Source of the DNA: Salinivenus iranica
GTDB lineage: Bacteria; Bacteroidota; Rhodothermia; Rhodothermales; Salinibacteraceae
Assembly (NCBI GenBank): GCA_002894665.1
Contig: NCRB01000003.1
Coordinates: 1 to 64,000 of the forward strand
DNA: 64,000 nt
Reading direction: 5' to 3'
Shown here: positions 1 through 64,000 of the stretch, piece after piece
Layout: each line of letters starts with the position of its first letter
How positions within the stretch are numbered: the first letter of the stretch is position 1
Made by a program: the position numbers and the translations under genes
The notes under the pieces: model-generated
What the model was told of the DNA's origin: nothing
The model's input: the letters and a program-made list of their open reading frames with translations, nothing else
Databases searched by the model: none

Positions 1-118
1 GGAGACGCGGCGCCTCCGGTTCAACGCCCGAGACGCCGGCCTCAGCAGCGGATCCTACTTCGTGCGAGTCCGCGGCGAAGACGTTGCCGCCACGAAGCGT
101 CTCACAGTGGTGCGATGA
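1..118 (+). CDS. C-terminal end of a secreted protein with a T9SS-type sorting tail (partial)
   Basis: Only the last 38 codons are inside the window, read from base 2 to a TGA at 116-118. The end contains a GSYFVRVRG stretch followed by KRLTVVR. This is the usual look of the C-terminal domain that sends Bacteroidota proteins through the type 9 secretion system: a GxYxxxL/V strand, then a short basic-hydrophobic final strand. The function of the rest of the protein cannot be seen. The stop overlaps an ATG at 115, but the next gene more likely starts at 163. Confidence 0.6.
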   Translation, partial: ETRRLRFNARDAGLSSGSYFVRVRGEDVAATKRLTVVR

Positions 119-162
119 ATCGTTCAGCGTCCTCGCCGTTTTTCCCAGGCTCTCTCTTTGCT

Positions 163-1161
163 ATGGATACGACGCCGTTCCCAAAACGAACAGTTCTGCT
201 TGTCGTGGGGCTTCTACTCGCAACGATGGGGTTCTTCGTAGCCGGCTGCGACATGTTTGGAGAGCAGGATACCTCTGACGACGGGTTTGGCATTGGGTGT
301 CCCCCAATCTGCGAAGACCCCATCTTTCGCAGCGTGGACCGCTTCCCGGCCTGGAGCCCCGATAGCACCCGGATTGCCTACTATCACATCTCGCAGGAAG
401 AGGGCGAGCGCTCCGGGATCTGGATTTTAAACCTCAAGACGGGAACGCAGGAGTTTCTCGTTCGAGGGCGACACTCCACCTGGGGCCCGGAGGGAAATCA
501 GATCGCATTCACACGGGATAGAGACATCTACCGGATTGATCTCTCGTCGAAAGCCGTGCAGCAGCTCACGGAGTGTGGATCGTGTGGAGCACCAGACTGG
601 TCGCCTGATGGTCAGAGAATTGCGTTCACCTCAGGGGAGCGGTTGACCGGGTCAGAAGACTCACTGGGGACGTGGCTAATGAATTCCGACGGATCCGAAC
701 TGGAGTACGTCGGCGTTGGGACAAGACCCACCTGGGCTCCGAGCAGCGAACACCTTGGAATGGTGATTACAAGGGAGGGAGAACACGAGATTGGTACGTA
801 TGATCTCCACCAAAGCTCTCTGAAACTCCTCACAGGCTCGAGTGAGTTCGTCTCACCCGACGAGATCGATTGGTCTCCTTCGGGAGGCAGTATTGCCTGG
901 TACTCGAGTCATACGGGAAGTAAATCAGACTGGGGAATTTGGGTCGTAGGCACAGATGGAACGAATGCTCGTCGCCTCATCCCCAACGGCATTTACCCAT
1001 CCTGGTCCCCAGACGGTTCGAAGCTGGTGTTTCAGTACGTGTATTCGGGAGATCATCCAGCCCTGCGGGAGGGGCAGGATGTCAGTACCCTTGCGGTTGC
1101 CGACGCCGACGGCTCGAACATCCGCCCGCTCACACGCCTTTCGGACTACCTGCCGAAATGA
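163..1161 (+). CDS. TolB-like beta-propeller lipoprotein
   Basis: A 332-residue protein with a signal peptide of about 28 residues ending in the lipobox VAGC (Cys29), so it is probably lipid-anchored in the cell envelope. Six repeats of the WSPDGxxIAF type follow (for example DWSPDGQRIAFT and SWSPDGSKLVFQ), the mark of PD40/WD40-like six-bladed propellers such as the TolB C-terminal domain. The ATG at 163 is preferred because it puts the signal peptide at the N-terminus. An ATG at 115 would add 16 residues and overlap the previous stop. No enzyme motif is visible; a binding or scaffolding role is an inference. Confidence 0.75.
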   Translation: MDTTPFPKRTVLLVVGLLLATMGFFVAGCDMFGEQDTSDDGFGIGCPPICEDPIFRSVDRFPAWSPDSTRIAYYHISQEEGERSGIWILNLKTGTQEFLVRGRHSTWGPEGNQIAFTRDRDIYRIDLSSKAVQQLTECGSCGAPDWSPDGQRIAFTSGERLTGSEDSLGTWLMNSDGSELEYVGVGTRPTWAPSSEHLGMVITREGEHEIGTYDLHQSSLKLLTGSSEFVSPDEIDWSPSGGSIAWYSSHTGSKSDWGIWVVGTDGTNARRLIPNGIYPSWSPDGSKLVFQYVYSGDHPALREGQDVSTLAVADADGSNIRPLTRLSDYLPK

Positions 1162-1234
1162 GTTTCTCCGGCCGCGAGGAGGCGAACGCCTCACGCGAGA
1201 GACGCAGAATGCTTAGAACCTCTATCAAAACTGA

Positions 1235-3382
1235 TTACGGTTGTCGCTCTGAGCTTGACTCAGAGCCTATCCGACGAACGTCGGTGCTCCTACCGGCGGT
1301 CGGATGGGCTCCAGCGTCCTTCAGGGCGGCCAGGGGCCACTCGTTGCGGCCCTCGGCCTCTCCGTCCGCGCGTCCCATCGCCGCGTTCACCCGGCGGTGC
1401 AGCATCCGGATGACGACCTCGACGTTGTTGCTCTCGTCGCCCCGGCCCACGGTCTCCACCAGCGCGGTGTCCGAGGGCAGGTCGAGCTGGTGCAGGATGG
1501 TACCGGCGGCGCGGCGGACGGCGTGGTTCAGGATCTTGCGGTAGGCGTGACGCTCGCGGGCCGGGCGGTTGGGCGGGGGCGGCAGATCTTCGTCGCCGAG
1601 CGGCTGGTTGCGCGCCACGATGTCCTGCTTGATGTCGTCGGCGTCGGGCACGTCGAGGCCCTTCTCGCGCAGGTTGTCGAGCGCCGCTTCCATTTTGTCG
1701 AGGTCCTGCTGCGCCTCCTCCGCCTCGGCCCCCTCCACGGGCAGGTATGCGTCCACGTCGAAGCCCTCGATCTCCTCACGGGTCACCTCGGCGGGGTCGG
1801 TGTCGGAGCGGGGCGAGGCCTCCCCGTCGCGCTCCGGGCCGGTCGCCTCGTCTTGGGCACGCGCCCAGGCATCGAGGTCGGCCAGCACCTGTGCCTCCTC
1901 GGTCTCGTGTTTGAAGTAGTGCCAGTGGCCATCCTGGTTGAGGCCGGCGTGGGCGACGACGTGCGCCAGGTTGTCGGTGTCGGTGCCGTCCGGCAGGGCG
2001 CGGAGGGCCCGGCCCACGAACTGGGTGTAGGGGGCGACGGAGCGGAAGGGCCGAAAAATCGCCGCGATGGAGATGTTGGGATTGTCGTAGCCCTCGCCCA
2101 GGATGCCAACGTGCACCATGGCGTCGAGGGTGCCGTGTTCGTAGGCGCGGAGGCGGTCCGCGCGCTCCTCCGTCGTCATGCCCTCGCTCGCCACAAACGC
2201 GGCCTCGACGCCCCGCGCCCGGTAGAGCGAGGCCACCTGCTCGGCGTGTCGGATGGAGCAGGCCGCGGCGAGGATCTGGTGGGGCTCCGTCCCGCGGCGA
2301 TTCTTGGCCTGCAGGAGTTGCACGCTGCGGTCCACGATCGTCTCGTTGCAGACGTCCGACAGCGCCACGCCCCGCGAGAACCACGTCTCCTCCCGCAGGT
2401 CCATGATCTCCTCGCGGGTGTAGGACTGCTCGGTGCCCTCTTCCGTGAAGGTCATCTCGGAGGCCACCGCGTCGACCCGCACGATGTTTTTGACGTACCC
2501 CGCGGCGATGGCGTCGGCCAGGTCGTAGCGGTAGACGCGCTGGGCGCGGATCGGCTGCTCGTCGCTGCGGAAGGGCGTGGCCGTGAGGTACAGCTTCTTG
2601 GCGCCGGGGAAGGCCTCATTGATGTTCTGCCACGAGTCGGCGGGGGCGTGGTGCGCCTCGTCCACCACGATCAGGTCGAAGAAGTCGGGCGGGAAGAGGG
2701 GCAGCCAGCCCTGCATCTGCTGCACGTTCGTGACAATCACGTCCGCCCGGCGGCAGTCCTCCTCGTTCACGCGGCCTCGCTCCAGCGCCACCACGCGGGG
2801 CAGGCGCGCCTCCTGGGGCAGCACGTCGCAAAAGTGATAGAAATTGCCCGTGCCGCTGAAGGTGTCCTCGGCCAGCCCGTCTTTGATCGTGAGGTTGGGC
2901 GCCACGACCAGCACGCGCCCCTCCGCGATGCCGAAGGGCGCGCAGGCGATGAGGCCGCTCTTGCCACAGCCCGTGGGCAGGGTCACCAGGGCCGGAAGAG
3001 AGGCGTCGTCGGCCTCATCGAAGTAGTCGCGCACCGCGAGGTAGCCCTCTTCCTGCGGCGTGCGCAGTAGGTCGTTGCCCACGATGTGGGCGTCCGTCTC
3101 CTGAAAGTAGCGCTGGATCTCGGCGCCCTGTTCGGCGTGGCGGGTCGCCATCTTCTCCGTGCGGGCGGTGTCCCCGGCGCCCTTCTGCTGGTTGCATTCG
3201 TGGCAGAGCGGGTCGAGGTTGAACGCGGCGTGGGCCCCGCCCTCGGCAAAGGCCTCGCGGTGATCAAGGTGCTTCAGCAGTCGTTCCCCGTCGATGGTGC
3301 GGCCGCACTCCGCACAAGTCTCGCCGTCGAAGAACTCGACGCGGCGACGGACGGCCGTGGGGATGTGGCGGGGGTTGGGCAC
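1235..3382 (-). CDS. HNH nuclease fused to a superfamily 2 DEAH helicase
   Basis: A 715-residue protein starting at GTG (3382-3380). Residues about 20-70 form an HNH zinc-binding unit: Cys23/Cys26, DH at 40-41, Asn55, Cys60/Cys63. From residue 130 there is a superfamily 2 helicase core: Walker A PTGCGKS (136-142), VVDEAHHAP (Walker B), LTATPFR (motif III) and QFVGRALR (motif VI). The last 200 residues are acidic and carry no domain I recognise. Such helicases occur in type III restriction enzymes and other nucleic-acid processing or defence systems, but no methyltransferase or other defence gene is adjacent. DNA cleavage coupled to translocation is an inference. Base composition matches the neighbours. 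Confidence 0.8.
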   Translation of the reverse strand: MPNPRHIPTAVRRRVEFFDGETCAECGRTIDGERLLKHLDHREAFAEGGAHAAFNLDPLCHECNQQKGAGDTARTEKMATRHAEQGAEIQRYFQETDAHIVGNDLLRTPQEEGYLAVRDYFDEADDASLPALVTLPTGCGKSGLIACAPFGIAEGRVLVVAPNLTIKDGLAEDTFSGTGNFYHFCDVLPQEARLPRVVALERGRVNEEDCRRADVIVTNVQQMQGWLPLFPPDFFDLIVVDEAHHAPADSWQNINEAFPGAKKLYLTATPFRSDEQPIRAQRVYRYDLADAIAAGYVKNIVRVDAVASEMTFTEEGTEQSYTREEIMDLREETWFSRGVALSDVCNETIVDRSVQLLQAKNRRGTEPHQILAAACSIRHAEQVASLYRARGVEAAFVASEGMTTEERADRLRAYEHGTLDAMVHVGILGEGYDNPNISIAAIFRPFRSVAPYTQFVGRALRALPDGTDTDNLAHVVAHAGLNQDGHWHYFKHETEEAQVLADLDAWARAQDEATGPERDGEASPRSDTDPAEVTREEIEGFDVDAYLPVEGAEAEEAQQDLDKMEAALDNLREKGLDVPDADDIKQDIVARNQPLGDEDLPPPPNRPARERHAYRKILNHAVRRAAGTILHQLDLPSDTALVETVGRGDESNNVEVVIRMLHRRVNAAMGRADGEAEGRNEWPLAALKDAGAHPTAGRSTDVRRIGSESSSERQP

Positions 3383-3666
3383 GATGCTCGGGAATGGGGA
3401 GGTGAAATTGTGACCGTACGCTCGGTTCAGACCGGCGGGAGCCCTCAGCGGGTCGAGGAGGCAGAGTCGCGAAAGACATCACCTATTTACGCAGCGGCAG
3501 GGAATGCGTGCCAAGAACCCACAGAACGGCCCGTCGAGGGTCGATGGGGACCGTCCATCCCGCGCGATGGACCGTCGAGCCGCAAGTCGTTGCGATCAGG
3601 GGCGTTGGGTGGCAGATTGACCGGTGCAGAGGAGGGAAACGTCCCTCCGCGCACTCGGTCTCTCCA

Positions 3667-5196
3667 ATGCTCGTGCCATTCGTCATGCCCCGAAACGACC
3701 CAGGGCGTCCGCTTGCGTTCGATCGATCATACCTTTGGCTCCTCGGGGCGGTGCCCCTCCTGTTCGTCGCCACGGGGCTTTGGGCGCTGCCCGTCGCGGC
3801 CTGGCTCGCCCCGGTGGGTCTGCTTCGCTTCGTGCGCGATCAGCCGATCGGGCGCGGGGGGGCGACGGCCGCGCTCGTCCTCGGCGCGGTCTCCTGCGTG
3901 ACGTGGCATGGGGCTGCCGGACACGTCCTTCAGGCCCCGCTTTCATATCTCGTCGGCGCAGCGCTCGGCGTGGCCGCCGCCCTGCCCTACCTGATCGACC
4001 GCCTGTTGGCGCCCCGTCTTTCGGGGCTCGCGGCGACGCTCGTCTTTCCGACGGCCGTCGTGACGGTGGAATACGCCGCCTCGTTCGGGCCCTTCGGGAC
4101 GTGGGGCAGCGCGGCGTACACCCAGCAGAATCTGGCGCTCCTGCAACTGACCTCCGTCACTGGCATCTGGGGCGTGACCTTCCTCCTTCACTGGACGGCC
4201 GGGGTCGCCAACGCGGTCTGGGAGGACGGCCTCGCGTCGTCGGTCCGGTGGGCGGCCGGTCTGTGGGCGGGACTTCTGGCCGCCGTCCTCCTGTTCGGGA
4301 GCGCTCGCCTCGCGGGAGATGGCTCCTCCGACGCGGTCCCCGTGGCCGCAGTCGTGGGCCGTTACGACGCGCCCTCCTTCTGGAGGATGCACCGACGGGT
4401 CGAAAGCCGGGCGGCCGTGCGCGACTCGGCACGTGCCATCCAGCGGGACTACCTGCGCCGGGCCCGACGGGCCGCCCGGGCGGGGGCCCGGCTCGTCGCG
4501 TGGCCCGAGGCGGCCGTGCCGCTGCCCCGCGAAGATGCGAATGCGTTCCTGGACCGGGCGCGCACCCTGGCGACCGATCACGACGTGTACCTCGCGATGG
4601 CCGTCAACGTGGTTCCACGGCCGGAGTCGGATCGCCCACTGCACAACAAGGTCGTCTGGATGGGTCCCGATGGCACGGTGCGCGCGGAGGGACTCAAGAC
4701 CCACCTCGTTCCCGGCGAGCCCGGGCGGGCCGGCACGGGACGGCTTCCGCGGGTCTCGGCGCCGGCGGGGACGTGGACGAGCGCCGTGTGCTACGACCTC
4801 GATTTTCCCACCCTCATCCGACAGGCCGGTCGGCAGGGGAGGAACCTCCTCGTCGCCCCGTCCAACGACTGGGCGGCCATCGCCGACCGGCACGCGCACA
4901 TGGCCCGCGTCCGGGCGATCGAGAATGGGACATCGCTCCTCCGCCCCACCTCCAACGGGGTGACCCTCGCGACGGGCCCGCTGGGCCGAACCCGTGCCCG
5001 AACGAGTTCCTTTACCTCTCGGGAGCATCTGCAGAGGGTGCAGCTCCCCACGGACGGCCGATCGACCGTGTACGCCGCTTTGGGGGATGTCTTTGCCTGG
5101 GGGAGCGGGCTGGGACTCCTCCTGCTGGCGTGGGGCGCGTATCCCCGTTCGGGAACGCCGGACCGGACGAGGGGCGCCGACTCGACGTCTCCGTGA
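3667..5196 (+). CDS. Apolipoprotein N-acyltransferase-like membrane amidohydrolase
   Basis: About 509 residues. Several hydrophobic membrane segments fill the first 200 residues, followed by a carbon-nitrogen hydrolase domain. The nitrilase triad can be seen: Glu in VAWPEAAVP, Lys in LKTHLVPGE and Cys in AVCYDLDFP. The later NDWAAIADRHAHMARVRAIE region resembles the NDxW...H..ARxRAIE block of Lnt, which adds the third acyl chain to lipoproteins. Length fits Lnt (about 500). The usual VPFGEY motif is altered (LVPGEPG), so it may be a paralogue with another acyl-transfer role. ATG 3667 is chosen; ATG 3685 is also possible. A LytS/LytTR pair follows on the same strand. Confidence 0.75.
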   Translation: MLVPFVMPRNDPGRPLAFDRSYLWLLGAVPLLFVATGLWALPVAAWLAPVGLLRFVRDQPIGRGGATAALVLGAVSCVTWHGAAGHVLQAPLSYLVGAALGVAAALPYLIDRLLAPRLSGLAATLVFPTAVVTVEYAASFGPFGTWGSAAYTQQNLALLQLTSVTGIWGVTFLLHWTAGVANAVWEDGLASSVRWAAGLWAGLLAAVLLFGSARLAGDGSSDAVPVAAVVGRYDAPSFWRMHRRVESRAAVRDSARAIQRDYLRRARRAARAGARLVAWPEAAVPLPREDANAFLDRARTLATDHDVYLAMAVNVVPRPESDRPLHNKVVWMGPDGTVRAEGLKTHLVPGEPGRAGTGRLPRVSAPAGTWTSAVCYDLDFPTLIRQAGRQGRNLLVAPSNDWAAIADRHAHMARVRAIENGTSLLRPTSNGVTLATGPLGRTRARTSSFTSREHLQRVQLPTDGRSTVYAALGDVFAWGSGLGLLLLAWGAYPRSGTPDRTRGADSTSP

Positions 5197-5295
5197 CGGC
5201 CCCTGGTGCGGTCCCGGGCCGTTCAGAAGTGAGCGCGTTCTGCACGGGCTGACCGATCCGTCGCTCTCGCCTGCGTTTGCCTGAGCGCTACCACC

Positions 5296-6390
5296 ATGCG
5301 TGCTTCGATTCGTGACGCACTTCCAACCCCGGGGCGACTCGTGCGACAGGGGGGACTGATCCTCGGCGTAAGCCTTCTCGTCGGCACCTTTCTCTTTCAC
5401 GTGTGGACGGGACTGGGGCGGCTGCCCGATCGCTGGCCCCGCCTCCTCTGGAACGTGTACTTTACGTTCGTCTACGCCACGATCATGATCACGAGCGTTC
5501 AGGGGGCCATCCGGATCCTGAAGTCCCGCGTGCCGCTCCGCTCCCGTCGAGCCGTCGCGCTGCACGTGGGCGTCCTGTCCGGCGTGACGGTCGTGGCGTA
5601 CGGAGCCGCAACGGGCCTTTGCAAGATGCTCCACCCGGCCTTCGACGTCAGCTGGCAGGTGCTGTTCGTCACGGCGGCCGTGGCTTTCGCCTTCACGCTC
5701 ATCTGGAGCGCCTTTGCCTACATGAACGCGTTTTACCGACGGCTCCGCGAGGCGGAAGCGGCCCAGTACGAGGCGCGCCTGGCTGCGCTCCGCGCCCAGA
5801 TCAATCCCCATTTTCTGTTCAACGCCTTCAACTCGATCGCGGCACTGGTTCGCACCCGTCCGGATGAGGCCGAGACGGTCGTCGAGGACCTGTCCGCCCT
5901 CTTTCGCTACGCCCTGCAGGCGTCGACGGACGGCGGCATGGCCACGGTGGGCCGTGAGCTGACGGCGGCCCGGCGCTACCTCCGCGTCGAGAAGGCCCGG
6001 TTCCGGGACCGGCTGACCGTACGGATCGACGTGCCGGAGGACCTCCGGTCCGTGCCGCTGCCGGGCATGACCCTACAGCCCCTCGTCGAAAATGCCGTGC
6101 AACACGGGGTCGGAGAGACGCGAGACGAGTGCACGGTCGCCATCGCGGCGGCCCGGGAAAACGACCGGCTCGTGCTCCGTGTAACCGACACCGGGCCGGG
6201 GTTCGACACGACCGACCTCGAGGCGGTGCTCGACGAGGGGGCGGGCCTCGCCAACGTTTGGGAGCGGCTGGATCTCTTCTTCGGAACGTCGGCGGAGATG
6301 CAGCTGCGTCCGCAAGGGGTCGAACTCCGGGTGCCTGTCCGGCCCGAAGCGGGAGAGCGACCACGGCCCGCGCCTGAGACGATCGCGTAG
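5296..6390 (+). CDS. LytS/YehU-type sensor histidine kinase
   Basis: A 364-residue membrane kinase. Four hydrophobic segments occupy about residues 15-150. A His_kinase domain follows with the conserved NPHFLFNAFNSI block, whose His is the phosphoacceptor, and then a HATPase domain with VENAVQHGV (N box) and DTGPGFD (G box). There is no periplasmic sensor domain, so the signal may be sensed in the membrane. The response regulator gene begins 47 bases after its stop, which indicates a transcription unit and a cognate pair. Confidence 0.9.
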   Translation: MRASIRDALPTPGRLVRQGGLILGVSLLVGTFLFHVWTGLGRLPDRWPRLLWNVYFTFVYATIMITSVQGAIRILKSRVPLRSRRAVALHVGVLSGVTVVAYGAATGLCKMLHPAFDVSWQVLFVTAAVAFAFTLIWSAFAYMNAFYRRLREAEAAQYEARLAALRAQINPHFLFNAFNSIAALVRTRPDEAETVVEDLSALFRYALQASTDGGMATVGRELTAARRYLRVEKARFRDRLTVRIDVPEDLRSVPLPGMTLQPLVENAVQHGVGETRDECTVAIAAARENDRLVLRVTDTGPGFDTTDLEAVLDEGAGLANVWERLDLFFGTSAEMQLRPQGVELRVPVRPEAGERPRPAPETIA

Positions 6391-6437
6391 GGCAGGTCAA
6401 TTCCCGACGTTCTCTTCCTGAACATGCACTGAGGCCA

Positions 6438-7196
6438 ATGCCTGTGTGCTGCCTGCTCGTCGACGACGAACCGCTGGCCCGGGAGCGCCTGCAGTCTCTT
6501 CTGCAGGAGGCGGATATGGACGCTACAGTCGTGGCCGAGGCCGGAGGGGGCAAGGAGGCCGTGTCGCTTATCCATGAGCACGAGCCCGACGTCGTCTTTC
6601 TCGATGTGCAGATGCCCGTGCTCGATGGGTTCGACGTGGTGGACCTGCTACCAGATGGGACCACCGATCGGCCCCATATCGTGTTCGTCACGGCGTACGA
6701 CGAGTACGCCCTACAGGCATTCGAGGTGCACGCCCTCGACTACGTCACCAAGCCCGTGCGGCCCGACCGTCTCAACACGACCCTCAACCGCGTGCACGAC
6801 GCCCTGACGGGTGAGGATGCTGCAGGCCAGGAATCCCTCGAGGACCTCCGGGAGGCCCGGCAGGATCAGACCCTAAAGCGGCTTACGGTCCACATCGGGA
6901 AGCGCCTGCGTGTGGTGCCGCTCGACGAGGTGCGGTGGATTGAGGCCGACGAGGGATTCGTGTTTGCCCACACCGACGACGGGCGCTACCGGACCGACTT
7001 TACTCTGAGCGAGCTGGAAAAGCGGCTCCCGCCCGAGGGCTTTATCCGTACGCACCGTTCGGCCATCGTGAATCTGAGTGCGGTATACGAGCTTGTGCCC
7101 GAGCCCGCCGGGACCGCCACACTCCGGCTCCGGGAGGGCACGGAGGTGCCGGTAGCGCGACGGCGGACCGAGAAGGTCGAGGCGGCACTCACGTAA
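6438..7196 (+). CDS. LytTR-family response regulator
   Basis: A 252-residue regulator partner of the upstream LytS-type kinase. The N-terminal receiver domain (about 1-125) carries the acidic pair in LLVDDEP, the phosphorylated Asp in VFLDVQMP and the Lys in VTKPVRPD. The C-terminal half (about 150-250) is a LytTR DNA-binding domain, with WIEADEGFV and a FIRTHRSAIVNL block typical of AgrA/AlgR/LytR proteins. Targets are unknown; no obvious direct-repeat LytTR site was found nearby. Confidence 0.92.
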   Translation: MPVCCLLVDDEPLARERLQSLLQEADMDATVVAEAGGGKEAVSLIHEHEPDVVFLDVQMPVLDGFDVVDLLPDGTTDRPHIVFVTAYDEYALQAFEVHALDYVTKPVRPDRLNTTLNRVHDALTGEDAAGQESLEDLREARQDQTLKRLTVHIGKRLRVVPLDEVRWIEADEGFVFAHTDDGRYRTDFTLSELEKRLPPEGFIRTHRSAIVNLSAVYELVPEPAGTATLRLREGTEVPVARRRTEKVEAALT

Positions 7197-7218
7197 GCCG
7201 CAATGGGCACGCCAACGA

Positions 7219-7503
7219 CTACAGGCCCACCGGCTCGGCCTCGCCGCCGTCCTCGCCCCCGCCGCGACGGCGATCGGCGGCGGGTGCCCGGTCGTCCAGC
7301 GACAGGGGCTCGGTGTGGAGGTCCGAGGCGTCCTCAATCGCGTCGGAGCGGATGTAGACGCGTCCGTCGGTCTGATCGACCGTGTAGGAGGGGAAGTGGG
7401 CGTCGGCCCAGTCCAGCACGCGGTAGATCTCGTGGCCAAGCTCGTCGGTGTCGAGCGCAAACCCGACCACCTGATTCCGAGCGTCTTGCAGGCAGTGGTG
7501 CAT
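7219..7503 (-). CDS. Small acidic protein, unknown
   Basis: A short frame of 94 residues if started at ATG 7503-7501; the same frame is open further upstream and might start earlier, for instance in front of a WQPPTGGGRL stretch. The central part (DELGHEIYRVLDWADAHF, then SYTVDQTDGRVYIRSDAI) looks like a folded acidic protein with halophile-like composition, while the tail is low-complexity. No family is recognised. It lies alone between a LytTR regulator and the lacI-type gene, on the opposite strand to both. Confidence 0.4.
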   Translation of the reverse strand: MHHCLQDARNQVVGFALDTDELGHEIYRVLDWADAHFPSYTVDQTDGRVYIRSDAIEDASDLHTEPLSLDDRAPAADRRRGGGEDGGEAEPVGL

Positions 7504-7848
7504 ACAGCGGTACAGGTTGTTCGAAAGGCAACCGGGGAAGGAACGCCAATGCACTGGCAAAATCCGCTCCAGCCGCCCGCCCCCGGTTGGCGGCTGCCAC
7601 ATCGGCAATCCACGGCCGCCGAACCGCATCGGTCTGACACCATCGGGTCTGCCCGCGGCTCCTGGTCCGACAATCCGTCGCACCGCGGGGGAGGAGAACA
7701 GCCCGGACGTCGGAGGCGCGGGATGAAGCATCTCGTCGATCAGACAGTAGGAGAGGCATCCGCGTCGGCGTTTATCAAGACCGAACGAGCGTCTTTTCGG
7801 ACCGACAATATAGAGTGCACCCTGCGTTGAAATAGAGTCGACACAGCG
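7504..7848. other. Non-coding gap upstream of the LacI-type gene
   Basis: About 345 bases without a convincing gene. It holds one perfect inverted repeat, CAGCCGCC at 7570-7577 and GGCGGCTG at 7589-7596, with an 11-base loop. This could be the leader hairpin of the small minus-strand gene or part of its coding sequence if that gene starts earlier. The 50 bases before the lacI-type ATG are relatively AT-rich (CAATATAGAG around 7806) and are the likely promoter. Confidence 0.4.
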
Positions 7849-8847
7849 ATGGGCGTCACAATACGAGACGTAGCAGAAGAGGCCGACGTATCGGCGACGA
7901 CCGTTTCCCGGGTCTTCAATCACGACCATCTGGTGAACAGCCAGACCCGTAAGAAGGTGATGGAGGTGGCCCGGCGGATGGGGTATTCCCCCAACGCCAC
8001 CGCCCGCAGTTTGAGCAGCGGGCGGACCCACTCAATTGGCGTCATTCTGCCGGCCCCGCACGGGGAGTTCTTTTCGGAGCTGATTCGGGGGTTGGACGAG
8101 GCGGCCCAGAAGGCCAACCACTTCCTGCTCATTGCGAGCTCGCACTACAACCGGGACGAGCGCACGTCGGCCCTGGAGTCGCTCGCCGGGCGGGTGGACG
8201 GCCTGGTGATGATGACGCCCCGGGTGGCCCCGAACGCCCTGACGGGGGAGGTAGACCTGCCCATCATCTTTATCAACAGTGACCTTCAGGACGGCGACTT
8301 CGACCTCTACAACATCGACAATCGGGACGGAGCCGCCCACGTGGTCGAGCATCTGATCGAGCAGGGGGGCACGCGCATCGCCGCCATCACGGGTCCCCCC
8401 GGCAGTTACGACGTTGAACGGCGGATGGACGGGTATCGGCAGGTCCTGGGCCGCCACGGTCTCGACGAGGGGCCGGTTGTGGAGGGAGACTTCACGCAGA
8501 AGAGCGGGTACGAGGCCGGGAAAGAGATTATCGAGTTGGAGCAGCGTCCCGACGCCGTTTTTGCCTGCAACGACTACATGGCCATGGGCGCGATGCTGGC
8601 CTTTCAGGAGGCGGGCATCGAGGTGCCGACGGACATTGCGGTGGCCGGGTTTGATGACATCACGAGTGCCCGCTACGCCAACCCGCCCCTGACGACGGTG
8701 CGCGTGCCGGTATACGAGCTGGGCCATCGGGCCGGAACCCGTCTCGTTGAGCGCATCCAGTCGGGGGAGTCCGTCGCGCCGGAGACGTTCAAGGTGTCCC
8801 ACGAGCTCATCGTTCGGGAGAGTACGCGCCGACGAGCGGAGACGTAG
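7849..8847 (+). CDS. LacI-family transcriptional regulator of the glucan locus
   Basis: A 332-residue protein with the LacI helix-turn-helix at the very N-terminus (VTIRDVAEEADVSATTVSRV), the hinge region RRMGYSPNATARSL and a periplasmic-binding-protein-like sugar domain (about 60-330), including VFACNDYMAMGA and VAGFDDI. It heads a set of same-strand genes for glucan uptake and hydrolysis, so it is the likely local repressor or activator, answering to a released sugar. Two LacI-type palindromes in front of susC (10608-10635) are the best candidate binding sites. Ligand identity cannot be read from sequence. Confidence 0.93.
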   Translation: MGVTIRDVAEEADVSATTVSRVFNHDHLVNSQTRKKVMEVARRMGYSPNATARSLSSGRTHSIGVILPAPHGEFFSELIRGLDEAAQKANHFLLIASSHYNRDERTSALESLAGRVDGLVMMTPRVAPNALTGEVDLPIIFINSDLQDGDFDLYNIDNRDGAAHVVEHLIEQGGTRIAAITGPPGSYDVERRMDGYRQVLGRHGLDEGPVVEGDFTQKSGYEAGKEIIELEQRPDAVFACNDYMAMGAMLAFQEAGIEVPTDIAVAGFDDITSARYANPPLTTVRVPVYELGHRAGTRLVERIQSGESVAPETFKVSHELIVRESTRRRAET

Positions 8848-8965
8848 CCTCCGGGGACTTCGGGGACGGAGCCCGTCCGCCGCGCTACGCTGAAGCGGGG
8901 GGCTCCACACCATCACCGTCTGTGCAACCCCTACCGATCGTGCCACACTGACGCCCTCCTCTCCC

Positions 8966-10504
8966 ATGCAATTGGACGCTTTCGGTGGTCTCGATTGGGT
9001 TGCGGTCGGGGCGTACGTATGCGTCATTGTTGCGATCGGGGTGTGGGCGACCCGGCGGTCCGACACGAGCGACGACTATTTCCTTGCCGGCCGCTCCATT
9101 GCGTGGCCACTGGTCGGGCTTTCGCTGTTTGTGACCAACGTGTCGGGGAGCACTCTGGTGGGCCTGATTGGGGGGGCCTACCAGATGGGGCTCGTGATTT
9201 ACAACTACGAGTGGACGGCGGTGGCCGCGCTACTGGTTCTCATCCTGTTTTTCCTCCCTGTCTACCGACGCCTGGGAATCACGACGGCCCCGGAGTTTTT
9301 GGAACGCCGATTCGACACGCGCACCCGCCGGTACTTCTCGGCGCTTGCGCTCACCGGCAATGTCCTCATCGATATGGCCGGCACGCTCTACGCGGGCGCA
9401 ATCGTGCTGCGGGTGGTGGCCCCGTCGCTTTCGTTGGAGGTGGGCGTATGGCTCCTCGCGCTCATCGCCGGCGGGTATGCCGTTACGGGTGGGTTGCGGG
9501 CCGCCGTGTACACCGATGGGCTTCAGGGGATTCTTCTGCTGTTCGGAACGGCGTGCGTCTCGGTGGCCGCGTACCAGCAGGTGGGCGGGTGGGGCGCCGT
9601 TCAGAACGCAACCCCCCCGGAGATGCGGACGCTCATCCTCCCGGCCAACAGCGAGGTGCTCCCGTGGCCGGGGCTCTGCACGGGGCTGGTGCTGCTGGGC
9701 ATCTACTACTGGTGCATCAACCAGGTGATGGTGCAGCGGACGCTGGCGGCGCGCTCCTTGCAGGAGGCACGGTGGGGGGGCCTTCTGGCCGGGGCGCTCA
9801 AAATTCCCGTCCTGTTTCTCATGGTGGCGCCCGGGCTCTTCGCCCTGGTCCTCTACCCCAACCTCAAAGACCCGGATCTCGTCTTTCCGACGCTCGCCTT
9901 TGAGCTCCTTCCGGAGGGGCTCCGGGGGCTCGTCCTGGTCGCCTTCGTGGCGGCCGTGATGTCGACGGTCGACTCGGTGTTGAACTCCGCGTCGTCGCTC
10001 CTAACGATGGACTTCTACGCGGCGCTGTATCCGGACGTCTCGGAGCGGCGGCTCGTGGTCGTGGGGCGCATCGTGGCCGCGGTCGTGCTGGTGATCGGGG
10101 CCGTCGTCGCCCCCCGGATTGAGCAGTTCTCGTCCCTCTGGATGTATCTCCAGTCCGCCCTGGCGTACCTCACACCCCCGATTGTGGCGGTCTTCCTGGG
10201 CGGTCTCTTTTCCCAATCCGTCAACCGGCAGGCGGCCTTCTACACGTTGCTGACGGGGAGCGGGCTGGCGGGCGTCCTGCTCGTGGTGGAGCCGGGGCTG
10301 CATTTCCTGTACGTGGCGGGCCTGCTCTTCGTGGCAAGCCTGGGCGTGATGGGCGGGGTCAGCTGGGGCCTGGCCCCGCCGCCGCAGGAGAAGACCGTGG
10401 CATCCATGTGGAAGAGGCGCGACCTGAGGATGGAGCCCGCAACGGTCGCGATCACGGTGCTTCTGCTGGGGGCGGTGGCCGTTACGGTCGGAATGCTATG
10501 GTAG
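8966..10504 (+). CDS. Sodium:solute symporter (SSS family), probable sugar transporter
   Basis: A 512-residue inner-membrane protein with about 13-14 hydrophobic segments. SSS features include DYFLAGRSIAWPLVGLSLF near the start, the NVSGSTLVGLIGGAY block and the segment around AAVMSTVDSVLNSASSLLTMD that helps form the sodium site. Length matches bacterial SGLT-like proteins. Its place between the LacI regulator and susC suggests that it imports the mono- or oligosaccharide released by the locus with sodium, which fits a salt-loving host. Confidence 0.9.
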   Translation: MQLDAFGGLDWVAVGAYVCVIVAIGVWATRRSDTSDDYFLAGRSIAWPLVGLSLFVTNVSGSTLVGLIGGAYQMGLVIYNYEWTAVAALLVLILFFLPVYRRLGITTAPEFLERRFDTRTRRYFSALALTGNVLIDMAGTLYAGAIVLRVVAPSLSLEVGVWLLALIAGGYAVTGGLRAAVYTDGLQGILLLFGTACVSVAAYQQVGGWGAVQNATPPEMRTLILPANSEVLPWPGLCTGLVLLGIYYWCINQVMVQRTLAARSLQEARWGGLLAGALKIPVLFLMVAPGLFALVLYPNLKDPDLVFPTLAFELLPEGLRGLVLVAFVAAVMSTVDSVLNSASSLLTMDFYAALYPDVSERRLVVVGRIVAAVVLVIGAVVAPRIEQFSSLWMYLQSALAYLTPPIVAVFLGGLFSQSVNRQAAFYTLLTGSGLAGVLLVVEPGLHFLYVAGLLFVASLGVMGGVSWGLAPPPQEKTVASMWKRRDLRMEPATVAITVLLLGAVAVTVGMLW

Positions 10505-10578
10505 GAGGCGATCCGTGACGGTCGCGCGCGTGCGTTACGGTCTCAGAACGGGGGCGCAACCCCGTGGGGGCGGCCCAT

Positions 10579-10635
10579 TTGACATTGAGGTAATCTTCCC
10601 ATTACCCTGAAACCGGTTCCATGAAACCCGTTTCA
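10579..10635 (+). promoter_or_regulatory. susC promoter region with two abutting LacI-type operators
   Basis: Two 14-base palindromes lie end to end: TGAAACCGGTTCCA (10608-10621) and TGAAACCCGTTTCA (10622-10635). Both share TGAAAC and an inverted GTTyCA arm, which fits LacI-family operators with a central CG or CCCG core. A TTGACA element at 10579-10584 may be the -35 box, although no good -10 is visible at the right spacing. Operators placed after the promoter and 80 bases before the susC ATG suit repression by the LacI-type protein encoded at 7849. Confidence 0.7.
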
Positions 10636-10715
10636 CCTGGATAGGACGGACCGGCCCCGGCGGCTGGCCTACGAGGAGCCTACGCCACACTATCTCAGCG
10701 ACACCGCTCAGTTTT

Positions 10716-13700
10716 ATGCTCTGGAAAAAAGCGCTTTTAGTATTCGTCCTGCTTCTGGTCGGGAGCGTTGGTTCCGCGGTTGCCCAGACCGGCACGATCG
10801 CCGGAGAGGTCCGCGCGCAGGCGTCGGGGGAGACCCTGCCGGGGGCGAACGTGGCCCTCGTGGGGACGCAGCAGGGGGCGAGTACGAATTCGGAGGGGAC
10901 GTACCGCATCACGGGCGTTGCGCCGGGGACGTACGAGGTGCGCGCATCGTTTGTCGGCTATCAAATCCAGACGCAGGAGGTGACGGTGGAGGCGGGGGCG
11001 ACCGTTGACCTGAACTTTGTGCTCCCGTCGAGTGGCGTCGCGATGGATGAGATGGTGGTGGTCGGGTACGGCAGCCAGGAGCGCGACGACCTGACGGGCT
11101 CCATCGCCTCGGTGTCTACCGAAGACATTGAAGAAGCCCCGATTGAGAGCGCGCAGGAGGCCATTCAGGGCCGGGTGTCCGGAGTCACAGTGACGCAGAA
11201 TACGGGAAGCCCGGGGTCCGGATTTAGCATTCGCATTCGGGGGACGGGCACGACGGGCAACAGCAACCCGCTCTACGTGGTGGACGGGGTGCCGGTCTCG
11301 GACCCTACCGCTACGGGGGCCGGAGGCATCAGCTTCTTGAATCCCAACGACATCGAGTCGATCGACATTCTGAAGGGGGCGTCCGCGGCGGCCATCTACG
11401 GGGCGCAGGCGGCCAACGGCGCGGTCATCATCACGACGAAGAGCGGGGAGGCCGGTGAGCGCAGCGTGAGCTTCAACGCCTACACGGGCCTCCAGCAGAC
11501 CACCCGCACGATCGACATGCTGAGTGGGCCGGAGTACGCCGCCCTGCGCAACGAGGCGGACATTAACGCCGGGCAGGCGCCCACCTTCTCGTCGCCCAGT
11601 ACCTACCTCGGGCCGGACGGAACGACGGACTATCAGGACCTGGTGTTTGAGCAGGGGGTGACGCAGAACTACAACGTGTCGGTGGCGGGCGGGTCCGAGG
11701 ACCTCACGTATCGCATCAGTGGCGGGTACTTCGAGGAGGGCGGCATTATCCAGAAATCGAACCTGGAGCGGCTCAATGTGCGCGTCAACACAGAGTTTGA
11801 GGTCAGCGACCTCCTCACGGTGGGGGAGAAGGTGACCTTTGAGCGATCCACGCGCAACACCATTTCGGAGACGGACAACGTGCGCAATCTGCTCATCCAG
11901 ACGCTGCAGGTGGACCCGACGGTGCCGGCGCGCGACAGTGCGGGCAACTTTACGGCCCAGCCCCGCACAAACGCCCAGAATCCGCTGGCGGCCCTGGATT
12001 TCCAGAATAACGAGTACAACGAGAACCGCCTCGTTGGAAACGTCTTCGCCGAGCTTTCCTTCCTGGAGTCGCTCCGGTACCGGTCGCAATTCGGCTTCGA
12101 CCTGCGCAACGGCAACACGTACGCCTTCACGCCCGAGTACGACATTAGTCCCAGCTTCCGGAATACGACCCCGAGCGCCACGCAGTACTCGGACCTCCAG
12201 AGCTCGCTCGTCTGGGACAACACGATCACCTTCGACAAGGCGTTTGGGGTGCACGACGTGGAGGCGGTGGGCGGCACCACGATCGAAACGAACGACTACC
12301 GCTTCTTCAACGCCACCACGCAGGGGCAGCCCGGCAACGATCCGTCGCTTCGCTACCTGGGGGCGGGGCCCGAGGTGGTGGACATTGGCGGGAGCCTCGC
12401 GGAGTCGAACCTGCTGTCGTTCTTCGGCCGCGTCAACTACAACTTCTCGGACCGCTACCTGCTGACGGCCGTGGCGCGGTACGACGGCTCCTCGCGGTTT
12501 GGTCAGAACAATCGATTCGCGTTCTTCCCGTCGCTCTCGGCGGCCTGGCGGATCTCCGAGGAGTCCTTCTTCCCCGACACGGACCTGGTCACCAACCTGA
12601 AGCTGCGCGCCGGGTGGGGGCAAAACGGAAATCAGCGGATTGGGGACTACCCCTTTGCCTCCACCGTCGCCGGCAACCAGGACTACGTGCTGAACGGGCA
12701 GCTGGCGCCCGGCTCCGCCCCGCTCCAGTCGCCCAACCCCAACGTGAAGTGGGAGCAGACCACGCAGACGGACGTCGGGGTCGACGCCACGCTCTTTCGT
12801 GAGCAGCTGGACGTGAGCGCCGAGTTCTTCAACAAGGTCACGTCCGACCTGCTGGTGTACCTGCCGCCCATTCCCACGAGCGGGCTGGTAGAGGCGAGCC
12901 CGGAAAACGCTGGCGAGATCCGAAACCGGGGATGGGAATTCTCGGCCGACTATTCGACGAGCCCGGCGGAGGACCTGACGATCCGGGTTGGCGGCAACCT
13001 GACGAGCCTGAGCAACGAGGTGCTAAGCCTTGCCCAGTCGACCGACTTCGTGATCAACAGCGGCTTCTACCGAAACGGCTCCATCACGCGCACCGAGCCG
13101 GGGCACCCTGTTGGGGCCTTCTACGGATACGTCACCGACGGTCTCTTCCAGACGCCGGAGGAGGTCGCCAATGCGAACGCGCTGAGCGACGAGGGGCCGT
13201 ACCAGAGCGCCGGCACGGCGCCGGGCGACATCCGCTACAAGGACCTGAACGGGGACGGGCGAATCACCGATGCGGACCAGACCTACATCGGCAACCCGAC
13301 CCCGGACTTCACCTACGGGTTCAACCTGGACGTTCAGTACAAGGGCTTCACCCTGAGCACCTTCTTCCAGGGTGTGCAGGGCGGCGACCTCTTTGCGGCC
13401 TACAAGTTCTACACGGTCTTCAACCCGGCCTTCAACATGAGCGAGGAGGCGAAGAACCGCTGGACGGGGCCGGGGACGAGCGATCGAGTGCCCCGCCTCA
13501 CGTCCTCCGACCCGAACCAGAACAGCCGGATCTCCGACTACTACGTGGAGGACGGCTCGTACCTGCGCCTCAAGAACGTCCGACTGGGCTACACGGTGCC
13601 GTCCGATATGCTAAACACGCTCGGGGCCGGACTGAGCCGAGCCCGCTTCTACGTCAGCGCCAAGAATCTCGTCACCATCACGGGGTATGACGGCTACACC

Positions 13701-13802
13701 CCCGAGATTGGGGTGAATAACGGCACGCTCGACCGTGGCATCGACCGGGCGACGTACCCGCAGCCTCGGGTCTACACGGTTGGTGTTAACCTCAGCTTCT
13801 AA
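10716..13802 (+). CDS. susC: SusC/RagA-type TonB-dependent outer-membrane receptor
   Basis: A 1028-residue protein: signal peptide ending near VAQT, a carboxypeptidase-like beta-sandwich (IAGEVRAQASGETLPGANV) at about 25-105, a plug domain (GYGSQERDDLTGSIASV, then VVDGVPVSDP and GASAAAIYGAQAANGAVIIT) and a long beta-barrel with a C-terminal aromatic residue (NLSF). It imports oligosaccharides across the outer membrane with energy from TonB. The SusD partner begins 103 bases later. Neighbouring GH16 and GH3 enzymes suggest a beta-1,3-glucan as cargo. Confidence 0.96.
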   Translation: MLWKKALLVFVLLLVGSVGSAVAQTGTIAGEVRAQASGETLPGANVALVGTQQGASTNSEGTYRITGVAPGTYEVRASFVGYQIQTQEVTVEAGATVDLNFVLPSSGVAMDEMVVVGYGSQERDDLTGSIASVSTEDIEEAPIESAQEAIQGRVSGVTVTQNTGSPGSGFSIRIRGTGTTGNSNPLYVVDGVPVSDPTATGAGGISFLNPNDIESIDILKGASAAAIYGAQAANGAVIITTKSGEAGERSVSFNAYTGLQQTTRTIDMLSGPEYAALRNEADINAGQAPTFSSPSTYLGPDGTTDYQDLVFEQGVTQNYNVSVAGGSEDLTYRISGGYFEEGGIIQKSNLERLNVRVNTEFEVSDLLTVGEKVTFERSTRNTISETDNVRNLLIQTLQVDPTVPARDSAGNFTAQPRTNAQNPLAALDFQNNEYNENRLVGNVFAELSFLESLRYRSQFGFDLRNGNTYAFTPEYDISPSFRNTTPSATQYSDLQSSLVWDNTITFDKAFGVHDVEAVGGTTIETNDYRFFNATTQGQPGNDPSLRYLGAGPEVVDIGGSLAESNLLSFFGRVNYNFSDRYLLTAVARYDGSSRFGQNNRFAFFPSLSAAWRISEESFFPDTDLVTNLKLRAGWGQNGNQRIGDYPFASTVAGNQDYVLNGQLAPGSAPLQSPNPNVKWEQTTQTDVGVDATLFREQLDVSAEFFNKVTSDLLVYLPPIPTSGLVEASPENAGEIRNRGWEFSADYSTSPAEDLTIRVGGNLTSLSNEVLSLAQSTDFVINSGFYRNGSITRTEPGHPVGAFYGYVTDGLFQTPEEVANANALSDEGPYQSAGTAPGDIRYKDLNGDGRITDADQTYIGNPTPDFTYGFNLDVQYKGFTLSTFFQGVQGGDLFAAYKFYTVFNPAFNMSEEAKNRWTGPGTSDRVPRLTSSDPNQNSRISDYYVEDGSYLRLKNVRLGYTVPSDMLNTLGAGLSRARFYVSAKNLVTITGYDGYTPEIGVNNGTLDRGIDRATYPQPRVYTVGVNLSF

Positions 13803-13905
13803 TGGACACCGGCGCCCACAGCCCCCGGCCCGCCGCGGCCCGGCGGGCGCGGTTGCGGGGCGCGACTCTCAGCACGCACTCTCCACACCGAACGACTGAT
13901 CGGTT

Positions 13906-15438
13906 ATGTCCCGACGCTTTCTCACCGGCCTTCTTGCGGCCGTCGTTCTTATCACTCTCCTTTCGGGGTGCGACAGCTTCCTGGAGAAATCACCGCAGGG
14001 GGAGTTGACCTCCGAGAACTATTTCCGGAACGGGGAGGATGCTCAGCGCGCCCTCAATTCGGTCTACGACTACGCCCAGGCGCGGTCGTTTGATTTCTTC
14101 CCTCCCTACCCGATGATCTTCGGGTCCATCGCCTCGGACAACGCCACGAAGGGCGGAGAGAGCGGGAGCGACCAGATCTCGGTCCAGCGCGTGCAGCAGT
14201 TCAACCCCCGGCCCACCGACCCGTACATCGCTTCGACGTGGAGCACCCTCTACACGGGCATCTACCGGGCCAATCTGGTCATCGCCAACGTGCCGGACAT
14301 CGAGAGCATGAGCGCCGACCAGCGGGCGCAGATGGTGGCGGAAGCGAAATTCCTGCGCGCATACTTCCACTTCTACGCGCTGAAGATGTACGGCCTGGGC
14401 GACGACCGGGCCAACGACGGGCCGGGCGTCCCGCTCATCACCGAGCCGCTGCCCGCCTCGGAGGCCGATGTGCCGCGCACGCCGGAGGCGGACGTGTGGG
14501 CCCAGATCGAGACGGACTTGCAAGAGGCCGCGTCGGCCCTGTCGCCAACGGCTCCGGACCTGGGACGCGCCACGCAGGGGGCCGCGAAGGCCCTGCGCGT
14601 CAAGGCCCACATTTTCCAGGAAGAATGGACCGAGGCGCAGGCCCTGGCGGAAGAGATCATCAACTCGGGACGCTACAGCCTGGATCCGGACTACAGCCGC
14701 ATCTTCGATCAGCGCGGCGAGTTTGGCCCCGGCTCGATCTTCGAGATCAACCACATGGACCTGACGAACGCCCTGGAGGGCACGGCGGCCACCGTCTACC
14801 AGAACAGCCGGGCCACTTGGGGCTACGGGTTCAATTGTCCCACGCAGAACCTCTACGACGCCTTTGAGGCTAACGACCCCCGCCGCGACGCGACCATCAT
14901 TGAGAGCGGCGAGACCATCACCGGGCCGCAGGGCAACACCGAAACGGTGGACGTGACCGGGGCCTGCTCCGCCAACGGCCCCGACGGGTACCTCAACGAG
15001 AAGGTGTGGCTGCCCGCGGCGCGCCAGCCGTCCGGCCCCCGCAAAGGGCCGACCAACCGGCGCGTCATCCGCTACGCCCACGTGCTGCTCTGGCACGCCG
15101 AGGCCGCCAACGAAGCCGGCAATCAGCAGGCGGCCCTGACCTCGCTGAACAAGGTGCGCGCCCGAGCCCGCGACGATGACGACGACCCGTCGAACGACCC
15201 GGACGGCGTGCTCCCCGACATCACGACGACCAACCAGAGCGAGCTCCGCGAAATTATCTGGCACGAGCAGCGGGTGGAGTTTGCGATGGAGTACCAGCGC
15301 TTCTTCAACCTCGTGCGGCAGGGGCGCACCGACCGGATGGCCGATGCGGGCTTTGAGGAAGGCGTCAACGAGCGATTCCCGATTCCACAGGAGCAGCTCG
15401 ATCAGGGCACGGCGCTCGAACAGAACCCCGGATACTAG
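13906..15438 (+). CDS. susD: SusD/RagB-type glycan-binding lipoprotein
   Basis: A 510-residue lipoprotein with a lipobox LSGC (Cys near 24), followed by DSFLEKSPQGELTSENYF, the classic SusD opening, and TPR-like helices (KFLRAYFHFYALKMYGL). The C-terminal region (IIWHEQRVEFAMEYQRFFNLVRQGR) is the family's SusD_RagB block. It caps the SusC barrel and binds the polysaccharide at the cell surface. An ordered pair with the preceding gene. Confidence 0.95.
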   Translation: MSRRFLTGLLAAVVLITLLSGCDSFLEKSPQGELTSENYFRNGEDAQRALNSVYDYAQARSFDFFPPYPMIFGSIASDNATKGGESGSDQISVQRVQQFNPRPTDPYIASTWSTLYTGIYRANLVIANVPDIESMSADQRAQMVAEAKFLRAYFHFYALKMYGLGDDRANDGPGVPLITEPLPASEADVPRTPEADVWAQIETDLQEAASALSPTAPDLGRATQGAAKALRVKAHIFQEEWTEAQALAEEIINSGRYSLDPDYSRIFDQRGEFGPGSIFEINHMDLTNALEGTAATVYQNSRATWGYGFNCPTQNLYDAFEANDPRRDATIIESGETITGPQGNTETVDVTGACSANGPDGYLNEKVWLPAARQPSGPRKGPTNRRVIRYAHVLLWHAEAANEAGNQQAALTSLNKVRARARDDDDDPSNDPDGVLPDITTTNQSELREIIWHEQRVEFAMEYQRFFNLVRQGRTDRMADAGFEEGVNERFPIPQEQLDQGTALEQNPGY

Positions 15439-15552
15439 CGGATTGTCGGCCCGCCCCGCCGTTCTCCGGCAAAGGGCGGGTCTGCCCCAATCCACACCAT
15501 GCACAGCACACTTGAAACCAACCGGCCCGATCCCGCGGGCCCCGGTCGTACC

Positions 15553-16467
15553 ATGACCCACTTTGTTCGCTCCTTTCGCCCGGCGTTGTGTCTCGTTCTG
15601 ATCGTGGTCGCTGCCGGCCTCGTGCTGGCGGGATGCGACTCCGGACCGTCCGCCGACACCGCCGATGGGGTGATCGCCCCAACCACCTCGCAACTGGACT
15701 TTCGCGTGCAGCCCGACTCGTCCGGGGCCGATACGCTCCGGCTGGAGTATCAGGGGCTCAGCGAGCGCCCTGTGCCGGACACGGCGAGCGTCCCGCCCAT
15801 GTACGAGGTCGATGCCCTGGAGGCGACCGGGTCCCCGAGCGATGGGGCGAGCACGTTCCGAGTGACCTTCAACGGCCCGTCGCAGTCCGGCACGTACACC
15901 GCCCCGGTGCGCTTCCGGGCGGGGAAGACGGTCGGGACGGTGCAGTTCTCCGGGGTTGTGATTGGGCCTCAAACGATTGCCGACTTTGAGACGGGGGTGG
16001 AGGGCTTTTTTGCCTTCAATGGGCCGGGCATCAGCCAGGAAGACGGGCAGCTTCGGATTGACGGGGCCGGCGTGGGGGGCGAGGGCGTATTCCCGGGCTT
16101 GGCGAAGCCGTTTGGGGCGCCTGTGAGCTTCGAGGACACCCCCGTCGTGGAGATGCGCATTCGGGTCACGGGGTCGAGCAACGGCCCGGCGGTCCTTCGG
16201 ACGGCCCTCAACGGGGCCGGCGACAACGCGGACGCCAACCCGACCGTCCCGGAGCTTGTGGCGGAGGTCCCGGCCGACGGCGAATACGCCACGTACTACT
16301 TCGACTTCCGAGACAACTTCGTCCAGTTCGACGGCGTGCCCGTGGACCCGACGCAGATCGGCGAGATTGCGATCCTGATCAACGACAACAACCCGGACAC
16401 CTTCACGGGCACGATCTACATCGACGAGATCCGCCGCCGCCCCGCCATCCCCGCGTCTGACGAATAG
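15553..16467 (+). CDS. Surface lipoprotein with a CBM-like C-terminal domain (SusE/F-position)
   Basis: A 304-residue lipoprotein; lipobox VLAGC follows a signal peptide that begins at ATG 15553 (the frame is open from 15499, but the upstream part has no signal character). Residues about 25-145 look like an Ig/beta-sandwich. The rest starts with a DFETGVEGFF segment and ends with an IYIDEIRRR strand, the layout of beta-jelly-roll carbohydrate-binding modules. It sits where SusE/SusF-type glycan-binding proteins usually sit, so surface capture of glucan is likely but not proved. Confidence 0.7.
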   Translation: MTHFVRSFRPALCLVLIVVAAGLVLAGCDSGPSADTADGVIAPTTSQLDFRVQPDSSGADTLRLEYQGLSERPVPDTASVPPMYEVDALEATGSPSDGASTFRVTFNGPSQSGTYTAPVRFRAGKTVGTVQFSGVVIGPQTIADFETGVEGFFAFNGPGISQEDGQLRIDGAGVGGEGVFPGLAKPFGAPVSFEDTPVVEMRIRVTGSSNGPAVLRTALNGAGDNADANPTVPELVAEVPADGEYATYYFDFRDNFVQFDGVPVDPTQIGEIAILINDNNPDTFTGTIYIDEIRRRPAIPASDE

Positions 16468-16516
16468 CCCACCGCGGGGCGTTGCCCGCCTTTTGCACAC
16501 AACTCCTCTCGCAGCC

Positions 16517-17644
16517 ATGTGCTCGGTGCTCTTGTACTTGAGGCCCTTCGTCGTTGCTCTGCCGTTGCTCGTTGCCACCACCGGGTGCGACTCGGGAGGG
16601 GGGAGCGGCGAACCGGAGGTCAATACGCCCCCCACCGCTGCGTTCAGCGTGGCCCCCAACGCGCCCACGGCGGGCACCGAGGTGCAGTTCGACGCCTCGG
16701 CCTCCAGCGACGCGGAGGGCGACCTCGTGTCCTACGAGTGGACCCTCGGCGAGGAAACGAAAACGGGTGCCGAGGTGCGCCACACCTTTCCGGAGAGCGT
16801 GGAGAACGAGTACGGAGAGGACACCCGCTACGAGGTCACCCTCACGGTAACGGACGAGGACGGCGCCACCGACACGGCCTCGAAGAGCGTGCGCGTTACT
16901 CCCACCAGCGCCACCGTGAGCTGGGAGCAGGTGTGGGGCGACGAGTTTGAGGGGCAGGGCCTTCCCAATGCCGACAAGTGGACCTACGAGACCGGGGGCG
17001 ACGGCTGGGGGAACCAGGAGAAGCAGTACTACACCCAAAACGACACGGCCAACGCCCGCGTCGAAGACGGCCACCTCATCATCGAGGCGCGGAAGGAGTC
17101 GTACCAGGGCAGCGCATACACCTCCGCTCGCCTCAACAGCGAGGCCTCCTGGAAGTATGGCCGCTTCGAGATTCGGGCGAAGCTGCCGGCGGGGCGCGGC
17201 ACGTGGCCCGCCCTCTGGATGCTGGCCGACGAGGACACCTACGGCGACCAGTACTGGCCGGACAACGGCGAAATCGACATCATGGAGCACGTCGGCTACG
17301 ACGAGGGCGTCATCCACGGCACCATCCACACCGAGGCCTTCAACCACATCGACGGCACGGACAAGGGGGGCACAATCGCCGTTCCGACGGCGACGTCTGC
17401 GTTCCACGACTACGCGATGGAGTGGACCCCGAACGAAATCCGCGTCTTCGTCGACGGCGAGCAGTACTTCACCTTCCAGAATCGGGAGCAGTACGGGTGG
17501 CAGGAGTGGCCCTTCGACCAGAACTTCCACCTGCTGATGAACATCGCCGTCGGCGGGTCCTGGGGCGGAGCCGAAGGCATCGACGACTCGGCCTTTCCCG
17601 AGCGCATGGTGATTGACTATGTGCGAGTGTACAAGCCCGAGTAG
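16517..17644 (+). CDS. GH16 endo-beta-1,3-glucanase (laminarinase) lipoprotein with PKD domain
   Basis: A 375-residue lipoprotein (lipobox ATTGC) with a PKD domain at about 35-125 and a glycoside hydrolase family 16 catalytic domain after it (DEFEG, then WTYETG). The active-site motif GEIDIMEHVG supplies the ExDxxE nucleophile and acid/base. The WALWMLADE-like substrate cleft and the final VIDYVRVYKP strand are family features. GH16 enzymes of this form cut beta-1,3- or mixed beta-1,3/1,4-glucans internally. ATG 16517 is preferred over an upstream TTG because it starts the signal peptide cleanly. Confidence 0.92.
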   Translation: MCSVLLYLRPFVVALPLLVATTGCDSGGGSGEPEVNTPPTAAFSVAPNAPTAGTEVQFDASASSDAEGDLVSYEWTLGEETKTGAEVRHTFPESVENEYGEDTRYEVTLTVTDEDGATDTASKSVRVTPTSATVSWEQVWGDEFEGQGLPNADKWTYETGGDGWGNQEKQYYTQNDTANARVEDGHLIIEARKESYQGSAYTSARLNSEASWKYGRFEIRAKLPAGRGTWPALWMLADEDTYGDQYWPDNGEIDIMEHVGYDEGVIHGTIHTEAFNHIDGTDKGGTIAVPTATSAFHDYAMEWTPNEIRVFVDGEQYFTFQNREQYGWQEWPFDQNFHLLMNIAVGGSWGGAEGIDDSAFPERMVIDYVRVYKPE

Positions 17645-17685
17645 GGGCCTTTTTCGTCTCTCCCACCAGGTTCAGGATTCTCCCA

Positions 17686-20280
17686 ATGCCTTCCTCTGTG
17701 TCCGCCGACTGGATGTTTCTCCTGCTCGTGGCGTCGATGCTACTGGCAGGGTGTGCCGATACCCGTTCCACGACCGACCCCGGTGCCCCAATGGCTGATG
17801 ATAGCTCCACTGACTCGACAATGGACACCGAAGCCGTGGGGCAGACCGGCCAGCAGGCCGACCCCGACGGCCGTCGCATGCCGCTCGGGCGCGACGTATC
17901 GCTGCTGAATAGTGCGGAGCCGCCGGTGGAGGCGTCGGTCCGGAGCAGCGAGGCGTTTGCGCAGCGGATGCTCCGCGACTCCGCCGCCACCCGTGTCGAC
18001 AACGTGGACGCGAAGGTCGACTCGCTCCTCGAGGAGATGACGCTGGAGGAAAAGGTGGGTCAGATGACCCAGCTCACCCTCAGCACCGTCTCGAAGGAGG
18101 CGCACGAGGACAATCCGACCGCCATCCGCGACCACGAGCTCGACCCGGAGAAGCTGCGCGACGTGGTGGTCGACCACCACGTCGGGTCGATTCTCAATGT
18201 GGCCGGGCAGGCCTTTTCGGTGGGGCACTGGGCCGAGGTGATGCGCCAGATTCAGCGGACGGCGACCGAGGAGACCCGGCTCGGCATCCCGGTGCTCTAC
18301 GGCATCGACGCGGTGCACGGGGCCAACTACACCCGCGAGGCGGTTCTCTTTCCGCAGAACCAGGGGCTTGCGGCAACCTGGAACCCGGCCCTCGCCCAGG
18401 AAACGGCGGCCATCACCGCCCGCGACGTGCGTGCCTCCGGCATCCCGTGGAATTTTGCCCCCGTCCTCGACATGGGGCGCGAGCCGCGCTGGCCCCGCCT
18501 CTACGAAACGTTCAGCGAAGACACGCACCTGACCACCGTGATGGGCCTGGGGCTGCTGCGGGGGTACCAGGGCCCCGACGTGAGCGCGTCGACCCGCGTG
18601 GCGGCCACCCTGAAGCACTACGTGGGCTACTCCGACCCGGAGAGCGGGCGAGACCGCACCCCGGCGCGGATCTCGGACATCGAGATGCGCGAGCACCATC
18701 TGCCGCCGTTCGAGGACGCCGTCGAGGCCGGCGCCAAGTCAATCATGATCAACTCCGGGGAGGTCAACGGCGTGCCCACCCACGCCAGCTCGTACCTGCT
18801 GCAGGACGTGCTGCGCGACGAGCTCGGGTTTGAGGGCGTGGCGGTCAGCGACTGGCTCGACGTCAAGAAGCTGGTGAACGTCCACCACGTTGCCGCGAAC
18901 GAGCGGGAGGCCACCAAGATGGCCGTGATGGCGGGGATGGACATGAGCATGGTGCCCACCGACCTCTCCTTTTACGATCACCTGCTCTCGTTGGTGCGCG
19001 ACGGCGAGGTGCCCGAGTCGCGCATCAACGAATCGGTGCGGCGCATCCTGCGGCTCAAGTTTGAAGTCGGCCTCTTCCAGGACCCACTGCGGGGGCTGGA
19101 GCAGTCCGAACACGTCGGAAGCCCGCGTGATCGACGCGTGTCGCTGCAGGCGGCCCGCGAGTCGGTGACGCTGCTGCGCAACCGTGAGACCGACGAGAGC
19201 GACGAGGCCCTGCTTCCCCTCTCCGACGGCCAGGATGTGCTCGTCACGGGCCCCACGGCCCACTCCATGCAGTCGCTCCACAACGGCTGGTCGTACACGT
19301 GGCAGGGCGGCGGAGCGGCCCAGAACATGTTTCCGGACGGGCGGCCGACGCTCATGGAGGCCGTCCGCGAGCGCGTGCGGCCGGAGGGCATGACCTACGT
19401 GCCGGGGGCTACGCTCACGGCGCCCGAACGGATGAACGAGGCCGTCGAGGCCGCCCGGGAGGCCGACGTGGCGGTGGTGGCGCTGGGCGAGGGCGCCTAC
19501 GCGGAAACGCCCGGCAACCTTGAGGACCTGGCGCTCCCCGATCCTCAGCGCACCCTCCTCCGCCGCGTGGCCGAGACGGGCACCCCGGTGGCCCTGGTGC
19601 TCATTCAGGGCCGTCCGCGCCTCCTGAACGACACGGCCGACCGGCCGGAGGCCATCCTTACGGCCTACAACCCCGGGCCCGAGGGCGGCCAGGCGCTCAT
19701 GGAGGTGCTGTACGGGGACGTCAACCCCAGTGGGCATCTGCCCTACACCTATCCCCGGTCGTCCGGCAACATGACCACGTACGACCGCAAGTACAGCGAA
19801 AACCAGGACCGGCAGGGTGGCATGAGCGGCTTTACCCCTTTGTTTCCCTTCGGCCACGGGCTCTCCTACACCCGCTTCCACTACAGCGACCTCGCCGTAA
19901 GCCGCGACTCAATGACGACGGGCGCGCTCCAGGAGGGGGGCACGGTGGACGTTCACGTTACCGTGACGAACGAGGGGGAGCGGCGGGGCCAGGACGTGGT
20001 GCAGCTCTACCTCAGCGACCTCGTGGCCAGCGTAACCCCGTCCGTCAAAGAACTCGTGCGATTTGCCAAGGTCGATCTGGCCCCGGGAGAGAGTACCCGC
20101 CTGTCGTTCACGCTGTCGAGAGACGATTTTAGCTTCGTTGGGCGCGAGGGGCGGCCGGTGGTGGAGCCGGGAGACTTCCGGCTTCGGGTCGAGGGGCTCG
20201 ACGAATCTATTCGCCTGACGGGGGAGCGCGTTGGAATGGAGAATGGACAAGGCCGTGTCTCTGTATTATCCTCTGAGTAG
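17686..20280 (+). CDS. GH3 beta-glucosidase lipoprotein
   Basis: An 864-residue lipoprotein (lipobox LLAGC near residue 24). It has the GH3 N-terminal TIM barrel (EKVGQMTQ, YGIDAVHG, KHYVGYSDPESGRD), the nucleophile Asp in GVAVSDWLDVK, the alpha/beta sandwich, and a C-terminal fibronectin-III-like domain (GTVDVHVTVTNEG...GQDVVQLYL). It removes glucose from the non-reducing ends of beta-glucan oligosaccharides, which complements the GH16 endo-enzyme immediately upstream. Confidence 0.95.
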   Translation: MPSSVSADWMFLLLVASMLLAGCADTRSTTDPGAPMADDSSTDSTMDTEAVGQTGQQADPDGRRMPLGRDVSLLNSAEPPVEASVRSSEAFAQRMLRDSAATRVDNVDAKVDSLLEEMTLEEKVGQMTQLTLSTVSKEAHEDNPTAIRDHELDPEKLRDVVVDHHVGSILNVAGQAFSVGHWAEVMRQIQRTATEETRLGIPVLYGIDAVHGANYTREAVLFPQNQGLAATWNPALAQETAAITARDVRASGIPWNFAPVLDMGREPRWPRLYETFSEDTHLTTVMGLGLLRGYQGPDVSASTRVAATLKHYVGYSDPESGRDRTPARISDIEMREHHLPPFEDAVEAGAKSIMINSGEVNGVPTHASSYLLQDVLRDELGFEGVAVSDWLDVKKLVNVHHVAANEREATKMAVMAGMDMSMVPTDLSFYDHLLSLVRDGEVPESRINESVRRILRLKFEVGLFQDPLRGLEQSEHVGSPRDRRVSLQAARESVTLLRNRETDESDEALLPLSDGQDVLVTGPTAHSMQSLHNGWSYTWQGGGAAQNMFPDGRPTLMEAVRERVRPEGMTYVPGATLTAPERMNEAVEAAREADVAVVALGEGAYAETPGNLEDLALPDPQRTLLRRVAETGTPVALVLIQGRPRLLNDTADRPEAILTAYNPGPEGGQALMEVLYGDVNPSGHLPYTYPRSSGNMTTYDRKYSENQDRQGGMSGFTPLFPFGHGLSYTRFHYSDLAVSRDSMTTGALQEGGTVDVHVTVTNEGERRGQDVVQLYLSDLVASVTPSVKELVRFAKVDLAPGESTRLSFTLSRDDFSFVGREGRPVVEPGDFRLRVEGLDESIRLTGERVGMENGQGRVSVLSSE

Positions 20281-20399
20281 CAGAAGAGAAATGAGGGGAG
20301 ACGATTGCAGGGCGGGAAGGCACAGGGGCGGCGATCGCCTCGTGCGTGCCCGCTCCCGCTACTCACTCACGGCACTCTTTTTTTGGAAACCGATCTTCT

Positions 20400-21866
20400 A
20401 TGGCGAACGACCGCGAGTCTACGGCCCTCTCGGCGCTCGAGCACGACAACGTCGGGAAGATTATCTTCCTCTCGCTTGTGGCGGCGCTCGGAGGCTTCCT
20501 CTTTGGCTTCGATAGCGGCATCATTAACGGCACGGTCGAGGCCCTGGAGGGGGAGTTCGGGTCCGACGCCGTGGGCACCGGGTTCAACGTGGCCTCGATG
20601 CTACTGGGCAGCGCAGTGGGGGCGTTCTTTGCCGGCAACCTGGCCGACCGGCTCGGCCGTCGTCCCACGATGATTCTGACGGCGATCGCGTTCATGATCA
20701 GCGCATGGGGCTCCGGCATTGCGGGCAGCTCCCCGGAGTTTGTGGTCTTTCGGCTGCTGGGAGGGCTCGCGGTGGGGGCCGCCAGCATCCTGGCGCCGGC
20801 GTACATTAGCGAGATTGCCCCTCCGAGCATTCGCGGGAGTCTCGCCACGCTGCAGCAGCTCATGATTGTGATTGGGCTGTTCGTGGCCTTTCTGAACAAC
20901 TACCTGATTGCGGGGGCCGCCGGCACGGCCTCGGCCGCGTTCTGGTTTGGCTTCGACGCCTGGCAGTGGATGTTCTGGATGGAGCTGATCCCGGCGGCGG
21001 TCTTCCTGGGGACGCTTCTCTTTATCCCCGAATCGCCCCGCTATCTGGTGGCGGCGGGCCGGGAGGCGGAGGCGGGAGAGGTGATCCGTAGCCTCTCGAC
21101 CGCCGGGGACGCCGAGGAGAAGATTGCCGACATCCGCTCGACACTCAAGGAGGAAGAGCGCCCCTCGCTGAAGGACCTCATCCAGGAACACGCCGGGGGC
21201 CTGCTCCCAAGCGGGCGCATCCATCCGCTCGTGTGGGTGGGCGTCGGCCTGGCGGCCCTTCAGCAGCTCACCGGCATCAACGTCGTGTTCTACTACGGCG
21301 GCACGCTCTGGCAGGCCGCCGGCTTCTCCGAGGCAAGCGCCCTGCTGACGAACGTCATTAATGGGTCGGTGAACGTGGTCTTTACGTTTGTGGCGATTGC
21401 CCTGATTGACCGCGTGGGGCGCAAGCCGCTGCTGCTCGTCGGCTCGCTGGGGCAGGCCCTCATGCTGGGCGTGATGGCGTACGTGTTTGGCACCTCGGCG
21501 GTCGCGGAGTCCGGGAGCCTGCAGATGGAGGGCAGCATGGGGCTGGTGGCCCTGGGGGCGGCCAACGCCTACATCGCGTTCTTCGCGTTCTCGTGGGGCC
21601 CCATCATGTGGGTCATGCTCGGAGAGATGTTTCCGAATCAGTTCCGGGGGGCGGCCCTCTCGGTGTGCGGGCTCGTGCAGTGGCTGACGAACTTCCTGGT
21701 CACGATCACTTTCCCGGTGCTGTTGGGGTCGATTGGGCTGGGGCTGTCGTACGGCATCTACGCCGCCTTCGGCCTCGTGGCCTACGGGTTCGTGCACCTG
21801 TTCGTGCGGGAGACGAAAGGGCGTACGCTGGAGGACATCTCGCGGGAGGCCACCGCCCCGGCCTAG
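20400..21866 (+). CDS. MFS sugar porter (glucose/xylose type)
   Basis: A 488-residue, 12-helix inner-membrane transporter. Sugar-porter signatures are present: GFDSGIINGTVE in helix 1, the DRLGRRPTM loop, PESPRYLV, QQLTGINVVFYYGG and VRETKGRTLEDI at the end. ATG 20400 gives a standard cytosolic N-terminus; an upstream ATG at 20346 would add 18 residues with no hydrophobic or family match. It closes the glucan locus and probably imports the glucose made by the GH3 enzyme, which gives the locus two inner-membrane transporters. Confidence 0.93.
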   Translation: MANDRESTALSALEHDNVGKIIFLSLVAALGGFLFGFDSGIINGTVEALEGEFGSDAVGTGFNVASMLLGSAVGAFFAGNLADRLGRRPTMILTAIAFMISAWGSGIAGSSPEFVVFRLLGGLAVGAASILAPAYISEIAPPSIRGSLATLQQLMIVIGLFVAFLNNYLIAGAAGTASAAFWFGFDAWQWMFWMELIPAAVFLGTLLFIPESPRYLVAAGREAEAGEVIRSLSTAGDAEEKIADIRSTLKEEERPSLKDLIQEHAGGLLPSGRIHPLVWVGVGLAALQQLTGINVVFYYGGTLWQAAGFSEASALLTNVINGSVNVVFTFVAIALIDRVGRKPLLLVGSLGQALMLGVMAYVFGTSAVAESGSLQMEGSMGLVALGAANAYIAFFAFSWGPIMWVMLGEMFPNQFRGAALSVCGLVQWLTNFLVTITFPVLLGSIGLGLSYGIYAAFGLVAYGFVHLFVRETKGRTLEDISREATAPA

Positions 21867-21912
21867 CATCGGGGGCCGCCGCGACGGACCGTCCAGAAGA
21901 ACCGAGGGGGCG

Positions 21913-23127
21913 TCAGTTGATCCGCTCGACCTCGTATCCGCCCGCCTCGATGGCGGCGATGGCGTTCTCGGCCTGCCCGCGCCCGCTGGTGACCACCTGA
22001 AAGACGAGGAAGGCCTCGCCGACGTTGAGGGTGCCCATGGCGCGCTCGTGGCGCACCTCGCGGATGTTGGCCCCCTGCGCCCCGATGCGGCGGGAGATGT
22101 CGGCCATTTTGCCGGGGCGGTCCTCGATGCGCACCTGCAGGCGGAGCAGCTGGGCGCGGTCGGTCATGGCGTGGTCGAGCACCTCCTGCACCCGTCCCGG
22201 GTCGATGTTGCCGCCGCACAAGAGCGGCACTACCGTCTCGCCCGCCACGTCCAGGTCGTCGGACAGGAGGGCGGCGACGGCGGCCGCCCCGGCGCCCTCG
22301 ACCATCTGCTTCGCCCGTTCCAGAAGGAGCAGGATGGCCCCCGCGATTTCGCCGTCGGTGACGGTGACGATCTCGTCTACGTGCTCCTGGATGAGGCCCA
22401 GCGTGAGCTCCGAGATGCCGCCCGTGGCGATGCCGTCGGCGATGGTGTTGGCGTCGTCGATGGAGACGGGCAGGCCCTTGTCGAGGCTCTGGGGGACGGT
22501 GGCGGCGCCCGCGGCCTGCACGCCCACCACCCGCACGTCGGGCGCCACGCCGGCCAGGGCGGTGCTCACGCCCCCAATGAGGCCGCCGCCCCCGATCGGC
22601 ACGATCACAGTGTCGGCCTCGGGGACCTGCTCGGCCACCTCCAGGCCCAGGGTGCCCTGCCCGGCCACGATCGCCGGGTCGTCGTACGCGTGCACGAACA
22701 GCGTCTCCTCGTCCGCGGCCAACTCGTGGGCCCGGTCCATCGCCTCCCGGAAGTCCTCGCCCGTCAACTCCACGTCCGCCCCGTAGCCGCGGGTCGCGTC
22801 CACCTTGGCCTGGGGGGCATTCCGGGGCATGACGATGATGGAGGGCAGACCGACCGTCGTGGCGGCGAGGGCCACGCCCTGTGCGTGATTGCCCGCGCTG
22901 GCGGCCACCACGCGCTCCACCGTCCCGGGCGTCACCTGCGACAGCTTGTTGTACGCGCCCCGCACCTTGAACGACCCGGTGCGCTGCAGGTGCTCCATCT
23001 TGAGCAGCACGGTGGCGTCGGCCCGCATCGAGAGCGAGCGACTGTAATCGACGGGAGTGGTCTGCACGACCTCCGGGTTGTCGTGGCGACGGCGGGCGGC
23101 GCGGATGTCGTCGAGCGTGACGGACAT
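21913..23127 (-). CDS. ilvA: Threonine dehydratase (PLP-dependent) with ACT domain
   Basis: A 404-residue fold-type II PLP enzyme. The PLP lysine lies in RTGSFKVRGAYNK, and the phosphate-binding loop GGGGLIGG follows. The SAGNHAQGVA block is typical of threonine/serine dehydratases. The last 80 residues form one ACT-like domain (QVRIEDRPGKMADISRRIG). It converts threonine to 2-oxobutanoate and ammonia, the first step to isoleucine. One ACT domain and length near 400 resemble the shorter class, which can be catabolic or biosynthetic. Convergent with the MFS gene. Confidence 0.92.
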   Translation of the reverse strand: MSVTLDDIRAARRRHDNPEVVQTTPVDYSRSLSMRADATVLLKMEHLQRTGSFKVRGAYNKLSQVTPGTVERVVAASAGNHAQGVALAATTVGLPSIIVMPRNAPQAKVDATRGYGADVELTGEDFREAMDRAHELAADEETLFVHAYDDPAIVAGQGTLGLEVAEQVPEADTVIVPIGGGGLIGGVSTALAGVAPDVRVVGVQAAGAATVPQSLDKGLPVSIDDANTIADGIATGGISELTLGLIQEHVDEIVTVTDGEIAGAILLLLERAKQMVEGAGAAAVAALLSDDLDVAGETVVPLLCGGNIDPGRVQEVLDHAMTDRAQLLRLQVRIEDRPGKMADISRRIGAQGANIREVRHERAMGTLNVGEAFLVFQVVTSGRGQAENAIAAIEAGGYEVERIN

Positions 23128-23317
23128 GGGAGGGGGCAACGGTGAGAAAGAAAAGGACGATTCAAGATAGAAAGGAGGCTGCGCCTGTCCAACCGCGGGC
23201 CGCCGGGGCACTTCCCAACCAGATTTTCCCGAACAGTCCGGCGGCCTCGGAGTGCACCTATGTTCTGATGTGTACCGAAGTGCCCGGTGCGCCCCTCCCG
23301 ATTGTCTCCGCCCCTGT

Positions 23318-25114
23318 ATGCCCGCCGATCCCGACACGCGCAGGTCCACCCTCACCATTCTAAAGCGACTGGGGGGCGTGCTGGCGCCGTACAGGGGGCG
23401 GGCGATTGGCGTGACGCTCCTCATCAGCTTCTCGGCGGCGCTGGAGGCGGCGGGCCCGCAGTTTGTGCGCTACGCGTTCGACGTGGTGATTCCGGCGGCG
23501 GAGGGCACGCTGTTCCTGTGGTTCGGGCTCGCGTTTGCCGGGTTTTACCTGTTCCGGGCCGTCGTCGAGTACGGCGGCATGTACTGGAGCTTTGCCCTCA
23601 CCCAGCAGGTAGTGAGCGACGTGCGCATGGAGGCGTACGACCACCTCCTGGAACTGCCGGTCTCGCGGTTCGCCGACGAGCAGTCCGGGTCGCTCAGCTC
23701 ACGCGTCGTGAGCGACCCCAACGCGCTGGAGGGCATGATTCAGGCGGCCGCCTCGCGCCTCACGGGCCAGCTCGTCGCCATCCTGGTCGTGGCCTCCATC
23801 CTGGTGTGGATGCACTGGCAGCTGGCCCTGGTGAACCTGGTGGTGCTGCCGCTGCTGGCCGCCATCACGTACTACTACCAGGAACCGCTGCGCACCGCCT
23901 CCCGCGAGATCCGCGAAACGGTGGCCCGCCTGACCGCCACCTCCACAGAGGCCATCTCCAACATCCGCGTCGTGAAGGCCTTTGTGGGCGAGGACCAGGA
24001 GCGCGAGCGCTTTGGCACGGAGAACCAGACGTACGTCGACCTCAACCTCGACCGCCGGAAGGACGTGGGCAAGATGGAAGGCCTCATCAACGTGACGGCC
24101 AACTACGGCATCGGGGCGCTCCTGCTGGTGGGCGGCTGGATGGTGACGACGGGCACCCTCACGCTCGGCGAGCTCACGGCCTTCATCATGTACCAGCGCC
24201 AGCTGCAGGGGCCGGTGAAGGCGGTCATGTTCTTCAACGACAAGCTGCAGGCGGGCGTCGCGGCCCTGGAACGGCTTTCGGACCTGATGGACACAGCGCC
24301 CGAGGCCGGGGGCGACGAGGAGGACGTGCCGGTGGGGCCGCTCGCGCTCGAGGACGTGCGGTTTGCCTACCCGGAGGCAAACGAGCCGGCCCTGAAGAAC
24401 CTGTCGCTCCGCATCGAGCCGGGCGAGACGGCGGCGCTCGTCGGGTCCTCGGGGGCGGGAAAAAGCACGGCGGCCAGCCTCATCGGGCGCTTCTGGGACC
24501 CGCAGTCCGGCCGCGTCACGATCGACGGGCGGGACCTGCGGGCGTTTGACCTGAAGGCGCTCCGCCGACGCATCGCGCTGGTGCCGCAGTCGCCCACCCT
24601 GTTCTCGGGCACCGTGGCCGACAACATCCGCTACGCCGACCCCGACGCCTCGGCCGATGCCGTCCGCCGCGCCGGCCGCATGGCCAACGCCCACGGCTTC
24701 ATCGAGCGCCTGCCCGACGGCTACGCCACGCAGATCGGGGAGCGGGGCGTGCGCCTCTCGGGCGGCCAGCAGCAGCGGGTGGCCATCGCCCGGGCCATCC
24801 TGAAGGACGCGACGGTGCTCCTGCTCGACGAGGCGACCTCGGACCTCGACAGCGAGTCGGAGGCGGTGATCCAGGACGCCCTCGACGGGCTGTTTGCCCG
24901 TGGGAGTCAGCTCATCTCGGTCGTCATCGCCCACCGCCTCAGCACCATCGAGGACGCGGATACGATCTTTGTGCTGGAGGACGGGCAGCTCGTGGAGCAG
25001 GGGACGCACCAGGAGCTGCTGACCCGCGGCGGGCGCTACGCTGAACTGCGGGCGCTCCAGCGCAAAAGTGATCCGGCCCCGGCCCCCTCCGACGAGGTGG
25101 AGCTGGACGTGTAG
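23318..25114 (+). CDS. MsbA/LmrA-type ABC exporter (fused membrane and ATPase domains)
   Basis: A 598-residue half-transporter that works as a homodimer or heterodimer. Six membrane helices occupy about residues 20-310. The nucleotide-binding domain has Walker A GSSGAGKST, signature LSGGQQQR, Walker B VLLLDEATSDLD and an H-loop in VVIAHRLST. It is like lipid flippases and multidrug exporters; substrate unknown. ATG 23318 is chosen because the upstream part of the frame is Cys/Arg-rich and unlike the family. Confidence 0.92.
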   Translation: MPADPDTRRSTLTILKRLGGVLAPYRGRAIGVTLLISFSAALEAAGPQFVRYAFDVVIPAAEGTLFLWFGLAFAGFYLFRAVVEYGGMYWSFALTQQVVSDVRMEAYDHLLELPVSRFADEQSGSLSSRVVSDPNALEGMIQAAASRLTGQLVAILVVASILVWMHWQLALVNLVVLPLLAAITYYYQEPLRTASREIRETVARLTATSTEAISNIRVVKAFVGEDQERERFGTENQTYVDLNLDRRKDVGKMEGLINVTANYGIGALLLVGGWMVTTGTLTLGELTAFIMYQRQLQGPVKAVMFFNDKLQAGVAALERLSDLMDTAPEAGGDEEDVPVGPLALEDVRFAYPEANEPALKNLSLRIEPGETAALVGSSGAGKSTAASLIGRFWDPQSGRVTIDGRDLRAFDLKALRRRIALVPQSPTLFSGTVADNIRYADPDASADAVRRAGRMANAHGFIERLPDGYATQIGERGVRLSGGQQQRVAIARAILKDATVLLLDEATSDLDSESEAVIQDALDGLFARGSQLISVVIAHRLSTIEDADTIFVLEDGQLVEQGTHQELLTRGGRYAELRALQRKSDPAPAPSDEVELDV

Positions 25115-25184
25115 GGAGGGGCGTTAGAATGTCGGGGGGTGGTGTGTCTATGGGACCCCTGCCGCCTGGACCCCTTCCCGTGCC

Positions 25185-25646
25185 ATGCTCCGGCTCGTTC
25201 GCTCGTGCGCGCTGCTCCTCTTTGGGCTCGCGCTGGCTTTGTCCGTGCGGGCCCAGCCGCGGCTCGACACGACCGTCACGTGGCGTAGCTACAGCCGTAC
25301 CGGCACCGCGCAGGTGCAGGTGTATCCCGGCCCGCCCGACGACGAGGAGACGCACACCCTGGTGGTCCAAGAACTCGCCGAAAACCAGGGGCCGTCGACC
25401 CTCAACGACTTTCAGTACCTGGCGGACCTCGTCGGGCGTCGGATCGGGGTCGACCCCACGCAGGCGTACTGGGTGCTCCACTGGGGCGGCTTTTCGTTCG
25501 AGGGGGCCGACCCCGAGGCGGAGAAGTCTCTCTTCCTGCGGGCCACCTTCAACCGCACCGCGAGCGGCAACCTCAGCAGCCCGTACTGGAACGTGATCTC
25601 GGAGACGGACCTCCGCGAGTTGACCGATCGACGGTGGCGAGAGTGA
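25185..25646 (+). CDS. Small secreted protein, unknown
   Basis: 153 residues with a clear signal peptide (MLRLVRSCALLLFGLALALS, then VRAQP), so it is probably periplasmic. The mature part is acidic, about 130 residues, and has no motif I know. It contains TWRSYSRTGTAQVQVYPG and AYWVLHWGGFSFEG stretches, suggesting a small beta-rich fold. It ends 50 bases before the next gene on the same strand, so the two may be co-transcribed. Confidence 0.65.
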   Translation: MLRLVRSCALLLFGLALALSVRAQPRLDTTVTWRSYSRTGTAQVQVYPGPPDDEETHTLVVQELAENQGPSTLNDFQYLADLVGRRIGVDPTQAYWVLHWGGFSFEGADPEAEKSLFLRATFNRTASGNLSSPYWNVISETDLRELTDRRWRE

Positions 25647-25696
25647 GGGCCGGGGGGCTGCGTTCGCCGTTTCCTGTTTCCGATGACCGACGACTC

Positions 25697-26080
25697 ATGA
25701 GCAACGCGTACGACACGGAACAGACCGTGGTGGTTGCTACTTATGCGTCCCGTCGCAATGCGGAGATTGCCCGGGACTACCTGATTGCCGCTGACATTCA
25801 GTCGTTCGTGTCGGCCGACGACGCAGGGGGCATGCACCCCCAACTGCAGCGGCCGCACGGCGTGAAGGTGATAACGATGGAGGAGGGGGCGGAGCAGGCC
25901 CACGAGGAGTTGGCGTCGGCGGATCTTTTGCCCGAGACGACGGAGGCGACGCGCCCGGAGTCCGGGGAAGAGGCCTCCGAGGATGTGTCCCTGACCTTCT
26001 CGATGGAAGGCCTGGCAGGCACGCTCGGGGCCGTTGCGGTGCTGCTCATTCTCCTGTGGTTCTTGTCGCGCCTGCCGTGA
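25697..26080 (+). CDS. DUF2007-type small protein with C-terminal membrane anchor
   Basis: A 127-residue protein. Its N-terminal part (VVVATYASRRNAEIARDYL, then IQSFVSADDAGGMHP and GVKVITMEE) matches the short DUF2007/putative signal-transducing fold related to PII-like ferredoxin folds. The C-terminal 25 residues form a single membrane helix (GTLGAVAVLLILLWFLSRLP), so the domain probably faces the cytoplasm. ATG 25697 is chosen over an upstream start that overlaps the previous gene. Confidence 0.7.
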   Translation: MSNAYDTEQTVVVATYASRRNAEIARDYLIAADIQSFVSADDAGGMHPQLQRPHGVKVITMEEGAEQAHEELASADLLPETTEATRPESGEEASEDVSLTFSMEGLAGTLGAVAVLLILLWFLSRLP

Positions 26081-26090
26081 GCGAGGGGAC

Positions 26091-26132
26091 AAAAAAACAC
26101 CGCCACCCCCGAGGGCATCGGGCGTGGCGGTG
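26091..26132 (-). terminator. Rho-independent terminator for the minus-strand pdxH unit
   Basis: Inverted repeat CACCGCCAC (26098-26106) and GTGGCGGTG (26124-26132), preceded on the plus strand by seven A residues (26091-26097). Read on the minus strand this is a GC-rich 9-bp stem followed by seven T residues, a classic intrinsic terminator. It lies about 190 bases after pdxH and just after the end of the convergent DUF2007 gene. Confidence 0.75.
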
Positions 26133-26318
26133 CCACCACTCATCGCTTTACCAAAGGGAGAGGCGGTCGGGGGGTGCCCCGACCATGACCTCCATCCCAC
26201 ATTAACACAAACGACGGCGGCCCCTGAATTATTATAACGGCACGCGGAGGGGCACTCGGGTCGCCTTTTTTCGGCCGGAGCCGCGTGCGGAGCCCCGAAC
26301 GCCCTGGCTCCTGTTCGA

Positions 26319-26966
26319 TCACGGCGCGAGGCGCTCGAGGGTCCAGTCGTCCTGCTCGTTGGCGCGGCGGTAGCGGAGGCGGTCGTGGAGGCGGTTGGGG
26401 CGGCCCTGCCAGAACTCAATCTGCGTGGGGCGCACCACGTAGCCGCCCCAATGCGGCGGACGCGGGATCGGGTCGTCGTCCTCGTATTCGGCCTGCACCG
26501 ACGCCAGATTCTCCTCCAGCTCCGCCCGGTCGTCGACGACCTGACTCTGCGGCGAGGCCCACGCCCCCAGCTGGCTCCCCCGCGGCCGGCTGTGGAAGTA
26601 CTCGGTCGATTCGTCGTCGGGCAGGCGGTCCACGCGCCCCTCTATGCGCACCTGTCGCTCCAGGGGGGCCCACCAGAAGACGAGCGCCGCGTGCGGATTC
26701 TGGCTGAGCTCCGTGCCCTTTTGGCTCTCGTAGTTCGAGTAGAACTGAAAGCCCCGTGCGTCGAGGCCCTTGAGCAGCACGATGCGGGCGGACGGCGTGC
26801 CGTCGGCCCCCGCCGTGGCGAGCGTCATGGCGTTGGGCTCCTCGACGTCCGCGTCGAGCGCCTCGTCGAACCACGTGCGGAACTGGTCGAGGGGATCGTC
26901 GGCCACGTGGGCGTGGGTCAGCTCGGCGCGGGCGTACTCCTGTCGCAGGTCGGCAAGAGAGGACAT
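26319..26966 (-). CDS. pdxH: Pyridoxamine 5'-phosphate oxidase
   Basis: 215 residues, the usual length. The FMN-binding PNPOx fold shows [19 protein letters not shown], then [16 protein letters not shown] and RQVRIEGRV. The C-terminal dimerisation region ends in DWTLERLAP, as in PdxH. It oxidises pyridoxine or pyridoxamine phosphate to pyridoxal 5'-phosphate, the cofactor needed for example by the ilvA product upstream. Start ATG 26966 removes a 17-residue hydrophobic extension unlike the family. Confidence 0.95.
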
Positions 26967-27071
26967 GGGGGCAGAGATTGTGCTCAAAAACGAACAGAAC
27001 AGCAACGGTCCGGTCAAAAGCGTCGTTTCGGGGCGGCGCGGTCCGTTACGAGTCGGAAACGCATTGGGGGA

Positions 27072-27818
27072 TCACCGCCAGATCTCCATGCGCAGGCCGC
27101 GTGCGTTCCGGGGGGCATCGGCGTCGACGGGGGGACAGCGCTCGGCTGTGCCTTGGTGGAGGCGACGGGCGGACCAGCACGCCGCGTGGGCGTCCAGCAC
27201 GTCGTCGAGGCTCGCCGTGCCGTCCGCGTGCGCATTGTCCTCCTCCGCGAGGTCCGAAAACCCGTGCCGGGATAGCAGGTCGAGACGCCCCTGTTGGCCG
27301 GCGGGGGCGTGCTTGCTCTCCGCCAGGGGGGTGTCGTCGTTCATGGCGTAGAACGACAGCTCAGGATGGACCTCCCGAATCCACGCCTGCCGATCGGGGG
27401 TGAGGTGGCGCGCCACGGCTCGCAGTCGGGGCAACAGGTAGTAGGTCTGCTTTGAAAGCCCAGGGGCGTCCGGGCCGCTGGCCCGGTTCCGGCGCTGCGC
27501 CTCGTCGTAGCTATCGGCCCCGAGGACCGGATGGGCCGGGGGCGAAAAGACGCTGGTGCCCCGTTTGCGGCCCAGCAGCTGGCGCGCTGCGCGGTCGCAT
27601 TGCCGCCCGCCCGGCGCGGCCCGGTCGGGCAGGCCCACGATCATGTCGAGGCCGAGCACCGAGGGCGACTCGTCGAGCGCGAGCAGCGCAGACACGTCCG
27701 GCACGGTCCGGCGCCGGACCTCTTCCGTGGCCGTATGCCAGAGTACAACCACCCAGCCCTCGGGGTACGCATCGGCCCCTGCAACCCAGGGCGACGAATG
27801 GGGAACGGATAGCGGCAT
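27072..27818 (-). CDS. DUF429-family predicted nuclease
   Basis: 248 residues from ATG 27818. The order of motifs is that of the DUF429 family, which has a predicted RNase H-like fold: a first Asp in VAGADAYPEGWVV, a second in VLGLDMIVGLPD, and then CDRAARQLLG, VFSPPAHPVL and REVHPELSFYAMN. Role unknown; RNase H-like activity is inferred from published fold predictions. It sits alone between pdxH and a membrane protein gene. Confidence 0.75.
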   Translation of the reverse strand: MPLSVPHSSPWVAGADAYPEGWVVVLWHTATEEVRRRTVPDVSALLALDESPSVLGLDMIVGLPDRAAPGGRQCDRAARQLLGRKRGTSVFSPPAHPVLGADSYDEAQRRNRASGPDAPGLSKQTYYLLPRLRAVARHLTPDRQAWIREVHPELSFYAMNDDTPLAESKHAPAGQQGRLDLLSRHGFSDLAEEDNAHADGTASLDDVLDAHAACWSARRLHQGTAERCPPVDADAPRNARGLRMEIWR

Positions 27819-28034
27819 GAGGGACGGGAGGGGTAAAAAAGTCGGGTGCTGCCGGGGCGTACCGTTGGGCAGGCGGAGGACATGCCGAACGGGTCCGAAG
27901 ACGGAGAAGGCGTGCGCCAGAAGCATACCCGGACGGGCGGACGCATTGGTATTATAGTAGGCCCCCGAGACGCTGCGCCTCTGTTTTCGGACTCGGAGCC
28001 CGCCCCGTCCTTGTTTTTTTTACGCTTCTATTCT

Positions 28035-28841
28035 ATGTCGTCGCCTCTTCCCGTTTCGGTCCGTCCGGCCCGGGTCCTCCGCGTGCTGCTGGGGGCCGTG
28101 GCCGTGCTGCTTGTGCTCAGTGTGGCCGGTCAGTTTTCCCGGTTTGTGTTAGACCACGGGCGGCTGCTCGGGTTCGTGGAGGAGTTCAACGTGGACCTGG
28201 AGAACAACATTCCTACGTACTTTTCGGGGGTGCTTCTCATGGCGGCGGCCCTGCTGGCGGGATTCGTTGCGTGGACGCGACGGCGCCTGGGCCGTCCGTT
28301 TGGGCGATATTGGGCGGGACTGGCCGTGGGGCTGGCCTACATTTCGGTCGACGAAGTGGCAGAGCTCCACGAGCGGGCCATTTCGCCGCTCCGCGCCGCC
28401 CTGGGCGCCGATGGGCTTTTGTACTACGCCTGGGTGGTGCCGGCCGCGGCCATTCTGCTTGTGCTGGCCGTCGTGTACGCGCGGTTCTTCTGGCACCTTC
28501 CCTGGCGGTGGAAGGGGTGGTTTGCCGCGGCCGGGGGCGTATACATCGGGGGCGCGCTGGGCGTTGAGATGATCGGGGGGCTCTACGCCTCCCAGTATGG
28601 GATAGAGACGTTCTCGTATTCGCTCATTACGACGGTGGAGGAGGGCCTCGAGATGGTTGGGGTTGTCCTCTTCCTGTACGCGGGGCTGATGTACCTGCGG
28701 GCCGAGGGGCTTCAGTTCCATGTACGCCTGACCGGCGGACGGGACCGGCCGGCGGTGGAGAGCAACGAGGCAGGAGAGGTGGACGCCCGGACGGAGGCCG
28801 CCGACGAGCACAGCCGCGCGGCGGCCCCGTCTCCGTCTTAA
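28035..28841 (+). CDS. Polytopic membrane protein with conserved acidic helices, unknown
   Basis: 268 residues with about six membrane segments. Two membrane helices begin with charged motifs, ISVDEVAELHER and VEEGLEMVGVVLFLYAGL, unusual for inert membrane anchors; they look like buried metal- or proton-handling sites. The last 45 residues are hydrophilic and acidic. I recognise the SVDE...HE pattern from uncharacterised bacterial membrane proteins but cannot name a function. Transcribed toward the proline dehydrogenase gene. Confidence 0.65.
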   Translation: MSSPLPVSVRPARVLRVLLGAVAVLLVLSVAGQFSRFVLDHGRLLGFVEEFNVDLENNIPTYFSGVLLMAAALLAGFVAWTRRRLGRPFGRYWAGLAVGLAYISVDEVAELHERAISPLRAALGADGLLYYAWVVPAAAILLVLAVVYARFFWHLPWRWKGWFAAAGGVYIGGALGVEMIGGLYASQYGIETFSYSLITTVEEGLEMVGVVLFLYAGLMYLRAEGLQFHVRLTGGRDRPAVESNEAGEVDARTEAADEHSRAAAPSPS

Positions 28842-29029
28842 AACCGCGCCCCAAGTTCCCTGCCCCCCTGAACGCAGAGCGCCCTCCCGGGAAGAAGGGG
28901 GCGTGATCTCGGGATTGCGACGGCGGCAGTGGTTCGTTGCTTCGTGGGCGCCGGTGGGGCTCAACTTTTTAGGGTGTGGCATGTTGGTGTGAGCAGCACG
29001 GTTTCTCCGCGTTAGCGTCTCCCGTCCAC

Positions 29030-29887
29030 ATGACCCTGCCGTTCTTTCTCGCCAGCCGGTTTGTCGCCGGCGAGCACCTCGACGACACCCTTCCCATCGT
29101 CGACGACCTCAACGCCGCGGGCCTCCACGTGGCCCTCGACAAGCTCGGCGAGCACGTCCACGACCGGGAGGTGGCCGCCGCGGCCCGCGATACGTACATC
29201 GACCTGATCAAAACGCTCGCGGGGCGCACCGAGCATCAGCGCAATCGCATCTCCATCAAGCTGTCGATGATGGGGCAGCTCATCGACGAGGACGAGTGCC
29301 GCGACCACCTGCGGGACGTGCTGGAGGCGGCCGCCCGGCACGACATGTTCGTGCGGCTGGACATGGAAGGGAGCGACCTCACGCAGTCCACGCTCGACCT
29401 GTTCGAGGACGTGTACCCCGACTTTCAGGGGTACGTGGGGCCGGTGCTGCAGGCGATGCTGAAGCGCACCGACCGCGACATCGACCGGATGTGCGAGCTG
29501 GGCGTGAGCGTGCGGCTCTGCAAGGGGGCCTACGCCGAGTCCGAGGCCATCGCCTACCAGGACATGGACCAGATTCGCGAGCGGTACATCGACTATACCG
29601 AACGGCTGCTGGAGCACACCGACTATTCCGGCATCGCCACCCACGACGACCAGCTCATCCACGCGACGAAGACGTACGCCGACCGGCACGACATCTCGCC
29701 GGACGACTATGAGTTTCAGATGCTCTACGGGCTGCGACGCGAAACGCAGAAGCAGATGGCCCGCGACGGGTACAACATGATGGTGTACGTTCCCTACGGC
29801 AGCGAGTGGTTTCCATACTTTTCGCGACGGCTACGAGAGAAGAAGGAAAACGTGTGGTTCGTTCTCAAGAACCTCTTCCGATCGTAG
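29030..29887 (+). CDS. Proline dehydrogenase, monofunctional
   Basis: 285 residues, close to the single-domain bacterial PRODH (about 300). The FAD-binding TIM barrel shows ISIKLSMMGQLID, FVRLDMEGS, VRLCKGAYAES, IATHDD and the substrate-binding block YGSEWFPYFSRRLRE, whose paired Arg bind the proline carboxylate. It oxidises proline to pyrroline-5-carboxylate and passes electrons to quinone. In a halophile it may also link to proline as osmolyte. No pyrroline-5-carboxylate dehydrogenase gene is adjacent. Confidence 0.93.
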   Translation: MTLPFFLASRFVAGEHLDDTLPIVDDLNAAGLHVALDKLGEHVHDREVAAAARDTYIDLIKTLAGRTEHQRNRISIKLSMMGQLIDEDECRDHLRDVLEAAARHDMFVRLDMEGSDLTQSTLDLFEDVYPDFQGYVGPVLQAMLKRTDRDIDRMCELGVSVRLCKGAYAESEAIAYQDMDQIRERYIDYTERLLEHTDYSGIATHDDQLIHATKTYADRHDISPDDYEFQMLYGLRRETQKQMARDGYNMMVYVPYGSEWFPYFSRRLREKKENVWFVLKNLFRS

Positions 29888-30082
29888 CACTTCGGGGTCG
29901 GTTGCAGTATCACGTTCGCCCCCTAAGTGCAATCAATCTTCAGTTTGTGGATTGCGCAATGGGTCTTCGGATCCTCCGACCTCTTCGTTCGTCGAGAGCG
30001 GGGGCGGAAACAGGCCGTTGCCCTCGGGGCTTGGCCGGGATGACAAACACAACCTTGAGGTTTGACACAACGCTACGTTCTA
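29888..30082. other. Gap with a long imperfect hairpin after the proline dehydrogenase gene
   Basis: GCACTT (29887-29892) pairs with AAGTGC (29925-29930), and GGGG (29894-29897) with CCCC (29919-29922), which gives a stem with one mismatch right after the stop codon. No T-run follows, so it is at best a weak terminator or an mRNA 3' end stabiliser. The rest of the gap shows nothing further. Confidence 0.35.
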
Positions 30083-31231
30083 CTTGATGTCGTACCGATT
30101 CAGCATGCGGTACATGGTAGAGCGCCCGATGCCGAGCACGACGGCGGCCTGATCGACATTGCCGTCGCAGAGCTCGTAGGCTCGTTTGGCCGCCTCCTTC
30201 TTTATCTGCTCGATGGTCGGAATGCGTTCCGTCTTGTCTGACAGACCGGTTGGCTGCTCCGTGACGGGCGTCATCGAGTCGTCGGGCGGGACGGGGGCGT
30301 CGTCCGGGGTCGAGGAGGGGGACGACGAGTCGGTTGGGGGAGAGGGGGAAGCCGACGAGGACGGCAGGAGGAGATGCTGCTCCTCGATCGTTGACGAGGA
30401 GGCGGCATTCGCGGCGCGCTCCACCACGTTTTGCAGCTGGCGCACGTTGCCGGGCCAGTCGTGCGATTGGAGGACGTCCTGGGCCCCCTCCGAAAGAGAC
30501 AGTTGCTCCGCGGCTCGGTCGTGCTCGGCCCACTGGCGAAGGACGTGCCGCGCCAACCGTAGCACGTCGTCGCCCCGCTCTCGAAGTGGGGGCACAGAAA
30601 TTGGGAACTGGGCAAGCTTGTGGTAGAGGTCCTCCTTGAACGACGAACGCGGGAGGTTGGCCGAGGTGATGCTGATGAGGCGTACGCCAAACGCCTCCGA
30701 GCAGCTCCCACCCAAACGCTTAAATGAGTGCGTTTCCAGGATGTGGCTCAGCCGAGCCTGTGCATCCGCGTCGAGCGCGTCCACGTGGTCGAACACCACG
30801 GTTCCCCCCGAGGCAATTTCGCACACCCCGCCGAAGTCGGCCTCGCTCGCCGCCGGGGGGCCCAGGAGCAGGGGCTTCAGGTCCTCCGCCGTCGTCAGTT
30901 CGCAGTTGACCACGATGAGCCAGTTCTCTTTCCGGGCTGATCGGGCGTGGAGGGTGCGGGCAATGAGGTTTTTGCCGGTCCCACTCTCGCCCTCGATGAG
31001 CACGTTGAGGTCGTGTTGGGTGGCGGCGTCCACCAGGCGGCGCACCCTGCACAGCCCGTCGCTTTCCCCGACGAGCGGGTCGGCGTCGAGGAGGGGAATG
31101 GGGCTGTATACCGCATCCTGGTGCGGCCCGCCATACCGGCGTCGAGTGGGGGAGCCGTTGGGCGCGTCGACGTCGAACGAGGAGAGAAGATCGGACACTA
31201 CGAATCTTGAGAAGCGGGGAGACTCGGACAT
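30080..31231 (-). CDS. Degenerate sigma-54-activator-like AAA+ regulator with Fis-type HTH
   Basis: 383 residues from ATG 31231 (a TTG at 31249 is the other option). The AAA+ core has Walker A GESGTGKN (about 81-88) and WPGNVRQLQNVVERA, and the protein ends in a Fis-type helix-turn-helix (AAVVLGIGRSTMYRMLNRY). No receiver or GAF domain precedes it. The GAFTGA loop that contacts sigma-54 is missing: LLLGPPAASEADFGG occupies its place. Walker B reads VVFDHVDAL instead of FLDEIG, and the arginines of the usual FREDLYYRL element are lysines (FKEDLYHKL). It probably binds DNA without activating sigma-54. It is divergent from the curli genes and so may control them; this is an inference. Confidence 0.85.
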   Translation of the reverse strand: MSESPRFSRFVVSDLLSSFDVDAPNGSPTRRRYGGPHQDAVYSPIPLLDADPLVGESDGLCRVRRLVDAATQHDLNVLIEGESGTGKNLIARTLHARSARKENWLIVVNCELTTAEDLKPLLLGPPAASEADFGGVCEIASGGTVVFDHVDALDADAQARLSHILETHSFKRLGGSCSEAFGVRLISITSANLPRSSFKEDLYHKLAQFPISVPPLRERGDDVLRLARHVLRQWAEHDRAAEQLSLSEGAQDVLQSHDWPGNVRQLQNVVERAANAASSSTIEEQHLLLPSSSASPSPPTDSSSPSSTPDDAPVPPDDSMTPVTEQPTGLSDKTERIPTIEQIKKEAAKRAYELCDGNVDQAAVVLGIGRSTMYRMLNRYDIK

Positions 31232-31249
31232 AGAACGTGCGTCGGTCAA

Positions 31250-31804
31250 GGCAATAGAGGGGCAGGGAATTGCTCGACTCGAGAAGAGGGAAGGAGTCGG
31301 GAAATAAATCGCTGAGGTTGGAGAAGAGAAAAGGTCAACCTCATATGTGTCTCATCTTGGGTTTCAGATTGATACCGTCGGTCGTTTTTTGGTTGCTGGT
31401 TGGTACAAATTTAGTGGTTTATGGCGGAAGAGTCACCTTATTTATGCACAATAATTGTGGTATTTTATACACGACGACTGTAGGGGTTTCTACACGACGA
31501 TTGTGGGGGGTTGGATGACACGGTCGGGGGCGTTCGGAGCGAATTGTGACGGCCGAGGGGGGCGAGCACAGTCGATGGGTCGCGTGCCGCGCCCCGCTCG
31601 TGGGGAGGGGCGCCAGCCCCAAACTCCGTGTCGGGCCGGAGGAGAGGGCGGGGTTTCAGTCTGGGATCCAGATCGGATTCAAAAACGAGTTGACCCTCTG
31701 AGAACGAACGCCTACTTCTCACACTGCACTGTTCATGAGCGGGCTCTTTGCCTCGTGCTGGGGACGCCTGCTCCTCGTTGGTTCTGAAAAGAGAGGGGGC
31801 AAGC
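31250..31804. promoter_or_regulatory. AT-rich divergent control region before the curli genes
   Basis: 555 bases with no convincing gene, and clearly more AT-rich than the rest around 31340-31500. It contains a perfect inverted repeat CACAAT-A-ATTGTG at 31447-31459 and two direct copies of TACACGACGAyTGTrGGGG at 31468-31486 and 31491-31509, with a 23-base period. Such elements are typical of regulator binding sites, and the region separates the AAA+ regulator from csgE. The part from about 31520 to 31800 is GC-rich again and shows no clear signal. Confidence 0.6.
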
Positions 31805-32434
31805 ATGGAAGCGCGTCTCGTTGTATTTGGTCTGGTGTTGGCCCTGGGGCTCGGGGGCAGCGTGACCGCCTCCCCGATGGGGGAGAGTACGCAAGAGGGG
31901 AAGGGGCCGGACGACGAGACCAGGGCGGCGTCCGACACGGTGTTCGTCGGCTGGATGCCGGCGATTGAGATTGTTGCGGAGCGGGTTGCGTCGGGGCCGT
32001 CCGCAGAGACGCGTGTGGCATCCGCCGCCTCGTCGCAGAAAACCGGCACGACGGCCCGCACACGTCCGACGGAAGCTCGCCAACGGGAGGGGGCATCGCA
32101 GCCCGATGGGTCCCCCGACCGGGCACCTGCACGCGGTGTGGGGGTGGGCGGCTTCGTGATGAACGAGACGTTCTCGGTGGTGGGGGATGACTTCTACACC
32201 GCATTTTACGGCGCCTGGTCGGAGCCGGAGAAAGTCGGCCTCTACACGGTGGCCGTGCAGGAGGAGCCGTCGCCGCAGTTTGGCGCCCGGCTGGCCGTGC
32301 ACGTGGACGACACCACCATTTTCCGGACCTTTCTGCGCCCCAACAACCGGAAGATTCAGGATGCGGCCCAGCGCGCAGCCCAACGTGCCCACATCTATTT
32401 GAGGAAGTACCACGAACCCCGCAAGGTCTACTAA
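31805..32434 (+). CDS. csgE: Curli assembly protein CsgE with long N-terminal extension
   Basis: 209 residues from ATG 31805. A signal peptide (LVVFGLVLALGLGGSVTAS) is followed by about 80 residues of low-complexity linker rich in Thr, Ala, Gly and Arg. The CsgE domain comes next: NETFSVVGDDFYTAFYGAW, a V-QEEPSPQFGARLAV strand region, and a VDDTTIFRTFL stretch with PNNRKIQDAAQRAAQ. CsgE is the periplasmic adaptor that caps the CsgG channel and directs curlin subunits to it. Canonical CsgE is about 130 residues, so the linker is an addition. Followed by csgF after 2 bases. Confidence 0.85.
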   Translation: MEARLVVFGLVLALGLGGSVTASPMGESTQEGKGPDDETRAASDTVFVGWMPAIEIVAERVASGPSAETRVASAASSQKTGTTARTRPTEARQREGASQPDGSPDRAPARGVGVGGFVMNETFSVVGDDFYTAFYGAWSEPEKVGLYTVAVQEEPSPQFGARLAVHVDDTTIFRTFLRPNNRKIQDAAQRAAQRAHIYLRKYHEPRKVY

Positions 32435-32436
32435 CA

Positions 32437-32928
32437 ATGTCTGCTGCTATGCTCGGTGACCGACCCGAACATTCGTCCGACGCCCGCGGCTGGCGGTCCA
32501 GCCACCAGGGGCTTGTGCTTCTGGTGGGGGCGGCGCTCCTGGTGATCGGGCTGGGGGCGCGCCCGGCCGCGGGGCAGGACCTCGTCTACCAGCCGACGAA
32601 CCCGGCCTTTGGGGGCTCGTCAGTCAACTACAGCTGGCTGCTCAAGTCGGCCAATAATCAGAACCCGTACAGCGGGGGCGGCGGGTTCAGTTCATTCCGC
32701 AGCGACCCGCTCCAGAACTTCGAGCAGCAGTTGCAGCGTCAGGTGCTTGACCAGATCTCCCGACAGATTATTCAGGATCGCTTTGGTGAAATCGACCTGA
32801 CGGAGGAGGGCACCTTCGACTTTGAGCGGTTTCAGGTGGACGTGACGCCTGGGCCGAGCGGAATCAACATCCGCGTCTTCAACAAGCAGACCGGCGAGAG
32901 CACGACCATCGACATCCCGCGGTTCTGA
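32437..32928 (+). CDS. csgF: Curli assembly protein CsgF
   Basis: 163 residues with a signal peptide preceded by a 25-residue hydrophilic leader. After the cleavage site (AAGQD) comes LVYQPTNPAFGGSSVNYSWL, followed by LKSANNQNPY. This matches the CsgF signature (FxxxNPxFGG...LLxxAxxQN), the segment known to insert into the CsgG channel. CsgF stays at the cell surface and helps the nucleator attach. Starts 2 bases after csgE stops, so the two genes are translationally close. Confidence 0.88.
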   Translation: MSAAMLGDRPEHSSDARGWRSSHQGLVLLVGAALLVIGLGARPAAGQDLVYQPTNPAFGGSSVNYSWLLKSANNQNPYSGGGGFSSFRSDPLQNFEQQLQRQVLDQISRQIIQDRFGEIDLTEEGTFDFERFQVDVTPGPSGINIRVFNKQTGESTTIDIPRF

Positions 32929-32986
32929 CGACGGTCGGCTGGAGTTCCTCTCGACGGATGCTGCCTTCCCCAATTCCTACCTGTCG

Positions 32987-34372
32987 ATGATCGCACGACG
33001 CCTCTTCCTCCTCAGTCTCCTGCTGCTGGTCGGCGCGACGGTTCTCCTTGTGGGCTGCGCCGCCCCGAAGCACGCCTTCGAGACGAAGGACGCCCACCCC
33101 GGGCTGCAGAGCACGGCCCACGACGAAATGACCGAGCTGCCGGCGCCGCGGGACAAGGTGGTGGCGGCCGTTTATCAGTTCCGGGATCAGACGGGCCAGT
33201 ACAAGGCCAAGGAGCGGGGCTCTAGCTTTTCCCGGGCCGTCACGCAGGGCGGGACGTCCATCCTCATGAGATCTCTGAAGGACTCAGGCTGGTTTCGGCC
33301 CATCGAGCGCAAGGGGCTGTCGAACCTCGTGAAGGAGCGGGACATCATCCGGTCCATTCGCCAGCAGTACGATCGGGAAAACGCCCAACGGCTCTCGCCT
33401 CTGCTCTACGCCGGCATTCTTCTGGAGGGCGGCATCATTGGCTACGATACGAACGTGATTACGGGCGGGGGCGGCTTTCGGCTCGCGGCGATCGGCGGGT
33501 CGGGGCAGTACCGGCAGGACCAGGTGACGGTGTACCTGCGCGCCGTGTCGACCCAGACGGGCGAGGTGCTGAAGACGGTGCACACGACGAAGACCATCCT
33601 CTCGCAGGAGCTGGACGGCGGGGCGTTCCGCTACGTCGACGCCGACCTGCTGCTGGAGACGGAGGCGGGCATCTCGTATAACGAGCCGACGACGATGGCC
33701 GTGACGGAGGCGATCGAAACGTCGGTGCGCGACCTGGTGGTGGAGGGGATCAAGGACGGCCTCTTTGCGCCGCGCGACTCGTCGGCGGCCCGGGCGGCCA
33801 TTGCGGACTACGAGCAGCGCAGGGAGCGCGCGTCCCGTCGCGACTACTTCGACCGCCTGCTGCAACCGGACAACCGGCCGGGCCTGGGACTGCAGGTGAG
33901 CGGCGGTGGGATTCTGTATCAGGGCGACTACACGAACCCGGAGGCCCGCCCGTCGGTGGCGCTGGGCCTGCAGTACATGATGACGCCGCGCTGGGGCGTG
34001 GGGCTGGAGGGCGACCTGGGGCGCCTGAGTGCGGCCGACGGTCGGTTCAATGAGATGACGCTCTCGACGAACGCGCAGCTCAGCTACTACTTCGTGCCGC
34101 GCGCGCAGGTGACGCCGTTCCTCCGCGTGGAGGGCGGGGTGCGCAGCCGGTACCCGTACACCTATGACTTTGGGACCGACACCTTCTGGCAGGGCGGCGC
34201 GAGCGTCGGGATGGAATACATGATGAGCGAGCGGCTGGCCCTTAGCACCTCGATTGGCGCACAGTATGCGGCCAGTGACGCCCTCGACGGGCAGAACGTG
34301 GGCACGTACCACGACAGCATCTGGCAGGCCGACGTCGGCCTCACCTACTACGGCCTCGGTGCCCTCTTTTGA
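32987..34372 (+). CDS. csgG: CsgG curli secretion channel fused to a C-terminal outer-membrane beta-barrel
   Basis: 461 residues. A lipobox LVGC (Cys24) and a CsgG domain (about 50-265) are clear: VAAVYQFRDQTGQYK, GGTSILMRSLKDSGWF, LVKERDIIRS, LLYAGILLEGGIIGYDTN and GEVLKTVHTTKTI. CsgG forms a nonameric lipoprotein pore through the outer membrane for curlin export. Standard CsgG is about 280 residues. Here residues 300-461 continue with alternating amphipathic strands (LGLQVSGGGILYQG, ASVGMEYMMSERLALSTSIG) that end in an aromatic residue, the look of an eight-stranded OmpA/Opa-type barrel. Third gene of the curli unit. Confidence 0.88.
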   Translation: MIARRLFLLSLLLLVGATVLLVGCAAPKHAFETKDAHPGLQSTAHDEMTELPAPRDKVVAAVYQFRDQTGQYKAKERGSSFSRAVTQGGTSILMRSLKDSGWFRPIERKGLSNLVKERDIIRSIRQQYDRENAQRLSPLLYAGILLEGGIIGYDTNVITGGGGFRLAAIGGSGQYRQDQVTVYLRAVSTQTGEVLKTVHTTKTILSQELDGGAFRYVDADLLLETEAGISYNEPTTMAVTEAIETSVRDLVVEGIKDGLFAPRDSSAARAAIADYEQRRERASRRDYFDRLLQPDNRPGLGLQVSGGGILYQGDYTNPEARPSVALGLQYMMTPRWGVGLEGDLGRLSAADGRFNEMTLSTNAQLSYYFVPRAQVTPFLRVEGGVRSRYPYTYDFGTDTFWQGGASVGMEYMMSERLALSTSIGAQYAASDALDGQNVGTYHDSIWQADVGLTYYGLGALF

Positions 34373-34848
34373 GATACGACGACCGGGTCTCCGCGTCGCG
34401 TTCAGAAATGAGACTCAAATTCGGTTCAGAGATGGTTTGAAGGTCGAAGAGCGAGAGAGCATTATGCTCCTGCGACGAAAATCAACAATCGCCACACTGG
34501 AAATGCGGACTGCTCAGAAGTGAGGACCGCAGCGGGCTGCAGCCTGCGGACGAGGGACCGCCCGGCAGAGGGCCGTCGCTTTTCCGGAGCCTGTCGTCCG
34601 CGCGGGTGGCAGCGCGCCACCGGCGGTCGGCGACCCCGAACAAAAAACGACGCTCGCGGGATTCCGCTCCCATTGCGGGAGCGGCCCAGGCCCACGAGCG
34701 CCGCAGCACCTCCACACGCTATGGTGAAGGCGCTTTTCTTCACAAGCTCATGGGGGCTGCGGTGTTCCGGCCCCCGGCTCACCGACGAGCCCGGGCCGGA
34801 TTCTTCTCACGCAGTTTCGTTCTCTCGAACGCACCCACACCCAAACCC
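34373..34848. other. 476-base gap between csgG and the first curlin gene with stacked hairpins
   Basis: No reliable gene. Several GC-rich inverted repeats follow each other: CCGCAG (34527-34532) with CTGCGG shortly after; GGTGGC with GCCACC around 34605-34621; and a perfect 8-bp stem CCGCTCCC (34664-34671) / GGGAGCGG (34677-34684), with an outer CGCTCG (34650-34655) / CGAGCG pair. A run of six A at 34642-34647 would make the last hairpin an intrinsic terminator on the minus strand. The dense structure could also mark a small RNA or a processed leader of the curlin mRNA. Confidence 0.45.
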
Positions 34849-35634
34849 ATGAGACAATTTCTCAAGATCACGACGACATTCGCGCTTGCCCTCGTCTTTA
34901 CGGCGGGGATGGCATTTGGGCAGGACAGCGACGCTACGCTCGACCAGCTCGGTGACGACAATAATGCTACCATCCAGCAGAACGGTGGCGACGGTGAAAT
35001 GCAAGCCACAGCACTGCAGGATGGAGATCAGAACGCCCTTGACCTCACTCAGAGCGACTTTGGGGAGGCGGACCATGCTGCCGATATTCGGCAGGTTGGA
35101 TTCTCCAATGATGCGGACCTTCAGTCGCAAGGTGGAGTTGGGGCTAACTTCCTTGACGTAGACCAGGTGGGAAATAATAATGAGACCACTGTTGCTCACT
35201 TCAGCGGTAGTCACTACAATAAAGTCCTCCAGAACGGAAATCGTAATGACGCGGAGATAGCGCACCGATCGAGTTTCGACAACTCTGTTACTTTGGTGCA
35301 GCGAGGTGATGACAATTCCGTTCTTGCTACTGACGACGGGCAAGGCGCGAATGGTGCAGAAAAAAGCACGTTTGAAGCCCGACAGATTGGGGATCAAAAT
35401 GAAGGGACGCTGACGCACACTGGCGGAAATCTTGAAGCGTACCTTACTCAGGACGGCTTCTCGAACGAGGCCTCCATCACCCAGAATACAGGAACAGAGG
35501 TGTTCGATAACTACGCCGACGTGGTTCAGCGTGGGAACAATAACATGAGCACGGTCACCCAGGGAACTGATGGAAACTTCGCCGACGTGCGCCAGATCGG
35601 CAACCGGAATACGTCTACGGTTACCCAGGAATAG
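34849..35634 (+). CDS. Curlin-repeat amyloid subunit (CsgA/CsgB-like) 1
   Basis: 261 residues: a signal peptide (FALALVFTAGMAFGQ) and about a dozen degenerate curlin half-repeats built on xQxGxxNxxxxxQ, for example LDQLGDDNNATIQQNG, DVVQRGNNNMSTVTQG and DVRQIGNRNTSTVTQE. This pattern makes the strand-turn-strand stacks of functional amyloid fibres. It is Gln/Asn-rich and acidic. Third base pattern and lower GC around 35000-35600 differ from the neighbours, as is common for amyloid subunit genes. ATG 34849 sits directly before the signal peptide. Confidence 0.9.
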   Translation: MRQFLKITTTFALALVFTAGMAFGQDSDATLDQLGDDNNATIQQNGGDGEMQATALQDGDQNALDLTQSDFGEADHAADIRQVGFSNDADLQSQGGVGANFLDVDQVGNNNETTVAHFSGSHYNKVLQNGNRNDAEIAHRSSFDNSVTLVQRGDDNSVLATDDGQGANGAEKSTFEARQIGDQNEGTLTHTGGNLEAYLTQDGFSNEASITQNTGTEVFDNYADVVQRGNNNMSTVTQGTDGNFADVRQIGNRNTSTVTQE

Positions 35635-35672
35635 TTCCTTTAGGTGTCCCCACAAGACATCTGGGGTTCTAT

Positions 35673-35706
35673 TTGCACCGGGGGGGCATCGCGTCCCCCG
35701 GTGCAA
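35673..35706 (+). terminator. Strong 12-bp hairpin ending the curlin 1 gene, abutting the tRNA-like element
   Basis: TTGCACCGGGGG (35673-35684) pairs perfectly with CCCCCGGTGCAA (35695-35706) around a 10-base loop. No T-run follows, so a classic intrinsic terminator is not assured. The tRNA-like cloverleaf starts four bases later (35710). A weaker stem (AGGTGTC 35642-35648 with GACATCT 35656-35662) comes before it. Confidence 0.5.
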
Positions 35707-35709
35707 CCC

Positions 35710-35781
35710 TGTGGGGTAATTCAATGGTAGAATGCCTGGCAGTACCCCAGGTCGCTGGCGGTTCGAGTCCGCCCCCCACAG
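35710..35781 (+). tRNA. tRNA-like cloverleaf with tRNA-Gln-type body but abnormal anticodon loop
   Basis: 72 bases fold as a complete tRNA: 7-bp acceptor (TGTGGGG with CCCCACA at 35774-35780), 4-bp D stem (ATTC with GAAT) with loop AATGGTA, 5-bp anticodon stem (CCTGG/CCAGG), 5-base variable arm, 5-bp T stem (GGCGG/CCGCC) with loop TTCGAGT, and discriminator G81. CCA is not encoded. T1-A72 and G73 are tRNA-Gln identity features. The 7-base anticodon loop is CAGTACC: position 33 is A instead of the near-universal T, and 37 is C instead of a purine, so the formal anticodon GTA (Tyr) is doubtful. It may be a diverged or non-decoding tRNA. Confidence 0.6.
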
Positions 35782-35846
35782 CCTCTATTTTTGCTGTTGT
35801 GTATGGGCGCAATGCCCTGCAGCGATCACCATTGCCCACAAGTGTG

Positions 35847-36608
35847 ATGATCAGAAAATCCCTGCGGATGATACTTTCGGTTAGGCCCGGTTCATTGCTG
35901 GGAGCACTTGTCGCTCTGGGCCTGGCAGGTCTGCTGGGGCTTGGGATTGCCCCGGCGCACGCCCAGGTGCAGATTGAGCAGGTGGAGAATACGGCCTCGA
36001 AGATTCAGGGGGCCACGGAGGGGCAGGTGATCGTGAAGTTGCAGGAGGAGGCCGGGGCGGTGACGCGCGACGACGTGCTCGGCCTCACGGGGGCGTCGCC
36101 CCTGCCCGGCAATAGCGGCTCCGGGGCACGTGCCGTCGTGGAGCAGCGGGGCAACAGCAACGAGGCCACCGTCACGCAGGAGGGCGACGGGCACGAGGCG
36201 TCGGTCGCCCAGCGTGGCAATCGGAACGACATGTCCGTTGTGCAGCGCCCGGTCAGCGGTTACGGTGGGAGTGTGCCCTCGTACGTCGGGAGAGGCACCG
36301 GATCGGATAACCTGGCCGTTGTGGTCCAGGACGGAAGCGACAACGCAACCACCATCCAGCAGTACGGGAGCGACAACATCGCCGGCATCCGGCTCGACGG
36401 CTCCGACAACGCGATGGAGCTGCTGCAGGTGGGCGACGGCAATGAGTACCTGCTCGACCACACCGGGAGCGGCCTCGACCTGACCGGGAGCAAGCGCATC
36501 GAGCAGTTCGGGAACGACAATCTGCTTCGGCAGCGGGGCGCCGGGACGCCCATCAGCGTGCAGATGAAGGGAGAGGGCATTCGGATGGAAATTACGCAGA
36601 CCCCATAA
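35847..36608 (+). CDS. Curlin-repeat amyloid subunit 2
   Basis: 253 residues from ATG 35847; an upstream open stretch crosses the tRNA-like element and is not used. The signal peptide ends near APAHAQ. About 50 non-repeat residues follow, then repeats such as VVEQRGNSNEATVTQEG, VVVQDGSDNATTIQQYG and IEQFGNDNLLRQRG, the curlin pattern. Two repeats are less regular (VVQRPVSGYGG). Probably a fibre subunit or the nucleator. Confidence 0.85.
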   Translation: MIRKSLRMILSVRPGSLLGALVALGLAGLLGLGIAPAHAQVQIEQVENTASKIQGATEGQVIVKLQEEAGAVTRDDVLGLTGASPLPGNSGSGARAVVEQRGNSNEATVTQEGDGHEASVAQRGNRNDMSVVQRPVSGYGGSVPSYVGRGTGSDNLAVVVQDGSDNATTIQQYGSDNIAGIRLDGSDNAMELLQVGDGNEYLLDHTGSGLDLTGSKRIEQFGNDNLLRQRGAGTPISVQMKGEGIRMEITQTP

Positions 36609-36654
36609 CCCCGCGTCAGATTGCGTGCTCTTCTCCCATCGCCCGGTGGTTGCC

Positions 36655-37398
36655 ATGCGTTGCGTCCTGGAACTTACCCTACTTGTCCTCCTGCTGGCCG
36701 GGGTGGGGGGCGTGAGGGCACAGGACGCGACGTTGATGGCTCGAAGCGGGCCAGTGGTCGACAGTGCCGAATGGGAGAGGTCAACGGCCCGGACCCCCAC
36801 CGTCGACTCGGCGCGTTGGCGGATTCTGCAGGTGACGCCCATGGACTTTTTTACGCCGGCGGGGACGGTCGCCCCAATTCAGGCCGCCGAGCAGCAGCGC
36901 ACGCACGCCTCGCTTCTGGTCCGGCAGTGGGGATTGAGAAACAAGGTTTTTGGCCGGGCCCCGGGCACGTCGCCCCTCCTCGCTGGCCAGACCCGCATCC
37001 TGCAGATTGGGAGCAATAACGTCGTCCTTCCGGCCCGGGTGCCGGGGAGACATTCCTTCCTTGATCGATTCCGTGCCCGCCCGATTGGGGAGGTCGTCGG
37101 GATCGACAACCGATTGCTTGTGGCACAGGGAACGCGTACGACCCCCGCGGTGAGGAGCGTGGTGGGGCCGGCTGCGCAGCTTGGTCGGTCCAACCGAGCC
37201 ACGATTCGGCAGACGGGGCGAGACAATCTGGTGCGGCAGATCCTGCAGGCTGGCATCGCCAACCGGGTTTGTGGGCAACAGTACGGTGCTCAAAATATCC
37301 TCCGCGTGCACCAGGCCGGGGTCGACAGCACAGCCCGCGTACGACAGAACGGCGCTGGAAATACCGCAATCGTCGTGCAAAATGGATCGGATGTATGA
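36655..37398 (+). CDS. Curlin-repeat protein 3 with a long non-repeat N-terminal part
   Basis: 247 residues. The signal peptide (LLVLLLAGVGGVRAQ) is followed by about 140 residues without obvious repeats. Three to four curlin-like repeats come at the end: NRATIRQTGRDNLVRQILQ, ILRVHQAGVDSTARVRQ and NGAGNTAIVVQNG. The partly repetitive build suggests a nucleator or anchor more than a bulk subunit. Its TGA overlaps the next gene's ATG (ATGA at 37395-37398), a sign of coupled translation. Confidence 0.72.
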   Translation: MRCVLELTLLVLLLAGVGGVRAQDATLMARSGPVVDSAEWERSTARTPTVDSARWRILQVTPMDFFTPAGTVAPIQAAEQQRTHASLLVRQWGLRNKVFGRAPGTSPLLAGQTRILQIGSNNVVLPARVPGRHSFLDRFRARPIGEVVGIDNRLLVAQGTRTTPAVRSVVGPAAQLGRSNRATIRQTGRDNLVRQILQAGIANRVCGQQYGAQNILRVHQAGVDSTARVRQNGAGNTAIVVQNGSDV

Positions 37399-37847
37399 GT
37401 TCTCCGAGCATCTTGTGGACCGTCATGCAGTCCGCCCTGCCTGTAGTTCATTGGATCGGGGGAGGCATCATCGTTGTCCTCGTGTTCTTTGCGGCAGCGA
37501 CGGAGGATGCCGAGCGGCAGGCCCGATCAGCTCCCGCCCCGGACAGCACCGGGGCACAGATTGACCTGGAGCGGGAGGGAGACGCGTGCTCCGTACGGGC
37601 CCTCTATACGGGAGAGGGGGCCTCGGCGGACACCCTGTCCTACGAGCTGACAGTCCGCCGGCGTGGGGCGTCCGGCACCACGCAGACGGCACAGTCGGGC
37701 ACCTTTTCGGTCGGGCCGGGTCGCACCGACACCCTCGCGACCGTTCGGGTAAGCGTCCAGTCCGGCGACCAGCTCCGCCTGCGGCTGACGATCCGGGCGG
37801 AGGGCGCTCCGATCGACACAACCGACCTCGAGCGCACCATTTCGTAG
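37395..37847 (+). CDS. CsgH-like curli chaperone/inhibitor 1
   Basis: 150 residues from ATG 37395, overlapping the previous stop by four bases. An N-terminal hydrophobic segment (VVHWIGGGIIVVLVFFAAAT) serves as signal or anchor. The rest matches CsgH-like proteins, a CsgC-type immunoglobulin fold: SYELTVRRRGASGTTQTAQS, then GTFSVGPGRTDTLATVRVSV and a final hydrophobic strand. CsgC/CsgH proteins hold curlin unfolded in the periplasm and prevent early amyloid growth. Confidence 0.72.
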   Translation: MSSPSILWTVMQSALPVVHWIGGGIIVVLVFFAAATEDAERQARSAPAPDSTGAQIDLEREGDACSVRALYTGEGASADTLSYELTVRRRGASGTTQTAQSGTFSVGPGRTDTLATVRVSVQSGDQLRLRLTIRAEGAPIDTTDLERTIS

Positions 37848-37857
37848 CCCAGATGCC

Positions 37858-38307
37858 ATGCCTCCTTTCGACGCCGGCTCTGACCGCCAGATTCGAACAG
37901 ACGCCTCCCGGTTGCAGCGGGACAGGGGGCGTCCCGCGGGGGAGGCGGGGGGCGACGAGGCGGCGACGCTGGAGATGCCGTACGACGTGACGGTGGAGGC
38001 GGAGGGGACGGGCGCACAACTCGTCGTGGAGCAGAAGCTGGCCCTGGTGCGCGTGTGGGCTGTGGTTGTGAACGACGAGGAGCCTGCCTCCTTTTCGTAC
38101 ATGCTCACGGTGCAGCGCGTCGGGGCGTCCGGCAAGGCGACAGTCAACCGGTCGGGCACGTTTTCCCTTGCGACCAGCGAGGAGACGGTGCCTACCACCC
38201 TGCCCGTCAGCGTGGAGGCGAGCGACCGTCTGGCGTGCCGGCTGGTGGTGTTTGCCGGCATCATACCCATCAGCGAGGATCAGGTGCGGCACCACGTGCC
38301 GCCGTGA
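37858..38307 (+). CDS. CsgH-like protein 2 without a visible signal peptide
   Basis: 149 residues; the second half repeats the CsgH pattern of its neighbour (FSYMLTVQRVGASGKATVNR, then SGTFSLATSEETVPTTLPVS and LACRLVVFAG). The first 40 residues are Arg/Asp/Gly-rich and have no signal peptide, so either the start is wrong, the protein is exported by another route, or it acts in the cytoplasm. Starts 10 bases after the first CsgH-like gene. Confidence 0.6.
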   Translation: MPPFDAGSDRQIRTDASRLQRDRGRPAGEAGGDEAATLEMPYDVTVEAEGTGAQLVVEQKLALVRVWAVVVNDEEPASFSYMLTVQRVGASGKATVNRSGTFSLATSEETVPTTLPVSVEASDRLACRLVVFAGIIPISEDQVRHHVPP

Positions 38308-38573
38308 AGGGGGGCATTCGGCTTTGTGGGGACGTGGGGGATATAAGCAAAAAAGCGACGCCGATGAGGATCCGCTCACGGAAACGCGAGCGGCGGCCGC
38401 CCCCATCAGCGCCGCGGGTGCCTTCGTTTTGCGAAGACACACGCCACCCCAATCAGGGCGTCAGATCAGTGTTCCGGGAGAAGCGGTCCGTTCGCGTGCG
38501 AACGGCGGCCACTCCCGGGGCACTCGGTTCCGCCCGAGGACGATGTCCCTCTCCAATCACAAACTCTCAAGAT
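38308..38573. other. Gap with two inverted repeats before the lipoprotein gene
   Basis: CCGCTC...GAGCGG near 38368-38390, and an almost self-complementary CCGTTCGCGTGCGAACGG at 38488-38505 (8-bp arms, 2-base loop). The first may end the curli unit, the second may be an operator or mRNA hairpin of the lipoprotein gene. No gene is seen. Confidence 0.4.
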
Positions 38574-39251
38574 ATGTTTATCCACACCCTTTGGGGTCCC
38601 AAGACGATCGGTCCTGTTCTCGTGTGTTTGCTGGTTGTCCTCGCCACGACGGGCTGCGACGAAGAAACCGTGGGCCCAGAGACACGGGGAAGCATTGAGG
38701 GCCTCGTGCAGGAGGCTTCCACGAATGAGGCCATTGCCAATGCCAGCGTCACGACCAGCCCGCCCACGCAGTCCGTCCTCACGGACAAAAGCGGCGCGTT
38801 TTCCCTCACCGACATAGAGACCGGCAACTACACGGTCGAGGTCAGCAAATCCGGCTACGATACGCGCAACGTGACCGTCAACGTACAGGAGAACCGGACG
38901 GCCAGCGCCACGATCCTCCTTGAGCGCGGCGACGACTTCGGTACGCAGACCGACTCGTTGACCGCTGCGGTGACGAACTGGTACAATGACCGTGTCAACC
39001 GCGACAGCACCGGGGCCGACAGCATTTTTGCCGACGTGGAATATAGCGTCCGGAACGTGGGCGACGTGCCGGTGCGGCGCTACGAGGTATACTTCGAGAT
39101 CACCACATCGGACGGCACGTTCTCGTTTGAAGCCGAAGGCGACAGCCTAGAGGCGACTCAGCGGGACATCGGGGGGTTCCGAAAGTACATCACGAACGAC
39201 GCTCAGGCCGTCGAGATTACGGACCTCTACTACGAGACGAGCGAGAGCTGA
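38574..39251 (+). CDS. Lipoprotein with carboxypeptidase-regulatory-like domain
   Basis: 225 residues, lipobox ATTGC (Cys near 28). Residues about 38-110 form a carboxypeptidase D regulatory-like beta-sandwich (GSIEGLVQEASTNEAIANAS, then KSGAFSLTDIETGNYTVEV). The rest resembles an Ig-like fold with paired strands (ADVEYSVRNVGDVPV). It is the last gene before a strand switch and may belong to the curli locus as a surface or periplasmic helper; its function is not known. Confidence 0.7.
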   Translation: MFIHTLWGPKTIGPVLVCLLVVLATTGCDEETVGPETRGSIEGLVQEASTNEAIANASVTTSPPTQSVLTDKSGAFSLTDIETGNYTVEVSKSGYDTRNVTVNVQENRTASATILLERGDDFGTQTDSLTAAVTNWYNDRVNRDSTGADSIFADVEYSVRNVGDVPVRRYEVYFEITTSDGTFSFEAEGDSLEATQRDIGGFRKYITNDAQAVEITDLYYETSES

Positions 39252-39443
39252 CCGATCATTCGGTAGCACCGGCCGGCGGAGGTGGGGGCGGAGCTGATAT
39301 TCCCTACCGAGAATCGGGGTCCACATGCTCGTTCCGATCAGACGGAACGAATCGTCGCGCGGCGCACCGCGGGATAGTTCCTCCCCAAACGCCCCGAAGC
39401 ACCGTGCACAGTTAAACTTGGCAGTTGGGACTAGGGGCCGTCG

Positions 39444-39827
39444 TTACCCGTCGATCTCGAAGTAGCGCGTGTGGTGGGCCGCGCAGTTGGGATTGAAGGC
39501 GGCCCCACAGTGGACGCAAGAGGGGCCAGTGTTGAGGTAGGTTGCGGCCGTCGTGGTTGCGCCGCACCGTCCGCACAGCACGGCAGGGGTATCGAAGCGG
39601 GCGCGGGGCCAGCGTACGAGGTCGTGGGGGGCGGTTGCCTGATGGCACTGGTAGCACGGGGCGTACACGTCGCAGCACGGCAGCCGAATCGCGATGATGT
39701 CGCGCGGCCCGTCGTAGTGGGCACACCGGGTGGCCGGGTCGACGGCCACGCCGCGCAGGGGGACGTCGAATCGGGGGTCGAGGCGCGGGGCGTGGGTCGT
39801 GCGTCGCTCCGAGGGGGAGGGCGGCAT
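39444..39827 (-). CDS. CHY-type zinc finger protein
   Basis: 127 residues rich in Cys and His: RCAHYDGPRDIIAIRLPCC, CYQCHQAT, CGRCGATTT and CVHCGAAFNPNCAAHH. The CxHY start and spacing are those of the CHY zinc finger (three zinc sites), found in RING proteins and in bacterial and yeast Hot13-like proteins. Its role in bacteria is unclear; redox or zinc handling is possible. ATG 39827. Confidence 0.8.
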   Translation of the reverse strand: MPPSPSERRTTHAPRLDPRFDVPLRGVAVDPATRCAHYDGPRDIIAIRLPCCDVYAPCYQCHQATAPHDLVRWPRARFDTPAVLCGRCGATTTAATYLNTGPSCVHCGAAFNPNCAAHHTRYFEIDG

Positions 39828-39960
39828 AAGAACGGGCGCGAGGCGAGACAGACAGCCGGGAAGCAGAATACTACGGCGCCTGTGCCGCGGTTCGGGACGG
39901 GGGAGACGCTTCCGTTCTGCGTCCAGGGACGCTGGGCGGTGCGGCCGTGCGCAAACTGGA

Positions 39961-39997
39961 AACTAAGGGGGCAAACCCGTTAGTTAATGTGTACACA
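39961..39997. promoter_or_regulatory. Hairpin and palindrome before the MEDS gene
   Basis: AACTAA (39961-39966) pairs with TTAGTT (39980-39985), with an inner GGG/CCC helix, and TGTGTACACA (39988-39997) is a perfect 10-base palindrome. This patch is AT-rich in a GC-rich setting and lies 37-73 bases before the MEDS start, so it may hold a promoter with an operator. Confidence 0.45.
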
Positions 39998-40033
39998 ATT
40001 CTGTTACAAAACCCGGCTTTTCCCGACATCTCT

Positions 40034-40663
40034 ATGAGCGGATCTTCGACGGGCTCACAGTCGTCCGTGTCCCATTCTGTTCCCCTCGGGTTCGGGGACG
40101 TAACGGCGACGGCGGGCGATCATGTGGCGCACTTCTTTCGGGGAGACGACCAGCGGTTTGCGGTCCTGGGCCCGTACGTTGAGACGGGCCTCCGGCGGGG
40201 CGATCGGTGCGTGGTGATTGCTCAGCCGGCGAGGGGCGAGGCCCTTTGCGAGTGGCTGGACGGGCAGGGCGTGGATGCCGCGGCGGCACGCGCGGAGGGG
40301 CGGTTGTTGCTGGAGGCGGGCCGGGACACGGAGGCCGATATGAAACGGTTGGCCGAGCGGCTGGACACACAGGCCCGCGCCGACGACACCTCCCTCGTCC
40401 GCTGGGCGGGCGACGGAGAGTGGGTGCTGGATCGCGACCTCACGGTGTGCGAGATGCTGCGGTGGGAAGCCCTCTACGACCGCCACGCCCCCGACTGGCG
40501 CCTGCTGGCGCTCTGCCAGTTCAACCTTTCGGTGTTCGACAGCGACGTGATGATGGATGCTCTCCGAACCCATCCGTACTGTGTGATGGGGGACGTTGTG
40601 GTGCCCAACCCATTCCACGAGTCGCCCGAGTCCGTCCGACGCGACCTCGCCGAGTGCTCCTGA
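40034..40663 (+). CDS. MEDS-domain sensory protein
   Basis: 209 residues. The MEDS (DcmR-type) sensory domain can be read as HVAHFFRGDDQRFAVLGPYV, GLRRGDRCVVIAQPARGEAL, MKRLAERLDTQAR, VCEMLRWEALYDR and LCQFNLSVFDSDVMMDALRTHP. MEDS domains often stand before or next to histidine kinases and sense small ligands. The gene ends 25 bases before a GAF/PAS sigma-54 activator, so MEDS may sense and the neighbour act. Confidence 0.82.
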   Translation: MSGSSTGSQSSVSHSVPLGFGDVTATAGDHVAHFFRGDDQRFAVLGPYVETGLRRGDRCVVIAQPARGEALCEWLDGQGVDAAAARAEGRLLLEAGRDTEADMKRLAERLDTQARADDTSLVRWAGDGEWVLDRDLTVCEMLRWEALYDRHAPDWRLLALCQFNLSVFDSDVMMDALRTHPYCVMGDVVVPNPFHESPESVRRDLAECS

Positions 40664-40688
40664 GTTGCGAGGGCCCGGCGTCTGACCG

Positions 40689-43600
40689 ATGCCTCCTCTA
40701 GCCATGGATCTTTCGCACTACACCTCGGACCTGGACCCCTCGGCGCTCCTCGGGTTTGGGTCCGCTCTTACGCTCCTCGATGACCCGGCCGAGGTGGGGC
40801 GCCTGCTCACGGGCGCCCTCCGCTCGATGGGGTTGGCGGACCTGCAGGCGGTGGTGCTCGACCTCGACGGCGCCTCCCCGGAGGTTGTGGGGAGCCTCGG
40901 GGCGACGCCGCTGCCCGACCCTGTGGTCGACGAGCTTCGGGCCCTGCGGGCCGAGGGGCCGCCTGACGAGGGCGGCGTGGGGCGCCCGGTGCAGCAACGG
41001 ATTGAGGTGCAGGAGGCCGACCACCCGGCCCTGGCCGAGGTGGGGATGCATCACCTTCGGGGGGTCCGGCTCGGGACCATCGACAAGACGTTCGGCCTCC
41101 TGGTGGCGGGACGCGAGGGCGCGCAGGGATACACGCCCCTGCAGGTGTCCACTCTCCAGATGCTCTCAGCGCAGGTGGCGCTGGCACTGCACCGCATCCA
41201 CCTCAACCGGGCACGTGCCGCCCAGGAAAAAGCGCTGCGTGAGAGCGAGGCCCGCTACCGGGCCCTCTACGAGAATGCCCCGGTGGCGTACGTGTCCGTC
41301 ACCCCGGAGGGCACCGTGCGCATGGCCAACGAGCGGGCGGCGGCCCTGCTGGGGGCCTCAACGGAGGCGCTGGAGGGACGATCGATGCCGGGGGTCTGCC
41401 GGGGAGAGGAGAGCGCCGGCGCGGCCGCCCAGCGACTGGAGACCCACCTGCAGGCCGGTCGTCCCCTCCACGACGAGGAGGTCGTGCTCTGCCGCGCCGA
41501 TGGGGAGTCGGTGTGGGTGAGCCTCACGATGCGCCCGTTGCCCCGGGAGGACGAGGCGGCGGATCGGCTCGTGATGATGATCGACATCACGGAACGGAAA
41601 GAGGCGGAGGCCGCCCTCCGCGAGGCCCGCGACGCACTCGAGGAGCGAGTGGAGGCGCGCACCGCCGAACTCGAACGCACCAACGCCCACCTGGAGCGGC
41701 AGACCGAGCGCCTGGCGGCCCTCCGGGAGATCGACCGTGCCATCCTGGCCGCCGAGTCGCCCCCCGAAATCGCGTCGGTGGCCGCCGCCCGGGCCCGAGA
41801 TCTCGTGTCGTGCGAGCGAGTGAGTGTGGCGCTCTTCGAGTACGAGCACGATCAGGTGCGCGTCCTCAGCGCACAGCAGGACCGGACGGTGCTGGAGCCC
41901 GGCGAGGTGTTTCCCCTGGCGGCGTTCCCGATCACCGACCGCCTCCGGGCCGGAAACGTCGAGTTCCTGGCCGACTACGACGACGTTCCCAGTACCGTCA
42001 TCACGGAGCGGCTGCAGGCGGCCGGCCTCCGCTCGTCGCTGGTCGTGCCGATGACCGTAGACGGAGACCTGATCGGCACCCTCAACCTGGGCGCCCTCGA
42101 TGCCGACGCGTTCACCGACGACGAGCGGCGCGTGGCCACCGACCTGGCCGATCACCTGTCGATCGCCATCCGGCAGGCGCGCCTGTTGGAGGCCGTGCAG
42201 CAGCAGCGCGAGCAACTGGAGGTGCGGGTGCAGGAACGCACGTCGGAGCTACGAGAGGCCAACGCCACACTCAAAGAAGAAGTGTCGGAGCGCAAGCGGG
42301 CCGAACGGGCCCTGCGCAAGAGTCGCGAGCGCCTCACCCGCATCATCGACTCGGCGATCGACGCCATCATCAGCGTGCAGCCCTCGCTGGAGATCACCCT
42401 CTTCAATGCCGCCGCCGAGTCCATCTTTCGGTGCCGGGCCGACGAGGCGGAGGGCCAATCCCTCGATGCGTTTCTCACCAACCCGTTCGAGGCGCTCGTG
42501 CGGCGCCACATCGAGCGGCACCAGCGGGGAGAGGGGGAGGAGGGCGAAGGGGCCCGGCGGGAGGGCGGACGGTACCTGGCCGCCCCGGAGGGATTGGAGG
42601 CCCGGCGCGCCGACGGGGAGGTCTTCTCCGTGGAGGCGACGCTCTGTCCCGTGCAGCTGCCCGGGGCAGATCAGTACCTCCTCATCCTCCGCGACATCGA
42701 CGAGCTGAAACAGGCCGAGGCGGAGCTTGAGCAGCTCGAGTCGGAGCGCTCCTACCTGCAGGAAGAGCTGCGGAGCGAGCACAACTTCGACGAGATTGTG
42801 GGCACCTCGCCGCCGATGCAGGAGGTCTTCTCCGCCATCGAGCAGGTGGCCGATACCGACACCACCGTCCTCATCACTGGCGAGACGGGGACCGGCAAAG
42901 AGCTGGTGGCCCGCGCCCTCCACGACCGCAGCGCCCGGGCCGATCAGGTCTTCGTAAAGGTCAACTGTGCGGCCCTGCCGGGCGACCTGATTGAGAGTGA
43001 GCTCTTTGGGCACGAGAAGGGCGCCTTTACCGGGGCCACCGAGCGGCGCGAGGGCCGGTTCGAACTCGCGGACGGCGGCACCCTGCTCCTCGACGAAATC
43101 GGAGAGCTCCCGCCGGAGACCCAGGCGAAGCTCCTCCGGGTCCTTCAGCATCAGGAGTTCGAGCGTGTCGGGGGGAGCGAGACGATTGAGGTGGACACCC
43201 GCATCCTGGCCGCCACGAACCGGGATCTGGAGGCGGCGGTGGAGAACGGCGCGTTCCGGTCCGATCTCTACTACCGGCTCAACATCTTTCCCATCGAGCT
43301 GCCGCCGCTCCGGGACCGTACGGGCGACATTCCCCTGCTGGCGGAGCACTTCCGCGAACTGTTTGCCCAGCGCACGGGCAAGGACGTGCGGGGCATTCGG
43401 CCCGGGGCCCTGGCTGTGCTCGAGGGGTACGACTGGCCCGGCAACGTGCGCGAACTGGCGAACATCATCGAGCGGGCCGTCATTCTGGCGTCGGATACCC
43501 ACATCCGGGCGGAGCACCTCTCCATTTCGGCCGAGTCGGGCGCGGACCGGTCGTCCTCGTTCGACACGCTGGAGGAGGCGCAGCGCCGCCACATTGAGCG

Positions 43601-43742
43601 GGCCCTGGAGCGGACCGACGGGGTCGTGGGGGGCGAGGAGGGGGCGGCCCAGCTCCTCGATATCAAGCGCACGACCCTGCTCTCCCGCATGGACCGCCTC
43701 GGCATTGACCCGGGGGCGTTTCGGGGCACGGGCGGCCCCTGA
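40689..43742 (+). CDS. Sigma-54-dependent activator with two GAF and two PAS domains (FhlA-like)
   Basis: 1017 residues from ATG 40689 (or 40704). Order: GAF about 10-175, PAS 180-300, coiled coil, GAF 345-500, PAS 540-680, AAA+ 705-935 and a Fis-type HTH at the end. Unlike the regulator at 30080, the AAA+ core is intact: GETGTGKE, the GAFTGA loop, [10 protein letters not shown] and [10 protein letters not shown]. It should open sigma-54 promoters in response to ligands bound by the GAF and PAS domains and perhaps to the MEDS protein upstream. No sigma-54 promoter motif was found nearby. Confidence 0.93.
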
Positions 43743-43758
43743 GGCCGCCCACGGCCCA

Positions 43759-44376
43759 CTACCCGGTCCGATCGCCGGCCGGCATCCGGTCCTCCAGCAC
43801 GTCGGCCATCTGCTTGCGGGCCCGATGGAGCCGGACGCGCACGTTCACCCGGCTCAGGCCCAACTGCTCCGCCGTCTCTCGTGTCGACAACTCCTCCAGG
43901 TCCCGCAGTTTCACGATCTCCCGATAGGAGGGCGAGAGCTCGTCGAGGGCGTCGTGGACCAGGGCCTTTCGCTCGTCGGCCATCGTCTGGTCGGCCGGAT
44001 TGGGGATGGGCGGCGCGTCGGACGCGGCAAACGGGTCGCCGGCCTGCTCGGCCATGCGCGTGAGGGCCTCCTGGTCAACGAACTGGTGGCGCTGGGACGA
44101 GCGGTAGTGCGCCAGCGCCACGTTTTTGGCGACACTGTAGAGCCACGTCGACAGGCGGGCGTCGCCGCGGAAGTCCGGCAGGCTCCGCAGCACCTGGAAA
44201 AAGGTTTCCTGGAGCAGGTCCTCGGCCCGCTCGGCGGTGTCGGTGTAGCGCCGCAAGACGGAGCGAAGGTAGTCGCGGTGATTGTAGATGTGCTCCCGGA
44301 TGGCATCGGGGTGGCGGTTGCGGAGGCGGCGCAGCTCTTCGTCGGACAGGGCGCCGGGGGGCGAGGGACTGGACAT
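43759..44376 (-). CDS. ECF-type sigma-70 family RNA polymerase sigma factor
   Basis: 205 residues. Region 2 (DLLQETFFQVLRSLPDFRGD, LSTWLYSVAKNVALAHYRSS) and region 4 (ELSPSYREIVKLRDLEELST, then LGLSRVNVRVRLHRARKQM) are clear. Convergent with the sigma-54 activator, and divergent from the secreted protein at 44719, with which it shares a 342-base intergenic region. No anti-sigma factor gene is adjacent. Confidence 0.93.
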   Translation of the reverse strand: MSSPSPPGALSDEELRRLRNRHPDAIREHIYNHRDYLRSVLRRYTDTAERAEDLLQETFFQVLRSLPDFRGDARLSTWLYSVAKNVALAHYRSSQRHQFVDQEALTRMAEQAGDPFAASDAPPIPNPADQTMADERKALVHDALDELSPSYREIVKLRDLEELSTRETAEQLGLSRVNVRVRLHRARKQMADVLEDRMPAGDRTG

Positions 44377-44718
44377 GGCAGAAAAAAAGGGTGGTGAGAC
44401 GGGCGCGACAATGGCAACGCGTCCAGTACACGACGAAAAACCGTTCCATGGTGCACGGCGTCGCGGGTCCGTTTCTGTAATCCCGTGTGCGGGAGTGGAA
44501 AAACGAGGAATCACATCGTTAGGGGCGCCGCCCTAAACTGTCGATATATCGACAGCGCGTCGAAATCTCGTCACGGACGAGTCGTGCCCGCGGGGAGCGG
44601 CACGGCGTCGCGATTGCCTGTAACGGAATCGTGTCGGTGGCGCCCAAAACGCACAGCCAGTCGGGGCCGAGAGGGGTCCCGCACCGTCGCCCTTCACGCA
44701 CACGACCTGCACAGACCC
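44377..44718. other. Divergent intergenic region of 342 bases with an 18-bp palindrome
   Basis: No gene. It holds the perfect palindrome CTGTCGATATATCGACAG at 44538-44555, which marks a probable dimer binding site. An element GGAAAAACGAGGAATCACA upstream of it may include an ECF-type -35 but is not convincing. The palindrome lies 163 bases from the sigma factor start and 164 bases from the secreted protein start. Confidence 0.55.
44538..44555. promoter_or_regulatory. Perfect 18-bp palindromic operator
   Basis: CTGTCGATATATCGACAG reads the same on both strands over all 18 bases, with a central GATATATC. This form fits dimeric helix-turn-helix repressors such as PadR, TetR or ArsR-type proteins. 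It stands almost in the middle between divergent genes, a sigma factor and a secreted protein, and may control both. Confidence 0.6.
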
Positions 44719-45744
44719 ATGATGACTATACCTCTTTCACGTTTCCTGTCGTCGTCACGTCCATTCGGGCAGCGGCTCCTGCGGAGGGGGGCTTCCGTGC
44801 TGGCGGCCCTGGCACTGGTTCTGATGGTGTGGGCTCCGTCCGCCCAGGCCCAGGAAAAGATGAGCGAGAAGGAGAAACAGATGCTCGCCCAGCTGCAGGA
44901 GATGAATCAGGCCGACGGCTACCTGGAGGCACACCGGGACGTACAGCAGCCGATGGAATTGCTGGGCGGTCCCCTCTCCTTCACCATCCGGCAGACCAGC
45001 GGCGGCGTCTTCGTGTCGCTTCCGGACAACCGGACGCTCGACCCTGACGTGTTCGGGGCGCCGGACCAGCCGCTCGCCTTTACGGGGACGCCGGGCATCA
45101 CGGGGGTGCCGGTGCCGATGCGCGGCGTGAGCGATGGGCAGTTTACCCAGTTCGAGCGGATGTCGCCGTTCGGGGACAAGAACACGACGATGGCGAACGG
45201 CAATCTGATGCTGCAGGCCACCGACCGCACGGCCACCGACGCGGCCACGACCGAGGACGAGGTGACGCTGAAGGCCTCGTGGGAGGACCAGGACGGCAAC
45301 ACGTACGCGATTCGCTGCTGTGAACTGCTGGTCTCGGCCGGGCCCGAATTTCCGACGTTCGGGGGCGTCGTCACGAACCACATTCTTCACGGGTTTACCG
45401 GCATCGGGACGCCGCTAATGCCGACGGAATACACCTACGCCGCCTTCTGGGGCATGGGGGCGGTGCTCAAGAACGGCGAGGTGGTCGACAAGCCGCGCAT
45501 CGTTCACGGCATGCTTACCGAGTACGTGCGTGGCGAGAATTACAAGCTGGTGAGCGACAGCGAGGTGACCCCCACGCGTCGTCACTTTCACCTGATGGTG
45601 GCGCCGTTCATGCCGGTAAAGGGGGAGCACAAGTTCCAGCCCAAGGACGTAGCGACGGGGTTTGAGTTGCCCAACGGCATGGAGCTTCCCTTCTGGCACG
45701 TGATGTTTGAGAATCTGGAGATCGAAAGCCAGCGGGGAGAGTGA
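44719..45744 (+). CDS. Secreted protein of unknown function
   Basis: 341 residues with a signal peptide (SVLAALALVLMVWAPSAQAQ). The mature region is acidic and holds a block around AIRCCELLVSAGPEFPTFGG and GMGAVLKNGEVVDKPRIVHG, with several HF/HxH positions (TRRHFHLMVAPFMP) that could bind metal. I recognise no family. It starts with a coiled, charged stretch (KMSEKEKQMLAQLQEMNQAD). Followed by a cupredoxin and a TauE-type exporter. Confidence 0.7.
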   Translation: MMTIPLSRFLSSSRPFGQRLLRRGASVLAALALVLMVWAPSAQAQEKMSEKEKQMLAQLQEMNQADGYLEAHRDVQQPMELLGGPLSFTIRQTSGGVFVSLPDNRTLDPDVFGAPDQPLAFTGTPGITGVPVPMRGVSDGQFTQFERMSPFGDKNTTMANGNLMLQATDRTATDAATTEDEVTLKASWEDQDGNTYAIRCCELLVSAGPEFPTFGGVVTNHILHGFTGIGTPLMPTEYTYAAFWGMGAVLKNGEVVDKPRIVHGMLTEYVRGENYKLVSDSEVTPTRRHFHLMVAPFMPVKGEHKFQPKDVATGFELPNGMELPFWHVMFENLEIESQRGE

Positions 45745-45882
45745 CGTCTCTCCTCCGGAATGGACGCGGGGAGGCCCTCCGGCCCCATCGACGGCGGCAA
45801 GCGGGAGCGACGCCGGGTGTGGGGACCGGAGGCGACCGCGTCCGCACGCGGATGCCTCTTCTTTCACGAAGCAATCGACCCC

Positions 45883-46314
45883 ATGCCCATGTCCCCTGTG
45901 TCTACGCATTCCCTCGCCCGCACTCGTTGGCTGCTCGGCCCCGCGGCCGTCCTCCTGTTTCTGGTCGGGCGCGCCCCCGAGGCCCAGGCCCAGTCGTCGA
46001 GCCCCGCGGCCACCGTCGACATGACCAACACCCTGTCATTCGCCCCGGACACGGTGCGGGTGCAGGCGGGCGAGACCGTCCGCTGGACGAACGGGTCCGT
46101 GATCGTCCATACGGTGACGGCGGACCCCGAGGAGGCCACGACCGACGAGAGCGTGCGGCTGCCGGAGGGGACGGCGCCCTTCGACTCCGGCACGCTCGAC
46201 CCGGAGGAGCGCTTCGAGCATACCTTCGAGGTGCCGGGCACGTACCGCTACTTCTGCATCCCGCACGAAGGGGCAAAGATGTACGGAACGGTCATCGTGA
46301 CACCGGCCGAGTAG
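45883..46314 (+). CDS. Plastocyanin-like cupredoxin
   Basis: 143 residues with a signal peptide ending near AQAQS. The type 1 copper ligands are all present: His in VIVHTVTAD, Cys and His in YRYFCIPHEG, and Met in AKMYGTV. The fold is plastocyanin/amicyanin-like, made to carry electrons in the periplasm. ATG 45883 is chosen; a second ATG follows at 45889. The frame is open upstream but unlike a signal peptide. Confidence 0.9.
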   Translation: MPMSPVSTHSLARTRWLLGPAAVLLFLVGRAPEAQAQSSSPAATVDMTNTLSFAPDTVRVQAGETVRWTNGSVIVHTVTADPEEATTDESVRLPEGTAPFDSGTLDPEERFEHTFEVPGTYRYFCIPHEGAKMYGTVIVTPAE

Positions 46315-46338
46315 CCCGCCTCCCCCGGCGTCGGCGGG

Positions 46339-47193
46339 TCAGTGGAGGCCCGCCTCTACGAGCAGCAGGCCGGCCGTGAGGGTAAACAGGAGGCCGAGCC
46401 CAATCTCCATGACCCGGTCCGGGACGCGCTTGGCGACCTCCGGGCCCAGCTGGGCGCCCAGGACCACGCCGGGCACGGTAAAGAGCAACAGATTGCCCAT
46501 GGTGGTGAGGCCCGTGAGGCCGCCCTGGGCCACCTGGTAGACGTGGCCCAGGGAGGCGATGAGGGCCGTGATGGCGACGACGAAGACGCTGGTGGCGACC
46601 GACACGCTGCTGGGCACCCGGCACCGCTGCAGAAGGAAGTAGCCATTGAGCTCGCCGAGGCCGGAGGACACCATGCCGAGGAAGAGGCCGCCGATCCCCG
46701 AGATGAGGCGCCCTTCGGTGGTGTTGCACACCGTGTAGCAAATCTCCTCGTCCTCCGCCGTCACCAGGCAAGTCTCAGCCGTGTCGGTGGACTCGTGGGC
46801 CAGGTCGTCGAGGTGCGCCTCCGTCTCCTCGTCCGGCGCCCGCAGGAAGCTAATGGCGACGGCAAAGAGGCCCATGCCGAGCACCACCTTCAGGATGTCG
46901 GCCGATACGTAGTGCGCCACCACGACCCCCGCGATGGCCGCGGGCACGGTGGCGGAGAGCAGCATGCCCCCGACGCGGTAGTCGATGAGCTTGCGGCGCA
47001 CGTAGGCCGCCACCCCGCTTCCGAAGCCGAACACTTCCACGACCAACCCGGCCCCCACCGCCAGTTCGGGCGGTAGGCCGAGGGCCAGAATAAACAGTGG
47101 AGAGAAAAACGTGGCTCCGCCCACGCCGGAGGCCATCGCAATGGTGGCGATGAGGATGCCGGTGGGCAACATGTACCAAAACTCAAGACTCAT
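46339..47193 (-). CDS. TauE/SafE-family membrane exporter
   Basis: 284 residues with about 8 membrane segments in two repeats: GVGGATFFSPLFILALGLPP, then VGAGLVVEVFGFGSGVAAY in the first half, and GIGGLFLGMVSSGLGELNGY in the second. This is the TauE/SafE (DUF81) pattern, thought to move organosulfur or sulfite-type anions. An acidic loop (PDEETEAHLDDLAHEST) separates the halves. Ends 25 bases from the cupredoxin gene on the other strand. Confidence 0.85.
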   Translation of the reverse strand: MSLEFWYMLPTGILIATIAMASGVGGATFFSPLFILALGLPPELAVGAGLVVEVFGFGSGVAAYVRRKLIDYRVGGMLLSATVPAAIAGVVVAHYVSADILKVVLGMGLFAVAISFLRAPDEETEAHLDDLAHESTDTAETCLVTAEDEEICYTVCNTTEGRLISGIGGLFLGMVSSGLGELNGYFLLQRCRVPSSVSVATSVFVVAITALIASLGHVYQVAQGGLTGLTTMGNLLLFTVPGVVLGAQLGPEVAKRVPDRVMEIGLGLLFTLTAGLLLVEAGLH

Positions 47194-47239
47194 GGCAAGC
47201 GACTGGTGAGCGATCAGAAGGGCGAGGGGGGAGAGATCC

Positions 47240-47614
47240 CTACGACGCGTCGTCCTCCACAGCCGTCCCGTTGGCCTGTGTCTTCTGTCGCACCGTCTGC
47301 ACGGTCGAGTACGCGCTGTATCCGAGGAGGCCGACGACGAAGGCGTAGACCCAGAGCGGCAGGTTTTCACCGGCGATGAACAGGTAGATGTACGCCGACA
47401 GGACACACAGCGCGGTGGCGATTACCGGCAGAAAGGGCGAGCGGCCGCGACGGAGGTTTCGCACGAGCCACGCGACCGACAGCCAGAAGAACGGGATCGC
47501 CCCGACCGAGATGCTCCCGAAAATGATGGGGTCGACCCCGTACTGCGCCCCCAGGCCGAGAAACCAGTCCGTAAGGGCCGACCACAGGCCGGAGAGAAGG
47601 AGCGAGGTGAGCAT
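47240..47614 (-). CDS. Small four-helix membrane protein, unknown
   Basis: 124 residues with about four membrane helices (LTDWFLGLGAQYGV, IIFGSISVGAIPFFWLSVAWLV, PVIATALCVLSAYIYLFIAG and LPLWVYAFVVGLLGYSAYS) and a short charged tail. No family is recognised with certainty. It precedes the TauE-type gene on the same strand, with 46 bases between, so both may be transcribed together. Confidence 0.65.
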   Translation of the reverse strand: MLTSLLLSGLWSALTDWFLGLGAQYGVDPIIFGSISVGAIPFFWLSVAWLVRNLRRGRSPFLPVIATALCVLSAYIYLFIAGENLPLWVYAFVVGLLGYSAYSTVQTVRQKTQANGTAVEDDAS

Positions 47615-47872
47615 GGAGGCACAGAGGGATAGGGACAAAAGCAAAACGCGCAGCCCTTCGTGCCTTCACAAAAGAGAGGGTTACACGGCCGTTCGACGGG
47701 GCGTGAGTCCTTTAGGCGGTCGTGTGCGTAGGAAGAACCCGTTCAAGAAACGCCTCGACCGTTGAGCACACGGACCCTCGGGCCTCAGACCGACGGTACG
47801 TCCGCGTTCGGGTCGACGGTCCCGGGGCCCTTTTCCAGTACGTCCCTTTCTTCACAGCACACAATACGACCC

Positions 47873-48784
47873 ATGCGCATTGGAATGATTGGACTCGGCA
47901 AAATGGGCGCGAATATGTCGCGCCGCCTCCTGAACGACGGCCACGAGGTCGTCGGCTTCGACCTCGACGAAGACGCCGTCGCGGAGCTTGAGGGCGACGG
48001 CGCCGACGGGGCCACGGCCCTCGACGCCCTCGTCGACCGGCTCGACCCGCCCCGCGTGTTGTGGATGATGGTGCCGGCGGGCGACGCCGTCGACGCCACG
48101 ATCGACGATCTGCTGCCGCACCTCGACGCGGGCGACATCCTCGTCGACGGCGGCAACTCGAACTACAAGGACACCCTCCGCCGCGCCGACCGCGCGGACG
48201 AGCACGGCCTGCACTACGTCGACGTGGGCACCTCCGGCGGCGTGTGGGGGCTGGAGGAAGGCTACAGCATGATGGTGGGCGGCCCGGACGCGGCCGTCGA
48301 CCACCTGCGCCCCGCCCTCGAAACCCTCGCCCCCGGCCCGGACAAAGGATGGGGCCACATGGGCGCCGTCGGCTCCGGCCACTTCGTCAAGATGGTGCAC
48401 AACGGCATCGAGTACGGCGTCATGCAGGCCTACGCCGAGGGGTTCGACATCCTGCACGCGAAGGAAGAGTTCGACCTCGACCTCCAGCAGGTGGCCGAGA
48501 CGTGGCGCTTCGGGAGCGTGGTGCGCTCGTGGCTCCTCGACCTGACGGCCCGTGCGTTGGCGGACGACCAGGAGCTGCCCGACATCGCGCCGTGGGTCGA
48601 CGATTCCGGCGAGGGACGCTGGACCGTGAAAGAGGCGATTGACCTCGACGTGCCGGCGCCCGTCATCACCGACGCTCTCATCTCGCGGCTCGACTCGCGG
48701 GTCGAGGACTCCTACACCCACAAGCTGCTGGCCGCCATGCGCAACCAGTTCGGCGGCCACGACGTGAAGGACGCTGACGAGTAG
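47873..48784 (+). CDS. gnd: 6-phosphogluconate dehydrogenase, decarboxylating (short form)
   Basis: 303 residues. The NAD(P)-binding motif GMIGLGKMGANMSRRL lies at the N-terminus, followed by LWMMVPAGDAVD, ILVDGGNSNYKDTLRR, HYVDVGTSGGVWGLEEGY, and the catalytic Lys in HFVKMVHNGIEYG. The short length matches the roughly 300-residue GndA class, often NAD-dependent. It makes ribulose 5-phosphate and CO2. First of three oxidative pentose phosphate genes here, before zwf and pgl. Confidence 0.93.
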   Translation: MRIGMIGLGKMGANMSRRLLNDGHEVVGFDLDEDAVAELEGDGADGATALDALVDRLDPPRVLWMMVPAGDAVDATIDDLLPHLDAGDILVDGGNSNYKDTLRRADRADEHGLHYVDVGTSGGVWGLEEGYSMMVGGPDAAVDHLRPALETLAPGPDKGWGHMGAVGSGHFVKMVHNGIEYGVMQAYAEGFDILHAKEEFDLDLQQVAETWRFGSVVRSWLLDLTARALADDQELPDIAPWVDDSGEGRWTVKEAIDLDVPAPVITDALISRLDSRVEDSYTHKLLAAMRNQFGGHDVKDADE

Positions 48785-48945
48785 CCGGCCGCTGCTCTGG
48801 AGGACGGAGTGTACGCGCCCTGAATAGGGATGGAATAGCGCACAGCGCGGAAGAATGGAGGAGTGGACGCGTGGAAGAGAAAGCCAGTCAGCCCGAATCC
48901 ATGCCTGCGGAGCCGTTCGGAAATCAGCGGTTCTCCCCGATCCGA

Positions 48946-49030
48946 CCTTCAACCTGAACCCTTCAACCTGAACCCTTCAACCTGAACTCTTCAACCTGAA
49001 CTCTTCAACCTGAACCCTTCAACCCGCAAC
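48946..49030 (+). repeat. Tandem 14-mer repeat CCTTCAACCTGAAC just before zwf
   Basis: Five full copies of CCTTCAACCTGAAC (units 4 and 5 start with T) and a degenerate sixth copy lie head to tail from 48946 to 49030. The zwf ATG follows at 49036. Each unit is two heptamers, TTCAACC and TGAACYC, of which TTCAACC recurs in the array at 59637-59741. A slippage-prone array in the leader could tune zwf expression. Confidence 0.85.
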
Positions 49031-49035
49031 CGAAC

Positions 49036-50523
49036 ATGCCCGACATCCAGCCGCACCTGTTCGTCATCTTCGGGGCCACGGGGGATCTCACGAAGCGAAA
49101 GCTGATCCCGGCCCTCTTCCACCTGATGGAGGACGCGGACGTGGCCCGGCGCTGCGTCGTGCTGGGCGCGGCCCGGTCCGACTGGTCCGACGAGCGGTTT
49201 CGGGAATCGGCCCGGGAGGCGCTCCTCGACAACGGGTATTCGGAAGAGGCGGTGGCCAAATGGTGCACCCGCAACCTCTTCTACCAGTGCCTTGGGGAGG
49301 GCGGGGACGACTACGAGGCGCTGCGCCGCCGCGTCGATCAGCTGGAGCGCCACCTCGACCTGCCCGGCAACCGCGCCTTTTACCTTTCACTCCCGCCGCC
49401 CGTCTACGGCCCGGCCATCGACGGGCTCGGCGACGTGGGATTGAACGAGAGCCCGGGCTGGACGCGGGTCGTGGTGGAGAAGCCATTCGGGAACGACCTG
49501 GCCTCGGCCCAGGCCCTCAACGAGCGGGTGCACCGTCACTTCGACGAGGACCAGGTCTACCGCATCGATCACTACCTCGGCAAGGAGACGGTGCAGAACC
49601 TGATGGCCTTCCGGTTCGGCAACGCCCTCTTCGAGTCGATCTGGAATCGGGAGCACATCGAGCGGGTCGAGATCACCGTTTCGGAGGACCTGGGCGTCGG
49701 GGGGCGCGGGGGGTACTACGACCAGTCCGGCCACGTGCGCGACATGGTGCAAAATCACCTTACGCAGCTGCTGACGCTGGTGGCCATGGAGCCGCCCGCC
49801 AGCATGGACGCCAATGCAATCCGGCAGGAGAAGGTGAAGGTGCTCACGTCCGTGCAGCAACCCAATCCCGAGACCGACGTGGTCTTCGGGCAGTACGGGG
49901 CCGGAACCGTCGACGGCGAGCCGGTGCCCGGCTACCGCGACGAGCCGGACGTGCCGGACGACTCCGACACCGAGACCTTTGCCGCGCTGCGCCTCAACGT
50001 GGCCAACTGGCGGTGGCAGGGCGTGCCCTTCTACCTGCGGACCGGCAAGCGCCTTCCCACCAAGCTCACCCAGATCGCCGTTCGTTTTCAGGGGGCGCCC
50101 GTGTCGCTCTTTCAGTCCGACGGCCAGCCCTGCATCCCGCAGGACGCCGACTGCGAGGCCCGCTCCAACGAACTGCTCATCACCCTGCAGCCGAATGAGG
50201 GGTTCGACCTGCGCTTCGAGGTGAAGGCGCCAGGGGAAAACGAAAACGGCACGATGGAGCTGGAGACGCAGCAGCTCAGCTTTTCGTACGCGGACGCCTT
50301 CGGCCCCGTGCCCGACGCCTACGAGACGCTTCTGCGCGACATCATTGTGGGCGATCCCACCCTCTTCGTGCGGGCCGATGAGGTGGAGGCGTCGTGGCAG
50401 CTCTACGCGCCGCTCCTCGACACTGACAACGCGGTACATCCGTACGAGGCCGGCACTTGGGGGCCCGAGGCGGTCGACCGGCTGCTGGAGTCCTGGACCT
50501 CAGGGGGACGGTCGGACCCCTGA
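49036..50523 (+). CDS. zwf: Glucose-6-phosphate 1-dehydrogenase
   Basis: 495 residues, the usual length. The NADP fold starts with LFVIFGATGDLTKRKLIPAL; the active-site peptide RIDHYLGKETVQNLM contains the catalytic His and Lys; VVVEKPFGNDLASA is also typical. It oxidises glucose 6-phosphate to 6-phosphogluconolactone. Same strand as gnd and pgl, with the tandem repeat in the leader and only 41 bases to pgl. Confidence 0.97.
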   Translation: MPDIQPHLFVIFGATGDLTKRKLIPALFHLMEDADVARRCVVLGAARSDWSDERFRESAREALLDNGYSEEAVAKWCTRNLFYQCLGEGGDDYEALRRRVDQLERHLDLPGNRAFYLSLPPPVYGPAIDGLGDVGLNESPGWTRVVVEKPFGNDLASAQALNERVHRHFDEDQVYRIDHYLGKETVQNLMAFRFGNALFESIWNREHIERVEITVSEDLGVGGRGGYYDQSGHVRDMVQNHLTQLLTLVAMEPPASMDANAIRQEKVKVLTSVQQPNPETDVVFGQYGAGTVDGEPVPGYRDEPDVPDDSDTETFAALRLNVANWRWQGVPFYLRTGKRLPTKLTQIAVRFQGAPVSLFQSDGQPCIPQDADCEARSNELLITLQPNEGFDLRFEVKAPGENENGTMELETQQLSFSYADAFGPVPDAYETLLRDIIVGDPTLFVRADEVEASWQLYAPLLDTDNAVHPYEAGTWGPEAVDRLLESWTSGGRSDP

Positions 50524-50564
50524 GCGTCTCCCCGGGTCTCGTCCGCGCCCCCGTCCAATGATCG

Positions 50565-51329
50565 ATGACGACTCTGCGCCCAATGACATCCCCCTCCGAC
50601 GTTCCGACCACCGTCCACCGGCACGCGGACCTGGAAGCGTTGAGCCGCGCCGCCGCCCGGGCCCTCGTGGCCGACATCGAGTCGGTTCTGGAGTCCCAGG
50701 ACCGCTACGCGCTCGCCCTCGCGGGCGGCAGCACGCCCCGGCGACTGTACGAACTGCTGGCAGCCGGGACCGAAGGGGCCCTCCCCTGGCCGCGCATCCA
50801 TCTCTTTTGGGGGGACGAGCGGTACGTGCCGCCCACCCACCCGGATAGCAACACCCGGCGTGCCCGGCAGGTCCTGATCGACGAGATTCCGATTCCGGCC
50901 GACAACGTGCATCCCATCCCGACGCAGGGAGACGCCCCGGAGGCCGACGCCGCGGCGTACGAGGCCATCCTCCGGCGGTTCTTTTCGGACGGCCCCCCGA
51001 CCTTCGACACCGTACTCCTCGGGCTGGGCAGCGACGGGCACACTGCGTCCCTCTTTCCAGAGACGTCCGTCCTCGCCGACGACGAGCGCTGGGTTCGGGT
51101 TGTGACGGCCCCGCCCCGCCACGACGTGTCGACGCGAATTAGCTGCACACTGCCCGTGCTCAACGGTGCGCGTCGGGCGATTTTTCTCGCCGCGGGGCCG
51201 CGCAAGCGGGCGGCCGTGCACAGGGTCCTCAACGAACAGGACGAGTCGCTTCCGGCGACCCATGTGCAGCCCCGGGCCCAACTCGACTGGTACCTCGATC
51301 GTGCGTGTTGGCCGCCCAAACACGATTGA
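50565..51329 (+). CDS. pgl: 6-phosphogluconolactonase
   Basis: 254 residues (ATG 50565; an inner ATG at 50583 also fits). The SugarP_isomerase-like fold shows LALAGGSTPRRLYELL, IHLFWGDERYVPPTHPDSN and DTVLLGLGSDGHTASLFP, the standard DevB/Pgl signatures. It hydrolyses the lactone from Zwf to 6-phosphogluconate, the substrate of the gnd product. Zwf, Pgl and Gnd together supply NAD(P)H and pentose phosphates. Confidence 0.95.
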   Translation: MTTLRPMTSPSDVPTTVHRHADLEALSRAAARALVADIESVLESQDRYALALAGGSTPRRLYELLAAGTEGALPWPRIHLFWGDERYVPPTHPDSNTRRARQVLIDEIPIPADNVHPIPTQGDAPEADAAAYEAILRRFFSDGPPTFDTVLLGLGSDGHTASLFPETSVLADDERWVRVVTAPPRHDVSTRISCTLPVLNGARRAIFLAAGPRKRAAVHRVLNEQDESLPATHVQPRAQLDWYLDRACWPPKHD

Positions 51330-51437
51330 TCCCAACGGCGCGGGAGCGGGCGATCTTGTTGTGTCGTCTCCGCTGTCGGCTCCCTGCCCAATCTGCCTGC
51401 TCTTCCGGCACCGAATGGCGGGAGGAAGGCGCTCGGG

Positions 51438-52538
51438 TCAATGCGGCCCACGGCGGGGCGGCGGGGCCTCAAACTCGTACGTGTCCGTCTCAATCATCCG
51501 GAGAATCTGGCCGATGCTCGGCCGGTCCCCCCAGTACGTCCCAAAATGGGCCAGCCGGACGATGCCCTCGGGGTCGATGATGAGGGTGGCGGGCCGGTTG
51601 ACGTACTCGGAGTGCACCGCGTACTGCCACGGATCGATGCCGTACCGGGCGCCGACGGTCGCGGCCCGGTCGATCAGGTGCGGCCACCAGATGCCGTCGG
51701 GATAGAGGTCATGGGGATGCTCCGACGGCAGGTTCTCGGCAAACCAGTAGTCCGGTCGAAATTCTTGGCCGGCCATGAGCCGAGAGCGGTAGCGGTCGTG
51801 GCACTCCAGGGTGGCGACCGCCACGTCCAGGTCGCGGAAGCGCTCCTGGCGCTTGATGAGACTGTAAAACTCCTTATGGCACACCGGGCACCAGTCGGCA
51901 AAGACCCAGATCAGCACGACGGTCTTCTCGCCAAGGACGCTGGATAGGGACCATTCGTCTCCGCCTGTGTCCGCAAGCGTGAACGGAGGGGCCGAATCGC
52001 CTTCCTGCACCCGTCCGAAGGACGATTCCTCCAGGGCGGCGAACTGCTCCGCCACGGCCGGCTCGACGGGCGCATGCTTCTGAATGCGATCGAGGGCAAC
52101 CGCGCACTGGTGCCGCACATCGGCGTGGTCGTCCGTCTCCAGCGGGGCGGCGACCGTGTCGGGCGGGGTCCCGATCTGCCCGAGCGCAATCGCCGCCTGG
52201 GAGCGGACCACCGGATCGGGGTCGTCCCGGAGGCGACGACTCAGTGGCTCGACGGCCGCTTCCGCCCGAAGGACGCCGAGCGCCATTGCGGCTATCTGCC
52301 GGACGTGTTTGTTCTCGTGGTCCAGCAATTCGCGGACGGCGGCGGGCGCCTCCATGCCGAGTCGAACGAGGTCGCGCACCGCGAGGGTGCGCACACGCCC
52401 GTCCTCGCTCCGGAGGTCAGAGACGCCGTCGGTCTCCGTCTCGGGATCGACGGTAAATCCGTTGTCGACGGGGGCGAATGCGTGGCGCGCGACTCGCTCG
52501 GCAATTGCCTGGGCAGACGGGGTGGAATCTGTGTTCAT
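51438..52538 (-). CDS. HEAT-repeat protein fused to a redoxin domain
   Basis: 366 residues in two parts. Residues about 40-170 are HEAT-like repeats (AVRDLVRLGMEAPAAVRELL, VRQIAAMALGVLRAEAAVEP, VRSQAAIALGQIG). Residues about 185-350 form a thioredoxin-like redoxin domain (GDSAPPFTLADTGGDEWSL, then WVFADWCPVCHKEFYSLI) with a CPVC active site. C-terminal strands (ATLIIDPEGIVRLAHFG) match AhpC/TSA-type proteins. No signal peptide, so probably cytosolic. The HEAT part may bring a partner to the redoxin. Confidence 0.85.
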   Translation of the reverse strand: MNTDSTPSAQAIAERVARHAFAPVDNGFTVDPETETDGVSDLRSEDGRVRTLAVRDLVRLGMEAPAAVRELLDHENKHVRQIAAMALGVLRAEAAVEPLSRRLRDDPDPVVRSQAAIALGQIGTPPDTVAAPLETDDHADVRHQCAVALDRIQKHAPVEPAVAEQFAALEESSFGRVQEGDSAPPFTLADTGGDEWSLSSVLGEKTVVLIWVFADWCPVCHKEFYSLIKRQERFRDLDVAVATLECHDRYRSRLMAGQEFRPDYWFAENLPSEHPHDLYPDGIWWPHLIDRAATVGARYGIDPWQYAVHSEYVNRPATLIIDPEGIVRLAHFGTYWGDRPSIGQILRMIETDTYEFEAPPPRRGPH

Positions 52539-52761
52539 ACGGCTCCTGTGGTGTCGGTGGAGAGGAAAGCGGGGCGTCCGTATGGTTCACCCGCGGCCCG
52601 TTCCGTCTGCTCTGTGCCGGTGTGACGAGGGAGGGGTCCGGAAGGGGGGACCCGTCCAAGGGCAAAGCACAGGGAGGCAGAGGGGCCGCACAGAACGCAT
52701 TGGATTGGGGGCGTTCGTCAGCCCCCAGTCGGACGGTGCGACTGCACTCCGGAGCATTCAT

Positions 52762-53172
52762 CTACTCCCGGGCGGTCCCGCTGGGGTTGCCCACGACGAG
52801 GAAGTAGAGGGCAATCATCAGCAGGGTGAACTGAAATTCCATGCCTCTTCCCATGTTGCCCGTTCCCATGTTGACGGAGTTCCACCCGTGCTGAAGGTGG
52901 ACCATGAAGATGGCCCCCAGCATGATGGGGACAATGAGGAGCCCGCCCAGCCGGGTCATCCAATCCCAGCCGGCGCCGCCAAGCAGCACGAACAGGCCGC
53001 CGATGGTCTCAAGCGCGGCCAGGAGGCCGACCATAAAGACGGGCATTCCCATCATCTCGGCCATGCCGCCGAGGACGGGGAACTTGGTGAGGCCGTGGTA
53101 GAGAAACACACTTCCCAGGGCCAGGCGCAAAAACCAGTGGCCGTACGGAGACAACGCTCGAAGTTGATTCAT
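52762..53172 (-). CDS. DoxX-family membrane protein
   Basis: 136 residues with four membrane segments and the DoxX opening (WFLRLALGSVFLYHGLTKF) and core (GLLAALETIGGLFVLLGG). DoxX proteins are small quinol/thiosulfate-linked or carotenoid-pathway-like membrane parts; the exact role here is unknown. It starts at ATG 53172 and precedes the HEAT-redoxin gene on the same strand, from which it is separated by 223 bases. Confidence 0.8.
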   Translation of the reverse strand: MNQLRALSPYGHWFLRLALGSVFLYHGLTKFPVLGGMAEMMGMPVFMVGLLAALETIGGLFVLLGGAGWDWMTRLGGLLIVPIMLGAIFMVHLQHGWNSVNMGTGNMGRGMEFQFTLLMIALYFLVVGNPSGTARE

Positions 53173-53420
53173 GGACGTATTCCGGGGTGAGTGAAGAAAA
53201 GCACTGAAGGCAGTCCGGCGTAACGATATTCTCACGTCATTTTGTCGCCCCCCTTCGTACCACTGCCTCTACATTCGTTACTTCCCCCCTCCGCCGGCTC
53301 CACGACGGTCGTTCCCGGGCACCACTCGCGCTCCGTAACGATGTCGCCTCCGAGGCACGAAAAGAGGGACGAAGTCCGGGACATTCTCACAGCGCTCCAC
53401 CACGTCCAATTCTGCAACGC

Positions 53421-54812
53421 ATGTCTGATTCCTCCCCGTACGATGTGATTGTGCTCGGGGCCGGCCAGGGCGGGGGCCCGCTCGCCGGCACGGCCGCCAC
53501 CCACGGACACCGCACCGCCCTTGTGGAAGCCACACATGTGGGCGGCACCTGCGTGAACGAAGGCTGCACCCCCACCAAAACCATGATCGCCAGCGCCCGC
53601 GTGGCGCACCTCGCCCGTCGCGCCGCGGACTACGGCGTGGAGGTGGGGGACATCTCTGTGGATATGGAGACGGTGCGTCGGCGCAAGCGCGACATCGTGG
53701 AGTCCTTCCGATCGGGCAGCCGCAGCAGCGTTGAGGAGACCGACGGCCTCGACTTGATTGAGGGCACGGGCCACTTCGTGGACGAGCACACGGTCAAGGT
53801 GGGCCTCAACGACGGCGGCACCCGCACCCTCACGGCGGACCGTATCGTGATCGATACCGGGGCGCGTCCACTCATCCCGCCCATCGACGGCCTCGGCGAG
53901 GTGGACTTCCTCACGTCCACCTCCATCATGGAGCTGGGCGCGGTGCCCGACCATCTGTTGATTCTAGGCGGGGGCTACATCGGCCTGGAGTTCGGACAGA
54001 TGTTTCGGCGGTTTGGGGCCGAGGTGACGATCGTCGACCGGGGCGAGCACATCCTCGGGCGCGAGGACGCCGACGTCGCCGAGGCCCTGCAGGACATCCT
54101 GCGCGAGGACGGCCTCCGCATCCTCAACGAGACGAGCATGACGGCCGTGGAGGCGAGCGACGGGACCATCACAGCCCGCCTGGAGGGCGAGGACGCCCCG
54201 GCCCGGATAGACGGGGACGAGCTGCTGGTGGCCGTGGGCCGCCGCCCCAACACCGACGATCTGGGCCTCGACACTGCCGGGGTGGACACCGACGGCCGCG
54301 GCCACGTGCAGGTCAACAACCGCCTCGAAACGTCCGCCGACGGCGTCTACGCAATCGGCGACGTGACCGGCGGCCCGGCCTTCACGCACGTCTCCTACGA
54401 CGACTACCGCGTGCTGCGGGACAACTGGCTGCACGGGGCCGACCGCACGACCGACGAGCGGCTCGTGGCCTACACCCTCTTCACAGACCCGCAGCTTGGC
54501 CGCGTGGGCCTCACCGAGACGCAGGCCCGCGATCAGGGGCGCGCCATCGAGGTGGCGCAGATGCCGATGAGCCACGTGGCCCGGGCCCTGGAAGTCGACG
54601 AGACGCGCGGCCTGATGAAGGCCGTCGTCGACGCCGACACGAAGCAGCTCCTCGGCGCGGCCGTGCTGGGGGTCGAGGGCGGTGAGGTGATGTCCGTCCT
54701 CCAGACGGCCATGATGGGCGAGGTCCCCGTCACCCGCCTGAAAGAGGCCCCGTACGCCCACCCCACACTTGCGGAGTCGCTCAACAACTTGTTTGCCGGC
54801 ATTGAGTCGTAG
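53421..54812 (+). CDS. Pyridine nucleotide-disulfide oxidoreductase (dihydrolipoyl dehydrogenase/mercuric reductase-like)
   Basis: 463 residues. The FAD motif VLGAGQGGGPLAGTAATHG, the redox-active pair in GGTCVNEGCTPTKT, the NAD motif LLILGGGYIGLEFG, and the C-terminal dimerisation domain with HPTLAESLNN are all seen. The CVNEGC form is that of mercuric-reductase-like flavoproteins rather than of classic lipoamide dehydrogenase (CLNVGC). No second Cys pair for Hg at the C-terminus. Substrate unknown; general thiol or disulfide reduction is likely. Confidence 0.85.
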   Translation: MSDSSPYDVIVLGAGQGGGPLAGTAATHGHRTALVEATHVGGTCVNEGCTPTKTMIASARVAHLARRAADYGVEVGDISVDMETVRRRKRDIVESFRSGSRSSVEETDGLDLIEGTGHFVDEHTVKVGLNDGGTRTLTADRIVIDTGARPLIPPIDGLGEVDFLTSTSIMELGAVPDHLLILGGGYIGLEFGQMFRRFGAEVTIVDRGEHILGREDADVAEALQDILREDGLRILNETSMTAVEASDGTITARLEGEDAPARIDGDELLVAVGRRPNTDDLGLDTAGVDTDGRGHVQVNNRLETSADGVYAIGDVTGGPAFTHVSYDDYRVLRDNWLHGADRTTDERLVAYTLFTDPQLGRVGLTETQARDQGRAIEVAQMPMSHVARALEVDETRGLMKAVVDADTKQLLGAAVLGVEGGEVMSVLQTAMMGEVPVTRLKEAPYAHPTLAESLNNLFAGIES

Positions 54813-54873
54813 GGGGGCGCCTCAGGCCCAAGTGTTTCTTAGTCGATTTCCTTCCTTTCCGTGCCCACTCGCC

Positions 54874-55089
54874 ATGAAGTTGCCGCCGCCCTGTGACGAG
54901 GACCGTGGCCTGCTGGCCACCCGCACCGTGCCGGACGACGATACGCCGCGGGCGCTGCGCCACTACGAACGGGCCATCGAGGCGCTCGCGAACGCCACGT
55001 ACGACGGGCTGTCGTCGCCCGAACGGCGTCGATTGCTTGTGAACCTGTGCCGTGAAAAGCAGCGCCTCCACGAACAACGGCCGCAGTAG
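54874..55089 (+). CDS. Small acidic/basic helical protein, unknown
   Basis: 71 residues, probably two or three helices (ALRHYERAIEALANATY, then SPERRRLLVNLCREKQRLHE). No signal peptide and no known motif. It stands between the disulfide oxidoreductase and a lipoprotein on the same strand, with 61 and 36 bases of spacing, and may be co-transcribed. Composition fits a real gene but evidence is limited. Confidence 0.55.
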   Translation: MKLPPPCDEDRGLLATRTVPDDDTPRALRHYERAIEALANATYDGLSSPERRRLLVNLCREKQRLHEQRPQ

Positions 55090-55125
55090 ACGGTCGTCCC
55101 TTCCCTTCCAATTCCTGGTTCGATC

Positions 55126-56085
55126 ATGACTTTCGTTCTGCGTACGGCAACGTCAACTGGATCTGGTTGGTGGGGAGAGCTTGTCCCCCTTGTGGGGGCC
55201 CTGCTGCTGGTTGGGTGCGGGGGCGGAGCGTCCGACACCAACGCCGACGCCTCCGCGGCCCCGAACGTTGTGCCGGACAGCGTTGTGCAGCAGCGTGTGG
55301 CGGCGGCTCGCGAGCGCCTGACCCAGAACGACGGCGGACGGCGCGTGCTGCGGGCCATCGAGGCGCACGGCGGCCTGGCGGCCTGGTACCGGGCGCCGAC
55401 CAGCTCCTACGTCTGGGAATACGCCAATCAGGGGGCGGACCTCCACTTTGCGTCGTTCATGGTGGTGGACAACCATACGCGCCGGGCCTACCACGACCTG
55501 CTGCGAACTGGGGCGTACGAGGCCCCCCAGCCCGTAGACGCTGAGTTTGCGTGGACCGGCGATCGGGCCTGGATCGCGCCGCCCGACATTGAGCAGCCGA
55601 ACCCGCGCTTCTGGGCGCTCTCCGGCTTCTATTTCCAGCAGATCCCGTTCGTCTTTGCCGATCCGGGCGTCAACTACGACGCAGTGCCCGACGAGTCGAT
55701 CGACGGCACGCCGCACGACATGGTGCGCATCACCTTCGGCGACGACGTGGGCGACGCCCCGGACGATTCCTACACGCTTTATCTCGACAAGGAGACCGGC
55801 CGGGTCGATGCCATCCGCTACACCGTCACCTTCGGGCGCGACGTGGGGTCGGAGGCTGACCTGTCGGAGACCTTTTTCGACTACCAAGACTACGTGACGG
55901 TCGATCGCCTCACGGTCCCGACGCGGTTCGAGGGGTACGCGTATTCGGACGCGGAGGGCATCGGCGAGACGCGCACGAACTGGGCGGAGACCGACAGTAT
56001 GTCGTACCGCCGCTCGTTCGACGAGTCGCGCCTGACGCCGCCCGACACGGCCCGGTTCGTGCCGCTGCCGGGCGAGGAGAACTGA
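55126..56085 (+). CDS. DUF6503-like lipoprotein
   Basis: 319 residues with a lipobox LLVGC after a hydrophobic stretch (LVPLVGALLLVGC). The rest begins with RAIEAHGGLAAWYRAPTSSY and continues as a LolA/LppX-like half-barrel of long antiparallel strands (WALSGFYFQQIPFVFADPG, YTLYLDKETGRVDAIRYTV, VPTRFEGYAYSDAEG). The pattern AHGGLxxW is frequent in Bacteroidota envelope proteins of this type. Possibly binds lipid; not proved. Confidence 0.75.
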   Translation: MTFVLRTATSTGSGWWGELVPLVGALLLVGCGGGASDTNADASAAPNVVPDSVVQQRVAAARERLTQNDGGRRVLRAIEAHGGLAAWYRAPTSSYVWEYANQGADLHFASFMVVDNHTRRAYHDLLRTGAYEAPQPVDAEFAWTGDRAWIAPPDIEQPNPRFWALSGFYFQQIPFVFADPGVNYDAVPDESIDGTPHDMVRITFGDDVGDAPDDSYTLYLDKETGRVDAIRYTVTFGRDVGSEADLSETFFDYQDYVTVDRLTVPTRFEGYAYSDAEGIGETRTNWAETDSMSYRRSFDESRLTPPDTARFVPLPGEEN

Positions 56086-56112
56086 CGCCGTCCCGGCGGG
56101 CAACGGTCGGGC

Positions 56113-56787
56113 TCACGCGTAGCGTTGCTCCGCGACGGTGCGCAGCCGGTCGAGCACCGCGGCGGGGAGGCCCAGTCGCGACCGGTCCTCCGTGAGGCGC
56201 GCCGGGTCCCGGTGGCCGGCCGCGTAGCCGTTCGCGAGGGCCGCGGCGGCCGAGTCGGTACACGCGTCGGGGTCGGGGTAGAGGGCCTTGAAGGGGGCCA
56301 TCAAGGTCGAGTCGTGCCGGAGGGTGTGCTTCTGGTGATAGGGTTCGGCCCGGTAGAACGACGCCCCCTCGATAATCTCGGTGGTTAAGGCCCCGTCGTG
56401 CCGATCGGCCACGGCCTCTCGCGTACTCCGGGCCCGTTCGGCCTGCGCGTCGGTGGTGGGGAAGAGGGCGGGCTGGTACTGGCGCTTGAAGGGGGCGCGG
56501 GTGGGGGCGTGAGCCGTCCAGAAGAGACGGAGGAGGTCGTCGTAGGAGATCCGGTCGGGGTCAAACGCGACCCGCACCGTCTCAATGTGGTCGCCGATGG
56601 CCTTGTAGGTGGGCGCGTCCGTGGTGCCGCCCGCGTAGCCCACGCAGGTCCGCACGACCCCGTCGAGTGCGCCGAAGAGGGCATCCGGCCCCCAGAAGCA
56701 CCCCATCCCGAAGGCGGCGTAGGGCAGGTCGGTTGGGGCCGCCCGGTCCATGGGCGGAACGGCGAGGTCGGCGGTCGGGTCGGGCAT
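56113..56787 (-). CDS. msrA: Peptide methionine sulfoxide reductase MsrA
   Basis: 224 residues from ATG 56787 (an upstream TTG at 56796 is less likely). The catalytic Cys is in FGMGCFWGPDALFG, then CVGYAGGTTDAPTYKAIGDH and FWTAHAPT. It reduces S-methionine sulfoxide in damaged proteins. It lies 40 bases after msrB on the same strand, so the two repair enzymes for the S and R epimers form a unit. Confidence 0.95.
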   Translation of the reverse strand: MPDPTADLAVPPMDRAAPTDLPYAAFGMGCFWGPDALFGALDGVVRTCVGYAGGTTDAPTYKAIGDHIETVRVAFDPDRISYDDLLRLFWTAHAPTRAPFKRQYQPALFPTTDAQAERARSTREAVADRHDGALTTEIIEGASFYRAEPYHQKHTLRHDSTLMAPFKALYPDPDACTDSAAAALANGYAAGHRDPARLTEDRSRLGLPAAVLDRLRTVAEQRYA

Positions 56788-56827
56788 GGAGGGCAAATGG
56801 AGCAGGAACGGGGGGCGCGAGGGGCGA

Positions 56828-57253
56828 CTACGTGTCCGACGCGTCCGCCTCCGCGTCGAAGTCGAGGGCGGCAGAGTTGATGCAGTAGCGCTTGCCGGTG
56901 GGGGCGGGCCCGTCCTCGAACAGGTGTCCCAGGTGCGCCCCGCACTCCGCGCAGACGACCTCCGTGCGTCGCATGCCGTGGCTATGGTCAGCGCGGAGCT
57001 CCACGTGACCTTGGTCCACCACGTCGTAGAAGCTGGGCCAGCCGGAGCCGGACTCGAATTTGGTGTCGGAGTCGAACAGCTCGGCCCCGCAGACGACGCA
57101 CGCGTAGGTGCCGTCGGCCTTGTGGTCCCAGTACCGCCCGGTAAAGGCCCGCTCGGTCCCGGCCTCCTGGGTGACGTGGTATTCCTCGTCGCTCAGGCGC
57201 TTCTTCAGTTCGTCGTCGGAGGGGCGGGTGGTCTTGGGAGCGTCGGAAGGCAT
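56828..57253 (-). CDS. msrB: Peptide methionine sulfoxide reductase MsrB
   Basis: 141 residues from ATG 57253. Two zinc-binding CxxC pairs (CVVCGAELF and [10 protein letters not shown]) and the catalytic Cys in [11 protein letters not shown] are present; the core [14 protein letters not shown] is invariant in the family. It reduces R-methionine sulfoxide. The open frame extends upstream but that part is Arg/Cys-rich and unrelated. Followed by msrA. Confidence 0.96.
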
Positions 57254-57380
57254 GGCGGGAGTGGGGCGTGAATCAGACGGCAACGGACATATACGGACGC
57301 AGACGGCCCGGCGTCGTTTCTGCGCGGCACAGATGTTACGGGCGCGGTGCGGTTGGGGACAGAAAGAAAGACGTCTACAA

Positions 57381-57418
57381 AAAAAGAACGCCGGTGCCCG
57401 CAACGGGACACCGGCGTT
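57381..57418 (-). terminator. Intrinsic terminator after the AhpD-like gene
   Basis: AACGCCGGTG (57387-57396) and CACCGGCGTT (57409-57418) form a 10-bp stem, with a CCCG/CGGG inner helix. An A-run (57379-57385) gives T residues after the stem on the minus strand. It lies about 60 bases beyond the AhpD-like stop and before msrB, so it separates the two units. Confidence 0.85.
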
Positions 57419-57479
57419 TGTGCTGGTGGGGGGCCGCACGTACTGCCGACCCATCCTTGAAGGTTACTGCTGAAAAAGG

Positions 57480-58007
57480 TTACTGCTGAAACACGTCGTC
57501 GACCTCGGTGCCAGCGATGTGGTTCACGTAGTTGCTGATGGTCTTGAGGCCAACCAGCGTGATGATCTCGTAGAGCTCGGGGCGCTCCAGGCCGAGGTCG
57601 GCAAACTCCGACTCGTCGGCATTGGAGAGCCAGCCGCGCTTGCCGAGGATGCGCCGGGTGGCGCGCACAAGACTCTTCAGGCGACGGTCGGAGGGAAGTC
57701 CCCCCTCATTGATTGTGGCAATCACGTCGGGGTCGAGGCCCGCCTGCTGGCCGGCGGCCGCGTGGGCCTTTGTGCAGTAGTGGCAGTCGTTGTAGCTGGA
57801 GACCGCGAGGATGACCGCCTGCTGCTCGGCGGGGGAGAGTGTGCCGGTTTCTTCTATGAGGCCGTTGCCGGTCAGGTAGGCGTCGGCCGCGGCGGGGTTT
57901 TCCCCGGCGAGCTCCTTCACGAGGTTGGGCACAAAGCCGAAGGCCTGCTCGGATTTCTCGTGCACCTGCTGCTCGTAGTCGGTCTGGTTGGCGGTGGTCG
58001 TAGCCAT
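57480..58007 (-). CDS. AhpD-like/carboxymuconolactone decarboxylase-family protein
   Basis: 175 residues, all-helical, with the CxxC pair in the family motif SSYNDCHYCTKAHAAAGQ, as in AhpD and related peroxidase-linked disulfide proteins. It probably works as a thiol-based peroxidase or a reductant partner. It has its own operator-like palindrome upstream (58090-58107), matching the one of the TetR gene next door. ATG 58007. Confidence 0.88.
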   Translation of the reverse strand: MATTTANQTDYEQQVHEKSEQAFGFVPNLVKELAGENPAAADAYLTGNGLIEETGTLSPAEQQAVILAVSSYNDCHYCTKAHAAAGQQAGLDPDVIATINEGGLPSDRRLKSLVRATRRILGKRGWLSNADESEFADLGLERPELYEIITLVGLKTISNYVNHIAGTEVDDVFQQ

Positions 58008-58089
58008 AGGAGGAGAAAAGTGGGTGGTTCGAGTGAGTGCGAAGCGGAGCGGGCGGCCTCGGCGCCTCCGATGCCGCTGCCCTTTTTCT

Positions 58090-58107
58090 ACTTATCAGTA
58101 GGTAAGT
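58090..58107. promoter_or_regulatory. TetR-type operator upstream of the AhpD-like gene
   Basis: ACTTATCAGTAGGTAAGT is an 18-base near-palindrome (arms ACTTATC and GGTAAGT, one mismatch). Its core CTTATCAGTAGGTAAG matches the site 58766-58781 in 13 of 16 positions, so both are probably bound by the TetR protein encoded between them. It lies 83 bases before the AhpD-like ATG. Confidence 0.7.
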
Positions 58108-58163
58108 CACAGAGTCCGTTACATCCGGTTCCGGCTCCTCTTGTGATTGGGGGGGCGACCGCG

Positions 58164-58754
58164 TTACGCAGCGATTATATTGATGAGCCGGTGGAGGGTG
58201 GTGCGATAGGCCGCGGGGTCGCGGGCGGGAAGGGTCAGCATGGCGCCTTCGATGGTGGCGAGGAGCAGGTGGGCCACCTGCCGAGGCGAGTCGTAGCCCT
58301 CAAGGCCCGCGCCGTCGTCGTACTCCTCCGCGATAATCTGGGTGAGCCAGTCCACCTGATCCGCGAAAAAGGCGCGCACCTCGGCCCGTACGCCGTCCGG
58401 CAGCGTCGATGCGTCGGACGACAGGATCCCGCAGAGACACACGCCGCCGGCCTCCAGCACGCCGGCGTACCCCTCCACGTACTGTTCCAGCCGCGCGCGA
58501 AGCGTGGACTCGTCCCTGTAGATGGCGGCCCGTTGCGCCTCGTTTTCCTCCCGGTAGCGCGTCACCAGCGCCTCGCCGAGGTCGGCCTTCGAGGGAAAGT
58601 GGTAGTGGATGGCGGTCGTGGTAAGGTCGAGCGCGTCGGCGAGGTCGCCGTAGCTGACGGCGTTGTAGCCGCAGCGCTGGATCCGTTCCTGGGCACAGTC
58701 GAGGATGCGGTCGGCGGTGTCGGACCGGTCGGTCGTCGCTGTGTCGGGGGGCAC
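58164..58754 (-). CDS. TetR-family transcriptional regulator
   Basis: 196 residues, GTG start at 58754. The N-terminal TetR helix-turn-helix shows ADRILDCAQERIQRCGYNAV, then YGDLADALDLTTTAIHYHF and PSKADLGEALV. The C-terminal ligand domain has GGVCLCGILSSDA, as in the AcrR/QacR and YcdC-like groups. It is flanked by two copies of a matching palindrome (58090 and 58766), so it likely represses the AhpD-like gene and itself. Confidence 0.93.
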   Translation of the reverse strand: MPPDTATTDRSDTADRILDCAQERIQRCGYNAVSYGDLADALDLTTTAIHYHFPSKADLGEALVTRYREENEAQRAAIYRDESTLRARLEQYVEGYAGVLEAGGVCLCGILSSDASTLPDGVRAEVRAFFADQVDWLTQIIAEEYDDGAGLEGYDSPRQVAHLLLATIEGAMLTLPARDPAAYRTTLHRLINIIAA

Positions 58755-58765
58755 GGGGACGTCTC

Positions 58766-58781
58766 CTTACTGATTGATAAG
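58766..58781. promoter_or_regulatory. TetR-type operator before the tetR gene
   Basis: CTTACTGATTGATAAG, whose reverse complement is CTTATCAATCAGTAAG, a near-palindrome. It matches CTTATCAGTAGGTAAG at 58091-58106 in 13 of 16 positions. It lies 11 bases before the tetR GTG, so binding would block translation-initiation-proximal transcription and give self-repression. Confidence 0.7.
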
Positions 58782-58873
58782 TGGGCGGGTGCCCTCAATT
58801 ATCAAGAGGGAATCAGGTTCCGTCCACGCGCCCCGTGGAAGCAGTGCCGGGCCCGTAGTCGCGGCGCTCGGCG

Positions 58874-59632
58874 CTACCGATGCTCCGGGTTGGGGTGGTC
58901 GAAGCGGCAGCCGGCCTCCCACTCGGATCGCTGGTTGCCGTGGGCGGGCACGTCGCCGGCCTCGTGCAGCTGGTGGGCCGTGTGCATCAGGTTCCAGGTC
59001 ATGAACGTGGTGTTGCGCTGCGTGAAGTCGTTGTCGAACCCGACGCGCGAGCCGTCCTCACGCTCGTCGCCGTAGCTGGGGCCGGGCCCGGCCTCGCCGA
59101 TCCAGCCGGCGTCGGCCTGGGGCGGAATCGTGTAGCCGAGGTGCTGCAGCGCGTAGAGAATGCCCATTGAGCAGTGCTTGATGCCGTCCTCGTTGCCGGT
59201 GATGAGGCAGCCGCCGGCGCGGCCGTAGTAGGCGTACTGCCCCTTGTCGTTGAGGTCCGAGGAGTTGGCGTAGAGCCGTTCGATCACCTGCTGGCAGACG
59301 GACGATTTTTCGCCGAGCCAGATGGGGGAGCCGAGGACCAGGATGTTGGCGTCGAGGACCTTCTGGTACAGGGCGGGCCAGTCGTCGGCGTCGAAGCCGT
59401 GCTCGGTCATGTCGCCGTAGACGCCGGGCGCGAGGTCAAGGTCGACGGGCCGCACGATCTCGACGTCGACGTCGTTCTCCTCCATGATGGTGGCGGAGAC
59501 GTCGATCAGGTCGCGGGTGTGGGAGGGCTGCGGCGACGGTTTGAGCGTACAGTTGAGGAAGAGCGCACTCAGGTCGCTGTAGTCGTACGGATTTGCGTCG
59601 CAGAGCTGCTGTTGTTTTTCGGTCAGAGACAT
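58874..59632 (-). CDS. Flavodoxin-fold NAD(P)H-dependent FMN reductase family protein
   Basis: 252 residues. The flavodoxin-like core shows SALFLNCTLKPSPQPSHTRD (phosphate-binding loop), ANILVLGSPIWLGEKSSVCQ, and GGCLITGNEDGIKHCSMGIL, as in WrbA/NfnB-like multimeric flavodoxin WrbA families. Possibly a quinone or flavin reductase linked to the neighbouring redox genes. A heptamer tandem repeat lies just before its ATG (59632). Confidence 0.82.
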   Translation of the reverse strand: MSLTEKQQQLCDANPYDYSDLSALFLNCTLKPSPQPSHTRDLIDVSATIMEENDVDVEIVRPVDLDLAPGVYGDMTEHGFDADDWPALYQKVLDANILVLGSPIWLGEKSSVCQQVIERLYANSSDLNDKGQYAYYGRAGGCLITGNEDGIKHCSMGILYALQHLGYTIPPQADAGWIGEAGPGPSYGDEREDGSRVGFDNDFTQRNTTFMTWNLMHTAHQLHEAGDVPAHGNQRSEWEAGCRFDHPNPEHR

Positions 59633-59636
59633 GAGG

Positions 59637-59741
59637 GTTGAAGGGTAGGAGGTGGAAGGTGGAAGGTGGAAGGTGGAAGGTTGAAGGTTGAAGGTGGAAG
59701 GTTGAAGGTTGAAGGTGGAAGGTTGAAGGTTGAAGGTGGAG
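59637..59741 (-). repeat. Tandem heptamer repeat before the flavodoxin-fold gene
   Basis: From 59651 to 59741 the plus strand has 13 head-to-tail copies of GGTGGAA or GGTTGAA; a weaker copy precedes them. On the gene's strand these read TTCCACC and TTCAACC. The array fills almost the whole 117-base gap between the amidotransferase stop and the flavodoxin-fold start. The TTCAACC unit is the same as in the array before zwf (48946-49030). Confidence 0.85.
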
Positions 59742-59749
59742 AGGGAGGG

Positions 59750-60622
59750 TTACGCGTTGAGGGGTTCGACGTGGAGGCGGGCGGCGGGGCCGGCGGAGAA
59801 GACCGAGCCGTTCGGCACCTCGGTCCAGTCCTCGTCCGTAATCCGCTCGGAGGCGAGGGCGACGGCGCGGTAGGACGCCCCCTCGGGCGGGTGGGCGTGC
59901 TTCGTGCCGCACACCGAGCAGGCGGGCGCGTGGTCGCGCTCGCGGGCCCAGAGGGTGCGATTGAGGCGCGAACCGCCGAGGGCCGTGCCGTCGGTCCACA
60001 GCAGGTTGAGGCCGAGGATGCCCTCGAGTTCGTCGTGGGACAGCGAGCGGAGATCGCCGTTCACCGGGGCCACCTCCGCCGCGGGGGCGGCCTCGTGGGT
60101 CCACTCCTGTAGGAGGCGGAGGGCCTGGCGCGTCACGTCGTACAGGGGGGCATCGGGCTGCTCGTCGCGCAGTTGCAGGAGGAGGGCGAAGATGTGCTCA
60201 CTGTCGGTGGAGCCCTGTACGACGCCGCGGTGCGTGTCGTCGAGGCGGTTGAGGAGGCGGGGCCGCACCTGGTCGAAGGCGGGGACATGGCCGTTGTGGA
60301 TGAGCAGGGCGTTGCGGTGCCGAAAGGGGTGCGTATTGGCGTGGTCGGGGTCGCCGACCGTGGCGCGGCGGACGTGGGCGAGCAGCGTGGTGCCTTTCGT
60401 CTCCAGGGCGTTCTCGCGGTAGTCAGTGCTTTCGTCGGCGGGCCTCACCTGTCGGAAGCAGGTGGTTGTGCCGTTCCGGACGTGCCCCAGGCCCCAGCCG
60501 TGGGGGTTCGATAGGCCGCGCTCGTCCTTCCGGCTCTGCTCGATGAGGGAGTTTTGGGCGTCGAGGAGCTCGCAGGCGGCGTGCGTGGGGTGGGTGGCCT
60601 GGAGGCCGTAGAGACGGCACAT
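59750..60622 (-). CDS. Class II glutamine amidotransferase (YafJ/EgtC-like)
   Basis: 290 residues beginning MCRLYG, with the N-terminal nucleophile Cys2. NPHGWGLGHV, TLLAHVRRATVG, THPFRHRNALLIHNGHV and STDSEHIFALLLQL are the motifs of stand-alone class II amidotransferases. They remove the amide of glutamine or a gamma-glutamyl compound; some act in ergothioneine-type or other pathways. No synthase gene is adjacent. ATG 60622 fixes the Cys at position 2. Confidence 0.9.
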   Translation of the reverse strand: MCRLYGLQATHPTHAACELLDAQNSLIEQSRKDERGLSNPHGWGLGHVRNGTTTCFRQVRPADESTDYRENALETKGTTLLAHVRRATVGDPDHANTHPFRHRNALLIHNGHVPAFDQVRPRLLNRLDDTHRGVVQGSTDSEHIFALLLQLRDEQPDAPLYDVTRQALRLLQEWTHEAAPAAEVAPVNGDLRSLSHDELEGILGLNLLWTDGTALGGSRLNRTLWARERDHAPACSVCGTKHAHPPEGASYRAVALASERITDEDWTEVPNGSVFSAGPAARLHVEPLNA

Positions 60623-60792
60623 GGAGCGGGAGGAATTGAGGAAAGAGTGTGGCGCACAACGAATCCGAGCGTTCTGGGCGACGAACGCTCCGAGGGGCAT
60701 TGGGTGAGGCCGTGCGAGGGAGCGTTACGAAGGCGTGGGGGAGGACGGATGCGTCGTTCAACAAAGATTAATGGGAACCGATCATCCCGTGG

Positions 60793-61341
60793 ATGAGCAC
60801 GACGTTAGACAGTTCACGTTTTCACCTTTGCCCCTGCGCAATGGCAACGACCTCCGTCCGCCATTCGACCGCCGTGTGGCACCAGGTCCTCGTCCTGGTC
60901 CTGGCCCTCGGCGTGGGGCTGCAGGGCGTGCCCATTCAGTCGCTGGTGCAGGCGGTTGCCCCCTCCACCTGCGTCTGTGCAGAGCAGGGCTATTGCCCCC
61001 GCAATCCGGACGGCGACTGCGCGTGTTCCCAACACGGTCACGGCCATCACGGATCGGAATCCCACGCGTCCGCCGGGCACGGGTCGTCCTCGCATTCCTC
61101 CACCAATGCCTTGTCGAAATCGTCCGCGCCCGACGGCAGCCAGCTCGTCCTCCGTTCCTGCGACACGGCGGGGCCGGACGCGCGCGCCGGGCTCGCGGCC
61201 ACCAAATGGTTCGTGCCCCGCACCGAACGTGCGCTCCGGCCGCCTGTCGTCGAGAGGGAACGATCGGCGACGGCCGAGGCCTGGGCCCCACAGCGCGTGG
61301 GGGACGACATCTTTCATCCGCCGCGGTCCCGATCGGTGTAA
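60793..61341 (+). CDS. Small secreted Cys/His-rich protein before a copper-type receptor
   Basis: 182 residues from ATG 60793 (an ATG at 60841 gives 166). A hydrophobic segment (VLVLVLALGVGLQGVPIQSL) is followed by a short Cys cluster (STCVCAEQGYCPRNPDGDCACS) trimmed here to its Cys pattern C-C...C...C-C, and a His/Ser-rich stretch (HGHGHHGSESHASAGHGSSS). Such clusters bind metals. It is followed by a TonB receptor 99 bases later on the same strand. Family unknown. Confidence 0.65.
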   Translation: MSTTLDSSRFHLCPCAMATTSVRHSTAVWHQVLVLVLALGVGLQGVPIQSLVQAVAPSTCVCAEQGYCPRNPDGDCACSQHGHGHHGSESHASAGHGSSSHSSTNALSKSSAPDGSQLVLRSCDTAGPDARAGLAATKWFVPRTERALRPPVVERERSATAEAWAPQRVGDDIFHPPRSRSV

Positions 61342-61427
61342 GCCCCGGCTGGTCCCGCCGGGCCTGTCTGCCCGATCGGTAGTTGACCTGCACGCCCCCT
61401 GGGGACCCGTGTAGGTCGCCCCTACGA

Positions 61428-61440
61428 TGGAGGATGATCT
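61428..61440 (+). promoter_or_regulatory. Shine-Dalgarno site of the copper-type receptor gene
   Basis: GGAGGA at 61429-61434 lies seven bases before the ATG at 61441, a good Shine-Dalgarno match. Most genes of this window show no such site, so it both fixes the start and suggests stronger initiation of this gene. Confidence 0.6.
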
Positions 61441-63747
61441 ATGACTCAGTTTGGAAAACGACTCGCGTCTCTCGCATTCCTTTTCGCTTTCGTTGTTCTC
61501 TTTACTCCGCCCGTCGCGGCCCAGTCCACCGGCACCCTCGCCGGCACCGTGACCGACGCCGAGACGGGCGACCCCCTGCCGGGCGTCAACGTTGTGCTGT
61601 CCGAGATCGACCGGGGGGCCGCCACCGGGCCCGACGGCCAGTTCACGCTGCGCGACGTGGCCGAGGGGACGTATGCCCTGGAGGCCCGCTTCGTGGGCTA
61701 CACGACGGTTGCGCGCACCGTCGACGTGACCGCGGGCGGCACCACCCGGCTCCGCCTCCGCCTTGAGCCAAAGGCCGTGGACCTTGACGGCATCGAGGTG
61801 ACGGCCCTGCGGCCCGGCACCCAGCCCACCGGCGACCTGCAGAGCGAACAGATTCGGGAGGCCGAGGTGGCCGATCCCGGCGAACTCCTGCGCGGCCTGC
61901 CGGGCGTCGGCTCAACGCGGCGCGGCCCCATCGGGCTCGACCCCAACGTGCGCGGGCTTTCCGAAACGGAGGTCGGCGTGTACATCGACGGTCTTCGCAC
62001 CTTTCCCGCGGGCCCGGGCCGCATGGATTCCCCCCTGAGCCACGTTGACCCCAGTACCATCGAGAGCATCGACGTAGTGAAGGGCCCCTACGCGCTCACG
62101 TGGGGGCCGGGGAATATGAGTAGCGTCCGGGTAACGCAGCGCGGCGAGGACCCACCCCGCACGCCCCTCACCGGCACCGTGCGCACGGGGTACGACGCGA
62201 ACCTCGGGGCCGTGGAGACGACGGCCTTCGCCATGGGGCGCCAGGGGCGCTGGTTCTACAGTGCCAACGGCGCGTGGCGCCAGGGGAACGACTACGAAAC
62301 CGGCGGGGGCGAGACGGTGCCCGGCGACTTTGAGTCGGCCGACGGGCGCGGGCGCATCGGTGTGGAGCTGTCGGATCATTCCACCCTCTCGGTGAACGGC
62401 AGCTACCAGCGGCAGGACAACCTCGACTACCCGGGCCGCCTGCTCCACGCTGAGTACTTCGAGACCGGCATGGGGCAGTTCACGTACACGTACGACCGGG
62501 GCGAGCGGGGAACGGTCCGTTCAGTGGACGTGCGGGTAGGGGCGCAGCAGACGCTTCACAAAATGACGAACCGGACCAAGCCCTCCTACGACAGGGGTAT
62601 GCGCGTTCGGGTCCCGACCGAAGTTCAGAACTTCAATGGCCGCGTGGCGGTGGATCTTCTTCCGCTCCCCGATTGGCAGTTTACGCTCGGGGCGGATGCA
62701 GTGCACACCTTCCGCGACGCGACGCGCTACCGGACGATGGTCGACATGGACATGGTCAACCGCGAGAAGGCCTGGCCCGGCGCCACGATTACGCAGGGGG
62801 GCGTATTTGCGAAGGCCCAACGTACAGTGGGCGACCTGGCGCTCACCGGCACGACACGGCTCGACCTGGCCCGGGCGGATGTCAACGATCCGACCGACGC
62901 CTTCCGCCAGCTGGTGGGCCCCGAAACGGAGCTGAAGCAGAACAACGTGATGTGGAACGGGTCCGCGACGGCCTCGCTGCCCCTCACCGAGCGATGGACG
63001 CTCTCGATGGGGGCCGGATCGGTGGCTCGCCCCGCCGACGCTACGGAGCGCTACGCGGAGCGCTTCCCGTCCAGCAAGTCGCAAATGAGCGCCGAATTCC
63101 TGGGCACGCCGACGCTGGCCCCGGAGCGCAGCACGCAGGCCGACCTCTGGCTCGACGGCCGCGGAGAGGGATGGTCCCTCCGCCTGAGCGGATTTGCTCG
63201 CCAGATCGATGACTACATCACCTTCCGAAAAACGGACGACATCGATCCTGTACTGCCGATGAGCCCGGCGGTCTTCCGGTACGTGAACGGAGAGGCAACG
63301 TTTGTCGGGTCGGAGGTGAGAACGACAGTTTCTCCCGCCGCTCCCCTCACGCTGCGGGCCTCGGGCAGCGTCCTGTGGGGGCGCGACGAGACGCTCGATG
63401 AACCGGCCTTCGGCGTGGCGCCGCCGTCGGCCACGCTCGGTGCGCGGTGGAGCCCGACGGTCGCGTTGGGGCGCGTGTCGGAGGTGTACGTGGACGGCGC
63501 GGTGAACCTGACGACTGAGCAGGACCGGGTGGCCGCCTTCCGGAGCGAGAGCCCGACCGACGGCTACGCGACCGTCGACCTGCGGGTGGGCGCGCAGATC
63601 CTGCGGCGCGTGAACCTGAAGGCGGGCGTGCAGAATCTCTTCGACGTGACGTACGCCAACCACCTGAACGCGAAGAACCCGTTCAGCGGCGCGCGCATCC
63701 CGGAGCCGGGGCGCGTGATCTCCACGACGTTGAGTGTGCAGTTCTAG
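61441..63747 (+). CDS. TonB-dependent receptor, copper-type (OprC/NosA-like)
   Basis: 768 residues: a signal peptide (ending VAAQS), a carboxypeptidase-regulatory-like domain at about 28-110 (GTLAGTVTDAETGDPLPGVN), a plug and a beta-barrel with a C-terminal F. The plug motif VRGLSETEVGVYIDGLR, GRMDSPLSHVDP and SIDVVKGPYAL resembles OprC/NosA copper receptors, which have an RMDPPTxYVDP block. Probably imports copper or a related metal complex with TonB energy. The Cys/His-rich protein upstream supports this. Confidence 0.85.
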   Translation: MTQFGKRLASLAFLFAFVVLFTPPVAAQSTGTLAGTVTDAETGDPLPGVNVVLSEIDRGAATGPDGQFTLRDVAEGTYALEARFVGYTTVARTVDVTAGGTTRLRLRLEPKAVDLDGIEVTALRPGTQPTGDLQSEQIREAEVADPGELLRGLPGVGSTRRGPIGLDPNVRGLSETEVGVYIDGLRTFPAGPGRMDSPLSHVDPSTIESIDVVKGPYALTWGPGNMSSVRVTQRGEDPPRTPLTGTVRTGYDANLGAVETTAFAMGRQGRWFYSANGAWRQGNDYETGGGETVPGDFESADGRGRIGVELSDHSTLSVNGSYQRQDNLDYPGRLLHAEYFETGMGQFTYTYDRGERGTVRSVDVRVGAQQTLHKMTNRTKPSYDRGMRVRVPTEVQNFNGRVAVDLLPLPDWQFTLGADAVHTFRDATRYRTMVDMDMVNREKAWPGATITQGGVFAKAQRTVGDLALTGTTRLDLARADVNDPTDAFRQLVGPETELKQNNVMWNGSATASLPLTERWTLSMGAGSVARPADATERYAERFPSSKSQMSAEFLGTPTLAPERSTQADLWLDGRGEGWSLRLSGFARQIDDYITFRKTDDIDPVLPMSPAVFRYVNGEATFVGSEVRTTVSPAAPLTLRASGSVLWGRDETLDEPAFGVAPPSATLGARWSPTVALGRVSEVYVDGAVNLTTEQDRVAAFRSESPTDGYATVDLRVGAQILRRVNLKAGVQNLFDVTYANHLNAKNPFSGARIPEPGRVISTTLSVQF

Positions 63748-63911
63748 CCGGACCCCCGGCGTGCACCAATAGTGCGGGCCGTCCGGGAGGGGCCAAGCCC
63801 GGGAACCTCTCGGGCGGCCCCAAAATTGGAGCGGTGACGGTTCTGTCAACCAGAAGCCGTCGTCCGTCCGATTCCGTCTTCGCCGTTCTGCCCATTTCTG
63901 CTCTGTTTCCC

Positions 63912-64000
63912 ATGCGATCAACCGTATCGTTTCTCGTCCGCGGGCTTTCTGTGCTCGTGGTTGCTGCCGGATTGTTTTCTGCCGGCTCGGCCGTGGCCCA
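63912..64000 (+). CDS. Start of an exported protein (partial)
   Basis: The ATG at 63912 opens a frame to the window's end with a signal peptide of MRSTVSFLVRGLSVLVVAAG, then a hydrophobic stretch and a SAGSAVA cleavage region. Only 29 codons are in view, so the function is unknown. It follows the copper-type receptor after 164 bases on the same strand. Confidence 0.65.
   Translation, partial: MRSTVSFLVRGLSVLVVAAGLFSAGSAVA

Follow-up and report, generated by a model that had tools for sequence, protein, structure and literature searches.

Between positions 31805 and 39251 of the window, the 64,000 nucleotides of Salinivenus iranica DNA analysed here, CsgE, CsgF, CsgG, three curlin-repeat proteins, two CsgH-like proteins and a CarboxypepD lipoprotein are all encoded in the same direction. 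The secretion genes come first: csgE (31805..32434, +; PF10627, 3.4e-21), csgF (32437..32928, +; PF10614, 3.5e-37) and csgG (32987..34372, +; PF03783, 4.1e-61). A leader of 476 bp (34373..34848, +), partly conserved in the closest relative by sequence and identity profile, precedes cur1, the gene of the major, CsgA-like curlin (34849..35634, +; Curlin_rpt, 5.2e-24). Behind cur1, folding gives a GC-rich stem-loop (TTGCACCGGGGGG...CCCCCGGTGCAA; 35672..35706, +), which ends a few nucleotides 5' of a tRNA-like element (35710..35782, +). The remaining genes are cur2, a conserved, CsgB-like second curlin (35847..36608, +; Curlin_rpt, 2.3e-17), cur3, a third curlin (36655..37398, +; Curlin_rpt, 1.3e-9), two CsgH-like genes (37395..37847, +, overlapping the cur3 stop by 4 bp, and 37858..38307, +), and the gene of a lipoprotein with a CarboxypepD_reg domain (38574..39251, +; PF13620, 8e-15), which holds the same position in the curli loci of Salinibacter ruber plasmids. 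An NtrC-family AAA+ regulator with a Fis-type HTH is encoded divergently (30080..31249, -; Pfam Sigma54_activat 2.6e-29, HTH_8). The original prediction of a curli gene set running in one direction, and the HMM check proposed for it, are borne out: CsgE, CsgF, CsgG, the three curlins and the lipoprotein all exceed the Pfam curated cut-offs. The csgG, csgE and csgF genes of curli (type VIII) secretion are present together, and Curlin_rpt is found in three ORFs, with a repeat spacing of 22-28 amino acids in cur1.

Several features that had been put forward as extensions of the E. coli gene set are usual for the phylum. The fusion of csgG to a barrel does exist: the C-terminus of CsgG (residues ~300-455) matches OMP_b-brl (PF13505, 1.4e-7), the AlphaFold model has eight C-terminal beta-strands with a pLDDT of ~90 in the barrel (the model overall is moderate, with a mean pLDDT of 72.5), and Foldseek relates the N-terminus to CsgG and the C-terminus to OmpA/NspA-type barrels. 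However, with a model trained on the CsgG of the window, full-length CsgG including the barrel region was found in nearly all of 82 Bacteroidota loci, with contig ends or short copies accounting for most of the others, and the fusion was rejected as a novelty. Three csgG-like ORFs in a row were seen in a Paludibacter-type locus (L183:10415-13720). Taken singly, the two CsgH-like proteins score 24.7 and 22.2 bits and narrowly miss the Pfam cut-off of 27; a profile built from 18 relatives in 16 loci nevertheless matches the solved structures of CsgH (2n59, 8.7e-12) and CsgC (2y2t, 3.5e-7), which places them by sequence in the CsgC-like family. They resemble the known CsgH/CsgC chaperones (PDB 2n59, 2y2y; PMC4838910) in sequence profile and in their place beside the subunit genes, and differ in standing as two adjacent copies. 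Such a pair, one of the extras named originally, was otherwise encountered in Salinivenus lutea only; CsgH as such is not new to the phylum, its subfamilies in Bacteroidetes having been described in 2016 (PMC4838910) and the protein being named by PGAP in S. ruber. In two Saprospiraceae-type loci (L171:9041-9826, L180:176-1036) CsgE carries a CsgH-like domain as an N-terminal fusion.

No CsgD-type regulator is encoded at the locus, as had been noted, and this too is ordinary, for Bacteroidota curli loci have been described as lacking csgC and, except in Spirosoma, csgD (PMC3521004). The divergent regulator is indeed altered: it combines Sigma54_activat with a Fis HTH, and the GAFTGA loop of sigma54-dependent activators is absent from it as well as from its counterparts in S. 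lutea and genome G022. Because of this absence, activation of the sigma54 polymerase by the regulator is unlikely, despite the presence of rpoN in the genome. The locus thus shares CsgE, CsgF, CsgG, curlin repeats and a CsgC/CsgH-type chaperone with E. coli csgBAC-csgDEFG and with Bacteroidota csg loci. It differs in its single direction, in the lack of csgD, in the barrel on CsgG, which Bacteroidota have generally, and in having three curlins, two csgH genes and a tRNA-like element inside. It is a curli gene set, complete for predicted amyloid fibres and mostly ordinary for the phylum.

The host is of the Salinibacter/Salinivenus type, in agreement with the halophilic Bacteroidota-like genome that had been proposed, and the closest genome compared is that of Salinivenus lutea DBO (G001; locus L087, the same as L105), with ~97% identity through csgEFG and the flanks. 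Full-length csgG is patchy in the genus (5 of 13 genomes), and in genome G011 the curli locus lies at a different chromosomal site. Further loci are carried by the S. ruber plasmids pSR84 and pSR67 (NC_014157.1, NZ_CP030372.1), and also by pSR66. Curlin clusters of S. ruber were reported in 2018 on pSR61, pSR66, pSR84, pSR67 and the island fGI-1, and are common to plasmids and islands in that species (PMC6060240). The loci of pSR84 and pSR67 have the same order as the window, csgEFG-curlin-hairpin-tRNA-like-curlin-csgH-lipoprotein; unlike the window, they are on plasmids, have one csgH, and have the anticodon arm of the element closed to a hairpin.

The subunit genes follow a different course from their flanks. 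The signal peptide of cur1 is conserved between the window and S. lutea, the mature part (34950-35640) is unalignable with L087 at ~45% DNA identity, and identity resumes at the hairpin. The S. lutea cur1 protein has its best matches among the curlins of Fodinibius, G022 and pSR66 (148-179 bits) and reaches only 74 bits with the cur1 of the window. The most likely explanation of these two observations is that a non-orthologous mature subunit has taken the place of the original one in the stretch that runs from the signal peptide to the hairpin/tRNA block. The second curlin, cur2, is 86-87% identical to that of S. lutea, and cur3 was absent when sought there; the extra curlin of the original prediction is therefore real in the window genome, but missing in its closest relative. 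Identity between the two genomes is low in the CsgH-like proteins (53% for the first, 65% for the second), and the N-terminus of the lipoprotein is, like the CsgH-like genes, unusually diverged from S. lutea.

The unusual part of the locus is the tRNA-like element, which had been named only in passing. Its presence was confirmed by ARAGORN, which calls a 74-nt 'tRNA-Tyr' at 35710-35783, and by a local Rfam scan, in which it scores 52.6 bits against a gathering threshold of 29; it was also recovered by pair counts and by our model R1. A whole-window Rfam scan at the gathering threshold omitted this tRNA at 35710, which looks like a filter effect. The genome has 45 Rfam tRNA matches, the element included; 0.003 tRNAs would be expected by chance in the gap between the curlin genes. 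Six distinct copies were compared, from the window, S. lutea, G006, G011 (two copies, G011a and G011b) and pSR84/pSR67, the last two being identical. All of them start 55-83 nt past the first curlin stop and are always in the operon direction; G011 has two curlin pairs with one copy for each pair. In the same genome (L089), the copy that belongs to the downstream curlin pair bears a different loop.

Within the genus, the element is found in 4 of the 5 genomes with full-length csgG and in none of the 8 others (Fisher 0.002). In the fifth, G005, the site falls in an assembly gap, and the G006 copy is cut by a contig end within the element (L088:1-63). An exact-pattern search of 114 order-level genomes found the element in none of the others, model R1 found ordinary tRNAs only beyond the genus, and ARAGORN found no tRNA at the same place in 80 csgF loci beyond S. 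lutea. The element is retained on the G011 chromosome and on the S. ruber plasmids pSR84 and pSR67, though the site of the locus differs. In a tree of CsgF and CsgG the carriers form one clade, whose support is 1.00 and whose members diverge by up to 39% in amino-acid sequence; G005 is grouped with them, while the curli genes on pSR66 of S. ruber M1 belong to a different clade and lack the element. The element therefore probably arose once in this curli lineage, judging from a sample of six related copies of one genus, partly from metagenome assemblies. Phage origin was rejected, with no match in phages or viral contigs.

Across the six copies, 100% of the cells in the cloverleaf are paired, and the acceptor, D and T arms are complete in each copy. 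Compensated changes occur at three pairs, the first pair of the D stem and two pairs of the anticodon stem (invariant pairs carry no covariation information); slid controls give 0-1 compensated pairs, and no shuffle attains the covariation score. The tertiary-core positions U8, A14, G18G19, U54U55C56 and A58 are retained in the cloverleaf, and the window folds as a cloverleaf plus hairpin with a z of -3.06. Conservation is uneven, with 30 of 31 columns invariant in the acceptor and T arms and 2 of 8 in the anticodon loop. Between the window and S. lutea, 4 of 7 substitutions in the element fall within the 7 loop bases (Fisher 0.001). In S. lutea and G011a the loop reads CUGUUAA, with an Asn GUU anticodon and U33; in the window and G006 it reads CAGUACC, with A33 in place of U33; in pSR84/pSR67 and G011b the arm is closed to a hairpin. 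The copies do not share the 7-nt loop of a decoding tRNA, which has U33 and a consistent anticodon. The state of the loop is discordant with the tree, the window sharing CAGUACC with G006 while its sister S. lutea has the Asn loop. A functional tRNA-Tyr was rejected, because a canonical class II tRNA-Tyr exists elsewhere in the genome (in a Thr-Tyr-Gly-Thr cluster) and the element lacks U33.

The element might instead be, or have been, an accessory tRNA-Asn gene that aids translation of the Asn-rich curlins, the copies with other loops being in decay. The CUGUUAA loops with U33 in S. lutea and G011a belong to copies that score 63.4 and 61.9 bits, U1-A72 and G73 match the tRNA-Asn of the genome itself, and 27 of the 262 codons of cur1 are for Asn. 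However, four of the six copies would be unable to decode Asn and yet have perfect stems with compensated changes, which is not the picture of even decay, and a normal tRNA-Asn is already present in the genome. We consider this explanation improbable. The element is probably not kept for decoding, though the two copies with a normal Asn loop may still decode.

In all six copies the element is preceded, at a distance of 0-5 nt, by a stem-loop with a folding energy of -15 to -30 kcal/mol; in G011b the sequence of this stem-loop is unrelated to that of the others. Such a hairpin is unusual but not unique, because about 7 of the 44 ordinary tRNAs of the genome are preceded by one of -15 kcal/mol or stronger. 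It is not an intrinsic terminator, since the hairpin at 35672-35706 is followed by the tRNA-like element and has no T-run. By contrast, an intrinsic terminator with a T-run follows a curlin gene in pSR66, G024 (L094), Fodinibius, Marinilabilia and Pontibacter, and in pSR66 it occupies the same place as the element. Since related loci have a terminator behind a curlin gene, this suggests that the hairpin and the tRNA-like element stand in for one. A weak terminator-like stem is present in the window at 35638-35666, and scanning the region for promoters and terminators produced hits in numbers close to those from shuffles.

The position of the element next to the swapped subunit raises the question of whether it serves recombination, as an att-like site or homology block for the exchange of subunit cassettes or of the whole locus. 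The 3' half of the tRNA hardly varies, the exchange of the mature part of cur1 apparently ran right up to the hairpin/tRNA block, and curli clusters are shared by S. ruber plasmids and islands (PMC6060240). The element could be a boundary of cassette exchange. Nevertheless, an att site would be conserved as sequence, and not as D and anticodon arms whose stems are held by compensating changes, the genome holds no second copy as an attL/attR partner, and the element lies inside the operon instead of at the edge of a mobile unit. The compensation in the stems argues that marking an exchange boundary is probably not its main role, and we regard recombination as an unlikely explanation. We would give similarly little weight to a regulatory tRNA mimic that forms part of a regulatory RNA or acts as a decoy for tRNA-binding enzymes. 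The full tertiary core is kept while the anticodon loop is free to vary, and there is a precedent in the Bacillus cereus pseudo-tRNA tRNAOther, also a bacterial tRNA-like RNA outside translation and within a larger transcript (PMC3399842). The latter flanks a genomic island and affects the cell wall and antibiotic resistance, and does not lie between structural genes; the curli element keeps to one spot, behind a hairpin in the gap between two curlin genes, which points to action in cis.

Comparison of the sequences is clear as to the predicted structure, the place, the linkage and the apparent loss of decoding of the element, and we propose that this tRNA mimic in the curli subunit operon is RNA punctuation, separating the major-curlin mRNA from the rest. 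We put the probability of this reading at about one half. The cut at the 5' end of the element would be made by RNase P, and the 3' end would be formed by RNase Z or by 3' exonucleases. A protective stem-loop would then close the cur1 message, and cur2, cur3, csgH and the lipoprotein would be left on a separate RNA. The major subunit would be made in excess of the nucleator and the chaperones, the direction of this dosage effect being inferred, and relatives would reach a similar outcome by means of the intrinsic terminator that they carry there. The known substrates of RNase P include mRNAs, those of polycistronic operons among them (PMC11143913). What a mimic of RNase P and RNase Z substrates has, an acceptor/T-arm stack with the elbow guanosines and a free anticodon, is found in the element. 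A point against punctuation is the kept D arm, which may indicate a partner other than RNase P, because RNase P mainly needs the acceptor and T arms; the weak terminator-like stem at 35638-35666 counts against it as well.

The closest parallel is offered by mascRNA and menRNA of MALAT1 and MENbeta, in which a longer RNA with a structured 3' end is likewise followed directly by a tRNA shape that lacks a usable anticodon (PMC11693755). In mascRNA the anticodon arm is replaced by a long stem with a compact loop, and RNase P and RNase Z cut by way of the elbow guanosines (PMC11693755); the same guanosines are kept in the curli element. The eukaryotic RNAs are nuclear, have a reduced D arm and have been shown to be cleaved, whereas the curli element is known as sequence; no homology is implied. 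Their precursors have a triple helix where the curli locus has its hairpin. More tentatively than for punctuation itself, and with the odds slightly against, the element may be a bacterial case of the mascRNA kind: a tRNA gene that the amyloid operon captured, that lost its anticodon, and that would now set subunit ratios as a signal for processing, beside a major curlin exchanged as a cassette between strains.

The swap of the major curlin between near-identical genomes suggests diversifying pressure on the fibre surface. If the punctuation proposal is true, bacteria would have put the tRNA fold to a new use inside a structural operon, purely as a mark for mRNA processing, in parallel to the tRNA punctuation of mitochondria and the processing of MALAT1, and these organisms would have in it a means of setting the ratio of amyloid subunit to nucleator.
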